Shown one piece after another: positions 1-64,000 of a stretch of 64,000 nucleotides of DNA. Source of the DNA: Bacteroides sp. (GTDB taxonomy: Bacteria > Bacteroidota > Bacteroidia > Bacteroidales > Muribaculaceae); the NCBI GenBank assembly GCA_014802015.1, contig JAAVDB010000035.1, forward strand, positions 1-64,000, in the 5' to 3' direction. The notes below the pieces were generated by a model that had not been told where the DNA came from, did not search any database, and saw nothing but the letters and a program-made list of their open reading frames with translations. The position numbers and the translations under genes were made by a program. Numbering within the stretch: the first letter of the stretch is position 1; each line of letters starts with the position of its first letter.

Positions 1-121
1 AGAGGGTATTCTCCAGCACCTGGTCGTTCATGTCGACCTTTAGCCAGTCATTGCATGACGAGAGGCTGAGTCCGAGCGCCGATGCGATGGCCAAGGCCTT
101 TATATTATATGTAAATTTCAT
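1..121 (-). CDS. SusD/RagB-family nutrient-binding outer membrane lipoprotein, N-terminus only (runs off window)
   Basis: Reverse translation from CAT at 119-121 gives MKFTYNIKALAIASALGLSLSSCNDWLKVDMNDQVLENTL: signal peptide plus lipobox LSSC and a SusD-like start, directly downstream of SusC. Confidence 0.85.
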   Translation of the reverse strand, partial: MKFTYNIKALAIASALGLSLSSCNDWLKVDMNDQVLENTL

Positions 122-146
122 GTTGTAGTCAGTATTAGAGGATTGG

Positions 147-3100
147 TTAGAAGCTCAAGCCCAGTGACATGGAGAATGAACGCTGGAACGGGTAATTGAG
201 ACCGCGCTCTTCCTTGATATTGGAGATGCGGAACACGTCGTTCATGTAGGCGCGGATGTCGATTTCAGACAGTCCGGCCGAGCGGAGGAACGGCCATGTG
301 GTGTTGCGGTAGCCGATGTTGATCGATGCGCACTGAATGGTGTGCTCCTTGGCGATGAATCGGCTTGTCTTGTGCGACTGAGACTGGTCGTCGATACGTT
401 TGTACTTGGCGATGTCGCCGGGTTTCTTCCAACGGTCGGTGAGTGCGCGGCGGTCCTGGTTGTACTGCAACGATGCGCTTGAGATATTCTCGATTTTCTC
501 CATGAGGGTCGAGAGGAATACCGATCCGCCTGACTTGTAGGTGAATGAGGCTCCGGCTGAGAATCCTTTCCACAGGAATGATGTCGAGAATGATCCCGTG
601 AACTTGGGATTGGTGTCGCCGTAGAGAACCTCGTCGTCAGATGAGTATTCAAACGTGTATGTGCCGTCCTTGCGGATGAAGATCTCATTACCGGTGGCGG
701 GGTCGATACCTGCCGAGCGAACCACGTAGAGGCCGGTGGTGCTGGCTCCGTCATACATTCGCATCAGTGACTGGCTGGTGTAGTTGGTGTTCTCCTTGCC
801 GTCCTTGTTGTACTGTTCGAGCGAGTTGCCTATGCCGTAATATTTTGTCTCGTTGTGGTTGATGTTACCGCTTACGTACCAGCTGAAGTCGCCATGTCGC
901 AATATATAATATGTGGCGTTGATCGAGATCGAGCGGTTGTCGGTGCCACCGACGTTCATGGGTGCGGATGTCACACCGGTTGATGTCGGTAACTGAATAC
1001 GCACGAGCTGCGGTTCGGACTTACGTATCTGGTAGTCGACGTACAGCGATAGTTTCTGCTTGATGGCTGTAGTGGTAAAGCCTACGTTGAAAGTCTTGGT
1101 CTTCTGCCATTTGAGGCCGCGGTTACCCCACTGGCTCACCCATGCCGACAGACCGAACGGGTTGGTGTAGTTGCTTGTGTAGGTGTAGATACTTGAGGCG
1201 AGCTTCGCGTCATAGTTCTGGTTGCCGGGGTTACCGTAAGATGTGTGTAGCTTGAGGTAAGAGATTACGTTGTTCTGCTTGAACCAGTGCTCGTTGTGGA
1301 CGTTCCATCCGGCACCTACCGACCAAGTGTCGGTGAAGGGGTCATCGATGCCGAACTGTGATGCACCGCTGCGCGAGAAGTTTAAGTCAAGCAGATAGCG
1401 CATGTCGTAGGCATAGTTGATGTTGGTGTAGAAGCTGACGCTGCGGCTCTTGGTGTCGGTGTACAGCGGTTTGCCGCCCTGAGGATAGCCGGACGAGAAG
1501 TTGGGGCTGAAGAAGTAGTCGGAGGTATAGCCGCGTACAGTGTAGCCTGTGCCTGTAGAGCTGTTCTCGGAGAATTGTGCTCCGGCTACGGCATTGAGGG
1601 TGTGAATACCATTCCACACGGTGCCGTACGAGCCATTGATACGGCCGCTGTAGGTCTGGAGTTTTGTGTGGTTGTTGGTGTAAGTACCCTTTTCAGTGCT
1701 GGTCTTCATCGCCTCGCTTGTCTCATTGGGCGATACGTATATCTCATTGCCCGATTTGGTCATCGAGTATTGCAGATTGCCTCGCAGACGGAGTCCGCGT
1801 ATCACTCGCCAGTCAAACTGGAAGTTGTCGGTGACGGTTGTGGCGTTGCTCTTGTTGAAGCTGCTCTGAATGAAGTCCCACAGCGGGTTCCAGATGGGGT
1901 CCTGTGACGCACTCTGACGATAGACGTATTTGGGAATATCGCCATTTTCAGTGTACTTGGAATAGAAGGGGTTCATCTGCGAGAAGCGGCTGAAGGGCAC
2001 GGTCTCGTTGTTTGAATTGGTGTTGTTGATGGTGAGCTGATTGGAGAAGTTGAAGTTGTCAACTCGATACTGGAGCATGATGTTACCGTTGAGGATGTCA
2101 CGGTCAGAGTTTTTCATGACACCCTGTGTCTTGCCGTACGACAGACCGGCTCCGTAGCGGAATGCCTCGTCACCGCCATCTATATATATATTGTGGTTCT
2201 GTGTGAAGGCTGTGCGCAGAGGTTCGCTCATCCAGTATGTATCGTGACCCTCTTCGATCATTTTCAAACGGTCGAAGTATGCAGCACGCAGGGACTCGTC
2301 GATGGGGAGTCCGTCCTTGTCAAGACCGAGTGTTCCCGATCCGCCTTTTGTACCGTCATACACACCTGCCAGAAGCTCGAATTCGAGTTTCTCGCGAGCA
2401 TTCATAAGGTTGTAGTCGCTGAGGTCGGCCCATGCCACTTCGAGTGAACCGCTGTAGCTGAGGCGCAGACGACCGGCTGCGGGTTTCTTGGTCTCGACCA
2501 CGATGACACCGTTGGCGGCTTTTGAGCCGTAGATGGCTGTGGCTGAGGCATCCTTGAGGATCGAGATGCTCTCCACGCGGTCCATGTTGAGGTCGCTGAT
2601 GGTCTGGAGTGTGGTCTCGAAGCCGTCGAGGATGAAGAGGGGCTGGTTGGGGTCGGTCTCATATTCGGCTGACAGAGCCTGAACATTAGTCTTACCGTTG
2701 ATCGAGATTTCAGACGTGTGCTCTTCCGATCTACATTAGTCTTACCGTTGATCGAGATTTCAGCCAACTTATTAGGGTTAGAGCCGTCGGTGATGTTGTC
2801 GGTCATGATTACCGACGGGTCGAGGATAGCAAGGCTCTTGAGGATGCCCTGCGGTGCTATTGATTTAAGCTGGTCGTTGTTGAATGTTGATACTGAACCA
2901 GTAAAACTCTCTATGTTACGGGTATAGATACCGTTGGCGACAACCTCGCCGAGCACTGTGGCATCATTCTCAAGACGTACGGATACACGTTTGTTGGCAT
3001 TGGCGCGTACCTCCTGATCCTTCATGCCGATATATGAGAACTTTAGTGTACATTTTGCCTTGTCATAACGGAGAGAAAACTGGCCGTCGATGTCAGTGGC

Positions 3101-3319
3101 CGTAGCAAGACCCTGTTTTCCGACGACTGAAACAGTAACACCGGGGAGGGGTTCTCCCTCATCGTCGACGACGACACCGCGATAAACATTGACCTTATTG
3201 CTGGTGCCCGTTTCTTCTGTAGTGACTGTCTGCGCGTTGAGGGTAGCTTGGCTACCGAAACCACAGGCAAGTGCAACAGCAGTAAACGGCACTGCAAATC
3301 GTAGCCCGATTCTTTTCAT
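147..3319 (-). CDS. SusC/RagA-family TonB-linked outer membrane receptor, interrupted by a 50-bp assembly artefact
   Basis: N-terminal carboxypeptidase-like domain (GVVVDDEGEPLPGVTVSV) and plug motif (RVESISILKDASATAIYGSKAANGVIVVETKK). The ORF is split into 2402..3319 and 147..2585. Removing 50 bp restores one frame of 3123 nt (1040 aa). Confidence 0.9.
2683..2763. repeat. Direct duplication of 31 nt (acattagtcttaccgttgatcgagatttcag at 2683-2713 and 2733-2763) flanking the adapter
   Basis: Two identical copies offset by 50 bp. Confidence 0.95.
2709..2732 (-). other. Illumina TruSeq adapter sequence (AGATCGGAAGAGCACACGTCTGAA) embedded in the assembly
   Basis: 24-nt exact match (minus strand) to the start of the TruSeq 3' adapter; minus frame translates to DRKSTRL. 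Confidence 0.95.
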
Positions 3320-3587
3320 ACGTGTGATTGGTTAGATATAAAGTGATAATAATTGGTTTTGTGTGTTTAGGTATTTCAATCAAGATACTCCACTCTACTT
3401 TTTTCAGGTGTTGTGCAGTGATAGGTTTATAATTGCAAAGTAAATGATAAAATATTAAAAAAACAAGATTTTTAGATAAAAAGGCGTATTTTAACACAAA
3501 TGATGGATAAAATTGGGAAAAACTGCTGTCAGGCATATAGATTGGCTGTATGTTGAATCAGAATGATAGGATATTCGGATTTTTTTG

Positions 3588-3595
3588 TACTTTTG
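3588..3595 (+). promoter_or_regulatory. Candidate -7 box TACTTTTG upstream of maf
   Basis: Matches Bacteroidetes TAnnTTTG, 33 nt before ATG at 3628; no clear -33 box. Confidence 0.45.
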
Positions 3596-3627
3596 TATGG
3601 TTAATTTCATTACTAAAAAGTGACGTT

Positions 3628-4218
3628 ATGTTTCATCCTCTTGAGAATATTGACCGTTATCGGATAGTGCTGGCCAGCGGATCGCCGCGCCGCCGCGAGT
3701 TGCTGGGACTGCTTGATGTGGACTTTGAGGTGGATACATCGCATCCGGTGGACGAGACTGTGCCTGAGGGTATGGATGCGTGCGAGGTGCCGGTGTATCT
3801 GTCGCAGCTGAAAGCCGGAGCATATCCGCTGTCAGACGATGATGACCGCCTTGTCATCACGGCCGATACGGTGGTGTTACTTGACGGCGATGTGCTGGGT
3901 AAGCCTGCCGATGAGGCTGAGGCCATTGCGATGCTCGGCCGGCTGTCGGGCCGGGAGCAGACGGTGGTGACGGGCGTGACTGTCCGTACTTGCGATCGGA
4001 CATTGACATTCAGCGCCACGTCGCATGTCGAGTTTGCCACGCTGTCGCATGACGAGATCGTTTATTACGTGGAGCGTTACCGTCCGCTTGACAAGGCCGG
4101 AGCTTACGGCATCCAGGAATGGATCGGAGCGGCAGCCATACGTGGCATACGCGGCAGTTTCTATAATGTGATGGGACTGCCGGTCCATAGGCTGTATGAG
4201 ACACTTAAAGAAATATAA
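3628..4218 (+). CDS. maf: Maf-like nucleotide pyrophosphatase
   Basis: IVLASGSPRRRELL and ITADTVV motifs. Start placed at MFHPLE; the ORF track extends to 3550. Confidence 0.9.
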   Translation: MFHPLENIDRYRIVLASGSPRRRELLGLLDVDFEVDTSHPVDETVPEGMDACEVPVYLSQLKAGAYPLSDDDDRLVITADTVVLLDGDVLGKPADEAEAIAMLGRLSGREQTVVTGVTVRTCDRTLTFSATSHVEFATLSHDEIVYYVERYRPLDKAGAYGIQEWIGAAAIRGIRGSFYNVMGLPVHRLYETLKEI

Positions 4219-4320
4219 TATGTCATAATTGCTACTGTTAAAAACCATCTTGGCACGGTTTTTGTTATAGATATAAACTGTAACACTCATCACAAACTCA
4301 TTACCCAATTTGACATATAG

Positions 4321-6906
4321 ATGGAAACAGTATATTCACAGAAATTCAAAGAAATAGTCAACTCTACCCCCGGGGTAGCGGCGCGTCACAACAGCCGTTA
4401 TGTGATGCCCGAACATCTGTTGTTGGCTCTGCTTGCCACTCCTGACTCGGAGGCGGCAAGACTCATCGATCGTGCTTCGCGCGGCAGTAGCGCCACTCAG
4501 TTGCAGGAAACCCTTGACCGCGAGCTGCTGAATGCGGCCGCCGAAAATGCCGGTTCGGGCAGTGTGGCACTCTCGGATGTGTCGTTGAGCGACCTTACCA
4601 GCCGTATCATCAAGCTCAGTGTGCTTGAGGCACGTATGCTTAAAAGTAATGTAGTGGATGCCGAGCATCTGCTATTGGCTATATTTCACAACTCCGATGC
4701 CCAGAACTCTACGTTCATGGACTCGTTCCGCCGTGCCGGCGTGACGTACGAATCGCTCTACCGCATCCTTGCCGGCGGAGCTGACCGTCCCATGAGTCTA
4801 CAGAGCGATGGCGATGATGACGAGGATGAGGACGATGACTCGGCTCCCTCGGCATCAGGTTCGTCAGCCGGACGTGACAATACGTCACGTCAGGGCAGAC
4901 AGCAGGCGTCAGGCTCACGCGGCAATTCCGATACGCCGATGCTTGATAAGTACGGATATGACATGACACTTGCAGCGGAGGAGGGGAGACTTGACCCCGT
5001 GGTAGGCCGCGAGGTGGAGATCGAACGTCTGGCTCAGATCCTCAGCCGCCGTAAGAAAAACAATCCCGTGCTCATCGGCGAGCCCGGTGTGGGCAAGTCG
5101 GCCATAGTCGAAGGTCTGGCTCTCCGCATCGTCAAGCGTAAGGTGTCACGTATACTCTTCGACAAGCGTGTCGTGTCGCTCGACATGGCGTCGCTCGTGG
5201 CCGGCACCAAGTATCGCGGACAGTTTGAGGAGCGAATCAAGGGCATCCTTGACGAACTCGCCAAGAATAAGAATGTCATACTCTTCATCGACGAGCTTCA
5301 CACCATCGTCGGTGCGGGCAACGCCGCCGGCTCGATGGATGCCGCCAACCTGCTCAAACCTGCTCTGGCCCGCGGTGAGATACAGTGCATCGGCGCTACA
5401 ACGCTCGATGAGTATCGCAAGAATATTGAGAATGACGGTGCGCTCGAACGCCGTTTCCAGAAGGTGATGGTCGAGCCGACCACCCCTGAGGAGACCCGCG
5501 TGATTCTTGACAATATACGTGAGAAGTACGAGGCGCACCACAACGTTATATATACACCCGAGGCGCTCGATGCCTGTGTGTCGCTGACCGAGCGTTATAT
5601 CAGCGACCGTAATTTCCCCGACAAAGCGATTGATGCCATGGACGAGGCCGGTAGCCGTGTTCACGTCACCAATATCGCTGTGCCTGCGGCCATCGAGGAG
5701 CTTGAGAAGGAAATCAACGAGGCTGCGGCTGAAAAACTGCGTGCCGCGCAGGCTCAGAATTTCGAGAAGGCGGCCTCTTACCGTGACCGTGAGCAGCAGC
5801 TCAAGACACGTCTTGATGTGGCCAACGCCGAATGGCAGGAAAAACTGTCGACCATGCGCGAGACCGTGGACGAAGAGAAGGTGGCCGAGGTCGTGGCGAT
5901 GATGACCGGCGTGCCCGTGCAGCGTATCGCTCAGGCCGAGGGCAAGCGCCTCAAGGAGATGGCTCCGTTGCTCAAGGGGCAGATCATAGGTCAGGACAAT
6001 GCGATCGAGAAGATAGTCAAGGCTATACAGCGTAACCGTATCGGCCTCAAGGATCCCAATAAACCGATAGGTACATTCCTGTTCCTCGGCCCGACGGGTG
6101 TAGGTAAGACTCATCTTGCAAAGAAACTGTCAGAGTACATGTTTGACACGTCCGACTCACTGATACGTATCGACATGAGCGAGTATATGGAGAAATTCAC
6201 CGTGTCACGCCTTGTCGGAGCGCCTCCCGGATACGTAGGTTACGAGGAGGGCGGACAGCTTACCGAGAAGGTGCGCCGTCATCCGTATTCGATCGTGCTC
6301 CTCGACGAGATCGAGAAGGCTCACCCCGATGTGTTCAATCTCCTGCTTCAGGTGATGGACGAAGGCCGTCTCACTGACTCGCTGGGCCGTCGTGTCGACT
6401 TCAAGAACACGATTATCATAATGACCTCCAACATCGGATCACGTCAGCTCAAGGACTTTGGCGGCGGCATCGGTTTCAACGCCCGCCCGGCTGAAGACAA
6501 GGATGTGAGTCAGGGTGTGATACGCAAGGCGCTCAACAAGGCATTCGCCCCCGAGTTCCTCAACCGTATCGACGACATCGTGATGTTCGATCCTCTGAGC
6601 CGCGAATCGATATTCAAGATTATTGACATCGAACTCGCCGGATTCTACAAGCGAGTGTCAGAACTTGGTTATAAACTCACCGTCTCGGACGAGGCCCGTG
6701 ACTTTGTCGCCGATAAGGGTTATGACTCGCAGTTCGGAGCACGCCCGCTCAAACGAGCTATTCAGAAATATCTCGAAGACTCGCTGGCGGAACTGATCAT
6801 CGATGGTGGCGTCAAGCCCGGTGACGAGATTTACGTCTCATATACTCCCGGTGCCGAAGCGCTCACTACCGAAATACGTCACCCGCAGGATACACCTCAG
6901 GAATAG
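4321..6906 (+). CDS. clpC: ClpC-type AAA+ ATPase, Clp protease ATP-binding subunit
   Basis: Clp N domain, two Walker A motifs ([16 protein letters not shown]) and a UVR-like middle segment. Confidence 0.95.
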
Positions 6907-6909
6907 AAT

Positions 6910-7836
6910 ATGTCCGACACAATCAACAGTTTGTATCGCAACGGACGCGAATACATATTTATAATCCTCGGCATGCTTGTGTATGCCGTAGGATTTTCTG
7001 TTTTCATCCTCCCGCACCATATTGTGATTGGGGGGATGTCAGGTTTTGGCACACTGATATATTATTTCACGGGCGAACGTATACCTGTGGCCGTGGCAAT
7101 GTATGGAGGCAACATCCTGTTGCTGTTGTGTGCGTTCAGGTATCTCGGCAAAGGGTTTGTGTTGCGCACGGTGTTTGGCGCGACAGTCCTGTCGGTATTG
7201 ATCGGTGCCATGGAGACATACTTCACATCCCACCCGCCGTTGGTCAAGGATATGACTATGAGCGTGCTGATGGGATCGGTATTTCTCGGCATCGGTATCG
7301 GTGTCTATTACTCCCATCACGGCACGGCCGGCGGCACTGACATCGTAGCGGCTGTGATGGAGAAAATCAGCTCGTTAAGCGTAGGACGTACGATGATGAT
7401 TGTAGATATGACCATCGTAGCGCTGTCATTCCTCCTGCCGTTTGACGGTGACATGGACGCACGTCTGCAAGTGCGCACCGAGACCATCATCTACGGATGG
7501 GTGGCTATATTTGTCTATTCATATATAGCTGACAAATTCATCGGTGCCGACAAGCGTACGATGCAGTTCTTCATCCTGTCCGACAGATGGGAGGAGATCG
7601 CTTACCGCATCACGCACGAGACCGGTCGCGGAGTGTCAACCATAGAAACACACGGCTACTGGACCGGAGCGACACGTGTGATGCTGCTCGTGTGGTGCCG
7701 ACGTTACAATACGCGTGACATATTTCAGATCGTGCAGGAGGTCGACCCCGCAGCGTATATCACGTCATGTGATGTGCGCGGTGTGTGGGGCAACGGATTT
7801 GACATACTGAAGATCAAGAAGAAAAAACGAAACTGA
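6910..7836 (+). CDS. YitT-family membrane protein (DUF161/DUF2179)
   Basis: Multi-TM YitT pattern (GGTDIVAAVMEK) and C-terminal DUF2179-like domain. Confidence 0.85.
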   Translation: MSDTINSLYRNGREYIFIILGMLVYAVGFSVFILPHHIVIGGMSGFGTLIYYFTGERIPVAVAMYGGNILLLLCAFRYLGKGFVLRTVFGATVLSVLIGAMETYFTSHPPLVKDMTMSVLMGSVFLGIGIGVYYSHHGTAGGTDIVAAVMEKISSLSVGRTMMIVDMTIVALSFLLPFDGDMDARLQVRTETIIYGWVAIFVYSYIADKFIGADKRTMQFFILSDRWEEIAYRITHETGRGVSTIETHGYWTGATRVMLLVWCRRYNTRDIFQIVQEVDPAAYITSCDVRGVWGNGFDILKIKKKKRN

Positions 7837-7865
7837 CATCATATCACCAACCTCATAATTTTATC

Positions 7866-8693
7866 ATGAAAAAAATTATTCTGTCACTGTTATGTGCAGT
7901 GAGTCTTCCGGTCATCGCTCAGGAGAAAATCGAGATGCTGTTCGACTCGCCCGATGCCCGTGACCGTCATATCGACATGACTGATCTAACTGTCGATCCC
8001 GGCATGACCGTCTATCGCCCGGCTCATCCTAATGGTGTGGCCGTGATAATGTGTCCCGGTGGAGGATATTCCCATCAGGCCGCGCAGCATGAAGGGCACG
8101 ACATGGCTCAGTGGATGAATGCGCAGGGCATCACTTACGTGGTACTCAAATACCGTATACCCAAAGGCCGCTATGAACTCCCTCTGCAGGATGCCGAACA
8201 GGCCGTAAGACTTGTGCGCAGCCATGCTGACGAATGGGGTGTCGATCCGTCAAAGATCGGAATAATGGGTGCATCGGCAGGCGGACATCTGGCCACCACA
8301 CTTGCCACGCATTACACTGACTCACTCTCGCGCCCCGACTTCCAGATACTCTTCTATCCGGTCGTCACGATGGACGAGTTTTATACGCACATGGGCTCGC
8401 GCATTAACCTCTTGGGTAAAAACGCGACACCCGAACAGATAGCGGAGTATTCCAACGAATTGCACGTGAACGCCCGGACACCCCGTGCATTCATCATGCT
8501 GTCCTCCGATGACCGAGCTGTCCCCGCGGCAAATTCCATCAATTATTATATGGCCCTTGTCAATAACGGAGTGCCGGCATCACTGCACACCTATCCTGTC
8601 GGCGGACACGGCTGGGGATTCCGTGACAGTTTCCCCTACAAACGTCAATGGACAGGCGAACTTGAAAAATGGATCCGTGAAGAGATCCTATAA
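7866..8693 (+). CDS. Secreted alpha/beta hydrolase (acetylxylan/feruloyl esterase-like)
   Basis: Signal peptide, CPGGGYSHQA oxyanion motif, nucleophile motif GASAGGHLA. Confidence 0.85.
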   Translation: MKKIILSLLCAVSLPVIAQEKIEMLFDSPDARDRHIDMTDLTVDPGMTVYRPAHPNGVAVIMCPGGGYSHQAAQHEGHDMAQWMNAQGITYVVLKYRIPKGRYELPLQDAEQAVRLVRSHADEWGVDPSKIGIMGASAGGHLATTLATHYTDSLSRPDFQILFYPVVTMDEFYTHMGSRINLLGKNATPEQIAEYSNELHVNARTPRAFIMLSSDDRAVPAANSINYYMALVNNGVPASLHTYPVGGHGWGFRDSFPYKRQWTGELEKWIREEIL

Positions 8694-8723
8694 CCCCCGG
8701 TAGTAAATACAGATACAATAATT

Positions 8724-8757
8724 GCCCCCGTCAGCGTCACAAAACGCCGGCGGGGGC
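8724..8757. terminator. GC-rich hairpin between convergent genes
   Basis: gcccccgtcagcg...cgccggcgggggc. Confidence 0.7.
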
Positions 8758-8781
8758 TATTATTGATCAGAGGGCGCTATC

Positions 8782-11388
8782 TCAGAGGTTGATACCTGTG
8801 AGTTTGATGTCGGGGGCGGTCTTGCTTCTGTTGTCATCATCATCCCATTCGACGGTCACGGTTCTTGACTCGCCGGGCATGATGTGAATGTAATTGTCCG
8901 AATAGTTGACCGGCAGTATCTGATCGCCATCGGCATCGACGAGATTCAGCCTTATGAACACTGCGGGTGTTTTTGACACATTGCGCAGAGTGACATCCAT
9001 GCTCCTGCCTGATTTATTATCCCGGATTTTTCCCTTGTTGAGAGTGAGTCTTGCGGGTTCGAGCCGGGTCAGTTCCTTATAATCGTAAGGATCGGTTGAT
9101 AGGACGTAAAGATTCTCTGACACGATGCGGCCTTTACGGTCTTTAAGCTTCAGATCCATAAAGTAGACTCCTTCGTGACCTGAGGGTACGGCCGGGGACG
9201 CGAGCGGGGTAGTGGTATCCTCGGGTGAATTGACCGGTGATTGCATGCGGGCTATTACCTTACCACGTGTGTCGAGCAGACGCACATTGGCGGTAAGTCC
9301 GGGATGAGATGCCCCGGAACGGTTGACAACCTCGATGTTGGAGGATTCGGGATTGTACTGGATGTGCATAGGTTCGCACCCCTTGCGTGATCCGAAAAAT
9401 GCTCCAGTCGGCTCAAAGTAGTAGTCATACGTCTGCCACACCATGCTCGGCCATGCGGGATGACTCATCCATAACAGCAGGCCCTGACGTGATGAGGATG
9501 TCGACTCAAACATTGCGCGATAACCGTCATAGCTTATCCATTGTGCGAGACGGCTGAATGTCTCGGGATCGTTGACAGGACCGAAGCTCTCCTCCATCAG
9601 GCGGAGAAACGATTCACCGCCCTGTGCTCCGTGGCGGGTGAAGTCGTGCAGTGCCACGGGTAGTCCCGTTATGGGCCACTGCAGAGAGTCGGGGAGTGTA
9701 CGGCACAATCCTTCGTATGTAAGAGGTGCGGGCATGCCGCGCTCGGAATGAATCTTTCCGCTCTGACGTGTGAAGTATTCATGCGGGCGTAATGCGCTGT
9801 AGGGTCCGAAGCCACTTACACCTCCGGCTGCCGAATGTGGTATATACAGCATTCCGGCATGGAGCGAGTCAACGCATTCCGACAGCATTTTATTCAGCTG
9901 GGCAGGAGGGTTGCCCTCGTTGCGTCCGCAGTACAGCAGTATGGATGGATGATGGCGTATGCGTCCCACCATGTCGGTCGCATTATCCATAAACATTGTC
10001 TCATCGTCAGGATTAGGGCCGTCGCCGGGATTGGCGAGCCAGAAGTCCTGCCACACCATCACACCGTTTCTGTCACATGCGTCGTAAAATTCCTCGTCAC
10101 CGATCTGTCCCACCCAGTTGCGTATGGTGGTGACGTTCATACGGCGGTGGAAATCCAGCGCAGTGTCATATTCCCGCTTGCCATAGCGAAGATTTGCTTC
10201 CGAGAATCCCCAGTTGCCTCCGAGCGGAACGAATCTGTGACCGTTGACATACAGTTTCAGATCGGTCTCCGGATCCGTAAAGTCTATCTGGCGCAGTCCG
10301 GCATTGAAATCGAGAGTATCGCTGCGCAATGAGCTATCGTCAGGTGTAAAGATGAAGGCTGATTTATGCATCACAGGTGCGCCCATGCTGTTGGGCCACC
10401 ATAACGGGAGTCTTTGGCCTGAAAGAGTGGCATTCTCCTGAGGTGAGAACGTTTCGACAGACCGGGAGTGTGGTTGCAGAGTGATGCGTTTCTCTGTGGT
10501 AATATCCGCGAGGTCAAACCGTAGTGTGCCCGATACCGGCTTGTCGGAATTATTGGACAGTACAACTGACGGAGTAATGTCGACGATCGTGTCGGGGAGC
10601 GCCAGGCGGGTGTCAACTAACGGATCGGACAGATGCACGGGGCCTTCCGATGACAGATATACATTGTTCCAGATACCGTCGTTGCGTCCGGGAATGGTCG
10701 GTATCCAATCCCATCCGACTGAGGCGTGAAAGGTCGGATTGTCTGCCCCGAGCACACCGCCATTGGGACCTGTCGAGTCCTCGGTGCGCCTGTGCGGTTG
10801 TCCCTGATGAGCGTTAGATATGACCTTTACGGCAAGTGTGTTTTCTCCCGGCTTGAGATAGGGCGTCACATCGAACCGTCCGTGACGGAATGCCCCGTTG
10901 ATGTGTCCCACACGTTGCCCGTTCAGGAAAATGTGGGCTTTCCAATTGACACCGTCAAAATTCAACCACACATATTCATCGCCCGATGAGAAATTCTCAG
11001 GCAACGTGAATACCGTACGATACCAGAAATCATCCGCAAACGGAGCGTGATCCACGTGATAGATGTTGTCGGAATAATTCGGATCGTCGATCAGGCCCGC
11101 ATTTACATAATTCATGAAGTTGGTTGACGGGACTGTTGCCTGCATCCATTTGGAATCATCGAATGATCGCGTTGAGATCTCCTCGCCCTCGGGATGAGTC
11201 TGTGCGAGCGGACTCATGTGCCATAGGTTCCCATCCAGATAATATCGGTTCCCCTCAATCCCTCTTCGGGCTATGGCAGCATAATTCTCTGCCGGATCGC
11301 CCGGATAGACCCCAATGCCACGTGTAGTGTCGGCCATGACGCTGAACGCAGTGCCGGCACAGATAACAAGTGGTAAAAATCTAAACAT
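8782..11388 (-). CDS. Glycoside hydrolase family 2 protein (beta-mannosidase / exo-beta-glucosaminidase-like)
   Basis: GH2 sugar-binding and TIM-barrel patterns: RNWVGQIGDEEFYDACDRNGVMVWQDFW, HPSILLYCGRNEG. Confidence 0.85.
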   Translation of the reverse strand: MFRFLPLVICAGTAFSVMADTTRGIGVYPGDPAENYAAIARRGIEGNRYYLDGNLWHMSPLAQTHPEGEEISTRSFDDSKWMQATVPSTNFMNYVNAGLIDDPNYSDNIYHVDHAPFADDFWYRTVFTLPENFSSGDEYVWLNFDGVNWKAHIFLNGQRVGHINGAFRHGRFDVTPYLKPGENTLAVKVISNAHQGQPHRRTEDSTGPNGGVLGADNPTFHASVGWDWIPTIPGRNDGIWNNVYLSSEGPVHLSDPLVDTRLALPDTIVDITPSVVLSNNSDKPVSGTLRFDLADITTEKRITLQPHSRSVETFSPQENATLSGQRLPLWWPNSMGAPVMHKSAFIFTPDDSSLRSDTLDFNAGLRQIDFTDPETDLKLYVNGHRFVPLGGNWGFSEANLRYGKREYDTALDFHRRMNVTTIRNWVGQIGDEEFYDACDRNGVMVWQDFWLANPGDGPNPDDETMFMDNATDMVGRIRHHPSILLYCGRNEGNPPAQLNKMLSECVDSLHAGMLYIPHSAAGGVSGFGPYSALRPHEYFTRQSGKIHSERGMPAPLTYEGLCRTLPDSLQWPITGLPVALHDFTRHGAQGGESFLRLMEESFGPVNDPETFSRLAQWISYDGYRAMFESTSSSRQGLLLWMSHPAWPSMVWQTYDYYFEPTGAFFGSRKGCEPMHIQYNPESSNIEVVNRSGASHPGLTANVRLLDTRGKVIARMQSPVNSPEDTTTPLASPAVPSGHEGVYFMDLKLKDRKGRIVSENLYVLSTDPYDYKELTRLEPARLTLNKGKIRDNKSGRSMDVTLRNVSKTPAVFIRLNLVDADGDQILPVNYSDNYIHIMPGESRTVTVEWDDDDNRSKTAPDIKLTGINL

Positions 11389-11409
11389 AATGTAGTGAAA
11401 TATAGTGCA

Positions 11410-12180
11410 TTATTCAATCAGATGCCTGAATGCATCAAGTGATTCACGGCTACCCGCCATGACTGAGTGATTGCGGTCGGTGCGTATGGATTCGACAATG
11501 CCTCCCGCCTCCGTCACGAGCAGGATGCCGGCCGCCACATCCCATAGGTTGAGGTTGAGTTCCCAATACGCATCGAAATATCCCGCGGCCGTATAGGCGA
11601 GGTCGATAGCGGCCGAGCCCATACGTCGGATGCCGCGTACCTGAGTGCTCACTCTCGCGATGTTGCCGAGATTGTTGTCGGGATGTACTGCTCTGTCGTA
11701 GGGCATGCCTGTAGCCGTTACCATTGTGGACAGACGGCCGTTGCGGCCACAGTGTATCGGATGATTGTTGAGATACGCGCCTCCGCCCTTGTATGCGCTG
11801 AACATCTCTCCGAGATATGGGGCATACACAACGCCCGCCACAGTCTCGCCACGATATTGCAGCGCGATGGATATGGAGTAGACCGGCAATCCCTGTTTGA
11901 AATTGGTTGTGCCGTCGAGCGGATCTATCACCCACAGCCAGTCGCTGTCCGGATTGGAACTCTCTCCGCTCTCCTCCGACAGTATGGAGTGGTCGGGAAA
12001 TGTCGATCTGATGCTCTCAATTATGATTCGTTCCGATGCTTTGTCGGCCTCGGTAAGTACGTCGAAATCATTCTGTTTGGTGACTGATCTCAGATTGCTG
12101 CTTCTGAAGTATTTAAGTGTCTCCATCCCTGCTGATTCCGCCCACTGTACGGCGGCCGTCATGTAGTCGTGATAATTCAT
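11410..12180 (-). CDS. Inositol monophosphatase family protein
   Basis: EADKASERIIIESI, WVIDPLDGTTNF and WDVAAGILLVTEAGG motifs; start at MNYHDYM. Confidence 0.92.
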   Translation of the reverse strand: MNYHDYMTAAVQWAESAGMETLKYFRSSNLRSVTKQNDFDVLTEADKASERIIIESIRSTFPDHSILSEESGESSNPDSDWLWVIDPLDGTTNFKQGLPVYSISIALQYRGETVAGVVYAPYLGEMFSAYKGGGAYLNNHPIHCGRNGRLSTMVTATGMPYDRAVHPDNNLGNIARVSTQVRGIRRMGSAAIDLAYTAAGYFDAYWELNLNLWDVAAGILLVTEAGGIVESIRTDRNHSVMAGSRESLDAFRHLIE

Positions 12181-12204
12181 TAAAGAAATGTTGGATTTGT
12201 TGTG

Positions 12205-12235
12205 CAAATATAACCAAATTCTGAAATAATACAAA
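12205..12235 (-). promoter_or_regulatory. Bacteroidetes-type promoter (TTTG-N19-TATATTTG) of the inositol monophosphatase gene
   Basis: Exact -33/-7 elements with 19-nt spacing, about 25 nt before ATG. Confidence 0.7.
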
Positions 12236-12353
12236 TATAATTTCAGATGTTAAAAAACATTGTCTTTAGGGAGATAAATACTCTAAATAATTTATTACCT
12301 TTGCATCACCTTATCCCAATACCGGAATAAAAAAATTACAATAATTAGCAATT

Positions 12354-14048
12354 ATGAAAACCAGGCTTGTAGAATGTGTGCCCAATTTCAGTGAGGGGCG
12401 CGACAAAAATGTAATCAAGGCAATAACCGATGCCATCTGTGCGGCTTCGGATGTGCGTCTGCTCGATGTTGATCCGGGCGAGGCGACCAACCGAACTGTC
12501 GTGACATTTGTCGGCGAACCGGACGATGTGCTTGAAGCTGCATTCCAGGGTATTAAGAAGGCTGCCGAACTCATAGATATGCGTCAGCACCACGGAGCAC
12601 ATCCCCGTATGGGTGCTACGGATGTATGTCCCTTCGTACCGGTAAGCGGTATCACTCTCGAAGAGTGTGCCGAGTTGTCACGCAAGCTTGCCAAGAGGGT
12701 TGCCGATGAACTTGGCATCCCCGTATACTGCTATGAGGCCGCCGCATTCCGCCCCGAACGCAAGAATCTCGCCGTATGCCGCAAAGGCGAATACGAAGCT
12801 CTTGCCGATCGTATGGGCACAGAGAAAGAGGGCCCCGATTTCGGTAACCGTCCGTTTGACGAGGCGGCTGCGCGTACCGGTGCCACTACTATCGGCGCAC
12901 GCAATTTCCTCATAGCTGTAAACTTCAACCTCAACACCACGTCTACCCGCCGCGCCAATGCCATCGCATTTGACGTGCGTGAGAAGGGCCGTCCGATGCG
13001 CGAGGGGGGCAAACCTAACGGCAAACCTATGAAGGATGCCGACGGCAAGCCTATCACTATTCCGGGTACACTCCCCTGCACTAAGGCTATCGGCTGGTAT
13101 ATAGATGAATACGGCATCGCTCAGGTGTCAATGAATATCACCGACATCAACACCACACCGCTCCACGTAGCGTTTGACGAGGTGTGTCGTGCAGCCAATG
13201 AGCGCGGCATACGTGTGACCGGCACTGAGATCGTAGGTCTTGTGCCTAAGAGCGCTATCGTCGATGCAGGCCGATACTTCCTGCACAAACAGCAGCGTTC
13301 GAGCGGTATCCCTGAGAGCGAAATTATCCGCATGGCTGTCAAGTCAATGGGGCTTGATGAACTCAAACCGTTTGAGTCGGGCGAGAAGATCATCGAGTAT
13401 ATGATAGCCGATGATAAGAATAAGAAATTGGTCGACATGACATGTCGTGCATTTGCCGATGAGACCGCGTCCGAGTCACCCGCGCCCGGTGGCGGTTCGA
13501 TCTCTGCATATATGGGATCGCTCGGAGCAGCTCTTGCCACTATGGTTGCAAACCTTTCCGCACACAAGGCCGGATGGGACGACCGCTGGAAGGAGTTCTC
13601 GGATGTGGCCGAGCAAGGTCGCGCACTTGTCGACTCTCTGCTTCACCTTGTAGATGAGGATACCGAGGCGTTTAACGGCATCATGGCTGTGTTCGCTATG
13701 CCTAAGGGTACGGATGCCGAGAAGGCTGCCCGTGACGAGGCAATGGAGCGAGCCACAGAATATGCGACACGCGTGCCTCTGCGTACGATGGAGGAGTCCG
13801 TTAAGGTGTTCCCCCTTGCCATGCAGATGGCCGAGAACGGCAATCCTGCATCAGTCAGCGATGCCGGAGTCGGCGCGCTTGCCGCACGCGCAGCCGTACG
13901 CGGTGCGTTGCTTAATGTCAAGATCAATGCTGCCGGTCTCAAGAACCGTCAACTTGCCGACGAACTCGTCGGTCGTGCAGAAGCCATTGCCAAGGAGGCA
14001 GCTGAACTTGAGGAGTCGGTGCTCAAAGTTGTAGAATCGAAAATTTAA
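12354..14048 (+). CDS. ftcD: Bifunctional glutamate formimidoyltransferase / formimidotetrahydrofolate cyclodeaminase
   Basis: N-terminal LVECVPNFSEGRD...HHGAHPRMGATDVCPF and C-terminal cyclodeaminase domain SPAPGGGSISAYMGSLGAAL. Confidence 0.95.
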   Translation: MKTRLVECVPNFSEGRDKNVIKAITDAICAASDVRLLDVDPGEATNRTVVTFVGEPDDVLEAAFQGIKKAAELIDMRQHHGAHPRMGATDVCPFVPVSGITLEECAELSRKLAKRVADELGIPVYCYEAAAFRPERKNLAVCRKGEYEALADRMGTEKEGPDFGNRPFDEAAARTGATTIGARNFLIAVNFNLNTTSTRRANAIAFDVREKGRPMREGGKPNGKPMKDADGKPITIPGTLPCTKAIGWYIDEYGIAQVSMNITDINTTPLHVAFDEVCRAANERGIRVTGTEIVGLVPKSAIVDAGRYFLHKQQRSSGIPESEIIRMAVKSMGLDELKPFESGEKIIEYMIADDKNKKLVDMTCRAFADETASESPAPGGGSISAYMGSLGAALATMVANLSAHKAGWDDRWKEFSDVAEQGRALVDSLLHLVDEDTEAFNGIMAVFAMPKGTDAEKAARDEAMERATEYATRVPLRTMEESVKVFPLAMQMAENGNPASVSDAGVGALAARAAVRGALLNVKINAAGLKNRQLADELVGRAEAIAKEAAELEESVLKVVESKI

Positions 14049-14055
14049 TATTACG

Positions 14056-16074
14056 ATGATAGAAAATATAGCTGAATTTCAGTCTCAGATCAAGGCAGGT
14101 ATCCCCGAGGTGTTACCCGCCGCCCGCAAGCGTGACGAATCAGTGAGCCATGCTCCGCGCCGCAAGCAGATACTTACACCCGAAGAAGAGCGTCTCGCTC
14201 TGAAGAACGCCCTGCGTTATTTCCCCGAGCATCTGCATGCCGAGCTTGCACCCGAGTTTGTCGACGAGCTGCGTAAATACGGACGTATATATATGTATCG
14301 TTTCCGTCCCAACTACGATATGTATGCACGTCCCATTGACAGCTATCCCGCCAAGTCGCGTCAGGCGGCCGCGATCATGATGATGATTCAGAACAATCTT
14401 GATCCGGCTGTGGCGCAGCATCCCCACGAACTCATAACTTACGGTGGCAACGGTGCCGTGTTCCAGAACTGGGCACAGTATCTGCTCACCATGAAGTATC
14501 TGTCGGAGATGACCGACGAGCAGACCCTCGTTATGTACTCGGGTCATCCTCTCGGACTCTTCCCCTCACACAAGGAGGCTCCGCGTGTGGTCGTGACCAA
14601 CGGTATGGTGATACCTAATCATTCCAAGCCTGACGACTGGGAACGTCTCAATGCTCTCGGTGTGTCACAATACGGTCAGATGACCGCCGGATCATATATG
14701 TATATCGGTCCGCAGGGCATCGTGCATGGAACAACCATCACCGTGCTCAACGCCGCACGCCGTCGTTTTACCGACTCACGTAATACCACTGCCGGAATGC
14801 TCTTCGTATCATCCGGTCTCGGAGGTATGTCAGGTGCACAGCCCAAGGCCGGTAACATAGCCGGGGTGGTCAGCGTAGTGGCTGAGATCAATCCCAAGGC
14901 TGTGGAGAAGCGTCACGCTCAGGGTTGGGTCGACGAGGTGTACGATTCGCTTGACGAGCTGATGCCGCGCATACGTCAGGCCCGTGCAGAGGGTCGTGCC
15001 GTGTCGATGGCTTATCTCGGTAATGTAGTTGACCTGTGGGAGCGTCTTGCTGCTGAGGGTGAGAGCGTCGACCTCGGTTCCGACCAGACTTCACTGCATA
15101 ATCCCTGGGCCGGCGGTTACTATCCCGTAGGTCTGTCGCTCGAAGAGTCAAACGCCATGATGGCGGACGATCCCGAAGAGTTCCGCAAGCGTGTACAGGA
15201 GTCGCTGCGCCGTCAGATCGCTGCTATCAACAAGCTTACGGACGCAGGTATGTACTTCTTCGACTATGGCAACGCATTCCTGCTCGAATCATCGCGTGCA
15301 GGGGCTGACGTACTCAAGGCTGACGGTTCGTTCCGTTATCCCTCATACGTTCAGGACATCATGGGCCCGCTCTTCTTCGATTACGGTTTCGGTCCCTTCC
15401 GTTGGGTATGTACATCCGGCACACCCGAGGATCTTGCCGCAACCGACCGTATCGCCGCACGCGTGCTCGAAGAGTTGCGTGAAGAGGTGACCGATGACAT
15501 CCGCGGTCAGCTTGACGATAATATCCACTGGATTAAGTCAGCCGCCGAGAATCATCTTGTAGTCGGTTCGCAGGCCCGTATACTCTATGCCGATTCTGAA
15601 GGTCGTACACGCATCGCCCTTGCATTCAACGAAGCCATCCGTAACGGTGAGCTCTCGGCGCCCGTAGTGCTCGGTCGCGACCATCACGATGTGTCGGGTA
15701 CCGACTCACCCTATCGCGAGACCTCCAACATTTACGACGGCTCAAATCTCTGTGCCGACATGGCTGTGCATAATGTCATCGGTGACTCGTTCCGCGGTGC
15801 TACATGGGTATCGCTCCACAATGGCGGCGGAGTAGGCTGGGGCGAAGTGATGAATGGCGGTTTCGGTATGGTTATCGACGGAACACCCGAGGCTGATACA
15901 CGTATCCGCCGTATGCTCCTCTGGGATGTCAATAACGGTATCTCACGTCGTTCATGGGCACGCAACAAGGGTGCGATGGATGCCATCAAGCGCGAGATGG
16001 AACGTACTCCCGGACTCACGGTCACTCTGCCTAATATTGCCGATGACACTCTTATCGAAAAGGTACTCGGATAA
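14056..16074 (+). CDS. hutU: Urocanate hydratase
   Basis: Urocanase signatures (YGGNGAVFQNW, SSGLGGMSGAQPKAG) and hut context. Confidence 0.95.
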   Translation: MIENIAEFQSQIKAGIPEVLPAARKRDESVSHAPRRKQILTPEEERLALKNALRYFPEHLHAELAPEFVDELRKYGRIYMYRFRPNYDMYARPIDSYPAKSRQAAAIMMMIQNNLDPAVAQHPHELITYGGNGAVFQNWAQYLLTMKYLSEMTDEQTLVMYSGHPLGLFPSHKEAPRVVVTNGMVIPNHSKPDDWERLNALGVSQYGQMTAGSYMYIGPQGIVHGTTITVLNAARRRFTDSRNTTAGMLFVSSGLGGMSGAQPKAGNIAGVVSVVAEINPKAVEKRHAQGWVDEVYDSLDELMPRIRQARAEGRAVSMAYLGNVVDLWERLAAEGESVDLGSDQTSLHNPWAGGYYPVGLSLEESNAMMADDPEEFRKRVQESLRRQIAAINKLTDAGMYFFDYGNAFLLESSRAGADVLKADGSFRYPSYVQDIMGPLFFDYGFGPFRWVCTSGTPEDLAATDRIAARVLEELREEVTDDIRGQLDDNIHWIKSAAENHLVVGSQARILYADSEGRTRIALAFNEAIRNGELSAPVVLGRDHHDVSGTDSPYRETSNIYDGSNLCADMAVHNVIGDSFRGATWVSLHNGGGVGWGEVMNGGFGMVIDGTPEADTRIRRMLLWDVNNGISRRSWARNKGAMDAIKREMERTPGLTVTLPNIADDTLIEKVLG

Positions 16075-16114
16075 TTACACCCTCAAAAGGATTAACGAAT
16101 ATTCAGACTGTAAA

Positions 16115-17596
16115 ATGAATCACGAAATTTCAGCCGAATGGCTCACTATAGAGAAAGTTGAGGAAATCCTCAACAATCATGCCACACTCTCACTCTCGGA
16201 GGAAGCCAAGGAACGCATCGAGAAGTGCCGTCAGTATCTTGATGAGAAGATGGAGTCGCAGACCGAACCGATCTATGGCATTACCACCGGTTTCGGATCA
16301 CTGTGCAACATATCGATCGATAAGGAGAGCCTCTCACAGTTGCAGAAGAATCTTGTCATGTCACATGCATGCGGACTCGGCGAGCGCGTCGCTCCTGAGA
16401 TCGTACGCCTGATGCTCCTGCTCAAGATCCAGTCACTCTCATACGGTAACTCGGGTGTACAGCTGGCCACGGTGCAGCGTCTCATCGACTTCTTCAATGC
16501 CGACATCCTCCCCGTTGTATTCAGCCAGGGTTCTCTCGGCGCGTCGGGAGACCTCGCTCCGCTCGCCAATCTCAGTCTGCCCCTGCTCGGCCTCGGTGAG
16601 GTGATGTGGCACGGACATATCCTGCCCGCATCGGAAGTGCTCGACAATATGGGCTGGCGTCCCATCGAACTGCAATCAAAGGAGGGCCTCGCTCTGCTCA
16701 ACGGCACACAGTTTATGTCAGCTCATGCCACATCGGCGCTTATCAAGGCGCTGCGCCTGAGCCGTGTCGCCGACAAGATCGCCGCCATGTCGCTCGACGC
16801 ATTCGACGGACGCCTCGAACCGTTCGGTGACGAGGTCAACCGTGTGCGTCATCACAAGGGTCAGATAGAGACGGCTGCTGCGATGCGTGAACTTCTCGCC
16901 GGTAGCGAGATTGCCTCTCATCCCAAGAAGCATGTGCAGGATCCTTACTCATTCCGCTGCATCCCCCAGGTGCATGGTGCTGTCAAGGACACCGTGGCAT
17001 ACGTCAAGGGTAAGATCGAGGATGAGATCAACAGCCCTACGGACAATCCCACTATCTTCCCCGAGAACGATATTATCGTGTCGGCCGGCAATTTCCATGG
17101 CGAACCGATCGCACTCCCGATGGATTTCCTCGCTGTTGCACTTGCCGAACTGGCCAATATCTCAGAGCGCCGTATCTATAAGCTCATCTCTGGGGCACGT
17201 TCGCTCCCCTCGTTCCTCGTGGCAAAGCCGGGTCTTAACAGCGGATTCATGATTCCGCAGTATGCCGCTGCTTCGATCGTGAGCCAGAACAAGGGTCTGT
17301 GCTGGCCCAACAGCGTTGACTCCATCCCCTCGTCGCAGGGTCAGGAGGATCACGTGTCGATGGGCTCGAACTCGGCCACCAAGCTGATACGTGTAGTCGA
17401 CAACACCGAGCGTGTACTTGCCATCGAGCTCTTCAATGCCGCACAGGCTCTTGAGTTCCGCCGTCCGCTCAAATCGTCCCCCATCGTCGAGGAGTATCAT
17501 GCCGCTTACCGTCGTGAAGTACCGTTCATACAGAACGACACCGTGATGTATACTTACATTGAGAAGTCCGTACAGTTCCTGCGTCAGAACTCATAA
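16115..17596 (+). CDS. hutH: Histidine ammonia-lyase
   Basis: MIO motif GSLGASGDLAPLANLSL; start at MNHEISAEW (ORF track extends upstream into hutU). Confidence 0.95.
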   Translation: MNHEISAEWLTIEKVEEILNNHATLSLSEEAKERIEKCRQYLDEKMESQTEPIYGITTGFGSLCNISIDKESLSQLQKNLVMSHACGLGERVAPEIVRLMLLLKIQSLSYGNSGVQLATVQRLIDFFNADILPVVFSQGSLGASGDLAPLANLSLPLLGLGEVMWHGHILPASEVLDNMGWRPIELQSKEGLALLNGTQFMSAHATSALIKALRLSRVADKIAAMSLDAFDGRLEPFGDEVNRVRHHKGQIETAAAMRELLAGSEIASHPKKHVQDPYSFRCIPQVHGAVKDTVAYVKGKIEDEINSPTDNPTIFPENDIIVSAGNFHGEPIALPMDFLAVALAELANISERRIYKLISGARSLPSFLVAKPGLNSGFMIPQYAAASIVSQNKGLCWPNSVDSIPSSQGQEDHVSMGSNSATKLIRVVDNTERVLAIELFNAAQALEFRRPLKSSPIVEEYHAAYRREVPFIQNDTVMYTYIEKSVQFLRQNS

Positions 17597-17602
17597 CGTT
17601 CT

Positions 17603-18832
17603 ATGAAATTATTCAGAAACATAGGTGCCATAGTCGGCGTCCGGGAGGGCGCCGGCGAGGCTCTTCGCGGATCGGACATGAATCTCCTCCCCGTAATGGA
17701 GGATGCATGGATGACGGTAGACGGAGAGACGATACATGCGTATGGCCCGATGTCATCCTGTCCTGCTGAGGCTGATGAAGTCGTCGATGTGAACGGCGGA
17801 TGGATATTCCCGTCATTCTGCGACTCGCACACTCATATAGTGTTTGCGGGCAGCCGTGAACGAGAGTTTGTCGACAAGATAAACGGACTGAGTTATGCCG
17901 AAATCGCTGCGCGTGGCGGTGGCATACTCAACTCGGCCGACCGTCTGCACAATTATAGTGAGGACCAATTGTTTGACGAGGCGGTGCCACGTCTTTGTGC
18001 CATAATAGCTTCAGGTACAGGAGCCGTCGAGATCAAGAGCGGTTATGGACTGACGCTTGAGGATGAGATCAAGATACTGCGTGTCATCGCACGTATCAAG
18101 AGGGAATTTCCCCTTGAGGTCCGTTCGACATTTCTCGGCGCTCATGCTGTAGGGCGTGCATACGAGGGCAGACAGGATGATTATGTTGAGCACGTGTGCC
18201 GTGATATGCTACCGGCCGTAGCGGCCGAAGGCTTGGCCGATTATGTGGATGTGTTCTGCGAGCAGGGATTTTTTACTGTCGGGCAGACAGAGAAGATTTT
18301 CAATGAAGCCGCCCGTTACGGCATCGCTCCGCGTCTGCATGCCAATCAGCTGCATTGCTCGGGTGGTGTGCAGGTCGGTGTGGCCAACGGTGCTGCATCA
18401 GTCGATCATCTTGAGAATATCGGTCAGACGGAGATCGATCTGCTTGCGACATCCCCGACCATTGCGACGGTGCTGCCCGGCGCATCATTCTTCCTGAATA
18501 TGTGTCACGCTCCGGCTCCTGCGCTTATCAAGGCTGGTGCGGCTGTGGCAATAGCATCGGATTACAATCCCGGCACATCCCCCTCGGGCGACATGCGGTT
18601 CATGTCATCGCTCGGATGTATACAGTTGCGCATGACGCCCGAGCAGGCTCTTAACGCATCTACGCTCAACGGTGCCGCGGCCATGGGACTCGCCTCACGC
18701 TACGGATCGATCACTTCCGGCAAGGTTGCATCGTTCTTCATCACGCGTCCGCTCCCGTCGGCAGCTTATCTGTTGTACTCTTACACCGAACCGCTCATCG
18801 AGCGCATCTATCTCCGCGGTCGCGAAGTGTAA
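17603..18832 (+). CDS. hutI: Imidazolonepropionase
   Basis: Amidohydrolase motif CDSHTHIVFAGSRE, SDYNPGTSPSGDM; hut operon context. Confidence 0.95.
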   Translation: MKLFRNIGAIVGVREGAGEALRGSDMNLLPVMEDAWMTVDGETIHAYGPMSSCPAEADEVVDVNGGWIFPSFCDSHTHIVFAGSREREFVDKINGLSYAEIAARGGGILNSADRLHNYSEDQLFDEAVPRLCAIIASGTGAVEIKSGYGLTLEDEIKILRVIARIKREFPLEVRSTFLGAHAVGRAYEGRQDDYVEHVCRDMLPAVAAEGLADYVDVFCEQGFFTVGQTEKIFNEAARYGIAPRLHANQLHCSGGVQVGVANGAASVDHLENIGQTEIDLLATSPTIATVLPGASFFLNMCHAPAPALIKAGAAVAIASDYNPGTSPSGDMRFMSSLGCIQLRMTPEQALNASTLNGAAAMGLASRYGSITSGKVASFFITRPLPSAAYLLYSYTEPLIERIYLRGREV

Positions 18833-18848
18833 ACACATCCGCCATAAT

Positions 18849-18898
18849 ACACGCACACCCGCCGAGCCTGTCATCGGACTCAGCGGGTGCGCGTGTGT
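18849..18898 (+). terminator. hut operon terminator hairpin
   Basis: acacgcacacccgc...gcgggtgcgcgtgtgt inverted repeat after hutI. Confidence 0.75.
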
Positions 18899-19008
18899 TT
18901 ATTCGCTTACACCTGAGCCACGCTCTTGCGATACTTTTTTATTCTACCTCAAAAAGTTTTATCGGACAGCAATAATTTTCTTATGGGGCGGTTTCGGTTA
19001 TATGTAAC

Positions 19009-19039
19009 GAAAGAGCCCGGTGAAGCACCGGACTCTTTC
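19009..19039 (-). terminator. Hairpin downstream of ABC-F gene
   Basis: gaaagagcccggtg-aag-caccggactctttc. Confidence 0.65.
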
Positions 19040-19067
19040 AGTCAATGTATATGTCTACATGTCGAGA

Positions 19068-20687
19068 TCAATTAAGTTGCTCGGCCTTCTTCTTTTCGAG
19101 AAATTCGTTGATGCCGCAGAGATGTTCGCGCACTTTGCCTCCGCCAAATTCATAGACTTTCGTCACAAGACCGTCCAGAAAGTCGCGGTCGTGACTGACA
19201 ACAATAAGTGTGCCGTCAAAGTCGCGCAGGGCCTGTTTGAGAATATCCTTGGTCTTGAGATCAAGATGATTGGTAGGCTCGTCAAGTATGAGCAGATTGA
19301 TCGGTTCGAGCAAAAGCTTGATCATGCACAGGCGCACACGTTCACCGCCCGACAACACCTTTACCTTCTTCTGATTCTCCTCGCCGCCGAACATAAATGC
19401 ACCAAGCAGGTCACGAATCTTCAGACGCACGTCACCTACGGCTATATCGTCGATGGTCTGAAATACGGTCAGATCCTCGTCAAGCAGAGATGCACTGTTC
19501 TGCGCAAAGTAACCGATTTTGACGTTGTGACCCAACGTCAGGGAGCCATCGTGGGTGATTTCTTTCATTATGGCTTTGACCATGGTAGACTTACCCTCGC
19601 CGTTACGGCCGGCGAAGGCTACCTTGTCACCGCGCTCGATGGTGAATGATGCGTTGGAGAATACCGGCACGCCGTCATAGCTCTTGCCCACACCCTCGGC
19701 TATCACAGGATAACTGCCGCTGCGCGGGCATGGGGGGAACTTCAGGCGCAATGCTGATGTATCCTCCTCATCCACCTCCACAATTTCAAGTTTTTCGAGC
19801 CATTTGACCTTGCTCTGCACCTGAAATGTCTTGGAGTAAGTGCCCTTGAAACGCTCGATAAATTCGCGTGCCTCGGCTATCTGCTTCTGCTGGTCGTCAT
19901 ACTGTTTCTGCTGTTGCTGACGGCGCTCCTTACGCAGCTCAAGATAGTGGCTGTAACGGGCCTTATAGTCATAGATGCGTCCCAGAGTCACCTCGATGGT
20001 GCGGGTTGTAATCGTGTCGATGAAACGACGGTCGTGACTGATGACCACCACTGCCATCGGGCTGTTGATGATGAAATCCTCAAGCCAGCCGATCGACTCG
20101 ATGTCGAGATGGTTGGTCGGCTCGTCAAGCAGCAGTACGTCCGGGTTTTGCAGGAGTAACTTGGCGAGCTCGATGCGCATGCGCCATCCTCCGGAAAATT
20201 CCGAAGTGGGACGCCCGAAGTCGGAACGTTCAAATCCCATGCCGAGCAGTGCCTTCTCCACATCTTCCTCAAAGTGAGTCAGGTCGATGGCATAAAACTT
20301 TTCGCTCACGGCCGACACTTTTTCGATGAGCTGCATGTACGAGTCGCTCTCATAGTCAGTACGTGTGGCGAGTTCGTTGTTCATCGCCTCGATTTCGGCC
20401 TCCATTTCCTTAAGATGTGCAAAGGCCTGAGAGGCTTCCTCAAACACCGTGCGACCATCCTCGGTCATCATGTGCTGAGGCAGATAACACACCGTGCAAT
20501 CCTTAGGCACTGATACAGAGCCGCGAGTGGGTTGACGCACTCCGGCAAGAATCTTTAGCAGTGTGCTCTTGCCCGCACCGTTCTTACCCATCAGGGCTAT
20601 GCGGTCCTTAGGATTGATCACGAAAGAAACATCCTTGAAGAGGGTAGTTCCCCCGAACTCCACGGTAAGTCCGTCAACTGAAACCAT
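19068..20687 (-). CDS. ABC-F family ATP-binding protein
   Basis: Two ABC domains (GKNGAGKST, GRNGEGKST; LSGGERVRLCM), no TM segments, ABC-F linker. Confidence 0.93.
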   Translation of the reverse strand: MVSVDGLTVEFGGTTLFKDVSFVINPKDRIALMGKNGAGKSTLLKILAGVRQPTRGSVSVPKDCTVCYLPQHMMTEDGRTVFEEASQAFAHLKEMEAEIEAMNNELATRTDYESDSYMQLIEKVSAVSEKFYAIDLTHFEEDVEKALLGMGFERSDFGRPTSEFSGGWRMRIELAKLLLQNPDVLLLDEPTNHLDIESIGWLEDFIINSPMAVVVISHDRRFIDTITTRTIEVTLGRIYDYKARYSHYLELRKERRQQQQKQYDDQQKQIAEAREFIERFKGTYSKTFQVQSKVKWLEKLEIVEVDEEDTSALRLKFPPCPRSGSYPVIAEGVGKSYDGVPVFSNASFTIERGDKVAFAGRNGEGKSTMVKAIMKEITHDGSLTLGHNVKIGYFAQNSASLLDEDLTVFQTIDDIAVGDVRLKIRDLLGAFMFGGEENQKKVKVLSGGERVRLCMIKLLLEPINLLILDEPTNHLDLKTKDILKQALRDFDGTLIVVSHDRDFLDGLVTKVYEFGGGKVREHLCGINEFLEKKKAEQLN

Positions 20688-20784
20688 ATTATATATCGTC
20701 GATTAGAATTTGCAAAAATAAATGCAAAGCTACAAAATCCCCGCCACAACCACAAATTCAGTAGCACAGTCGCATTAACCGCAT

Positions 20785-22278
20785 TTACCCCAAAGGAAAG
20801 AGGGTTTCTACTAATCGGATTTTATCTTGGAAGGGAAGGTTGAAAATGTCTTGCTTCATCAGGTCGGAATAGATTTCCATATTCGGTCGAATGAATTTTC
20901 GGTGGCGCTTTCCATTGATAAGTGTAGAGACTTCAATATATCCTTTGGAATTTACAGAGAGGGAAAGACAGTCAATGGTTCTTCCAAATGTATCGTTGAA
21001 CGAAGAATATACATTATTCTCTTTATTATGATAACCGAATGCAATCAGATTTTCAGTTAGAGTTTTCTGAATGATGCTGCGCCATGGTTGGGTAATACCA
21101 TTTTCTGTCGCGTATCGGTTGAAATCCTTGATGGCATCTGCAACTCGGTTTATCATAGCGTTGGCATTCTTAATATCATTTTGTTTTGCGAAATCGAGTA
21201 AGTCAGCTTTTGTAATCTCGCTCGTTTTGCCTCCGATGCTCAATCTTCGTTCGATATTAGGACCGGTTCCGTTCGTGTTGAAAATGAAAGTTATATCGTA
21301 TGCCGGCGCCAGTCGCCATTTGCCGTTTTCTTCAAGAAGAAACGCGAAGTTCTTGTTATGATCGTCAGTGTTGTTGGTCATAACATTAAAAGCTAACCGG
21401 CAGAAAAGCTGCTCGATCTCTGACTCCGAAATTGAAAGTTCCCGACAGGTAGCCACGAGATCTTCGTAACTGCGAGCTTCGGGATTCATTGCTGCCAAAG
21501 TCTGCATGTGGATCTTCTTTCCGTTGACTCTGTCAAATCGTTTCGTAAGGAAATGGTTTATACCGTCAACCGGGAATAACCGACATTCTTCCATAATGAT
21601 ACCGGCAGCGACAGCCATATTGTAATAAGCTGTCTCAATTTCAGCAATCGGCATGGACTTATCACCGAATTTCAGGATATAGTAGTCAAAGCCATCAAGT
21701 CCATCGGTTTGTCCTGATCGTGTTTCCCCGGTTTCCTCATTTATGGCAATAATAGCTTTCATCTGTCTGCCACCGGCTGATGTACCAACTGCGAGAAGTG
21801 CCTGTAAAGTCAGCTCCTCATTAGTATTCAGAACTATATTATCCCTGTCTTCAAGAATTTTCAGAGATATATCGTATAGAGATTTGATGTCGATTTTTCG
21901 ATTATGGGTAAGATCATCAGCGCATGGTTCATATTCCAAAGCGCCCATTCCTCGTGTGCCTATAAACATAAGCTTATAGAGCGGAGTGACTTTATTGCGA
22001 GGAATCTTATTATCCTTCACCCATTTATCAAAGAGTGTATTACCCCACGAATCAGGCAGCGAGTCTGCGATAAATGGTGGCAAACCCTGATACAGCGGTC
22101 GCTCATCACCATAAATCGGTAAAAGAGCATTACGGTTCTTTGCAGATGACAGCAAAGGTGCTATGTCAGGAATATCGTTTAGATCAGGATTATACATAAA
22201 GTATGTCCGTCTCGTCGCTGAGTTCCAAACGAGCCGTCCGATTTCTTTTCCCCATAATTTTACCTTCAAGTAGGTCAT
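20785..22278 (-). CDS. hipA: HipA-family serine/threonine kinase toxin
   Basis: HipA N-terminal and kinase domains; catalytic NNTDDHNKNFAFL and DITF motifs intact. Confidence 0.9.
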   Translation of the reverse strand: MTYLKVKLWGKEIGRLVWNSATRRTYFMYNPDLNDIPDIAPLLSSAKNRNALLPIYGDERPLYQGLPPFIADSLPDSWGNTLFDKWVKDNKIPRNKVTPLYKLMFIGTRGMGALEYEPCADDLTHNRKIDIKSLYDISLKILEDRDNIVLNTNEELTLQALLAVGTSAGGRQMKAIIAINEETGETRSGQTDGLDGFDYYILKFGDKSMPIAEIETAYYNMAVAAGIIMEECRLFPVDGINHFLTKRFDRVNGKKIHMQTLAAMNPEARSYEDLVATCRELSISESEIEQLFCRLAFNVMTNNTDDHNKNFAFLLEENGKWRLAPAYDITFIFNTNGTGPNIERRLSIGGKTSEITKADLLDFAKQNDIKNANAMINRVADAIKDFNRYATENGITQPWRSIIQKTLTENLIAFGYHNKENNVYSSFNDTFGRTIDCLSLSVNSKGYIEVSTLINGKRHRKFIRPNMEIYSDLMKQDIFNLPFQDKIRLVETLFPLG

Positions 22279-22287
22279 AGGTCAGAG

Positions 22288-22662
22288 TTATGAGTTATGA
22301 AGTGTCTTTTTCTCTTTCATTGTTTTGATTGATGATGTAAGAAGTTTCATCAATTCCTCACAATCTTCCAAAATTGAAGCAGCCTTATAATAATCTAAAT
22401 ACGAAGCATCGCGGAGCAATTCTATCCAATAGATAGTTTCTCCAGTCTCTTTTCTTGAGATATGAAGTTTAGCTATGAAATCTGCTTCACTTTGTGCATA
22501 AAACGCCTCGGCAATATTGGCACCTATACTTGTACCGCTACGTAAAACCTGTTTTGACAATATATATTCTTTTTGTTCATCACATAAATATTTATACATC
22601 TTTATTATACGTAGTGCAAATGCTTGACTCTTATTCTTTAAAATACTCTCTTTCTGTGCCAT
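22288..22662 (-). CDS. Four-helix-bundle protein (23S rRNA intervening-sequence / S23 family)
   Basis: QVLRSGTSIGANIAEAFYAQSEADFIAKLHISRKETGETIYWIELL is diagnostic; start at MAQKES. Confidence 0.9.
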   Translation of the reverse strand: MAQKESILKNKSQAFALRIIKMYKYLCDEQKEYILSKQVLRSGTSIGANIAEAFYAQSEADFIAKLHISRKETGETIYWIELLRDASYLDYYKAASILEDCEELMKLLTSSIKTMKEKKTLHNS

Positions 22663-22713
22663 ATTTATACTTCTTTCCTGAGTATGGATATAAGTTATAA
22701 CTTCATAACTCAT
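22290..22713. repeat. 14-nt perfect inverted repeat (ATGAGTTATGAAGT 22290-22303 / ACTTCATAACTCAT 22700-22713) flanking the four-helix-bundle gene
   Basis: Read directly from the sequence. Confidence 0.9.
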
Positions 22714-22732
22714 CACTCGGACTTATAACTTC

Positions 22733-23047
22733 CTATTTCTTTTGGTGCCTTACTCGCTGAATTTTCTTGTCATTGTCATCATACATATACGGCGATTCCG
22801 GCAACTCCGGCAGCAATGACTCCCAGTTATCGCCAAGACCTATCACCCTCATTAATCTCAGTAGGGTACTGAAAGAAATGTCGGTCATATTGCCTGACTC
22901 AAACTTATAAAGAGTAGTCATACCGATTGAGGCGGCCTCGGAAACCTCTTTACGGGTCATCCTCAACCGCAACCTGTAATCGCGGAACCTCAAACCAAGA
23001 TTACGTATAACGTCCGAGGTAGTAAGTGATTTGTTTGAAAATATCAT
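22733..23047 (-). CDS. hipB: HipB-like helix-turn-helix antitoxin
   Basis: XRE-type HTH (LRMTRKEVSEAASIGMTTLYKFESGN) upstream of hipA. Confidence 0.85.
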   Translation of the reverse strand: MIFSNKSLTTSDVIRNLGLRFRDYRLRLRMTRKEVSEAASIGMTTLYKFESGNMTDISFSTLLRLMRVIGLGDNWESLLPELPESPYMYDDNDKKIQRVRHQKK

Positions 23048-23057
23048 TATAATGATA
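23042..23057. promoter_or_regulatory. 16-bp perfect palindrome TATCATTATAATGATA overlapping hipB start; candidate autoregulatory operator
   Basis: TATC-N8-GATA, with a related half-site AATGATATTT at 23092-23101. Confidence 0.55.
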
Positions 23058-23102
23058 ATTATAGCTAATTTTTCAATATAATATTCTATAAAATGATATT
23101 TA

Positions 23103-23133
23103 CAAAGGTACTAATAAGCCAATTATTTACAAA
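23103..23133 (-). promoter_or_regulatory. Bacteroidetes-type promoter (TTTG-N19-TACCTTTG) of the hipB operon
   Basis: Consensus -33/-7 elements with 19-nt spacing. Confidence 0.7.
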
Positions 23134-23157
23134 ACTTTCCAGATAAAAATGTTTCTT

Positions 23158-23199
23158 ATCCCCTCCGTCCGAGATTTGTTAATACCGGGTGGAGGGGAT
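23158..23199 (-). terminator. trp operon terminator hairpin
   Basis: atcccctcc...ggaggggat arms just downstream of trpA. Confidence 0.65.
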
Positions 23200-23216
23200 G
23201 GTAATATACGGTCGGA

Positions 23217-23993
23217 TTATAATCCGAGGGTGGTGCGGAGGTCGGTGACTGCCTCGGGGATAGTGACGTTGCGTTCAAGGCACTTGATGAATAGTGATCC
23301 GATGATGGCGCCGGATGAGTTGGCGCACGCGTCGGCCATAGTAGACGGATTGGAGATGCCGAAACCGATCAGGCGCGGATGGGTGAGATGCATCGAGGCT
23401 ATGCGACGGAAATAGTCGGTCTGTTCAGGTGTGAACCGATCTTTAGTGCCGGTTGTCGATGCGGTTGACACCATGTAGATGAATCCCGAGCAATTGTCAT
23501 CGATGAGGTGTATGCGCTCGGCGCTTGTCTCGGGCGTTATGAGCATTATGAGGTCTATGCCGTATTTCTCGCACAGAGGTTTGTATTCGCTCATATACTC
23601 TGCAAACGGCAGGTCGGGAATGATGATGGCGTCAATGCCTGTCTCCTGACATCGTGCGAAGACATTTTCGATGCCGAACCGCAGGATGGGATTGAGATAA
23701 CCCATCAGGACGAAGGGCATGTCGGGAACACGTTTACGTGCTTCGGCCACCTGGTCGAAGAGGCGGGCCAGTGTCATGCCGTTGCGAAGGGCCACGGTCG
23801 AACTGTGCTGGATCACAACACCGTCGGCCATTGGGTCGGAGAACGGAACGCCGATCTCGACCATGTCGACTCCCTGACGGGCGAGCTCTTCGATGACGGG
23901 TACGGTGGAGTCAAGTGTGGGAAATCCTGCGGTGAGGAATACTGAGAGTATATCGGACGATTTGCGTGCGAAGAGTGATTGTAAACGATTCAT
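23217..23993 (-). CDS. trpA: Tryptophan synthase alpha chain
   Basis: VDMVEIGVPFSDPMADGVVIQ; operon context. Confidence 0.95.
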   Translation of the reverse strand: MNRLQSLFARKSSDILSVFLTAGFPTLDSTVPVIEELARQGVDMVEIGVPFSDPMADGVVIQHSSTVALRNGMTLARLFDQVAEARKRVPDMPFVLMGYLNPILRFGIENVFARCQETGIDAIIIPDLPFAEYMSEYKPLCEKYGIDLIMLITPETSAERIHLIDDNCSGFIYMVSTASTTGTKDRFTPEQTDYFRRIASMHLTHPRLIGFGISNPSTMADACANSSGAIIGSLFIKCLERNVTIPEAVTDLRTTLGL

Positions 23994-24026
23994 ATAGGAT
24001 GATTTTACAAGTGTGGGGATTATGGG

Positions 24027-24647
24027 TTAGAGCGCTTCCATAAAGGCTTTGACAAGCTCGGGCGATTTGCATCCGGGGCGGATCTCGAATCGGCTGTTGA
24101 TGTCTATGCCCTCCATCATCGGTAGGGATGCTGAGGCTTCGCGGATAGCCTCGGCATCATCGGGGCCTATGCCGCCACTGAGCAGGAATGGTGTCGTGAG
24201 GGGATAGTCGCGCAGGAGTGTCCAGTCAAATTTCCTGCCTGAACCACCGTGATAGGCTGTGGCTGTGTCGAAGACAAATCGGTCAACCGATCCTTCATAT
24301 TGCCGCAGTTTCTCCAGGTCGATATTTTCGCCAATGCCGATGGCCTTCATGACTTTAAGCCAAGGTTTGCGTAACTCACGGCATATTTCGGGTGACTCGT
24401 TGCCGTGAAGCTGTATGGTGGTGAGTCCGTAACGCAGCACTGTACGCATTATATGTTCGACGGGTGCGTCGACAAATACTCCGACACGTTCGATGTCATC
24501 AGGAATGTCGGACATAATGCGGGGGAGCAGGGCACAGGCATTGCGTGGGGATGGGGCATAGAATATGAAGCCCATCATGGAGGGGTGCAGATCGGTAATC
24601 TGTCGTATGGATTCAGGGTCGGAGAGCCCGCATATTTTTATAAGCAT
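24027..24647 (-). CDS. trpF: Phosphoribosylanthranilate isomerase
   Basis: IKICGL start, TIQLHGNES, LSGGIGPDDAE. Confidence 0.95.
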   Translation of the reverse strand: MLIKICGLSDPESIRQITDLHPSMMGFIFYAPSPRNACALLPRIMSDIPDDIERVGVFVDAPVEHIMRTVLRYGLTTIQLHGNESPEICRELRKPWLKVMKAIGIGENIDLEKLRQYEGSVDRFVFDTATAYHGGSGRKFDWTLLRDYPLTTPFLLSGGIGPDDAEAIREASASLPMMEGIDINSRFEIRPGCKSPELVKAFMEAL

Positions 24648-24685
24648 GGTCGGTCAGATTTTTAGTTCATAACTGATGTGAGATT

Positions 24686-25447
24686 TCATTGGGCCAGAAA
24701 CCGTGCGAGGGCATCTCCGGGATCGGACTCGCGCATGAATGTCTCGCCGATAAGAAATCCGCGATAGCCCGCATCACGCAGTCGTCTTACTTCCTGCATG
24801 GATGTCAGACCGCTCTCTGCCACTCTGACAACACTGTCGGGCAGTTCCTTGGCCACTTTAAGCGACAGAGCCGGATCGGTGTGGAATGTGGCGAGGTTAC
24901 GGTTGTTGACTCCTACCATGTCCACATGCTGACAGAATCGGTCCAGTTCGTTCATCGAGTGGAGTTCGAGCAGCACCTCAAGGCCGGCATTGTGTGCGCA
25001 ATCGGTAAACCGTTCGATCTCGTCGCGTGACAGAGCCGCCGCGATGAGCAGGATTGCATCGGCGCCGTGATGTGCGGCTTCATGTATCTGAAATTCACTG
25101 ATGATAAAATCCTTGCGCAGAAGCGGTATATCGGTGAGCGTGCGGGCCGAGACAAGATCGGTAAGCGCGCCGCCGAAATAAGGAGTGTCCGTGAGTATGG
25201 AACATGCCGAAGCTCCGGCCGAGGCGTATGACGGGATGACCTCCGACACCATAGCCATGGGATGAATGTCACCTTTGGAGGGGGATCGGCGTTTGAACTC
25301 CGCGATTATCCCTGTATCGCTCGATGCGAGAGCACGGCTCATCGAGCGGATTTTTTCACGTCCCGTGCAATCATACTGTCTGTATGCGCTCATCGCTTCA
25401 ACCTCGCGCCGCTTGTTGTCGACGATCTGTTGTAAAATATCCGGCAT
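24686..25447 (-). CDS. trpC: Indole-3-glycerol phosphate synthase
   Basis: IIAEFKRRSPSKGDI, PLLRKDFI, GVNNRNL, AESGL. Confidence 0.95.
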   Translation of the reverse strand: MPDILQQIVDNKRREVEAMSAYRQYDCTGREKIRSMSRALASSDTGIIAEFKRRSPSKGDIHPMAMVSEVIPSYASAGASACSILTDTPYFGGALTDLVSARTLTDIPLLRKDFIISEFQIHEAAHHGADAILLIAAALSRDEIERFTDCAHNAGLEVLLELHSMNELDRFCQHVDMVGVNNRNLATFHTDPALSLKVAKELPDSVVRVAESGLTSMQEVRRLRDAGYRGFLIGETFMRESDPGDALARFLAQ

Positions 25448-25450
25448 GGC

Positions 25451-26446
25451 TCAGGAGTTTAATTCAACGAACTTTCTGAACGACCCGAGCGCGGCCCCCG
25501 AGCGGATAGACTCACGGGCCTCGGCGATGGCGTCAGCGATGGATACCTGCGGGTCAAGTGTATGGATGGCAAAAGCGGAGTTGGCCACGACACAGTCGGT
25601 CTGAGCCTTGGTGGCGGTGCCTGCGAGCACGCGGTCAAATATTGCAGCGGCCTCCTCGACACTTTCGCCTCCTGACAGTGATTCCTGATCGGTGGTCTCG
25701 AAACCGAGTTCTTCGGGCAGGTAAAGCCTTTCCTCAGCAGATGAGCAGACTTTGAACGGGGATGTGAGCGAGATCTCATCATATCCGTCAAGCGAATGGA
25801 CTACCGTACAGTCGATACCTTCCTGTTGGGCGATATAGTTGTACAGACGCATAAGCTTGAGATTGTATACGCCCAGCAGCTGATAGCGGGGCATGAACGG
25901 ATTGACCAGCGGACCGAGCATATTGAAGAACGTACGCACGCCGAGCGCCTTTCTTACAGGTCCGACACTTTTGAGCGCGGGGCTGAAGAATGGGGCGTGC
26001 AGATAACACACGCCGCTGTCACTGAGCGAGCGGTCAAGTCGTGACAAGTCGGCGGTAAACTTTACGCCATGCTGTTCGAGCACGTTGGATGCGCCTGAGA
26101 TTGAACTTGCTCCGTAATTGCCGTGCTTCACGACCTTACGGCCCGTCCCCGCGACAACAAAGCATGAGGCCGTCGAGATGTTGAACGTGTTCTTGCCGTC
26201 ACCGCCCGTACCCACGATGTCGATCGCTTTGACATCGCCGAAATCTACGGGATTGCGTCGCTCAAGGATCGCGTCGCGAAATCCTGTCAGTTCATCGAGC
26301 GTAATGGCACGCATCAGATATACGGTCATGAATGCCGACAGCTGCGCGTCGTTATATCGACCGTCGGCTATGTTGAGCAGCACCTGATGAGACTCGTCAC
26401 GCGACAGGCTTTTGTGCTCGAACATTTTATATAGCAGATTTTTCAT
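25451..26446 (-). CDS. trpD: Anthranilate phosphoribosyltransferase
   Basis: DIVGTGGDGKNTFNIST, KHGNYGASS. Confidence 0.95.
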   Translation of the reverse strand: MKNLLYKMFEHKSLSRDESHQVLLNIADGRYNDAQLSAFMTVYLMRAITLDELTGFRDAILERRNPVDFGDVKAIDIVGTGGDGKNTFNISTASCFVVAGTGRKVVKHGNYGASSISGASNVLEQHGVKFTADLSRLDRSLSDSGVCYLHAPFFSPALKSVGPVRKALGVRTFFNMLGPLVNPFMPRYQLLGVYNLKLMRLYNYIAQQEGIDCTVVHSLDGYDEISLTSPFKVCSSAEERLYLPEELGFETTDQESLSGGESVEEAAAIFDRVLAGTATKAQTDCVVANSAFAIHTLDPQVSIADAIAEARESIRSGAALGSFRKFVELNS

Positions 26447-26465
26447 TTCCAGATGTTTTTTACGG

Positions 26466-27029
26466 TTAAGCCTTGATCCAGTTTTCGATTATCGTGAGTC
26501 CCTGTGGTGTCAGGATCGACTCGGGGTGAAACTGTACGCCCCGCACATCAAGCGAGCGGTGTCTCATCGCCATGATCTCACCGTCGGGACTGACGGCCGT
26601 GACTTCGAGACATTCCGGCAACCCCTCGCGATCGACGACCCATGAATGATAGCGGCCTACATCTATCTTGTCGGGCAGTCCCGCGAATATATAATCGGGT
26701 CGGGTGATGGTTATCGTTGATTTTATGCCGTGATATACCTCAGGCAGATTTCTGAGTCCGGCACCGAAACGTTCGCCGATGGCCTGATGTCCGAGACAGA
26801 TGCCAAGTATGGGTTTGCTCGTGGCATAGCGTTCGAGCAACTGCGGAAGAATGCCGGCCTCCGATGGTATGCCCGGACCGGGAGAGATGATGATTTTGTC
26901 AAAGGCATCCACCTCGTCGAGAGTGATACGGTCATTACGGCGGACTGTCGGCTCGATGCCGAGCGAACGCACCGCATGCACTATATTATATGTGAACGAA
27001 TCGTAATTATCGAGAATGAGAAGTTTCAT
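26466..27029 (-). CDS. trpG: Anthranilate synthase component II (glutamine amidotransferase)
   Basis: LLILDNYDSFTYN, GICLGHQAIGE, GVQFHPES. Confidence 0.95.
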   Translation of the reverse strand: MKLLILDNYDSFTYNIVHAVRSLGIEPTVRRNDRITLDEVDAFDKIIISPGPGIPSEAGILPQLLERYATSKPILGICLGHQAIGERFGAGLRNLPEVYHGIKSTITITRPDYIFAGLPDKIDVGRYHSWVVDREGLPECLEVTAVSPDGEIMAMRHRSLDVRGVQFHPESILTPQGLTIIENWIKA

Positions 27030-27058
27030 AGCTGTTTCGCATTTTTAGTGATGTACCA

Positions 27059-28468
27059 TCATTTGCCGAATGTTTCGGCGTAGGTGAGCGCCCGTACCAG
27101 TGCGCCGAGTTTGTTATTGGTTTCCTGTAGTTCGTTTTCAGGCACCGAGCGGGCTACGATTCCTGCCCCGGCCTGAAAATACAGGCTGTTGCCGTGACTG
27201 AGGAATGATCGGATGGTGATGGCCTGATTGAGATTGCCGTTAAATCCGATGAATCCTATACATCCGCCGTAAGTCATGCGCGAGTGCGGTTCGATCTCGT
27301 TGATGAGCTGCATGGCACGTACTTTGGGTGCACCGCTGAGAGTGCCGGCCGGAAAGGTGTTGGCAAACAGTCGGTAGACATCCGCACCCTCAGGCAACTC
27401 ACCCTTGACGCGCGACACCATGTGTATGACATGCGAATAATATTGTATCTGTTTCAGGAAGTCGATCGTCACCTTGCCTCCGCCGCGGCTCAGGTCGTTA
27501 CGCGCAAGGTCGACAAGCATGATATGCTCGGCATTCTCCTTCTCGTCATCCAGCAGAGCGCGGGCCAGTTCATGATCGAGGGCATCGTTGCCGGTACGCT
27601 TGAACGTTCCTGCAATAGGGTCGATGTAAGCGGTGTGACCCTCTACGCGCAGGTGAGTCTCGGGTGATGAGCCGAAGATGCGGAAATCGCTGAAATCGAA
27701 ATAGAACAGATAGGGGGAAGGATTGACACAGCGCAAAGCACGATAGACGTTGAACTCGTCGCCTGAGAATTTCTGGGCGAAACGCCGTGACAGGACTATC
27801 TGAAATACATCTCCGCGCATAGCGTGGCGTATGCCCCGGCGCACCATATCCTTGTATTCATCGTCGGTGACGGTGGAGGTAGGTGCAGATGTCACTGCGA
27901 ATGAATACTGTGCCACATTATTGTTATGGATTACACTGATGATCTCGTCAATCGCTGATGGCTGTCCGGGTATGGTGTGCTCGAATACCGTCATCTGATT
28001 CTTGAAGTGATTGACCCGGATGATGAATCTGTAGAGGATATATTTCATGTCCGGCACGGATGTGAAGCATGCCTCTTTGAGCTGTATGTCCACACTCTCG
28101 AAATAGCGCACCGCATCGTATGCCGTGTATCCGAACAGTCCGTTTGCCGTCCCGTCGGTGTCGCCTTCGATGTCAAATGACGCTACGTATTCCTTTAGTT
28201 CACGCACGACATCCACATCACCGGTGATGGGTATTATCCGTGTCGGTGCATCGGGATATTCGAGCCTGATAGTTTCGTTGATGACGGTGAAGCTGCCTAT
28301 CGGATCGACACCGATGTAACTTACGGAGTTTTGTGACGTGTGATAGTCTGAACTCTCAAGCAGGGCCGACTGCGGATACAGGTCGCGGATTTTAAGATAT
28401 ATTCCCACCGGAGTCTCCAGATCGGCCGGAATGATGCGTGAATTGACTTTCAGTATATGGCGTGACAT
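27059..28468 (-). CDS. trpE: Anthranilate synthase component I
   Basis: Chorismate-binding fold: FQIVLSRRFAQ, PIAGTFKRTG, LARNDLSRGG, FPAGTLSGAPKVRAM. Confidence 0.95.
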   Translation of the reverse strand: MSRHILKVNSRIIPADLETPVGIYLKIRDLYPQSALLESSDYHTSQNSVSYIGVDPIGSFTVINETIRLEYPDAPTRIIPITGDVDVVRELKEYVASFDIEGDTDGTANGLFGYTAYDAVRYFESVDIQLKEACFTSVPDMKYILYRFIIRVNHFKNQMTVFEHTIPGQPSAIDEIISVIHNNNVAQYSFAVTSAPTSTVTDDEYKDMVRRGIRHAMRGDVFQIVLSRRFAQKFSGDEFNVYRALRCVNPSPYLFYFDFSDFRIFGSSPETHLRVEGHTAYIDPIAGTFKRTGNDALDHELARALLDDEKENAEHIMLVDLARNDLSRGGGKVTIDFLKQIQYYSHVIHMVSRVKGELPEGADVYRLFANTFPAGTLSGAPKVRAMQLINEIEPHSRMTYGGCIGFIGFNGNLNQAITIRSFLSHGNSLYFQAGAGIVARSVPENELQETNNKLGALVRALTYAETFGK

Positions 28469-28500
28469 TGTTTATACAATTGTTTATGAGTGTTTACTAT

Positions 28501-29706
28501 TCAATTCTTATCGTCTACGAGTTCGCGGATATAGGTCTGCATATCCTTGTCACCGCGTCCTGACAGGTTGATGACAACGGTGTCGTCGGGTGAGAATTTC
28601 CTTACATCGAGCACTCCCATGGCATGAGCCGATTCAAGTGCGGGGATGATGCCTTCGGTGCGTGTCAGACGCAGTGCTGCGTCCAGAGCCTGACGGTCAG
28701 TGATGGCCAGGACCTCGCTACGTCCTGACGATGCGAGATAGGAGTGCAGGGGGCCGACACCGGGATAATCGAGTCCGGCCGAGATAGAGTATGGTTCTAC
28801 GATCTGTCCGTCTTCGGTCTGCATGACCATTGTTCGCGAGCCGTGGATTATACCCTCTGTGCCGACTTTCATTGTTGCCGCGGTCATGCCTGAGTCAGTC
28901 CCGAGACCGGCGGCCTCGGCTGCGATGAGTCTAACCGAAGGCTCGTTGATGAAATGATAGAAGGCTCCTGCGGCGTTGCTTCCGCCACCGATGCAGGCTA
29001 TGACATAGTCGGGAAGTTCCGATCCAGTCTGCGAGAGAAGTTGCGAGCGTATCTCGCGCGATATTACCGACTGAAAGTAGGCTACCATCTCGGGATAGGG
29101 ATGCGGACCGACGGTCGATCCGATGACATAGAAACTGTCGGGATTGCAACACCAGAAGCGTATAGCCTCGTTGGTAGCATCCTTGAGAGTCTTGTTGCCA
29201 CTCTGTACGGCCTCGACCTTGGCGCCGAGCATACGCATACGTTCTACGTTAGGCTGCTGACGTGCGACGTCTGTGGCACCCATGAATACGATACACTCCA
29301 TCCCCATGAGGGCGCATGCGGTCGCCGTGGCCACACCGTGCTGTCCGGCACCTGTCTCAGCGATGATGCGGTGCTTGCCCATACGCTTTGCGAGCAGGAC
29401 GGATGCAAGGGCATTGTTGATCTTATGTGCACCGGTATGGTTGAGGTCTTCGCGCTTGAGATATATGTTTGTGCCGTAGTGTTGGCTCAGGCGTTCGGCC
29501 TTGTAGAGAGGAGTGGGGCGGCCGACATAGTCGTGCAGCAGCCGGTCAAGTTCGCGGTTGAAGTCGTCATCAGCCGCATATCTGTAGAATGCCTCGCGCA
29601 GACGTTCGACATTGCCGTGAAGTATCTCGGGGATATATGCACCTCCGAAGTGTCCGTAATACCCGTCTTTGTCAACGGGAAGGGTAGAGTGAAATGTATT
29701 GTTCAT
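28501..29706 (-). CDS. trpB: Tryptophan synthase beta chain
   Basis: LKREDLNHTGAHKINNA, GAGQHGVATA, CIGGGSNAAGAF. Confidence 0.97.
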   Translation of the reverse strand: MNNTFHSTLPVDKDGYYGHFGGAYIPEILHGNVERLREAFYRYAADDDFNRELDRLLHDYVGRPTPLYKAERLSQHYGTNIYLKREDLNHTGAHKINNALASVLLAKRMGKHRIIAETGAGQHGVATATACALMGMECIVFMGATDVARQQPNVERMRMLGAKVEAVQSGNKTLKDATNEAIRFWCCNPDSFYVIGSTVGPHPYPEMVAYFQSVISREIRSQLLSQTGSELPDYVIACIGGGSNAAGAFYHFINEPSVRLIAAEAAGLGTDSGMTAATMKVGTEGIIHGSRTMVMQTEDGQIVEPYSISAGLDYPGVGPLHSYLASSGRSEVLAITDRQALDAALRLTRTEGIIPALESAHAMGVLDVRKFSPDDTVVINLSGRGDKDMQTYIRELVDDKN

Positions 29707-29736
29707 GTAAATATGAGTTTATTCTGAAACAGTGAG

Positions 29737-29772
29737 AAAAAAAGCAAGCCACCGATTGTTTATCGATGGCTT
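29737..29772 (-). terminator. trp attenuator terminator: AAGCCAUCGA-UAAACAA-UCGGUGGCUU followed by GC and U7
   Basis: 10-bp stem fully paired in minus-strand RNA (one G-U), U-tract at 29737-29743, 30 nt before trpB ATG. Confidence 0.88.
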
Positions 29773-29843
29773 GGCGCGATATGATGTTTTGGGGATTGAT
29801 CGCGTTATAAAAAACGTAAAGATTGATATTTTTGCGACATAAC

Positions 29844-29909
29844 TCACTGCCATCGATTATTTCTACCGATGCGCCACCAATAATTGTGATTGATGAATGA
29901 GTTTGCCAT
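29844..29909 (-). CDS. trpL: trp operon leader peptide MANSFINHNYWWRIGRNNRWQ
   Basis: 22-codon ORF with tandem Trp codons (29874-29879) and a third (29850-29852), between a consensus promoter and an intrinsic terminator upstream of trpB; absent from the ORF track. Confidence 0.85.
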   Translation of the reverse strand: MANSFINHNYWWRIGRNNRWQ

Positions 29910-29927
29910 TTGGATTAAATTCTGTGA

Positions 29928-29959
29928 CAAAATTATACTTTTGCGCTGAATCTACCAAA
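29928..29959 (-). promoter_or_regulatory. trp operon promoter (TTTG-N20-TAATTTTG)
   Basis: Consensus Bacteroidetes -33/-7 with 20-nt spacing, just upstream of the leader ORF. Confidence 0.8.
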
Positions 29960-29995
29960 TATTTTATAGTAAAATTTGAATTTTACGAATAAAAT

Positions 29996-30034
29996 ACAGG
30001 CGTTGTACAGCTGTCATACTGTTACAACGCCTGT
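29996..30034 (-). terminator. Terminator of GH3 gene
   Basis: Perfect 12-bp stem acaggcgttgta/tacaacgcctgt followed by ATTTTATT on the minus strand. Confidence 0.85.
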
Positions 30035-30060
30035 GATGAAGATATGTTCGGGTCGGACGA

Positions 30061-32946
30061 TTATCGTGAATGAGTCAGGACAGAGTGGCGCGACACGAAG
30101 TTAAGATTTTTCCACTGAGAGGCCGGGACCTTGAAGTCGATGAATTTCGACTGGCCGGGGTTGAGTTCGTAGTGGCGGATGTCGCCGGTGCGGTTGCCGT
30201 CGACGTAGAGAGTGAGTGTGCCTGTGTCGGTCAGATTGCCGTTATTGGCCACTTCGACAGTTACCATATCGGACTCATCGGCGAGATTATGGCGCACTTC
30301 GTGAACCGTATACTTGAAATCGGCGGCAGCCGGACTTTTATAATCAAGTGTGCCGACGAGTCCGCGACCTTCAGGATAGGAGAGTGAGTCCTTGATATTG
30401 TCACGGGCTATGAAATCGGGACTCATACCACCCACCATGATCTTAAACTCACCGGGTTCGACCACACGGTCGAGGTCGACATTGAGCAGCGAGAGATCGT
30501 AGGGGGTAAGTGTGAATGTGACGGTCTTGGTCTCACCCGGATTGAGTGAAATGCGCTCGAATCCTTTGAGTTCCATCACGCGGGTTTTAACAGATGCGTA
30601 CATGTCGGTAACGTAGAGCTGTGCCACTTCGTCACCGGGACGTGCGCCGGTATTGGTCACATCGGCCTTGATCTCTACATTTCCGTCAGGGAGAGTGTTG
30701 ATCTTAAGATTGGAGTAGGAGAATGTGGTGTAGCTGAGTCCGTAACCGAAACGGTAGAGGGGATAGAACTCCATGTCGACATACTCATACCGGCGGCCGG
30801 AGGTCTTGAAGTTGTAGTTAAGGGGCAGCTGCGCGGCGCTCTGAGGGAATGTCATCGGGAGTCGACCGGCAGGATTATAGTCACCGAAGAGTACATCGGC
30901 CGTGGCGAGACCACCCTCCTGACCGGGATACCAGTTGACGAGTATAGCCTTGGTCTGGAGCGAGGCCGAGGTAAGATCGTAGGGACGGCCAACCTGTGCG
31001 ACAAGTATCACGGGTGTTCCTGTGGCACATATCATGTCGAGCAGCAGATTCTGTTTGCCCTGGAATTGCAGACCGGCGAGATCGTGGTTTTCACCTGAAG
31101 TCGGTTTTTCACCTTCGATCGAGGGGTGACCGGCATAGTCACCGAGGACCACGACGGCTACATCAGCCTTGCGTGCGGCCTCGACAGCCTCATTGAGCAT
31201 CGAGGTGTCGTCGGTGGTGAAGCCGCAACCTTTGGCGTATATAACCTTGGTCGAGGGAGAGACGGCTCCCTTGATACCATCGAGTACCGATTTAAGCTGA
31301 CCGTCGAGAGGCTTGCCCGAGTAGTCGCCGAGCTGGAGATTGTCGGCACCCGGTCCGATAACAGCGATTGAGCCGATCGACTTGGAAAGAGGGAGAATAT
31401 CATCAGTATTCTTCAGAAGCACCATTGACTGACGTGCCATCTCGCGGGCGAGTGCCACATGTTCGGGTGACTGCCATGAGGGGAACTGACGGTTCCAGTC
31501 AAGCGGTTTGCAGGGATTGTTTTCAAACAGACCCATACGGAACATTACACGGAGCATGTCGCGGCACACGTCGTCGAGAGCTTCGGTGTCGAGCTGTCCG
31601 TTGACAGCGGCAGCGATGACATCCTTATCGTTATATGTGTCACCACAGTTGGTGGCGATGCCTGCGCGCAGTGCATCGTTGGCGGCCTCGACCTTGTCGC
31701 GGGCTGTGTAGTGCTTGCGTGAGGTCATATTGGCGATAGCGCCGCAGTCACTGACGATAAATCCGTCAAATCCCCATTCGTCACGCAGGATGCCCCTGAG
31801 CAGTTCTTTACTTTTGCCGACAGGTACACCCATGTAGTCACCGTATGACATCATCACGGACTGGGGTTTGCACTCGCGGAATACTTCGCGGAACGGCACG
31901 AGGTGCACCTCGCGCATCTCGCGCTCATTAAATCCTACATCGTGGCTGTCACGTCCGCCCAGAGGCGCGCCGTGTGCTCCGAAGTGTTTGGGGGTGGTGA
32001 TCAGTCCGAGGCTCTGATAGCCGTTGACCCAGGCTTTGCCCAGTTCGGAGCAGAGATAGGGGTCTTCGCCGAAACTCTCTTCACAGCGGCCCCAGCGAGG
32101 GTCGATAGCGACGTCGAGCACCGGTGACCATGCGGCGATAGAACCTGCTTCGAGGCTCTCGCGACCGATAGCTTCTGTCACCTTATATAATAGAGGTCTG
32201 TTCCATGAGGCAGCCATGCCGAGCACCTGTGGAAACATTGTGGCTCCCGTGCCGTAGCTATAGCCGTGGATGGCCTCAACTTTCTTGATGTCGGGTATGC
32301 CGAGACGCGGCACACCGGGTATTCCCCATCCCTCACGTATGAGTTCCATCTTTTCCTCGGGAGTCATCTGTGCGAGCAGTATCTCGATGCGGCGGTCGAC
32401 AGGCAGAGAGGTGTCGAGGTAAGAACGGTCTACACCGGCTTCGTCAACAGGTGCAGCTGCGGCTGCGATGCCGACGGCAAGTTCGGCGAGCGACCAGGGA
32501 CGTGTGATGACATCGGGTTTGACAGCGATACGTACATGCGCTCCGTACTTGGCCGGGAACGTCAGGACCGTATTGCCCTTCTCAGTCGAGACGTTGAAGT
32601 CAACGGGGGTGCCGAGATTCATGGGGTCGTATGTCACATAGACCTCAAGTGCCCGCTTCAACTGCTCGGCCGAAGCTCCCTTCTGTGAGATTGTGATTGA
32701 CTGCACGTCACCCGGATTACCGATTGTGAGCATCAGCCACTGCGGATGTTTGAGTGACGAGGCGTCGAGTGTCCATACGGTAGACGGATTTCCATCAAAA
32801 GCGTATGCGACTGATTCCTGTGCGGTCGATGATGATGCTGCAATGACCGGTGACTGTACTGTGGATTGTGAGGGTTGTGTTGACTTACAATAGCCATGCG
32901 CGGAAAATGCCAACCCCAATGCCAGCGCAAAAGATGTTTTTTTCAT
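30061..32946 (-). CDS. Glycoside hydrolase family 3 (beta-glucosidase-like) with N-terminal discoidin-like domain
   Basis: WSPVLDVAIDPRWGRCEESFGEDPYL, GFDGFIVSDCGAI, C-terminal Fn3-like domain. Confidence 0.93.
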   Translation of the reverse strand: MKKTSFALALGLAFSAHGYCKSTQPSQSTVQSPVIAASSSTAQESVAYAFDGNPSTVWTLDASSLKHPQWLMLTIGNPGDVQSITISQKGASAEQLKRALEVYVTYDPMNLGTPVDFNVSTEKGNTVLTFPAKYGAHVRIAVKPDVITRPWSLAELAVGIAAAAAPVDEAGVDRSYLDTSLPVDRRIEILLAQMTPEEKMELIREGWGIPGVPRLGIPDIKKVEAIHGYSYGTGATMFPQVLGMAASWNRPLLYKVTEAIGRESLEAGSIAAWSPVLDVAIDPRWGRCEESFGEDPYLCSELGKAWVNGYQSLGLITTPKHFGAHGAPLGGRDSHDVGFNEREMREVHLVPFREVFRECKPQSVMMSYGDYMGVPVGKSKELLRGILRDEWGFDGFIVSDCGAIANMTSRKHYTARDKVEAANDALRAGIATNCGDTYNDKDVIAAAVNGQLDTEALDDVCRDMLRVMFRMGLFENNPCKPLDWNRQFPSWQSPEHVALAREMARQSMVLLKNTDDILPLSKSIGSIAVIGPGADNLQLGDYSGKPLDGQLKSVLDGIKGAVSPSTKVIYAKGCGFTTDDTSMLNEAVEAARKADVAVVVLGDYAGHPSIEGEKPTSGENHDLAGLQFQGKQNLLLDMICATGTPVILVAQVGRPYDLTSASLQTKAILVNWYPGQEGGLATADVLFGDYNPAGRLPMTFPQSAAQLPLNYNFKTSGRRYEYVDMEFYPLYRFGYGLSYTTFSYSNLKINTLPDGNVEIKADVTNTGARPGDEVAQLYVTDMYASVKTRVMELKGFERISLNPGETKTVTFTLTPYDLSLLNVDLDRVVEPGEFKIMVGGMSPDFIARDNIKDSLSYPEGRGLVGTLDYKSPAAADFKYTVHEVRHNLADESDMVTVEVANNGNLTDTGTLTLYVDGNRTGDIRHYELNPGQSKFIDFKVPASQWKNLNFVSRHSVLTHSR

Positions 32947-32963
32947 GTTGATTTGGTTAAAAA

Positions 32964-32977
32964 ATACCGTACGGTAT
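32964..32977. promoter_or_regulatory. 14-bp perfect palindrome ATACCGTACGGTAT in GH3 5' leader; candidate operator
   Basis: Lies between candidate -7 box TATCTTTG (minus; 32998-33005) and ATG (32944-32946). Confidence 0.5.
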
Positions 32978-33112
32978 AGTAAAAATCAATAGGTACGCAA
33001 AGATACAAATTTTTAGTACAAATCAAATACTCTTACCGGCGAAAAATTGGCAAACATCACGATTATTAAGATGTTACAAAGATAGATACTGTATATTTGA
33101 CACGAATAAACA

Positions 33113-33146
33113 AGGCCCAACTTGTTCATTTCGAGAAGTCGGGCCT
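33113..33146 (-). terminator. Terminator-like hairpin
   Basis: aggcccaactt...aagtcgggcct downstream of 33213..33713. Confidence 0.6.
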
Positions 33147-33212
33147 ATATCATTGTGTAACAGTAGTCCTGAAACACTTTTTTAGTAAAAATTCGTGTAA
33201 ATCACACTTTTT

Positions 33213-33713
33213 CTAATTTGTCGAGACAATTTTATTCACAGCCTGCACTGTGGGGTTTACGGCGATGATTTTGCCTGACGGATTGAGCAGATAGGATGAG
33301 TATCCGCTCTCGGGATGATAGCCGGGTGAGATGCCGCGTGCCTTCACGTCCGCGATGTGAAATTGTGTCAGCGTATCGAGTCCGTCACGACGTACGATCT
33401 CGTCAAACAGCCGTCGGTTGTCGTCGGTATTGACTGACAGCAGCCGCAGATTGTTATTGCGATGCGTGCGGTAATATCGGTCATACTCACCCGCCGCGAT
33501 GCGCGACACGGCATTGTGCGAGTCCCAGAAATTAACCAGAACATATTTGCCTTTGAGGTCGGATGTCGAAAGGTGTGATGACGTATTTGTGGCCTCAAGC
33601 AATTGCGGTGTGCTGTTGGATGCCTGCGCCTGACTGTCAATTCTTGTCGAGAACATCCATACGGCTAAGGCGAATATCAGGACGAATGATGTAAAAATCC
33701 AGAATCGTTTCAT
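33213..33713 (-). CDS. Thioredoxin-fold (TlpA-like) membrane-anchored protein lacking CXXC
   Basis: LKGKYVLVNFWDSHNAVSR aligns with the TlpA active-site region; N-terminal TM anchor. Confidence 0.7.
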   Translation of the reverse strand: MKRFWIFTSFVLIFALAVWMFSTRIDSQAQASNSTPQLLEATNTSSHLSTSDLKGKYVLVNFWDSHNAVSRIAAGEYDRYYRTHRNNNLRLLSVNTDDNRRLFDEIVRRDGLDTLTQFHIADVKARGISPGYHPESGYSSYLLNPSGKIIAVNPTVQAVNKIVSTN

Positions 33714-33835
33714 AACGTTATATAGCTATAATTGTGAGACATGTTAATGATCGAGGGTGTCTTACCTCTATAGTATATAACCCGTGTATTGCCGTTATTG
33801 TTTGATTTCGGCATACTGCATGCTCGGCGGCGGGT

Positions 33836-34378
33836 TCAGAACACGTAGCTGATGCCGAGATTGAACAGGCCGGTGTTATAACCTTTCAGCCAGTTGAATT
33901 TACCTTGGAGCGACAGTTTGAGGGTAGGGCGTACATAGTATTCCACACCGGCGCCGAAGTCGAGGCCGAAACGGTTGGTGCGCTGTGTCACGTCGTCATT
34001 CTTATCATCCGACCCCGGGTCAGATACATTTTTGAGATGGCTGCTCCATGAGGCATAGTTGGCACCGAGAATGTGATAGAAATACCAGCGTCCGTCTTTG
34101 TCGAGTTGCCACGGGCCGTGATAGTCGAGGTTGAACATCATGCCGTCGAGATTCTCGTTGCGGAATATCATGTCGATGCCGGGCGCGAGCACGAAGTGGC
34201 GCGAGAATGCATACTGAAGTTCTATCCCCGCAGTGGCGGTCTTGTTGAGAGTAACGTAGCCGGTCTTGATGCCGACTGATTTTGTCCCTTTGTTCAACTG
34301 GGCTGATGCGGTATCCGCGGCTATGACAGATATTAGTAACAGAGATAACAGGATTACGATTCTTGATTTCATTATCAC
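33836..34378 (-). CDS. Outer membrane beta-barrel protein
   Basis: Signal peptide, alternating beta-strand pattern, C-terminal aromatic (GISYVF). Confidence 0.7.
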   Translation of the reverse strand: MIMKSRIVILLSLLLISVIAADTASAQLNKGTKSVGIKTGYVTLNKTATAGIELQYAFSRHFVLAPGIDMIFRNENLDGMMFNLDYHGPWQLDKDGRWYFYHILGANYASWSSHLKNVSDPGSDDKNDDVTQRTNRFGLDFGAGVEYYVRPTLKLSLQGKFNWLKGYNTGLFNLGISYVF

Positions 34379-34486
34379 GATGTCTGTGAAATTATTATGT
34401 CAAACAGATGCAAAGGTAATAATTATTTATCACCCTGCAAATATATTTTTCTGAGTCGGAATGATGAATTTTTGCATGACAGATTT

Positions 34487-34517
34487 TTTGTAAATAACGA
34501 TGTAAACGTTAATTTTG
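34487..34517 (+). promoter_or_regulatory. Bacteroidetes-type promoter (TTTG-N19-TAATTTTG)
   Basis: Consensus elements 32 nt upstream of ATG at 34550. Confidence 0.7.
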
Positions 34518-34549
34518 TTGACTGTAACAGATATGAAAGTCATTACGTT

Positions 34550-35713
34550 ATGAAGAATAGACAGTTGCGTATACTTATGGTCGGCGATGCGAGCAATTAT
34601 CACCGCGCGCTTGCGGGCGGCCTGCGTGAGATGGGCCATGACGTGGTTCTGGCATCGAACGGTTCCGGATGGATGGATACCGAGCGCGACATTGACCTGT
34701 CACGCAAGGATGGCAAACTGTCGGGCGCGCGTCTGTGGTTCAAGCTGTGCCGGCTGATGAAGTCGCGATTGAGGGGATTTGATGTGGTGCAGTTGAATAA
34801 TCCTGTATTTGTCAACCTGCGTCCCGAACGTAACATCATGCTGTTTCGTGAGCTCAAACGGCACAACCGCAGTATATTTCTTACTGCCTTAGGCACTGAC
34901 ACAGCTTATGCCGATCTATGTCTGTCCCCATCATCACCGCTTGCTTATAACGAATGGATGGTCTATGGCAAGCCCTCTCCTTATCATATACAGTCTCCCG
35001 ACGTGATCAAGGCGTGGCTTGAAGATCCTCTGAAGAGCCATTGTGCGGAGATATATGACGGCATCGACGGAGCCGTGTCGGCCCTATACGAATATCATCT
35101 GGCCTGCCGGAAACAGCTGTCGGATGACAGACTCGCGTACGGCGGTATTCCGATCGACACTCAGGCCATACGTCCGGTCGAGTTGCCTGACAGAATCGAT
35201 CGTGTACGATTGTTTCTGGGAATGCATCGTGACAGAAAGGTCGAGAAAGGGACGGACCGAATATTCGAGGCCGCCCGTCGCGTAGCCGAGCGTCATCCCG
35301 ACAGGTGTACGCTTGAGATAGTCGAGAATCTCCCGTACGGCGAATATATCCAACGTATGCGCGGGAGTCATGTAGTGCTTGACCAGCTCTATTCTTACAC
35401 GCCCGCCACTAATGCACTGCTGGCAATGGCTATGGGTCTGAACACCCTCAGCGGTGGCGAGGAAGAGTATTACGAATTTATAGGTGAGGAGCATCTTCGC
35501 CCTATCATCAATGCTGTGCCTGATGACGATGCGCTGTACGCGACAATAGAGAATACGGTGATGCATCCCGAGCTGATAAAACAGCGGGGACGCGAAGGTC
35601 GCGAGCTGGTGGTGAAATATAATGACACGGGTGTAGTGGCCCGACGATTTGTCGACCTGTGGGGCCGTGTGCTGGAGTCAAAGGAGAGCGGCAACGGTCA
35701 GAATCCGAAGTGA
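34550..35713 (+). CDS. Glycosyltransferase (group 1-like)
   Basis: RILMVGDASNYHRALAGGLREMGHDVVLAS Rossmann start and C-terminal GT-B features; start chosen downstream of promoter. Confidence 0.7.
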   Translation: MKNRQLRILMVGDASNYHRALAGGLREMGHDVVLASNGSGWMDTERDIDLSRKDGKLSGARLWFKLCRLMKSRLRGFDVVQLNNPVFVNLRPERNIMLFRELKRHNRSIFLTALGTDTAYADLCLSPSSPLAYNEWMVYGKPSPYHIQSPDVIKAWLEDPLKSHCAEIYDGIDGAVSALYEYHLACRKQLSDDRLAYGGIPIDTQAIRPVELPDRIDRVRLFLGMHRDRKVEKGTDRIFEAARRVAERHPDRCTLEIVENLPYGEYIQRMRGSHVVLDQLYSYTPATNALLAMAMGLNTLSGGEEEYYEFIGEEHLRPIINAVPDDDALYATIENTVMHPELIKQRGREGRELVVKYNDTGVVARRFVDLWGRVLESKESGNGQNPK

Positions 35714-38241
35714 AACATAAATCGCAGGCCGCCGCGGCATGCTCCGGGATTGTTACGGTAGTTGAGGCGCCAGCAATAGTCGACACGAAGCACCTTGAAC
35801 AGGTTGTCGATACCCACACCCGCCTCCATATAAGGGGTGTGGCTCATGAGTTGCGTGTTGGCATCGGACGGAAAGGCATACAGTTCAGGATTCTCCCACG
35901 GACGGTTGCGATGGCTCAGGTGGCCGTAGAGTCCGCGGAAGAAGACGGCCTCGCGCAGCTTGAGTTTCTTGAGCAGAGGTATGTAATTAAGTATCGCGCC
36001 GTTGGCCCAGTAGGTGAGATCCCACTGCGCATAGCTGTCGTTGATAAACTCCATCGGGTTTAGGCACGAGAAGGATTCCATTTGCAGAAAGTACGAAAGG
36101 TTGGCATTGGGGATAAGCAGATTGGGGTAGGGTGAGCGGGTCCACACATGCCCCCCTTTTGCGAAGACATCCATATATCCGAATGCTGAAAACCAGAATC
36201 GTTTGCTGAACGAAGCCTCGGTCGAGGCCACGGCAAACGGATTGCCGCACACCCCTTTGGGCGCCCATGTGTGACTGAGTGTGAAGACGGGGGCGTCGAA
36301 ATTGATAGGCAGACGACCGGTCTTCATCTGATAGAACTTCTCGCCGGGAGCATAGCGCAGCTCGACGGTGGCCGAGTTGATGGTGTAATGGCCGAAACTC
36401 CTGCCGTAACCATCGGTGAAGGGCATGTAGCGCGTCGGCTCCTGACGTTCGTTCTGCAGACGGGCGTTGATTGAGAAATTATTCTCCATCTCCAGGATAT
36501 ACTCCAGTTTGGTCACGCGGTGATAGGTCATCTGGAGGTCTTCCATACGCTTGGCCGACATGAACATATTGTCCTGATTGTTGGATGTGAAGTGCTGGCC
36601 GAGCATATTCATGTCATAGAGTTGTGTGGCACGGATGGCATGTACTGGAAATTCGCGCGAATGCTGACGCTTGTCGATGAACGAGTATTCCGCCTCGCCC
36701 CGGTATTTCCACCTGTGGTCCTTAAATCCGCGTGCTACGTAGCCGCGTGCAAACCATCGCTTGGAGAGGGCGGCCGTGGTCATGCCTCCCACACGCAGGC
36801 GCAGACCTTCGACGGTATTGACCGAGAATGTTGAGGTCAGCGGTCCGAAATCGAATTTTGACGGATTGCCTGTGGTGATATATCCCGATGAGAATGTCTT
36901 GATTATCTTCTCGCCCCAGTAATACACAGGCTCGGAGCGGAATCGCTGCATCATCTTCTCGATTGAGTTCTCACCCTTGGCTATGGTGGTCGTGCGGTTT
37001 TCCTGCCAGAATGCCTCGTCACGGCCGTATGCTCCGGGAGCATAGACCTGAGCCTGTCCGCGGTCAAAGATGGCTGCATCCGGGGCAGGCTCGAACGTGT
37101 GCGAGGTGTACACCGTGTTGCGGCGCGCATACATGCCCGGCAGGCCCGGGAGCAGATGCGCCTCCATTATCATGTCATCCTTGGTCTTGAGGCGGGTGCC
37201 GTCAGGCATGCGTTCAAAATCCTGCGTGATGAGCATCGAGTTGATAAAGTTGAGGTTGATGTCATGCGGCACTCGCATCACCACCCGCTTGATGAACATG
37301 GTCGAGTCGCCGAGCGGGACATAGAAACGCCCTGTGAATCCGAATGTCGCAGCGTTGCGTGGCACGAATGTCAGCTCCACACATTTGACCGAGTCGACAT
37401 CCACCGTGTCCGAGAGATAGAATTTATAGAAGTCGGGCGCTATGCGTGACAGCGGGCTTACGAATCGTGTCTGCAAGAGGGGTATGTCATTGGCATATAT
37501 GTCCACCTCGCGCATCACATCCTCGTAGAATGTCTGCATGCTCTCCTTATCGAGAAAATCATCCATGCCGGCATTGCGCAGACCCTTGACATACTCCTTC
37601 TCGCTCTCGGGGTCGTGACGGTAATGCACCTGCGAGGCCTTCTCGCGCAGTGCCACATTGAGTATAGGTACACCTGTCAGCGCCGAGGTGTCGATATACT
37701 CCTTGATAAATGCGAATTTTTTGTCAAAACCACCCTTGGCCGAGTCGTTGAACTGATAATTGTTAATGGCAAGGGTGATGCGTTCGTACTTGTCATAATT
37801 ATAGTTGTCCTTGTGGCGCGGATCGCCGAGATCACGGGTGGCGCGTATACGCTCCATGAACTCCACGGCGGGATTGTTCTTCTTGGAATAGTGTTCGCGC
37901 TTGGGTTTGGCTACGACCGTGCCGAGCAGGACGCCGGTCGAATGCAGGTCGAAGTCGAGACGTATACGTGTGCCGCGTCCGAGCGGCATAGTTTTGGTGT
38001 CAAACCCCATTGCCGATGCTGTGACCGAGTCGCTTTTCAGAGCAGTCGTGATGGTGTAGCGGCCGTCATCGTCAGTGAGTGTGCCGCGGTCGGTGCCGTT
38101 AAGTATGACTGTGGCAAACGGCACCGGTTCGCGGGTGAGCGAGTCGCGCACCACGCCGGTCACCGTGATATTCTCGGCCACGGCCGGTAAGGAGTGGGTG
38201 ATGAGGGTTATGATAAGTATTATTAAGGTGCGCAAGCGCAT
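35698..38241 (-). CDS. DUF5686-family outer membrane protein with carboxypeptidase-like regulatory domain
   Basis: ITVTGVVRDSLTREPVPFATVILNGTDRGTLTDDDGRY then a large beta-barrel domain. Confidence 0.8.
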   Translation of the reverse strand: MRLRTLIILIITLITHSLPAVAENITVTGVVRDSLTREPVPFATVILNGTDRGTLTDDDGRYTITTALKSDSVTASAMGFDTKTMPLGRGTRIRLDFDLHSTGVLLGTVVAKPKREHYSKKNNPAVEFMERIRATRDLGDPRHKDNYNYDKYERITLAINNYQFNDSAKGGFDKKFAFIKEYIDTSALTGVPILNVALREKASQVHYRHDPESEKEYVKGLRNAGMDDFLDKESMQTFYEDVMREVDIYANDIPLLQTRFVSPLSRIAPDFYKFYLSDTVDVDSVKCVELTFVPRNAATFGFTGRFYVPLGDSTMFIKRVVMRVPHDINLNFINSMLITQDFERMPDGTRLKTKDDMIMEAHLLPGLPGMYARRNTVYTSHTFEPAPDAAIFDRGQAQVYAPGAYGRDEAFWQENRTTTIAKGENSIEKMMQRFRSEPVYYWGEKIIKTFSSGYITTGNPSKFDFGPLTSTFSVNTVEGLRLRVGGMTTAALSKRWFARGYVARGFKDHRWKYRGEAEYSFIDKRQHSREFPVHAIRATQLYDMNMLGQHFTSNNQDNMFMSAKRMEDLQMTYHRVTKLEYILEMENNFSINARLQNERQEPTRYMPFTDGYGRSFGHYTINSATVELRYAPGEKFYQMKTGRLPINFDAPVFTLSHTWAPKGVCGNPFAVASTEASFSKRFWFSAFGYMDVFAKGGHVWTRSPYPNLLIPNANLSYFLQMESFSCLNPMEFINDSYAQWDLTYWANGAILNYIPLLKKLKLREAVFFRGLYGHLSHRNRPWENPELYAFPSDANTQLMSHTPYMEAGVGIDNLFKVLRVDYCWRLNYRNNPGACRGGLRFMFHFGF

Positions 38242-38295
38242 GACGTGTCCGTAATTTTTTTGTCAGAAACGAGGTGTGGAAACTCAGAATTTTTT

Positions 38296-38303
38296 TAATT
38301 TTG
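38296..38303 (+). promoter_or_regulatory. -7 box TAATTTTG upstream of CYTH gene
   Basis: TAnnTTTG match 33 nt before ATG. Confidence 0.5.
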
Positions 38304-38336
38304 CAAAGTTACTCAAAAATGAAATAACAATGCGCT

Positions 38337-38792
38337 ATGGCTAAGGAAATAGAGCGTAAATTTCTCGTAAAGGACAATAGTTTCGCCAAAATGGCAACCG
38401 AAACTGTCGACATCCGTCAGACTTACCTCAGCGACCAGCCCGAGGCCACCGTGCGGCTGCGGGTCATCGGTGAACATGCCCGTCTGACAGTCAAGGGTAA
38501 GAACTCAGGAGCCGTGCGTGACGAGTGGGAATATGAGATACCCGTCACCGATGCATGCGAGATGGCTGCCTCACTTGCCGGCGGATGGAGCATTGACAAG
38601 ACCCGCCACATCGTCCCCTTCGGTGGCCGTGTGTGGGAGGTCGATGTGTTTCACGGACGGCATGAGGGATTGATTCTCGCCGAGGTCGAGCTTGATGATG
38701 CCGGGGCGAGCGTGGAGATTCCTCCGTTTGCCGGACAGGAGGTCACCGGCGATCCCGCATATTATAACTCGGTTCTTGCTAAAAAATACTAA
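38337..38792 (+). CDS. CYTH domain protein (triphosphatase-like)
   Basis: MAKEIERKFLVKD with EXEXK motif, TVRLRVIG, LTVKGK. Confidence 0.92.
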   Translation: MAKEIERKFLVKDNSFAKMATETVDIRQTYLSDQPEATVRLRVIGEHARLTVKGKNSGAVRDEWEYEIPVTDACEMAASLAGGWSIDKTRHIVPFGGRVWEVDVFHGRHEGLILAEVELDDAGASVEIPPFAGQEVTGDPAYYNSVLAKKY

Positions 38793-38806
38793 AACCAAAA
38801 CATACC

Positions 38807-40054
38807 ATGAAAAAAATATTTGCTGCACTTGCTTTCACCGCTATGACGGCCGCAGGCGCGATATATGCTCAGTCACACGTACCCGCATCGCTGGCAGACA
38901 TCAACGGGGTCATCGACAACACCCCTGACAGTCTCGACGTGGCCCGCATGGCCCGTCCGGTGGCAGGGTCGACACGTATAGGTGACAATCCCGTGCTCTT
39001 TCTCGTAGGCAACTCGACCATGCGCGCCGGTACGCCCGGCAACGGCAACAACGGTCAATGGGGATGGGGTTACTTCATGCCTGACCAATTTGACAGCAAC
39101 CGTATCACGGTCGAGAATCATGCGCTCGGCGGCATGAGCAGCCGCACGTTCTACAACCGTCTGTGGGCTGATGTGGTCAAGGGGATCCGTCCGGGCGACT
39201 GGGTGATAATCGAGCTGGGACATAACGATAACGGCCCATACGATAGCGGACGGGCCCGTGCTTCGATACCCGGCATCGGCAATGATTCGCTCTGCGTGAC
39301 GATTCAGGAGACCGGCGTGCAGGAGACTGTCTACACGTTTGGCGAATATATGCGCCGCATGATACATGATGTCAAGGCCTGTGGCGGTCACCCTATACTC
39401 ATGTCGCTCACGCCCCGCAATGCTTGGGACGATGCCGACAGTACGGTCATCACGCGTGTCAGTGACACGTTCGGGCTCTGGTCGTCACAGGTGGCTGAGG
39501 CCGAGGGTATACCATTTATAGATCTCAACGACATTACCGCACGCAAGTATGAACGCTATGGCAAGGATAAGGTCAAGGGACAGATGTTCTACATCGACCG
39601 CATCCACACGAGCGAATACGGTGCCAAGGTCAATGCCGAGTCAGCAGCCGAGGGCATAAGAATGTATCCCGGCCTGGCGTTGGCGGAGTGCCTAAAGCCC
39701 GTGCCGTCAGCTGACATGCCCGGTTACTGTGTCAAGGGTGATGACGGTGTGTACAGGGTCAAGGCCGGAAACGTGCGCCGATTCATCGAGTCGGGTGCGT
39801 GGGACAGAATATACCGTGCCCTGCAGCCGGGCGACTCAGTGAGTGTGGAGGTCGATGCATACGTGCCGGCTGACGTAAAGAGTGACGAGACCGGCTTCAT
39901 GCTGCCGGCTGACAGCGAGAAGGACAGCAAGGTGTTCAAGCTCCCCACAGACGGACGTTTCAGAGTGGTATACCGATACGGCTGGTATCTTGACAAGCTG
40001 ATGCAGGACGGGGCCGACCGTGGCGCAAAGGTCACTCCAGTCTGCGCCGGTTGA
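38807..40054 (+). CDS. SGNH/GDSL hydrolase, rhamnogalacturonan acetylesterase-like
   Basis: VGNSTMR, GGMSSRTFYNRLW, IELGHNDNGP, DRIHTSEYG catalytic blocks. Confidence 0.88.
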   Translation: MKKIFAALAFTAMTAAGAIYAQSHVPASLADINGVIDNTPDSLDVARMARPVAGSTRIGDNPVLFLVGNSTMRAGTPGNGNNGQWGWGYFMPDQFDSNRITVENHALGGMSSRTFYNRLWADVVKGIRPGDWVIIELGHNDNGPYDSGRARASIPGIGNDSLCVTIQETGVQETVYTFGEYMRRMIHDVKACGGHPILMSLTPRNAWDDADSTVITRVSDTFGLWSSQVAEAEGIPFIDLNDITARKYERYGKDKVKGQMFYIDRIHTSEYGAKVNAESAAEGIRMYPGLALAECLKPVPSADMPGYCVKGDDGVYRVKAGNVRRFIESGAWDRIYRALQPGDSVSVEVDAYVPADVKSDETGFMLPADSEKDSKVFKLPTDGRFRVVYRYGWYLDKLMQDGADRGAKVTPVCAG

Positions 40055-41216
40055 AGAATCGACGTGTAAACAGCAGGAGCATAAACGCTCCGGCTGTCTG
40101 CGAGACGGCCGTGAACCAGAATGCCGGACGGTAGCCTGCATACGCCACGAGCATGCCGCCGACGAGTATGCCTGTACCCATGCCGAGATCCCAGGCGGTG
40201 AGGATCGATGAGTTGGCCGTGCCCCGCTGGTCGTGGCGCGCCACGGAGATGAACATGTTGAGAAACGCCGGAAACATGCGTCCGTTGCCGAGACCGATCA
40301 TAAGGGCTGACAGATAGAATGCCCATTCACCGGGTGCGAGCGCGAACAGCGTGTAGCCGACTGCGCTGATAAATGCTCCCTCAAGGGCGTTTTCGGTCAG
40401 ACGTCCGGCCCGCAGTGATTTGGCTCCGTACAGGCGCGAGGCGAAGAGTCCGCCCGACAGCATGGCGAAGAACAGGCCTGTGCCGTCGGTTATCCCCATC
40501 ACCTCCTTGCCGTAGATGGCTACATAATTGCTCATCACACCCCAGCAGATACTGAACATGAAGATATTGACGGCCATGAGCCATGCGCGGGTCAGAAAGA
40601 AGTGATCCATGCTCAGGTGAGGTTTGCCGTCAACCGGCCTCCGCTCGGGGAGCCTGATGGATGTCGAGCAGTAAAATCCTACGAACGCCACGGCGAGCGA
40701 TATCCAGAACAGCAGTGTGAAGTCGTCGGTGGCACTGTATATCCATATTCCTATCGACGGGGCTATGGCCATGGCCAGATTGTTGCTGAGGCCGTAATAT
40801 CCTATGCCCTCGTTGCGGCGCGACGATGGGAGCACGTCGATGGCTACGGTGCTGTTGGCCACGGTGGTGGCTCCGAATGGCAATCCGTGAATGGTCCTGA
40901 CGATGGCAAACATCAGCAGTGTCCCGGCTCCGATATAGCCCGTAAAGCAGATGAAGAATGCGAAGAAGCACAGCATCAGTACCCGCTTGCGGTTGAAACT
41001 GTCAACGATAAATCCGCAGAACGGTCTGACTAACAGCGCTGCCACAACGTAGCCTGATAGGACGAGGCCTATCATGTCCTTGTCGGCGCCAAACTGTGCA
41101 TCAAGATAGAGGGGCAGCAGGGGGGTGAGGAGGTAAAATGAGAAGAACAACATGAAATTGCCTGTCATGGCTTTACAATAGTTGCTGTTCCACAGCCGTT
41201 CGAGTTTCTCTCCCAT
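40032..41216 (-). CDS. MFS transporter
   Basis: 12-TM pattern with MFS loop (FNRKRVLML). Confidence 0.9.
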   Translation of the reverse strand: MGEKLERLWNSNYCKAMTGNFMLFFSFYLLTPLLPLYLDAQFGADKDMIGLVLSGYVVAALLVRPFCGFIVDSFNRKRVLMLCFFAFFICFTGYIGAGTLLMFAIVRTIHGLPFGATTVANSTVAIDVLPSSRRNEGIGYYGLSNNLAMAIAPSIGIWIYSATDDFTLLFWISLAVAFVGFYCSTSIRLPERRPVDGKPHLSMDHFFLTRAWLMAVNIFMFSICWGVMSNYVAIYGKEVMGITDGTGLFFAMLSGGLFASRLYGAKSLRAGRLTENALEGAFISAVGYTLFALAPGEWAFYLSALMIGLGNGRMFPAFLNMFISVARHDQRGTANSSILTAWDLGMGTGILVGGMLVAYAGYRPAFWFTAVSQTAGAFMLLLFTRRFFNRRRLE

Positions 41217-41278
41217 ATCGCTATTTTTTTTGCGACTGCAAATTTAGCAATAATTTCTCACTTACAGATATAAAAAAT

Positions 41279-41313
41279 CATCCGCTCGGCAGCTATCATG
41301 CGCCGGGCGGATG
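41279..41313 (-). terminator. Hairpin terminator, copy 1
   Basis: catccgctcggc-agctatcatgc-gccgggcggatg. Confidence 0.7.
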
Positions 41314-41358
41314 AATATTGGTCTAAGTCTTATTATCGGCTGAAAGTGTCGCGGGTGA

Positions 41359-42564
41359 TTATTTGATTACAACCTTCTCGACCTTCGAGCCCTGCTTGCG
41401 GACGAAGATGCCGTTGGCAGGATTGTTGACACGCTGGCCGTTGAGGTTGTAATACTCTACAGGTGCGTTTTCATTGTCAGCCTCGACGAGTGAGATACCT
41501 GACTTGTCGGGACCCTCGAAGTAGAACTGGAGATTTCTGTGAAGACCTGAGCCACTGCCTACATAGATGTTGGCCTTATAGTTTTTGCCATCGTTCTCCG
41601 CCTTGTCTACACGAACGAGGTATGACTTGGTAAGGTCGATGTAGGGTTTGCTGACCGAGGTAGGTCTTGCCTCGCCCTGAGTATGATAAACGGCTTTCTT
41701 AAGATACTCGTTCTCAGTTTCGGGTTTGCCATCATACTGAGTGATATAATTATAGGTAAGACCTACGACCTCTTTTTCCATTACATTATCCTTCAGTGTA
41801 ATGGCGATGCTGTTGTCATTGGGATCGTTAGGATCGAATGAGAATGACATCGGCTGGGTGGAATCGAGGAAGTTTGAGATGGTGTAGATGCCCTCCTTCT
41901 CGTCAACAGTAAGGGTGGTGGCATACGGGAGATTGGACTCGGATGTGCCGTTCTCATTCAATACCTTAATAGTGAGAGGAGTTGCATTGGGCTCCGGGCC
42001 ATTGAGGTAAAATTTGAGACGATAAGTGCGGTCTATGTCATAAATAGTAGGATCGCCGGGGAACTGCATGTGATTGGTGATCGCCTTCAGTGTCATAGTT
42101 ATCTCGTAATTGCCATTGAGATTATCTGACAGCTGTGCGTATGTCTCATCAAGAGCATTGAAGATGTAGGGAGTTTCAACCTCTTTTTCAGCCTTTGCGT
42201 CATCAGTCCAAAGTTTGCAGACAATATTCTCTTCGGAATCAGGCTTCAGGATATAAGAATTTATACCTCCCCACTGAGCATATTCTGACTTTACATTACC
42301 GATAAAGTTAATGAATGTGTGGGAATCGGCAGAGATGCCACGTCCTAAAGTGAATGAGAGGGGAGCGCCTGACTGAAGAAAATTATCAATGGTGAATACT
42401 CCATCATTATTAGTTATGTTGATGTCGTATGAGCCAACCTCAGTATAATCATAAATCCATTCATAATCACCATAGATTTCCACGGTGATGGTCTGCTGTT
42501 CGGCGTTTACAAGACTTGCGCCGGACACGAGGAGTGATCCGAGAAGAGTAAAGATTTTTTTCAT
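41359..42564 (-). CDS. Secreted protein of unknown function with a C-terminal sorting-like tail
   Basis: Signal peptide; C-terminus ENAPVEYYNLNGQRVNNPANGIFVRKQGSKVEKVVIK shared with 42808..43467. Confidence 0.7.
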   Translation of the reverse strand: MKKIFTLLGSLLVSGASLVNAEQQTITVEIYGDYEWIYDYTEVGSYDINITNNDGVFTIDNFLQSGAPLSFTLGRGISADSHTFINFIGNVKSEYAQWGGINSYILKPDSEENIVCKLWTDDAKAEKEVETPYIFNALDETYAQLSDNLNGNYEITMTLKAITNHMQFPGDPTIYDIDRTYRLKFYLNGPEPNATPLTIKVLNENGTSESNLPYATTLTVDEKEGIYTISNFLDSTQPMSFSFDPNDPNDNSIAITLKDNVMEKEVVGLTYNYITQYDGKPETENEYLKKAVYHTQGEARPTSVSKPYIDLTKSYLVRVDKAENDGKNYKANIYVGSGSGLHRNLQFYFEGPDKSGISLVEADNENAPVEYYNLNGQRVNNPANGIFVRKQGSKVEKVVIK

Positions 42565-42628
42565 ACAAAAAATGTTTATTGGTTTATATAATTAATGTTT
42601 CATAATAAAATGCAGGTCTATGAGCCTA

Positions 42629-42659
42629 CAAAGATACCTCTTTAAATGTTAAAAACAAA
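42629..42659 (-). promoter_or_regulatory. Bacteroidetes-type promoter (TTTG-N19-TATCTTTG)
   Basis: Consensus elements upstream of 41359..42564. Confidence 0.65.
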
Positions 42660-42727
42660 TTTTTAAAGAAAAAAGTAATGATTTTTTCTCAATTATAATT
42701 CATTTTGTCAGTTTTATTCCAAAAAAT

Positions 42728-42762
42728 CATCCGCTCGGCGCATGATGGCTGCCGAGCGGATG
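42728..42762 (-). terminator. Hairpin terminator, copy 2 (flipped relative to copy 1)
   Basis: catccgctcggc-gcatgatggct-gccgagcggatg. Confidence 0.7.
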
Positions 42763-42807
42763 AATATTAGTCTATGTCGTATTATCGGCTGAAAGTGTCG
42801 CGGGTGA

Positions 42808-43467
42808 TTATTTGATGACAACCTTCTCGACCTTCGAGCCCTGCTTGCGGACGAAGATGCCGTTGGCGGGATTGTTGACGCGCTGGCCGTTGAGGTTGTA
42901 ATACTCTACGGGTGCGTTCTCGTCATTAGCCTCGATGAGCGAAAGGCCTGTCTCGGTGGGTGCATTGAAGAAGAACGATACGTAGTAATCAAGGTCCTTA
43001 TCGTTATCGTCGGTACCCATTACATAGAATGAGGCATAGTAATCATAACCGTAAGTAGCCTTATTCACACGCATTGCGTAAGTGTAATCTGTCGTACCAT
43101 CGTTATAAATCATGGGGTAATATACGTTGGTGGATCCGCTTCCTTTGGCATCATAAACTATTCCGGTCGGATATCTTTTCTTATCCGCTGTCATAAGATA
43201 GTAGCATCCATCACCACCATCATATATGTTACCGGTCAATTCAACGGGCGATTCATCTTTAGTTGAATCGAACTTGAACGAGAGGGGAGCGCCCGTATTG
43301 AGAAAGTTTGTTATAGTGTATACTCCGTCCGAATATGTGAGGTCGGCTTCATAGCTCTTGCACTCAACTCCGTCATAATCTTCGATGTCAACGGTTACTG
43401 ATTCAGCTCTTGCTATAGACATACATGACAGCAGAGCACAGGCACAGAGAGTAAAAATTTTCTTCAT
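42808..43467 (-). CDS. Secreted protein of unknown function, paralogous tail
   Basis: Signal peptide and identical 37-aa C-terminal tail. Confidence 0.7.
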   Translation of the reverse strand: MKKIFTLCACALLSCMSIARAESVTVDIEDYDGVECKSYEADLTYSDGVYTITNFLNTGAPLSFKFDSTKDESPVELTGNIYDGGDGCYYLMTADKKRYPTGIVYDAKGSGSTNVYYPMIYNDGTTDYTYAMRVNKATYGYDYYASFYVMGTDDNDKDLDYYVSFFFNAPTETGLSLIEANDENAPVEYYNLNGQRVNNPANGIFVRKQGSKVEKVVIK

Positions 43468-43665
43468 ACGCAGATATTTTAATGGGTTAAATTTTATAGT
43501 TGTAATGTAGAATTATTGATTACACTTTTTTGACATGCAAATGTAAGGAATTTATTTTAATTATTGGTGTTTTTTGAATAAAATAAAAAAATAATTAAAA
43601 AAATAATTGATAATTCTAACCTGCCGGCAAGATTCAACTTTTGTATGCATTCTGTTGTTTAACTA

Positions 43666-44409
43666 ATGTTAATGCTTATAGATATGGACAATTCACACAT
43701 TACAACGACAGCGTCCGGTCAGACGCAACAGCCGGAGTCGCATCACACACCGCGCATCATCACGATTATGGATCTGTTGGTGCTTATCCTGTCGGCGTTA
43801 CTGATAGTATTCATTTCGATCGATACGTTCGAGAAAGTCGATTTTCTCGAAAATCACCGCTACATGCAGTTTCAGCTGTGGGTGTGCGTGTTCTTTATGA
43901 TAGATTTTTTTGTCGAGCTGGCATATTCGCACGACAAATGGCGATTCTTCAGGCGGAGATTTTTATTCCTGCTGCTGTCGGTGCCGTATCTGAACATAGT
44001 TAATCTCGCACACATCGAGCTGTCAGGCGAGGTGCTGTATTTCGTGCGTTTCATCCCCTTGGCCCGCGGTGCGCTCGCCATGTCGATTGTGACCGGCTAT
44101 CTGTCGAGCAATGCCGTGACCAGTCTGTTCATGTCCTATCTCGTGATACTGCTGATGATCACATATTTCTGCTCGCTCATATTCTATGAGATGGAACAGC
44201 CTGTCAATCCGCAGGTTCAGACCTATTGGTCGGCGCTGTGGTGGGCGTTTATGAATATGTCGACCGTCGGATGCAACATCTCGCCCGTCACCGTCACCGG
44301 TAAACTCGTGGCCGTAGTGCTGCCGATCATGGGCATGGTGATATTCCCGCTGTTTACGGTCTATCTGACCGACTATGTGCAGCGTAACGCCAAATGGAAG
44401 TCGAATTGA
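43666..44409 (+). CDS. Voltage-gated-type potassium channel-like membrane protein
   Basis: Six-TM-like hydropathy, pore region WWAFMNMSTVGCNISPVT. Confidence 0.75.
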   Translation: MLMLIDMDNSHITTTASGQTQQPESHHTPRIITIMDLLVLILSALLIVFISIDTFEKVDFLENHRYMQFQLWVCVFFMIDFFVELAYSHDKWRFFRRRFLFLLLSVPYLNIVNLAHIELSGEVLYFVRFIPLARGALAMSIVTGYLSSNAVTSLFMSYLVILLMITYFCSLIFYEMEQPVNPQVQTYWSALWWAFMNMSTVGCNISPVTVTGKLVAVVLPIMGMVIFPLFTVYLTDYVQRNAKWKSN

Positions 44410-44431
44410 TGATGATTCGGGAAATTTTTCG

Positions 44432-46075
<1,644 letters not shown>

Positions 46076-46110
46076 CTGATATTCCCGTACACCTTATAAT
46101 ATATAACAAA

Positions 46111-46140
46111 GAGGCCGCGTTCAATTTTGAACGCGGCCTC
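46111..46140. terminator. Bidirectional terminator hairpin
   Basis: Perfect 14-bp stem gaggccgcgttcaa/ttgaacgcggcctc between convergent genes. Confidence 0.85.
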
Positions 46141-46151
46141 ATGTCGTTTCG

Positions 46152-47207
46152 TTACCGGGCTGTAAGGCTATGATAAATCTTTTCGAGCCGGTCAATGCTC
46201 TTGGGCAAGGAGAATCTTTCGGAGATCGTAGCGAATGCATTCCGGCTTAATGTGATCCTTAGCTCGCGATTGTTTGCAAGGCTCTTCAGAGTATCGGCAA
46301 GAGCCACGATGTCGCCCGGTTCTATCATATAACCGTTGATACCGTCATCCACCACTTCGGGGATCGAAGCGATACGGGTAGTGACCGAGGGTATGCCCTG
46401 AGCCATCGTCTCAAGTATTGTCATAGGCAACCCTTCATTGTAGGACGGCAGTACATTGATAATGGTGTCGGCTATCAGTGCGCGTTTGTCATCGCCGTCA
46501 ATCCATCCTATGTGGCCTATGCGGTGTGCGATGCCGAGGCGCTCGGCTTCGATTCTGACCTCATCGGTCTCTCCGTCACCGCATAGATTGAACCTGACAT
46601 CCGGCTCAATCTGCGTGTCAATCATGCTGATGGCTTTCAGCAGGTCGTACGCACCTTTGCGTTTACCGAGACGCCCGAGCAGAGTGATGCTCTTACCGTC
46701 GGGATTGTAGGGATTGACCGGGGGGAGGCTCACGGCATTATATACGACATCAACCCGTGCGTCGGGTGCTTTGGATCTGATCATGTCGGTCAGACGGTTG
46801 CTGAGGACGATATTGGTGTCGACTTCGGTCAGGACTTTCTTAATAAATCGTTTCAGCCGGGGTGATGCGGAGGCGTAATATTCCTCAAATTCGGCACCGT
46901 GGTGATGCATCACCACGGGTATGCCGAATCGTTTGAGAGTAAGTGCTATGATAGCTTTGCGTATGAAACTGCCACGTTCGGCTGTGTGAAGATGGGCTAT
47001 GTCGATCTTTTTTCTTACCGCCAGGCTCAATATACGAGAATAGGCTTTGGCGAAATATGTTATTAATTCAGCCTTGCCTGCATCACGGTGAGTCGGGACA
47101 AAAGTTATGTCTATGTCATGCCAGCCGGAATAACCGAGATAGCCTTTTAACACCGACACCATCCCCCCTTTGTAGGACAGGTCGGAACAACACATAAGCA
47201 CGTTCAT
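46152..47207 (-). CDS. Glycosyltransferase family 4
   Basis: GT-B architecture: SITLLGRLGKRKGAYDLLKA, EGLPMTILETMAQGIPSVTT. Confidence 0.9.
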   Translation of the reverse strand: MNVLMCCSDLSYKGGMVSVLKGYLGYSGWHDIDITFVPTHRDAGKAELITYFAKAYSRILSLAVRKKIDIAHLHTAERGSFIRKAIIALTLKRFGIPVVMHHHGAEFEEYYASASPRLKRFIKKVLTEVDTNIVLSNRLTDMIRSKAPDARVDVVYNAVSLPPVNPYNPDGKSITLLGRLGKRKGAYDLLKAISMIDTQIEPDVRFNLCGDGETDEVRIEAERLGIAHRIGHIGWIDGDDKRALIADTIINVLPSYNEGLPMTILETMAQGIPSVTTRIASIPEVVDDGINGYMIEPGDIVALADTLKSLANNRELRITLSRNAFATISERFSLPKSIDRLEKIYHSLTAR

Positions 47208-47224
47208 GGGTTTATAATGTCATT

Positions 47225-48397
47225 TTATAGCGCCAGATTATAGATCTCGGTGGTGTCTCGGGCCGTCAGTCGTACATATCCGCCGATCTCCTCACCTTTA
47301 TTAAGATGCAGTTTCTCGACCATCAGGGGGATGTCAGTCTCTTTGACACCGAGTTCGGTGAGCGAGGCCGGTAGTCCGAGTGACGAGAAGAATGCGCGCA
47401 GGCGGGCTATGCCCTCCATTGCAGCCGACAGGTCGTCAGGATCGGTCACGCCGAGCGCACGCCGAGCCAACTGGGCGGTCTTGGCCGGATTGCGGCGCGA
47501 TACGTATGTCATCCATGCGGGTACCATTACTGCGAGTCCGGCACCGTGGGCCACCTCGGGATAGAGGGCGCTGACCTCATGCTCCATGAAGTGTGAGGTC
47601 CAATCCTCGACCCTGCCGGTACCGCACACACCGTTATGGGCGAGTGTGCCGCTCCACATGATGTTGGCGCGGGCGTCATAGTCATCCGGCTTGGCCATAA
47701 CCTTGGGAGCTTCGGTCATAATGGCCTGAATAAGTCCCTCAGCCACACGGTCGGTGACCTCGACCTCGGGTGTGGGTGAGAAGTAGCGCTCGAAGATGTG
47801 TATCATCATGTCGCAGATGCCGCAAGCTGTCTGATAGGGGGGGAGTGTGTAGGTCAGTTCGGGATTGAGACATGAGAATTTCGGACGGAGCGCCATGTCT
47901 GTGCGCAGCGATATTTTCTTCATGCCGTCACGGTGGGTGATGACCGAGTTGCCGCTCCCCTCGCTGCCTGCGGCCGGGATGGTGAGCACGACACCTATAG
48001 GCAGAGCATTGTCAACGATGGTCTTGCCGGCATAGAAATCCCAGAAGTCTCCGTCGTATAGGATGCCGGCGGCAATGGCTTTGGCTGTGTCAATAGCAGA
48101 ACCTCCACCGACAGCGATAACGCCGTCCACCGCTGCCGAGCGGCCGAGGTCGATACCTTCATAGACCTTTTCATCAGTGGGGTTGGGCTGTACGCCTCCG
48201 AGCTCCGTGTAGGTTATGCCCTCGCTGTCAAGTGACGCCTTGACGCGGTCGAGCAGGCCGGAGCGTATCACGCTGCCCTTACCGTAGACAAGCAGCACAT
48301 GACTCATGCCGTAAATTCGAGCCTGTGTGCCAACGGCTCTCTCTGCATCCTTGCCGAAAACGTAGCGGGTGGGAGTGATGTAAGTGAAGTTGTTCAT
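47225..48397 (-). CDS. Iron-containing alcohol dehydrogenase (NADPH-dependent butanol dehydrogenase-like)
   Basis: GGGSAIDTAKAIA, metal-binding HIFERYF and HGAGLAV motifs. Confidence 0.93.
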   Translation of the reverse strand: MNNFTYITPTRYVFGKDAERAVGTQARIYGMSHVLLVYGKGSVIRSGLLDRVKASLDSEGITYTELGGVQPNPTDEKVYEGIDLGRSAAVDGVIAVGGGSAIDTAKAIAAGILYDGDFWDFYAGKTIVDNALPIGVVLTIPAAGSEGSGNSVITHRDGMKKISLRTDMALRPKFSCLNPELTYTLPPYQTACGICDMMIHIFERYFSPTPEVEVTDRVAEGLIQAIMTEAPKVMAKPDDYDARANIMWSGTLAHNGVCGTGRVEDWTSHFMEHEVSALYPEVAHGAGLAVMVPAWMTYVSRRNPAKTAQLARRALGVTDPDDLSAAMEGIARLRAFFSSLGLPASLTELGVKETDIPLMVEKLHLNKGEEIGGYVRLTARDTTEIYNLAL

Positions 48398-48425
48398 GAT
48401 CAGTATGTGGTGTCTTTAATAAAAA

Positions 48426-48470
48426 ATAGCAGCGGCCTCAGATGTCTTAATCATAGTCGGCCACTGCTAT
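48426..48470 (-). terminator. Hairpin downstream of mutB
   Basis: atagcagcggcc...ggccactgctat. Confidence 0.6.
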
Positions 48471-48490
48471 TATATCAGGATCGGGAGTGA

Positions 48491-50623
48491 TTATTCACCA
48501 CCGAGGATCTCAAGCATCTTGATAGCCGAGACAGGGATGCGGGTACCGGGGCCGAAGATAGCTGCGACACCTGCCTTGTAGAGGAAGTCGTAATCCTGAG
48601 CGGGGATGACGCCTCCGGCAGTCACGAGGATGTCCTCGCGGCCGAGTTTCTTAAGCTCTTCGATCACCTGCGGGATGAGGGTCTTGTGACCGGCGGCGAG
48701 CGATGACACACCGAGGATGTGTACGTCGTTCTCGACTGCCATACGGGCAGCCTCGGCAGGGGTCTGGAAGAGGGGACCCATGTCGACGTCAAATCCGCAG
48801 TCGGCATAGCCTGTGGCTACGACCTTGGCACCGCGGTCGTGACCGTCCTGGCCCATCTTTGCAATCATGATACGGGGTTGACGACCCTCGCGTTTTGCGA
48901 ACTCCTCGCACATCTGCTGTGCCTTGATGAAGTCGGGGTCCTGCTTGGTTTCTGAAGAGTACACGCCTGAAATAGTTCTGATTACTGCTTTATAACGGCC
49001 TACGACCTCTTCGCAGGCATCTGAGATCTCACCGAGGGTGGCGCGGACACCGGCAGCCTTGACTGCGAGGTCGAGGAGGTTGCCCTCCTTGGTGCGTACA
49101 CATTCGGTGATGGCTTCGAGTGCTTTCTTGACAGCAGCCTCGTCACGATGCTCCTTGAGGTCGACGAGACGTGCCACCTGATCCTTACGCACCTCGGTGT
49201 TGTCAATCTCAAGGATGTCGATGGGATCCTCGTGGTCGAGACGATACTTGTTGATACCCACGATGGTCTGACGGCCTGAGTCGATGCGGGCCTGGGTGCG
49301 GGCCGATGCCTCCTCGATACGCATCTTGGGCAGACCGCTTTCGATAGCCTTGGCCATGCCGCCGAGTTTCTCGATCTCCTGGATATGCTCCCATGCGCGG
49401 TGAGCGATCTCGTTGGTGAGCGCTTCCACGTAGTATGAGCCGCCCCACGGGTCAACCTGCTTAGTGACCATGGTCTCCTCCTGAATGTAGATCTGGGTGT
49501 TACGTGCGATACGTGCCGAGAAGTCGGTCGGGAGTGCGATGGCCTCGTCAAGCGCGTTGGTGTGGAGACTCTGAGTGTGGCCGAGTGCGGCGCCCATAGC
49601 CTCGATACAGGTACGGCCTACGTTGTTGAAGGGGTCCTGCTCGGTAAGTGACCAGCCCGATGTCTGCGAGTGTGTGCGCAGGGCGAGCGATTTGGGATTC
49701 TTGGGGTTGAACTGCTTGACGATCTTGGCCCAGAGCAGACGTGCGGCACGCATCTTGGCTACCTCCATGAAGTAGTTCATGCCGATGGCCCAGAAGAACG
49801 ACAGACGGGGTGCGAACGCGTCGATGTCGATGCCGGCGTTGACACCTGCGCGGAGATATTCGAGACCGTCGCAGAGGGTGTAGGCGAGCTCGATGTCACA
49901 TGTGGCACCTGCCTCCTGCATGTGGTAACCCGAGATTGAGATCGAGTTGAACTTGGGCATATTCTGCGAAGTGTACTCGAAGATGTCGGCGATAATGCGC
50001 ATCGAGAACTCCGGGGGATAGATATAGGTGTTACGCACCATGAACTCCTTGAGGATGTCGTTCTGGATGGTACCTGCCATCTCCTCAAGTTTGGCACCCT
50101 GTTCGAGTCCGGCGTTGATGTAGAACGCGAGGACGGGAAGCACGGCACCGTTCATGGTCATGGAGACGGACATCTTGTTCAAGGGTATACCCTCGAAGAG
50201 CACCTTCATGTCCTCAAGCGAGCAGATGGATACACCTGCCTTACCTACGTCACCGACTACACGTTCGTGGTCGGCGTCATAACCGCGGTGTGTGGCGAGG
50301 TCAAATGCCACTGAGAGGCCCTTCTGACCTGCGGCGAGGTTGCGGCGGTAGAATGCGTTTGACTCGGCTGCTGTCGAGAATCCGGCATACTGACGGATGG
50401 TCCAGGGACGCAGGGGATACATGGCGCTGTACGGGCCGCGGAGGAACGGAGGAATACCTGAAACGTAGTTGAGGTGTTCGAGACCTTCGAGGTCGTCCTT
50501 GGTATAAATGGGCTTGACGGGGATAAGCTCGGGGGTGAGCCATTCTTCCCCCTTGGTCTCGGGGACGTGACGGTCACCGAAAGCGTCTTTTACAATGTCA
50601 ATGTCTTTGAAATTGGGTTTCAT
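48491..50623 (-). CDS. mutB: Methylmalonyl-CoA mutase large subunit
   Basis: [39 protein letters not shown]12-binding DGHDRGAKV. Confidence 0.97.
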
Positions 50624-50644
50624 ATCTTTACGGGGATGAATGGT

Positions 50645-52507
50645 TTACTTATTGAGCAGACGGTTGTTGAAGTCGCGCAGTGTCTCAAGCACGTTGCAAC
50701 GTACATGTACGTAGTCGTTGATGCCCTGAGCCTTGAGGTCGTCCATGCAGGCGGGTGCTCCGGCTACGACAAACTCGGCGCGGCCGTCGAGATACTTGAA
50801 TGCTGCGGGGGCAAACTCGGCATATTCGTCATCGCTTGAGCAGAGCACGACGATGTCGGCACCCTTCTCAAGTGCGGCATCCACACCCTCCTCTACTGTA
50901 TTGAATCCGAGATTGTCGATAATCTCATAACCTGCACATCCGAAGAAGTTGCCCGAGAACTGGGCGCGTGCCAGACGCATGGCGAGGTTGCCGATGGTGA
51001 GCATGAACACCTTGGGACGGTGTGCGGCTGCCTCGGTGGCAAGACGAAGGTCCTCGAAGTCGCTTGATGCACGCTTGGTGGGGAGACCGGCTGCATTCTC
51101 GCATCCGTCGTGACCCGAGCATGTGCAGGGGAGTGAACCCTTGAGCTCGACAATCTTGTCGGCTGCCATCTCGTTGACGTTGGGATACTGGTTGGTGCCG
51201 AGGAGGATTTCCTTGCGCTTGGCTACGTCGGTGTGACGCTTCTCGGCGCTCTCGCGTACGGCTTTCTGCACGTCACCGTCGTTGCAGCAGGCGAGGAATC
51301 CACCCTTGTCCTCAACGTCGAGGAAGAGTTTCCATGCCTCTTTGGCGATGGCTACCGTGAGAGTCTCTACATAATAAGAACCGCCGGCGGGGTCGATAAC
51401 CTTGTCAAGATGGCTCTCCTCTTTGAGCAGGTGCTGCTGGTTGCGTGCGATACGCTCTGAGAACTCATCAGGAGTTTTGAAGGGTGCGTCAAACGGGGTG
51501 ACTGTGATAGAGTCAACACCTGCGAGTGCGGCCGACATTGATTCGGTCTGGCTGCGGAGCAGGTTGACGTGTGCGTCATAAAGTGTCTGGTTGAAGCGCG
51601 AAGTCGTAGCGTGAGCCACCATCTTGGCTGCACAGTCGCACTCGGGCTTGTACTGAGCTACGATCTGAGCCCAGAGCATACGGGCGGCACGGAATTTTGC
51701 AAGCTCCATGAAGAAGTTGCTCGAAACGCCCATGTTGAACTTGATGCGGTTGGCTACCTCGGCAGCGCTGCGGCCGGCCTCGGTGAGGAGTGTGAGCCAT
51801 GATGCGCCCCAGGCGAGTGCATAGCCGAGTTCCTGATATATGTATGCGCCGGCGTTACTGAGCATGTCGCTGTCGACACCGAGCACGCGCAGACCCTTGA
51901 CATCCTTGACGGCGTCGAGGAGTTCGCACGACATGGCCACGAGACGATCGGCCTCGAATGCCTCGCCCTTGCGCAGAGGTTTCTTGAAGGGATTGAAGTT
52001 GATTGAACCCTTGAATGTGTCAGCACATCCGTTTTCCTTTACGTATGCCACGAGAGCCTGTGCGAGGGGCAGGGCTTTCTTGATACAGCATGAGAAGTTT
52101 ACTTCCACCTTGGTCAGATCGATGCCGTTGAGCAGAGTTGCTACAGTCTCGGCGGTGGGATCCTGAACCTTGAATCCGAGTGAGTTCACACCCTTGGTGA
52201 GGACATCGGCCGCGATGCGGTTGGCCTCTTCAGGAGTCTCGGCGATGATCTCCTGACGCACCAGCCAGTCATTGTCGGTACGTGTGCCGCGGAGATAGGG
52301 GTATTCACCGGGAAGTGAATTGGTGGTCGCGAGGTCTTCGATGTCCTCAAGCCTGTACATGGGCTGAACATTAAAGCCTTCGTTGGTGCGCCAGACGAGT
52401 TTTTTGTCAAACGGGGCACCTTTCAGGTCAGCCTCCACTTTGGCTTTCCATTCTGCAGTGGAAACCGGGGGAAACTGCTCAAACAATTTTTCTTTTTTTT
52501 CTGCCAT
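50645..52507 (-). CDS. mutA: Methylmalonyl-CoA mutase small subunit
   Basis: MutA-like domain homologous to mutB, adjacent to it, degenerate B12-binding domain. Confidence 0.95.
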   Translation of the reverse strand: MAEKKEKLFEQFPPVSTAEWKAKVEADLKGAPFDKKLVWRTNEGFNVQPMYRLEDIEDLATTNSLPGEYPYLRGTRTDNDWLVRQEIIAETPEEANRIAADVLTKGVNSLGFKVQDPTAETVATLLNGIDLTKVEVNFSCCIKKALPLAQALVAYVKENGCADTFKGSINFNPFKKPLRKGEAFEADRLVAMSCELLDAVKDVKGLRVLGVDSDMLSNAGAYIYQELGYALAWGASWLTLLTEAGRSAAEVANRIKFNMGVSSNFFMELAKFRAARMLWAQIVAQYKPECDCAAKMVAHATTSRFNQTLYDAHVNLLRSQTESMSAALAGVDSITVTPFDAPFKTPDEFSERIARNQQHLLKEESHLDKVIDPAGGSYYVETLTVAIAKEAWKLFLDVEDKGGFLACCNDGDVQKAVRESAEKRHTDVAKRKEILLGTNQYPNVNEMAADKIVELKGSLPCTCSGHDGCENAAGLPTKRASSDFEDLRLATEAAAHRPKVFMLTIGNLAMRLARAQFSGNFFGCAGYEIIDNLGFNTVEEGVDAALEKGADIVVLCSSDDEYAEFAPAAFKYLDGRAEFVVAGAPACMDDLKAQGINDYVHVRCNVLETLRDFNNRLLNK

Positions 52508-52712
52508 GATTTATGGTATTAATTCTCAGTCTTATAGGTGTACAGAGCACCGTGCATGGCACTCCGCGTGAGTTTTGCAATCGCAAAGATAAGAGAATAT
52601 TTCTTAATTAAAGAAATTTTTCATTAAAAAGTGGCGATAATAGTATCGAAAAATACACGAAAATATCTCATCGTGCACCGCCGACCGCTAAACGCGCCGA
52701 CTAACGTGTGGC

Positions 52713-54056
52713 TCAGAATATATTGAGACCGAAGATAAAAACCATGGCGATACACACGGGTGCAAGCCATCGCAGACAGAATATCACTATTCTTGTCGCA
52801 AACTTGGTGGCCCGTCCTCCACCTGCGCTGAGTTCGCTGATGACAACGGAGCGATCGAGTTTCCAACCGACAAACAGTGAAATGATCATTCCGCCGATGG
52901 GCAGGAGTATATTGGATGACGTGTAGTCAAACAGGTTGAACAGCGTGAGGCCAAACACTTTCATATCGCCGAGCACTCCGAACGACAATGCGCACAGTGA
53001 GCCTAAAATCATAGCTACGCCTATGCTCAGTGCAGTGGCTCCGCGTCGCGTCATCCTGAACTCCTCACACAGATAGGCGATGGTGATTTCAGCCATGGAT
53101 ATAGTCGATGTGAGTGAGGCGAGAAACAGCAGAAGGAAAAACAATGTTGACCAGACGACTCCTCCCGCCATGTCGGCGAAGATCGATGGCAATACCTCGA
53201 ATACCAGTTTCGGGCCGGCTTCGGGTTGCTGACCGAATGTAAAGACTGCGGGAAAGATAATCATGCCGGCGAGGATGGCTACGAATGTATCAAGTCCGGC
53301 TGTGATCAGCGCTGTGCGCAACAGCGGCGTGTCGCTCTTGAAGTAGCTTGAATAGGTGATGAGACACCCGAGTCCGAGGCTGAGAGAGAAGAATGCCTGC
53401 CCCATGGCTCCGAGCACCACTGACGGAGTTATGGCTGAGAAGTCAGGCGAGAATAGAAACATCAATCCCTCCTTGGCCCCCGGCATCATCAGCGAGTTGA
53501 CGGTGAACAACAGCAGTATGGCGAAAAGTATCGGCATGAGTATGTTGCTCATACGTTCGATGCCTTTCTGCACTCCGCGTGACAGTATAAGGTAGTTGAT
53601 GGCAAGAAACGCGAGTGTCCAGAGCATCGGTAGGATATTGCCCGATGCGAATGAGTCAAACTGAGCGTGAAGCGCTTCAGTAGACGTGTTGTCGGAAAAT
53701 CCCGCTACGGATTTTACAGTGTAGTGCATAGTCCATCCGGCCACTACGGAGTAAAAACTGAGTATGAGCACCGAGGCCGTGATGCCAATGTAGCTCACCC
53801 AGCCCCATGCCTGACGCGGGGCGAGCATACGGAATGCTCCGCGTATATTTGATCCGGTGTGGCGTCCGATGATAAATTCGGCACAGACGACAGGTACACC
53901 TATTATAAATATAAAGAACAGGTCTAACAGCAGAAACGCAGCGCCACCGTGCACACCGGTTTCGTATGGAAATCTCCAGATGTTACCGAGTCCCACCGCC
54001 GAACCTACTGTCGTGGCGATGACTCCTAATCGGGTGGCGAATTGCGCGCGTGACAT
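52713..54056 (-). CDS. Sodium-dependent neurotransmitter:sodium symporter family transporter
   Basis: GLGNIWRFPYETGVHGGAAFLL signature. Confidence 0.95.
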   Translation of the reverse strand: MSRAQFATRLGVIATTVGSAVGLGNIWRFPYETGVHGGAAFLLLDLFFIFIIGVPVVCAEFIIGRHTGSNIRGAFRMLAPRQAWGWVSYIGITASVLILSFYSVVAGWTMHYTVKSVAGFSDNTSTEALHAQFDSFASGNILPMLWTLAFLAINYLILSRGVQKGIERMSNILMPILFAILLLFTVNSLMMPGAKEGLMFLFSPDFSAITPSVVLGAMGQAFFSLSLGLGCLITYSSYFKSDTPLLRTALITAGLDTFVAILAGMIIFPAVFTFGQQPEAGPKLVFEVLPSIFADMAGGVVWSTLFFLLLFLASLTSTISMAEITIAYLCEEFRMTRRGATALSIGVAMILGSLCALSFGVLGDMKVFGLTLFNLFDYTSSNILLPIGGMIISLFVGWKLDRSVVISELSAGGGRATKFATRIVIFCLRWLAPVCIAMVFIFGLNIF

Positions 54057-55852
54057 TACTTACGGCGGCCTTTTGATGCTTTTTTGCCTGCCGTAGATTT
54101 CTTGGCAGGAGCTTTTGACTTGGATCCGGCTGAACTGCTCTTGGCGGGAATCTTGAGCACCTGATCGATCTGCAGGTTAGTGTTCTTCATGCCGTTTGCT
54201 GCCTGAATGGCTTCGACAGTCGTGCCGTACATGCGCGAGATACGTGCCAGTGTGTCGCCCTTCTTGACCTTGTATGTTGTGGTCTGCTGGCTTTTGGTCT
54301 TCTGGGTGTTCTCTTTGGGTTTGGCAGAAGCCTTAGGTTTCTCCACTGCCTTGGCAGGTGCAGGAGTAGCGGATGTGTTGGCGGGAGCATTTGATTCAAC
54401 CGTCTTCCCGTTCTCTTTGGGGAATACCTCTTCCACCTCTGCGGCAGCTACCACGCGCACCTCGTCGGGGGTTACATGCTCGATGACCTCGATGGTCAGC
54501 TGATCGCCCTCCTTGACTTTACCGCGGCGCAGTTTGTTCCAGCGTTTGATGTCGGTAGCCGATACGCCATACATCTTGGCGATGTCGCGGATGTTCTCAC
54601 CGCGTGACACGACGTGTGTTTTGGTCGCGATACGCTCGGTGGCCTGCGATGCGATCTCCTTATTGCCGTCTGCATTGGCAGTCTGACGGCTCGCGTTGGC
54701 AAGATTTGCCTGACCGCCGTCCGAGATTGCCACAGCCTGTGATGAGGATGATGATCCACCCGGCTCGGCAGTGGTGCGACGGGCATAGAGATTGCTGTCA
54801 TAGTCGAGAATGCGTTTCTCGCTCATAATGTAGCTGAGACACTGCTGGGTGGGAAGCGTCAGATTATAGGGACGGTAATCGCCGGGTATCACATCCTTGA
54901 GGAAGTGAGGGTTGAGCATTCTGATCTCCTCGACCGGTATATTCAGGACTGCTGCGATCTGATTGAAATGCACGTATTTATCAATACGTACGGTGTCGGT
55001 GGTGAGATGACGCTTGACTATGGTGGGTGAGATGCCGTGCTGGCGGTAATAGTTCATCACATAATTGGCTGCGATGAACGCGGGCACGTATCCGCGAGTC
55101 TCGGACGGGAGATAGTTATAAATGTCCCAGAAGTCTTTTTTTGATTCTTTATTATTCTCGACACCTGCTCGGCGCAGGGCTTTGTTGACATTACCGGGAC
55201 CGCAGTTGTAAGCCGCGATGGCGAGCGACCAGTCGTTGTATATCTCATAAAGCTGCTTAAGATATTTGACTGCGTTACGGGAGGAGATGCGCGGATCACG
55301 ACGCTCGTCGACGAGTGAGTTTATCTCCATACCCAGACCTTTGGCCGTAGCCGGCATAAATTGCCACAGACCGACGGCTCCTGCACGTGACACGGCGTTG
55401 GGATTGATGGCTGATTCTATGACCGGCAGATATTCGAGTTCGACAGGCATACCCTCCTTGAGCAGTTCTTCCTCAAAGAATCGTCCGTAGTAATTGTGCA
55501 GAGCGAGCATGTCAGCCACCAGGCCACGACGTTTGGTGAGATACATCTCGATATAGCTCTTTACGATGGAGTTGTACGGTAGCTCAATGACCGTGGGCAG
55601 CTTTGCCAGACGTGCCTCATACTCGGCGGGAGTGGCAGTCATCGATGTGCCTGTATCCACGCCGGGCACCACGTAATTCTTGAGATAGAAGTTCTCCTCA
55701 AGCAAGCGTGTCTGAGTCTCGAAACTCTCGGGCGCTATAATATTGTCATCGGTGATTGAATGTCGCAGTTCAAGTATTGACGGTACACTGGATGCTGATG
55801 CGGCAAATATGCCGCCGACGCTTATGAGAATAGATAATAAGGTTTGTTTCAT
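54056..55852 (-). CDS. Lytic transglycosylase MltD-like with LysM domains
   Basis: SLT motif ESAINPNAVSRAGAVGLWQFMPATAKGLG; LysM repeats. Confidence 0.92.
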   Translation of the reverse strand: MKQTLLSILISVGGIFAASASSVPSILELRHSITDDNIIAPESFETQTRLLEENFYLKNYVVPGVDTGTSMTATPAEYEARLAKLPTVIELPYNSIVKSYIEMYLTKRRGLVADMLALHNYYGRFFEEELLKEGMPVELEYLPVIESAINPNAVSRAGAVGLWQFMPATAKGLGMEINSLVDERRDPRISSRNAVKYLKQLYEIYNDWSLAIAAYNCGPGNVNKALRRAGVENNKESKKDFWDIYNYLPSETRGYVPAFIAANYVMNYYRQHGISPTIVKRHLTTDTVRIDKYVHFNQIAAVLNIPVEEIRMLNPHFLKDVIPGDYRPYNLTLPTQQCLSYIMSEKRILDYDSNLYARRTTAEPGGSSSSSQAVAISDGGQANLANASRQTANADGNKEIASQATERIATKTHVVSRGENIRDIAKMYGVSATDIKRWNKLRRGKVKEGDQLTIEVIEHVTPDEVRVVAAAEVEEVFPKENGKTVESNAPANTSATPAPAKAVEKPKASAKPKENTQKTKSQQTTTYKVKKGDTLARISRMYGTTVEAIQAANGMKNTNLQIDQVLKIPAKSSSAGSKSKAPAKKSTAGKKASKGRRK

Positions 55853-55865
55853 TTTTTGTAAGAGG

Positions 55866-56750
55866 TCAGAAGTTTATGGCCCAATACAGGCCGATTCCGG
55901 GACGTGACGAGCTGTTGCGCAGGTCGTTGTTCATCAGCGCGGGGGCTACGTCCATTGATAGTTCCGGCGAAATATCGAAGTGTGCCAGCTGTGCATCTAC
56001 ATAGGCATCAACCATTGCAATGAGGTAAACGCCTATCATACAGATGATACATAGGTCACGGTTACGTCTGAAATAATTCTTGCGGGTGCGTAGCAGGTTG
56101 GTCAGCCACGACTTGTCGAGACTCTCTTCGGTCACAGTCGGAGCAAAGAAGTCCATATAACTTTTGGTCGTCGGGTCATTGTCCATGATGTCGCTATAGG
56201 CCGTCGTGTAGTCACGCAGCATGGTGCTGTTCCATGAGGTTGCATATCCGAGGCCCATGAATGCGCCAACGACTATAGGTAGTTTCCAATAGCGGCGGTT
56301 GTATAGCTGACCCAGGCCGGGGAAGAGCGCTGACATCCATACGGCACGCGTGGGGTCGGGCATGAACGTGAATTTTTTCTCTACTTCGGCCGATGGCATT
56401 ACGAGCACCGAGTCAACCGGGATGATGGCGAGCGAATCACCGACTGCGGTAATGCTGTCACCGATGACCATTTCAGGTATCCCGTCGGGATGTCCGATAT
56501 TGATGGTGTCGGGCATCTGCTGTATGGGCGAAGTGTTTCTGCGCTGAGGTCTGACGGGACGGTTAGGCCTGAACGGTGTGGCGGAGGTTTCGGTCGAATC
56601 GGGTGTTGCCGTGTAGCCTGTGCCGTGGGTGGCAACAGTCTCGCCGGCATATACGGTTGTCGGCCCGGTAAACGCAAAAACGAGTGCGATTACCGGTGCC
56701 GCGAGGATGTGTCTGATATGTCGTGATGTCGTTCCTTTATTGGAATACAT
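55866..56750 (-). CDS. DUF5683 domain-containing protein
   Basis: PTRAVWMSALFPGLGQLYNRRYWKLPIV pattern; location next to parB. Confidence 0.85.
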   Translation of the reverse strand: MYSNKGTTSRHIRHILAAPVIALVFAFTGPTTVYAGETVATHGTGYTATPDSTETSATPFRPNRPVRPQRRNTSPIQQMPDTINIGHPDGIPEMVIGDSITAVGDSLAIIPVDSVLVMPSAEVEKKFTFMPDPTRAVWMSALFPGLGQLYNRRYWKLPIVVGAFMGLGYATSWNSTMLRDYTTAYSDIMDNDPTTKSYMDFFAPTVTEESLDKSWLTNLLRTRKNYFRRNRDLCIICMIGVYLIAMVDAYVDAQLAHFDISPELSMDVAPALMNNDLRNSSSRPGIGLYWAINF

Positions 56751-56757
56751 TGTGTAG

Positions 56758-57645
56758 TTACTGTTTTGCAGTGTCAAAGATAGCAATTAATCTTTGAAGT
56801 TCATCATCATTACGGAATGAGAATGATATTTTGCCCTTGCCTGACGCATCGCATGATACCTTGACAGGGGTCGAGAAGCGGTGTGAGAGATGGTCTCTTA
56901 AAATATCAAAATCTTTGTTAGAAAATCCTTTCTTGTCCTTTTCAGGTGGAATTTCTCCGCTTACGGCTGCCTGCTGGTATTTTTTCGCGAGTTCCTCGAC
57001 GCGTCTCACCGACAGTCCCTGAGCGAGAATCTCGTTATAGAGACGCAACTGAAGTTTGGGGTCGTCGATGCTGAGCAGAGCACGTGCATGACCCATGTCG
57101 ATGCGCCGGTCACGGAGTCCGAGCTGTACTTCAGCCGGCAGACGCAGCAGTCGGAGGAAATTGGCTATCGTGGCACGTTTCTTGCCTATACGTTCGCTCA
57201 GTCGCTCCTGAGTCAGATCATATCGGTCGATAAGTTTCTTGAACGTCAGAGCGATTTCGATAGCGTTCAGGTCTTCACGCTGAATGTTCTCGATGAGCGC
57301 CATTTCGGTCATGGTGGCGTCATCGGCGGTGCGTATGTAAGCAGGGACGGTGGCGAGTCCGGCCTTCATCGCAGCTCGGTAACGGCGCTCGCCGGCTATA
57401 ATCTGATAGGTGTCAGGGCCGGTCTTACGCAGAGATATGGGCTGAATGATACCGTATTCGCGCACCGAACGGCTCAACTCCTCCAGCGCCTCTTCGTCAA
57501 AAATCGTTCGAGGCTGATCGGGGTTGGGCGATATGCGTGATATTTCAATCTCGTTTATAGCCGAGGCATCGCGTGCAGGAGCATCGTCCATAGCTATGAG
57601 CGAGTCGAGTCCGCGTCCGAGGGCTGGTCGTTTGCTTGGTGGCAT
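56758..57645 (-). CDS. parB: ParB/Spo0J chromosome partitioning protein
   Basis: NPDQPRTIFDEEALEELSRSV, AGERRYRA, HTH. Confidence 0.95.
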   Translation of the reverse strand: MPPSKRPALGRGLDSLIAMDDAPARDASAINEIEISRISPNPDQPRTIFDEEALEELSRSVREYGIIQPISLRKTGPDTYQIIAGERRYRAAMKAGLATVPAYIRTADDATMTEMALIENIQREDLNAIEIALTFKKLIDRYDLTQERLSERIGKKRATIANFLRLLRLPAEVQLGLRDRRIDMGHARALLSIDDPKLQLRLYNEILAQGLSVRRVEELAKKYQQAAVSGEIPPEKDKKGFSNKDFDILRDHLSHRFSTPVKVSCDASGKGKISFSFRNDDELQRLIAIFDTAKQ

Positions 57646-57660
57646 TGGCTGATGGTGGGA

Positions 57661-58425
57661 TTATCCGTTTTTAGCTATAAGTTCGCGTGCGAGCTGAGTG
57701 TGTGAAGTGGCTCCGCGTGAGGTCGGATCATATATGATGACCGGCAGTCCGTGGCTGGGGGCCTCACTCAGACGGATGTTGCGCGGTATGACGGTGTCAA
57801 ACACCATGGGGCCGAAGTGCCCCTTCAGTTCCTCATATATCTGATTGGCCAGACGCAGACGTGCATCGTACATCGTGAGGAGGAATCCTTCTATCTCAAG
57901 TGACGGATTGAGCCGTGACTTGATTATGCGTATAGTGTTGAGGAGCTTGGTGATGCCTTCGAGGGCGAAATATTCGGCCTGGACCGGGATTATCACCGAG
58001 TCGGCCGCCGTGAGTGCGTTTACCGTGATGAGGCCCAGCGACGGTGAGCAGTCGATGAGAATATAGTCATATTTGTCGGCGATAGGAGCTATAGCTTTCT
58101 TGAGCACATTCTCGCGTGCCGGTTTGTTGATGAGCTCGATCTCAGCACCGGCGAGGTCTATGCGCGAGCCTACGAGGTCAAGTCCTTCGCAGCAGGTCGC
58201 GACCTGTGAGCCTTCAATAGGGTAGTCATCGACAAGACATTCGTAGATCGATGACGGCATTTTCTTGGGATCGATACCGTAACCCGACGTGGCGTTGGCC
58301 TGAGGGTCGGCGTCGATTATAAGGGTGCGTTTGCCTTCGGCGGCGAGAGAGGCCGCGAGATTGATGGTGGTCGTGGTCTTGCCCACGCCACCTTTCTGGT
58401 TGGCTATAGCGATGATTTTACCCAT
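57661..58425 (-). CDS. parA: ParA/Soj chromosome partitioning ATPase
   Basis: Deviant Walker A NQKGGVGKTTT. Confidence 0.97.
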   Translation of the reverse strand: MGKIIAIANQKGGVGKTTTTINLAASLAAEGKRTLIIDADPQANATSGYGIDPKKMPSSIYECLVDDYPIEGSQVATCCEGLDLVGSRIDLAGAEIELINKPARENVLKKAIAPIADKYDYILIDCSPSLGLITVNALTAADSVIIPVQAEYFALEGITKLLNTIRIIKSRLNPSLEIEGFLLTMYDARLRLANQIYEELKGHFGPMVFDTVIPRNIRLSEAPSHGLPVIIYDPTSRGATSHTQLARELIAKNG

Positions 58426-58558
58426 ATCTTCGGTTTAGCGTACGGTGTGCCTTGGTGAGTCGCCCCGCGGCACAGGATGAATTCTTTGCAAAGTAAGAAA
58501 AAATATGCCGAAAATCAATGCCGTACAGTATCAAATCGTGTTAAAATGTTGAAAACTT

Positions 58559-59929
58559 TTACTTTTTCACTCCGATGCGGGTGATTTCGTTTTTGACTTC
58601 TCGCCTCAGAAGTATCAGGGTTATCATTGTCGGAAATGCCATCAGCGCGTAGAACAGGTCGCAGAACCCGACGGCCACGCCGAGCGGTATGACTGCAAAC
58701 ACTACCATGGTGGCGATGAAAAACCATATATATGCCTTGGCTCGTTTCTCGCCGAAAAGGTAGGCTGCACAGCGCTGTCCGTAGAAGCTGTAGCTGAACA
58801 TGGATGACAACGCGAAGCAGAGGACGATAGCCATAAGCAGATATTCGCCTGCGGGGATGGCACGTCCGAATGCGCCCATCGCTACCTCAAGACCTTTTAT
58901 GCCGTCGGTGGCCTGTATGTCACCGCACAGCAGTATGGCCAGCGCTGTGAGCGTGCAGACAATGCCTGAGTCAATGCCGGGGCCGAGCATTGCGATAAGT
59001 CCTTCGCGTGACGGGTCGGTATTGGTCGATGCTCCGTGCATGATGGTCGCAGTGCCTACGCCCGCATCGTTGACGAGTGCGGCCCTGCGTGCACCTATGA
59101 TGGCTATGCCTACCAGCGCGCCCCAGCCCGCCCGCAGGTTGAAGGCTTCGGCAAATATCGACCGGAACACGCCGGGTACTTCCTGGATGTGTGTGATGAC
59201 TATGTAAAGGACACTTACAAAATACAGTCCTACCATAAACGGGACAAGCCATGTAGCCACACGTGCTATGCGTCTGACACCACCTATCACCACTATCGTC
59301 ACCACTCCGGCTATGGCGAGACCGATCAGCAGCCTCAGCGCACTTATATGACTCCAGCCAAGGCTGTCGGCCAGAGCCCCGACAGACGGGTTCTGCTCAA
59401 TCCATTCAGGCGTGGTAAAGGTGGTGACGATCGCTTCGGTGAGCTGATTGGCATTCATAATGCATAGTGTCCCGAACATACCTGCCACGGCAAAGGTCAT
59501 CGCGAGCCAGTGCCACCGCTGTCCGAGGCCACGGTCAATGATGTGCATAGTCCCGCCTCCGGGGGTGCCGTCAGTGTTGGTGACTTTATATCGCGTGGTG
59601 AGTACACCTTCGTGAAATTTCGTGGACATGCCTACGAGAGCGCTGATCCACATCCAGAAGATGGCTCCCGGGCCTCCCATTACGAGAGCTATGGCTACGC
59701 CGGCGATATTGCCCATACCGACAGTCGCAGCGACGACCGAGGCGAGTGCCTGAAGCGATGAGATCTGGTTGCCGGAATCTCGGCTCTGCCGGTCGCGCAA
59801 CACTCTCACGGCATCAGGCAGATGCCGTAAAGATACCATTCCTGAATAGAAAAACAGGAAAAATCCTCCGCCAATCAGGAGTAAAAAGAGCGGATATCCG
59901 CACAGAAAATCAGCAATTCGGTTTATCAA
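58559..59929 (-). CDS. Alanine/glycine:cation symporter (AGCS) family protein
   Basis: AGCS signature regions (VGMGNIAGVAIALVMGGPGAIFWMW). Start uncertain: TTG at 59927-59929 proposed; ORF track extends to 60070. Confidence 0.88.
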   Translation of the reverse strand: MINRIADFLCGYPLFLLLIGGGFFLFFYSGMVSLRHLPDAVRVLRDRQSRDSGNQISSLQALASVVAATVGMGNIAGVAIALVMGGPGAIFWMWISALVGMSTKFHEGVLTTRYKVTNTDGTPGGGTMHIIDRGLGQRWHWLAMTFAVAGMFGTLCIMNANQLTEAIVTTFTTPEWIEQNPSVGALADSLGWSHISALRLLIGLAIAGVVTIVVIGGVRRIARVATWLVPFMVGLYFVSVLYIVITHIQEVPGVFRSIFAEAFNLRAGWGALVGIAIIGARRAALVNDAGVGTATIMHGASTNTDPSREGLIAMLGPGIDSGIVCTLTALAILLCGDIQATDGIKGLEVAMGAFGRAIPAGEYLLMAIVLCFALSSMFSYSFYGQRCAAYLFGEKRAKAYIWFFIATMVVFAVIPLGVAVGFCDLFYALMAFPTMITLILLRREVKNEITRIGVKK

Positions 59930-59969
59930 GGTATAGAGATATGAAGTGTATAGTAAATGATGCGGGCGT

Positions 59970-61244
59970 TTACCATCGTCCGCCTGCTCCGCCCCCTCCG
60001 GTATTACCTCCGCCGAATGATCCTCCGCTGAAGCCACCGCCGCCGAAGCCGCCACGCCCTCCGAGGGCACTTCCGAGAATTGCTCCGGCTACGAGTCCGC
60101 TGTTATCAGGTTTGCGCTCTAAGCGGAACCTTTTTTCGTGGTGATTGCCGCAGTTTCGGCAGTAGTATATGTCGACGCCTTCACCCTCGTATTGTGTTGT
60201 CGGTTGGCGCAGGATGCGGTGGTCCGACAGACTCATGGCGCGGGCATGACATCTGGGACATTCGATGAAACGGGTAGAGCGGTTGATGAAAGGGTATATG
60301 TCGGTCTGTGCGCAGTTGGGACAATGCCACACATCGTAGTCGACTGAATTGAGACGTTCTTCGAGATCCTGCGTGGGGGACAGATAGTCGTTGTCATGCA
60401 CTTCATCGATCAGTTGCATGCGAGTGCCGCAGTGCGAGCAGTTGCGCTTGTGGCGCCGTATACGGTGCAGTTTCCAGGAAAGGATGGCAAACGGGATGGC
60501 ACCGAGGCCAAGTGTGACAAAGGCGATGACGGCACAAGGCAACCACAGATGGTTGAGCCGTCGCCAACGCTCCACATCATCGACGTGACGTGTATTGTAG
60601 ATGTTGTAAAGTACGATCAGCAGCATTATTCCGGCAATCAGGCCGGCTGTCTTGAGGAAGAATGCGAATACTTCCTCTCCGTCAAAATCGTCCCGTGACA
60701 GCATCCTGCTGTCATTGGCCTGCGATGACATGATCTCGTCGCGCACGCTTGGGTCAAGTATGATCTCAGACAGAGCCTGCACGCCGGCAGCTGTGCCTCC
60801 GTCATAATCGCCTTCGCGGAAGTGGGGGATCATCCTGTCACGGATGATGCGTCCGGCTATGATGTCGGGCACCACGCCCTCCAGTCCGTAGCCGGTGCGT
60901 ATCTGCACGGCACGGTCGTCACGCGAGACGAGTACCAGTATACCGTTATCCTTATCGCTCTTGCCGATACCCCATTTCTCAAACAGCGCTGTCGCGAACT
61001 CTTCGGGGGTCATCGACGGATCGATACGGTCCACCGCCACTACGACCATCTCGGCCGAGCTCTGTCGCCACAGGTCAGATATGGCCGCATCAAGTGAGCG
61101 TACGGTGCTCTCGGAGAGTACGCCTGAGGGATTTGATACGTATCTGTCGCGTGAGGCAATGTGTACGTTGGGCACTTCGTCTACCGTCATCGCTGATGAC
61201 ACAAGTGCTATGAATAATCCTAATATTGATATAATCTGACGCAT
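59970..61244 (-). CDS. TPM domain-containing protein with zinc-ribbon-like segments and Gly-rich C-terminus
   Basis: TPM domain (VVVAVDRIDPSMTPEEFATALFEKWGIGKSDKDNGILVLVS), CxxC pairs, GGGGAGGRW end. Confidence 0.85.
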   Translation of the reverse strand: MRQIISILGLFIALVSSAMTVDEVPNVHIASRDRYVSNPSGVLSESTVRSLDAAISDLWRQSSAEMVVVAVDRIDPSMTPEEFATALFEKWGIGKSDKDNGILVLVSRDDRAVQIRTGYGLEGVVPDIIAGRIIRDRMIPHFREGDYDGGTAAGVQALSEIILDPSVRDEIMSSQANDSRMLSRDDFDGEEVFAFFLKTAGLIAGIMLLIVLYNIYNTRHVDDVERWRRLNHLWLPCAVIAFVTLGLGAIPFAILSWKLHRIRRHKRNCSHCGTRMQLIDEVHDNDYLSPTQDLEERLNSVDYDVWHCPNCAQTDIYPFINRSTRFIECPRCHARAMSLSDHRILRQPTTQYEGEGVDIYYCRNCGNHHEKRFRLERKPDNSGLVAGAILGSALGGRGGFGGGGFSGGSFGGGNTGGGGAGGRW

Positions 61245-61273
61245 GGCGGTGTAGTTGGCCGGGTGGGTGATTA

Positions 61274-62638
61274 TTAATAGTTGATTTTAAGACTCATTCC
61301 GTTGAGACGTCTGTACAGGTCAAGGGCATAGACGTCGGTCATGCCTGATATGTGGTCGAGCACAGCCTGTATCTTGCCGTATAGGGTAGGGGCACCGATC
61401 TCGTACTGTTCCGGGACTTTGGCCAATAGCAGACGCGAGTAGTTGAGCGTGGGGTCGGTCACGGCTTTCACGAGTTCGTCGATAAGAAATGATATGACGC
61501 GCGTACCTGCCAGTTCGATTTCCACTACATCGCTCGCACAGTAAATCTTTTCCCACGACAGGGCTTCACACCTTCTGTAACCCTCCTTTTCGAGAGGAGT
61601 GATGTGGTCAAGCAGACTGCCTGAAAATGTGCCGCGCATTATATCATTTTCGTTTTGAGCGAATGCGTCGGCACACTTTTCGACCAGAAGCCCTATGATG
61701 CACGAACGCATATAGCCTATCTTCTCATGCGGATCATCGACGTGGCTCATAACCTTGAGCATGTGGTCGCGGCGTTCTTCGTCAAAGTATCCGAGAAGCA
61801 GCGGCAGTACCTCGTCGGTGGTAAGTATCTTGAGTTTGTGGGCATCCTCTATATCCATTATCTCATAACATATATCGTCGGCGGCTTCGACGATATATAC
61901 CAGCGGGTGACGGGCATAGCGTACGGCTCCGTCCGGGGTCTTGACGGGGAGCATGCCGAGTTCGTCAGCGACGCGGATAAAACTGTCATGCTCGGATGTG
62001 AAGAATCCAAATTTGCCATGATCACCGGCCTGAGTCGATTCAAACGGGTATTTTACTATGGAGGCAAGTGTCGAGTAGGTCATGGCGAATCCTCCCTTGC
62101 GACGTCCGTTGAACTGGTGAGTCAGCAAGCGGAAGGCGTTAGCGTTACCCTCGAAGTGTATCAGGTCGTTCCATTCTTTATCGCTGAGTTGTGAGCGGAA
62201 CCGCCTGCCTGCGCCCTCGCTGAAATATGCCTGTATGGCTTTCTCACCCGAATGCCCGAACGGCGGATTGCCGAGATCATGGGCGAGGCATGCGGCGGCG
62301 ACGATGTCGCCGAGATAGTTGAGACTGTCGAGCACACTCCGGTTACCGGCATAACGTTCGCGCAGGCGGATGGCTACCTCGTTGGCAAGTGAGCGGCCTA
62401 CACATGACACCTCCAGGCTGTGTGTGAGTCTGTTGTGGACAAATATGCTGCCAGGCAGGGGGAAGACCTGAGTCTTGTTCTGCAACCGGCGGAATGGCGA
62501 TGAGAATACCAGACGGTCAAAATCGCGCTGGAAGTCATTGCGCACTCCTGACTTGGGATCATGGTAGTGCTCAAGACCGAAACGTTTGTCGGAGATAAGC
62601 GTGTCCCATTGCATTATGTCGGTGCGTTTGTTTGCCAT
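61274..62638 (-). CDS. dgt: Deoxyguanosinetriphosphate triphosphohydrolase-like dNTPase (HD domain)
   Basis: RRLQNKTQVFPL, NRLTHSLEVSCVGRSL, CLAHDLGNPPFGHSGE. Confidence 0.95.
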   Translation of the reverse strand: MANKRTDIMQWDTLISDKRFGLEHYHDPKSGVRNDFQRDFDRLVFSSPFRRLQNKTQVFPLPGSIFVHNRLTHSLEVSCVGRSLANEVAIRLRERYAGNRSVLDSLNYLGDIVAAACLAHDLGNPPFGHSGEKAIQAYFSEGAGRRFRSQLSDKEWNDLIHFEGNANAFRLLTHQFNGRRKGGFAMTYSTLASIVKYPFESTQAGDHGKFGFFTSEHDSFIRVADELGMLPVKTPDGAVRYARHPLVYIVEAADDICYEIMDIEDAHKLKILTTDEVLPLLLGYFDEERRDHMLKVMSHVDDPHEKIGYMRSCIIGLLVEKCADAFAQNENDIMRGTFSGSLLDHITPLEKEGYRRCEALSWEKIYCASDVVEIELAGTRVISFLIDELVKAVTDPTLNYSRLLLAKVPEQYEIGAPTLYGKIQAVLDHISGMTDVYALDLYRRLNGMSLKINY

Positions 62639-62677
62639 AATTATATTTGTTTTAGAGAGTGCCGTATGATGAAATCG

Positions 62678-64000
62678 TTATGGTGCTGAGGTCTTGTCAG
62701 TGACAGCCTTGTAGCGGTTGCGTCTTTTCAGATGCCAGGCCAGAAGTTTGCCGCTTCGGTCCAGAGCCAGCAGGCTCAACAGTATTATAACAAACGGAGT
62801 GCTGACAAGTTTCAGCATATACTCTGTTTCGGGATCAAGCTCACGGATCACGCTGTCAGGATGAGTCTCGGACAGGAATGTGTAGCCTATGGACGAAAGT
62901 GTGCGCTTCCACATCACTGTGCCCTTGTCAAGATATATCAATGCGGCGTTGCCTCGGGCCAGCTCCTTGAGCATCTTTGGCTCGGACTGATATATGGGAT
63001 AGGATGCCATGGATATATCTTTCCACCACTCAAGTCCCTCCTCATCACTGTTGATCAGTGCGACGAGACTGCCTCCGCGGGCGGTGATGATGTCATTGAG
63101 TTCATTTATAAGATATGTGTAAGACGGGTCGATGTATTTTATGTCAGGAATCGTGACTAAAAATTGTTCGGCTTCGCTGTCGATGACATCTGCGGTTATG
63201 TCCTCGCCGTCCTCAAGTACGGTAAATCCGTCAGTGTTCATCACGCCGCCGCTCACAAGGTGTCGGTCGACAAAAGTCCATGTCGAGTCGGGGAGTGCGT
63301 CGATCGTGAACGTGCGTTCCTCTCCATCCTTGGAGTATGTGTATTCGTATACGGTCCCGACCTCGTCATTATCGTCAGCATCGTCGTCACTATCCTCGGG
63401 CATCAGTGATGTCCCGATGGCATACTGGCGGAAATCAATCATCGGCTGAATGTTGTAGCCGTAAAATTCGATGACGAGTATATAGAGTGTGACCAGACCG
63501 CCTACTATCCATTGTACGTAGGGGAAGAAGAGTCCCTGCACGCGGGTATTATATATAATAAGGTATAGCAGTCCGGCCGATATAAACAGATTCTTGATGA
63601 ATGTGGCCGTATTGGACAGTATCAGGAAGTCGCCGAAACATCCGCAGTCGTCGACCGGTGACCAGATCGCTATATACAGCGTGAGCGGTAGCATTACCGC
63701 CATGATCAATGAGAGCAGCCACACGGAGGCTCGGCGGTAGCATCCGAGCAATAGCAGCATGCCCCATATAAATTCAAATGCTCCGAGTGCGAATGCCGCA
63801 CATGTCACGAGCGAGCGCGGTATGTCCCATCCCCAGACGGTAAAGTATTCATTTATCTTTATAAAACTGCCCCACGGATCTATGCCTTTGACAAATCCTG
63901 ACAGGATGAATACCGCACCGATGAGTATACGCACGATCCATACGGCCGCCGGATGATATAGCCGTTCGCGCAGCGTGTTTTTATTCTCCCTCGGTGAGTT
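62678..64000 (-). CDS. DoxX-like / BT_3928-family membrane protein, N-terminus beyond window
   Basis: RILIGAVFILSGFVKGIDPWGSFIKINEYF; the frame stays open to the window end, so the GTG at 63934 is probably not the start. Confidence 0.75.
   Translation of the reverse strand, partial: NSPRENKNTLRERLYHPAAVWIVRILIGAVFILSGFVKGIDPWGSFIKINEYFTVWGWDIPRSLVTCAAFALGAFEFIWGMLLLLGCYRRASVWLLSLIMAVMLPLTLYIAIWSPVDDCGCFGDFLILSNTATFIKNLFISAGLLYLIIYNTRVQGLFFPYVQWIVGGLVTLYILVIEFYGYNIQPMIDFRQYAIGTSLMPEDSDDDADDNDEVGTVYEYTYSKDGEERTFTIDALPDSTWTFVDRHLVSGGVMNTDGFTVLEDGEDITADVIDSEAEQFLVTIPDIKYIDPSYTYLINELNDIITARGGSLVALINSDEEGLEWWKDISMASYPIYQSEPKMLKELARGNAALIYLDKGTVMWKRTLSSIGYTFLSETHPDSVIRELDPETEYMLKLVSTPFVIILLSLLALDRSGKLLAWHLKRRNRYKAVTDKTSAP

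Follow-up and report, generated by a model that had tools for sequence, protein, structure and literature searches.

The trp leader of E. coli, trpL, combines tandem Trp codons with mutually exclusive 2:3 and 3:4 helices, the antiterminator making use of the 5' arm of the terminator. From the phylum Bacteroidota, the "Bacteroidete tryptophan peptide leader RNA" has been described (Weinberg et al. 2010, PMC2864571) and is deposited as RF01692 (Bacteroid-trp) in Rfam. Leader-peptide attenuation was furthermore proposed for Flavobacterium psychrophilum on the basis of structured 5' regions of amino-acid biosynthesis operons (PMC9723704); the main text of that paper lists pheA and hisG among such elements, and discusses neither trp nor Muribaculaceae. 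A published description of a Muribaculaceae trp leader was not found in a search covering mostly the literature outside subscription.

Here we analyzed the trp locus within a stretch of 64,000 nt (in the following "the window"; GCA_014802015.1, contig JAAVDB010000035.1, positions 1-64,000, forward strand) of Bacteroides sp., assigned to the Muribaculaceae by GTDB. An initial annotation of the window had proposed transcription attenuation for this operon. The conserved tandem-Trp (WW) ORF, the covarying stems, and the conserved promoter found among relatives support this reading, and we consider it very likely, with a probability of about 0.9, that a ribosome-mediated transcription attenuator controls trpBEGDCFA.

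Organization of the trp leader region

The gene order trpB-E-G-D-C-F-A, derived from ORFs and NCBIfam, agrees with the operon annotated initially, including trpB as first gene (Table 1). Directly downstream of trpA (20785-23047, minus strand), an HTH gene, a four-helix-bundle gene of the 23S rRNA-intervening-sequence type, and a HipA-like kinase gene constitute a HipBA-like toxin-antitoxin arrangement with the four-helix-bundle gene inserted. A GH3 glycosidase gene (30061-32946) lies upstream of the trp promoter. An inverted repeat between the two (gcgttgtaca / tgtacaacgc, about 29990-30034) probably is the terminator of the glycosidase gene.

Table 1. Positions of the trp operon and its leader elements in the window.
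Feature	Position	Strand	Details
Bacteroidota-type promoter	29928..29959	(-)	TTTG 29959-29956, 20-nt spacer, TAATTTTG 29935-29928
Leader ORF	29844..29909	(-)	MANSFINHNYWWRIGRNNRWQ and stop; 21 sense codons + TGA; Trp codons 11 and 12 adjacent
Segment 1	29867..29871	(-)	CATCG; able to pair with segment 2; weakly conserved
Segment 2	29849..29857	(-)	ATCGATGGC; predicted antiterminator strand
Segment 3	29762..29772	(-)	AAGCCATCGAT; terminator 5' arm; partner of segment 2 or segment 4
Segment 4	29746..29756	(-)	ATCGGTGGCTT; terminator 3' arm
U tract of intrinsic terminator	29737..29743	(-)	Seven U; independent terminator scan
trpB	28501..29706	(-)	First structural gene of controlled operon; TIGR00263 above cut-off
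trpE, trpG, trpD, trpC, trpF, trpA	23217..28468	(-)	Operon remainder; ORFs and NCBIfam

The promoter is present as annotated and fits the Bacteroidota consensus TTTG-N20-TAnnTTTG. The leader ORF with its tandem Trp codons was recovered base for base, and we infer that it is translated; translation initiation in Bacteroidota mostly proceeds without Shine-Dalgarno pairing. The sensor role falls to codons 11 and 12, since a ribosome stalled at the third Trp codon (codon 20), which sits within segment 2, would mask this segment. Relatives drop the third codon through frameshift or early stop yet keep the RNA; this codon reflects a constraint of the RNA sequence and has no part in sensing.

All four RNA segments match the annotated minus-strand positions base for base. 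The part of segment 3 at 29770-29762 (GCCATCGAT) is complementary to segment 2 (ATCGATGGC), to a degree not equaled in any of 200 shuffles. Segment 4 is followed on its 3' side by GCTTTTTTT. Likewise, the U-tailed intrinsic terminator annotated 30 nt before trpB was recovered, with the last U at 29737 and the trpB ATG at 29706. An independent scan of 551 bases returned the hairpin 29773-29745 as its sole terminator match (0.4 expected).

Conservation and covariation within the Muribaculaceae

For comparison, trpB loci were gathered from GTDB genomes and from 149 genomes of Muribaculaceae. The gene was present in 49 of these 149, suggesting that tryptophan auxotrophy is common in this gut family; the attenuator would predict Trp-controlled tryptophan synthesis in a family where about two thirds of the sampled genomes are without trpB. 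Conservation was counted over the 46 trpB loci of Muribaculaceae for which 400 bases or more of upstream sequence were available. A script scored a WW leader where an ORF of 10-45 codons, beginning with ATG, contained WW at the distance expected. This applied to 40 of the 46 loci versus 24 of 1,840 shuffled upstream sequences (1.3%), arguing against a chance occurrence of the leader. An additional WW leader, hidden from the script by an ambiguous base (L086), raised the number to 41. Among the remaining five loci, four had no WW leader (L078, L079, L091, and L092) and one a single-Trp version (L063). The conservation of the WW ORF in relatives, which had been named as a check of the initial annotation, was thereby established. 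A Muribaculaceae trp locus, with a TrpB 88% identical to that of the window, is also present in a metagenome bin labelled Paenibacillus sp. (L004, JAMPHR010000001.1), a label that is likely wrong.

The promoter is conserved upstream of the relatives' leaders as well. In the 70 nt preceding the leader ATG, a TAnnTTTG box was detected for 49 of 57 leaders, compared with 5% of shuffles, and in the same leaders TTTG or TTG usually follows 18-20 nt further upstream.

Helix statistics were calculated from an alignment of 45 sequences. Pairing was found in 85% of the cells of the 2:3 helix and in 90% of the 3:4 helix, with 29 doubly changed cells versus 12.9 in shuffles for the former and 76 versus 26 for the latter, and both pairings were lost on sliding the partner by 1-3 columns. 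The compensatory changes anticipated for both stems are hence present. Joint alterations of the strands occur in several relatives, among them segments 2, 3, and 4 in genus g3 (UGCGGCA/UGCCGUA/ACGGCA) and segments 2 and 3 of one single leader (L095, CGACGGC/GCCGUCG). Regarding the proposed 1:2 pairing, segment 1 was located at its annotated site, but this helix is weaker, with 69% of cells paired.

The distance between Trp codons and segment 2 provided a further measure. In nearly all leaders where the script located it, the segment 2 core (CGAUGG or a variant) starts 17-19 nt past WW; in L095, an earlier copy of the core was matched, which is probably irrelevant. Most leaders have the core in frame with WW; it is out of this frame in L008, L013, L014, L084, L090, and L093, and follows the stop of the leader ORF in L071, L081, L085, L089, and L096. 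Because the spacing of 17-19 nt is held in frame, out of frame, and beyond the stop, segment 2 is an RNA element and not a peptide one; the RWQ end of the window peptide is therefore conserved as RNA. With a ribosome stalled at WW, the core would be located immediately beyond the footprint, and its fixed distance from the Trp codons would imply close coupling of transcription and translation on these leaders. Features characterizing ribosome-mediated attenuators are found together at this locus, i.e., a leader ORF in which the amino acid of the pathway is encoded in tandem, an antiterminator strand just past the place where a ribosome would stall on the sensor codons, and mutually exclusive antiterminator and terminator helices with covariation.

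Proposed mechanism

Transcription of the leader is expected to start near 29922, with a ribosome translating the leader ORF. When Trp-tRNA is scarce, the ribosome would stall at Trp11/Trp12 and cover segment 1, leaving segment 2 available for pairing with the terminator 5' arm (segment 3). This pairing would prevent the terminator hairpin, and RNA polymerase would read into trpB. When Trp is ample, a ribosome at the stop codon would cover segment 2, segments 3 and 4 would form the terminator, and transcription would end before trpB. The stalling, the response to Trp, and this order of events are deduced from the sequence.

RNA folding, also suggested as a check, agreed with this scheme in part. 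When the ribosome was placed at Trp12 and the transcript extended as far as segment 3, a 2:3 helix of 9 bp was part of the minimum-energy structure; this helix was absent for a ribosome placed at the stop codon. On the full-length RNA the states are alike, the minimum-energy fold containing the terminator under every ribosome mask. As the terminator wins at equilibrium on the full-length RNA, antitermination must be kinetic; it would require trapping of the 2:3 helix, which would have to form before segment 4 is made and then persist. Also counting against the attenuation reading are the five of 46 loci without a WW leader and, in many relatives, a distance of 40-60 nt from WW to the leader stop, as a ribosome at this stop would not fully cover segment 2.

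Relation to Bacteroid-trp and alternative explanations

Rfam scans of the window returned chance matches only. The search for the proteobacterial Trp_leader (RF00513) proposed with the initial annotation gave no match to the window at E ≤ 10, and the same was true for RF01692. At its gathering cut-off of 49 bits, RF01692 was reached in none of 148 Muribaculaceae genomes. Of 247 genomes of the order, 47 matched at E ≤ 0.1 and 12 above the cut-off, and a Bacteroides control genome was matched too. The model also matches Myroides and Paludibacter loci at the equivalent place upstream of trpB, and nearly all RF01692 loci that were fetched adjoin trpB or trpE. Whether such an attenuator had been described in this lineage had been left open; the kind is known in the phylum through RF01692, while the window leader is unmatched by the model. 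We conclude from these comparisons that this kind of attenuator is already known in Bacteroidota, with a lineage-specific form in Muribaculaceae, an entire family missed by the current Rfam model.

One could still regard the leader as an ordinary RF01692 member with no difference in mechanism, given its place upstream of a trp operon of Bacteroidota, its WW leader ORF, and its U-tailed hairpin. Besides the lack of Muribaculaceae matches by a model able to recognize the control genome, the strand complemented by segment 2 renders this unlikely. Among 48 leaders of the Muribaculaceae type, segment 2 complements the 5' arm at p ≤ 0.05 in 43 and the loop/3' arm at this level in 4, whereas in RF01692-type leaders the loop/3' arm is complemented in 30 of 37 and the 5' arm in 1 of 37, the loop/3'-arm feature being derived here from these 37 leaders and not from Rfam. 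The window leader shows no significant loop/3'-arm complementarity as in the RF01692 type (p=0.19). Leaders from further families within the order were recovered independently via trpB, and every one with an assignable type belonged to the loop/3'-arm form. In another Bacteroidales family, a WWW leader and terminator precede a distant TrpB homologue of about 28% identity (L133), which suggests that a second TrpB is controlled by a trp leader there.

In a tree built from 80 TrpB sequences, the RF01692-type leaders fell within a group of 31 rows (support 100/97) containing no Muribaculaceae locus. The two 5'-arm leaders whose records bear other labels (L018 and L035) were placed among the Muribaculaceae. 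The former, with a WWW leader ahead of a Bacteroidales-type trpB, is located on a scaffold labelled as the betaproteobacterium Parasutterella excrementihominis YIT 11859 (NZ_GL883727.1) and would represent contamination or transfer. The loop/3'-arm form is likely ancestral since Flavobacteriaceae have it, an assignment depending on the root of the tree. We tend to favor, with some reservation, the view that the trp attenuator of Bacteroidota switched strand, Muribaculaceae having replaced the loop/3'-arm by a 5'-arm antiterminator while keeping Trp codons, spacing, and operon. If true, this would be a natural rewiring of a riboregulator without loss of function. The resulting natural pairs of switches, sharing their logic with opposite antiterminator strands, could be used for comparing mechanism.

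Action in trans, either of the leader peptide or of the leader RNA after its release, might instead be the main function with attenuation being secondary, as reported for the trans-acting leader peptide peTrpL of Sinorhizobium meliloti (PMC7298713). The conservation of a short ORF would suit such a role; however, the peptide is weakly kept outside WW, and its C-terminal residues are lost via frameshift or early stop in relatives while the spacing of the RNA core stays, making this explanation very improbable. Control of the terminator by a Trp-binding regulator of the TrpR or TRAP type, with an incidental ORF, would be compatible with a terminator upstream of trp genes in the case of TRAP, but can be virtually dismissed, as such a regulator does not need a fixed distance between Trp codons and segment 2, no TrpR above cut-off was found in 148 Muribaculaceae genomes, and neither TrpR nor TRAP was found in the own genome, which, being only 87% complete, is no proof of their absence.

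In respect to the reach of the ribosome-mediated attenuator, our own covariance model gave weak matches at five sites with no trp gene nearby (L164, L165, L166, L168, and L170), which resemble common intrinsic terminators downstream of other genes. The regulon is therefore not extended past the trp operon on this evidence. A search of the genome for runs of His codons led, at the places inspected, only to a long protein frame; a His leader was not found there.

Comparison with known trp leaders

With trpL of E. coli, the Muribaculaceae leader shares the tandem Trp codons, the exclusive 2:3 and 3:4 helices, and an antiterminator directed at the 5' arm. It differs in the unrelated peptide, the Bacteroidota-type promoter, the trpB-first operon, and in that no TrpR was found. 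The likeness to RF01692 comprises the occurrence in Bacteroidota upstream of a trp operon, a tandem-Trp leader ORF, a terminator hairpin with U tract, and a segment 2 that begins some 17-20 nt past the final Trp codon; RF01692 leaders mostly precede operons with trpB or trpE first and carry two or three tandem Trp codons. The two forms diverge in segment 2 itself. In the RF01692 type, a GUCGUGAG-like strand that often spans the stop of the leader matches loop and 3' arm of the terminator by complementarity (ACUCACGAC), whereas the CGAUGGC-like strand of Muribaculaceae is complementary to the terminator 5' arm.
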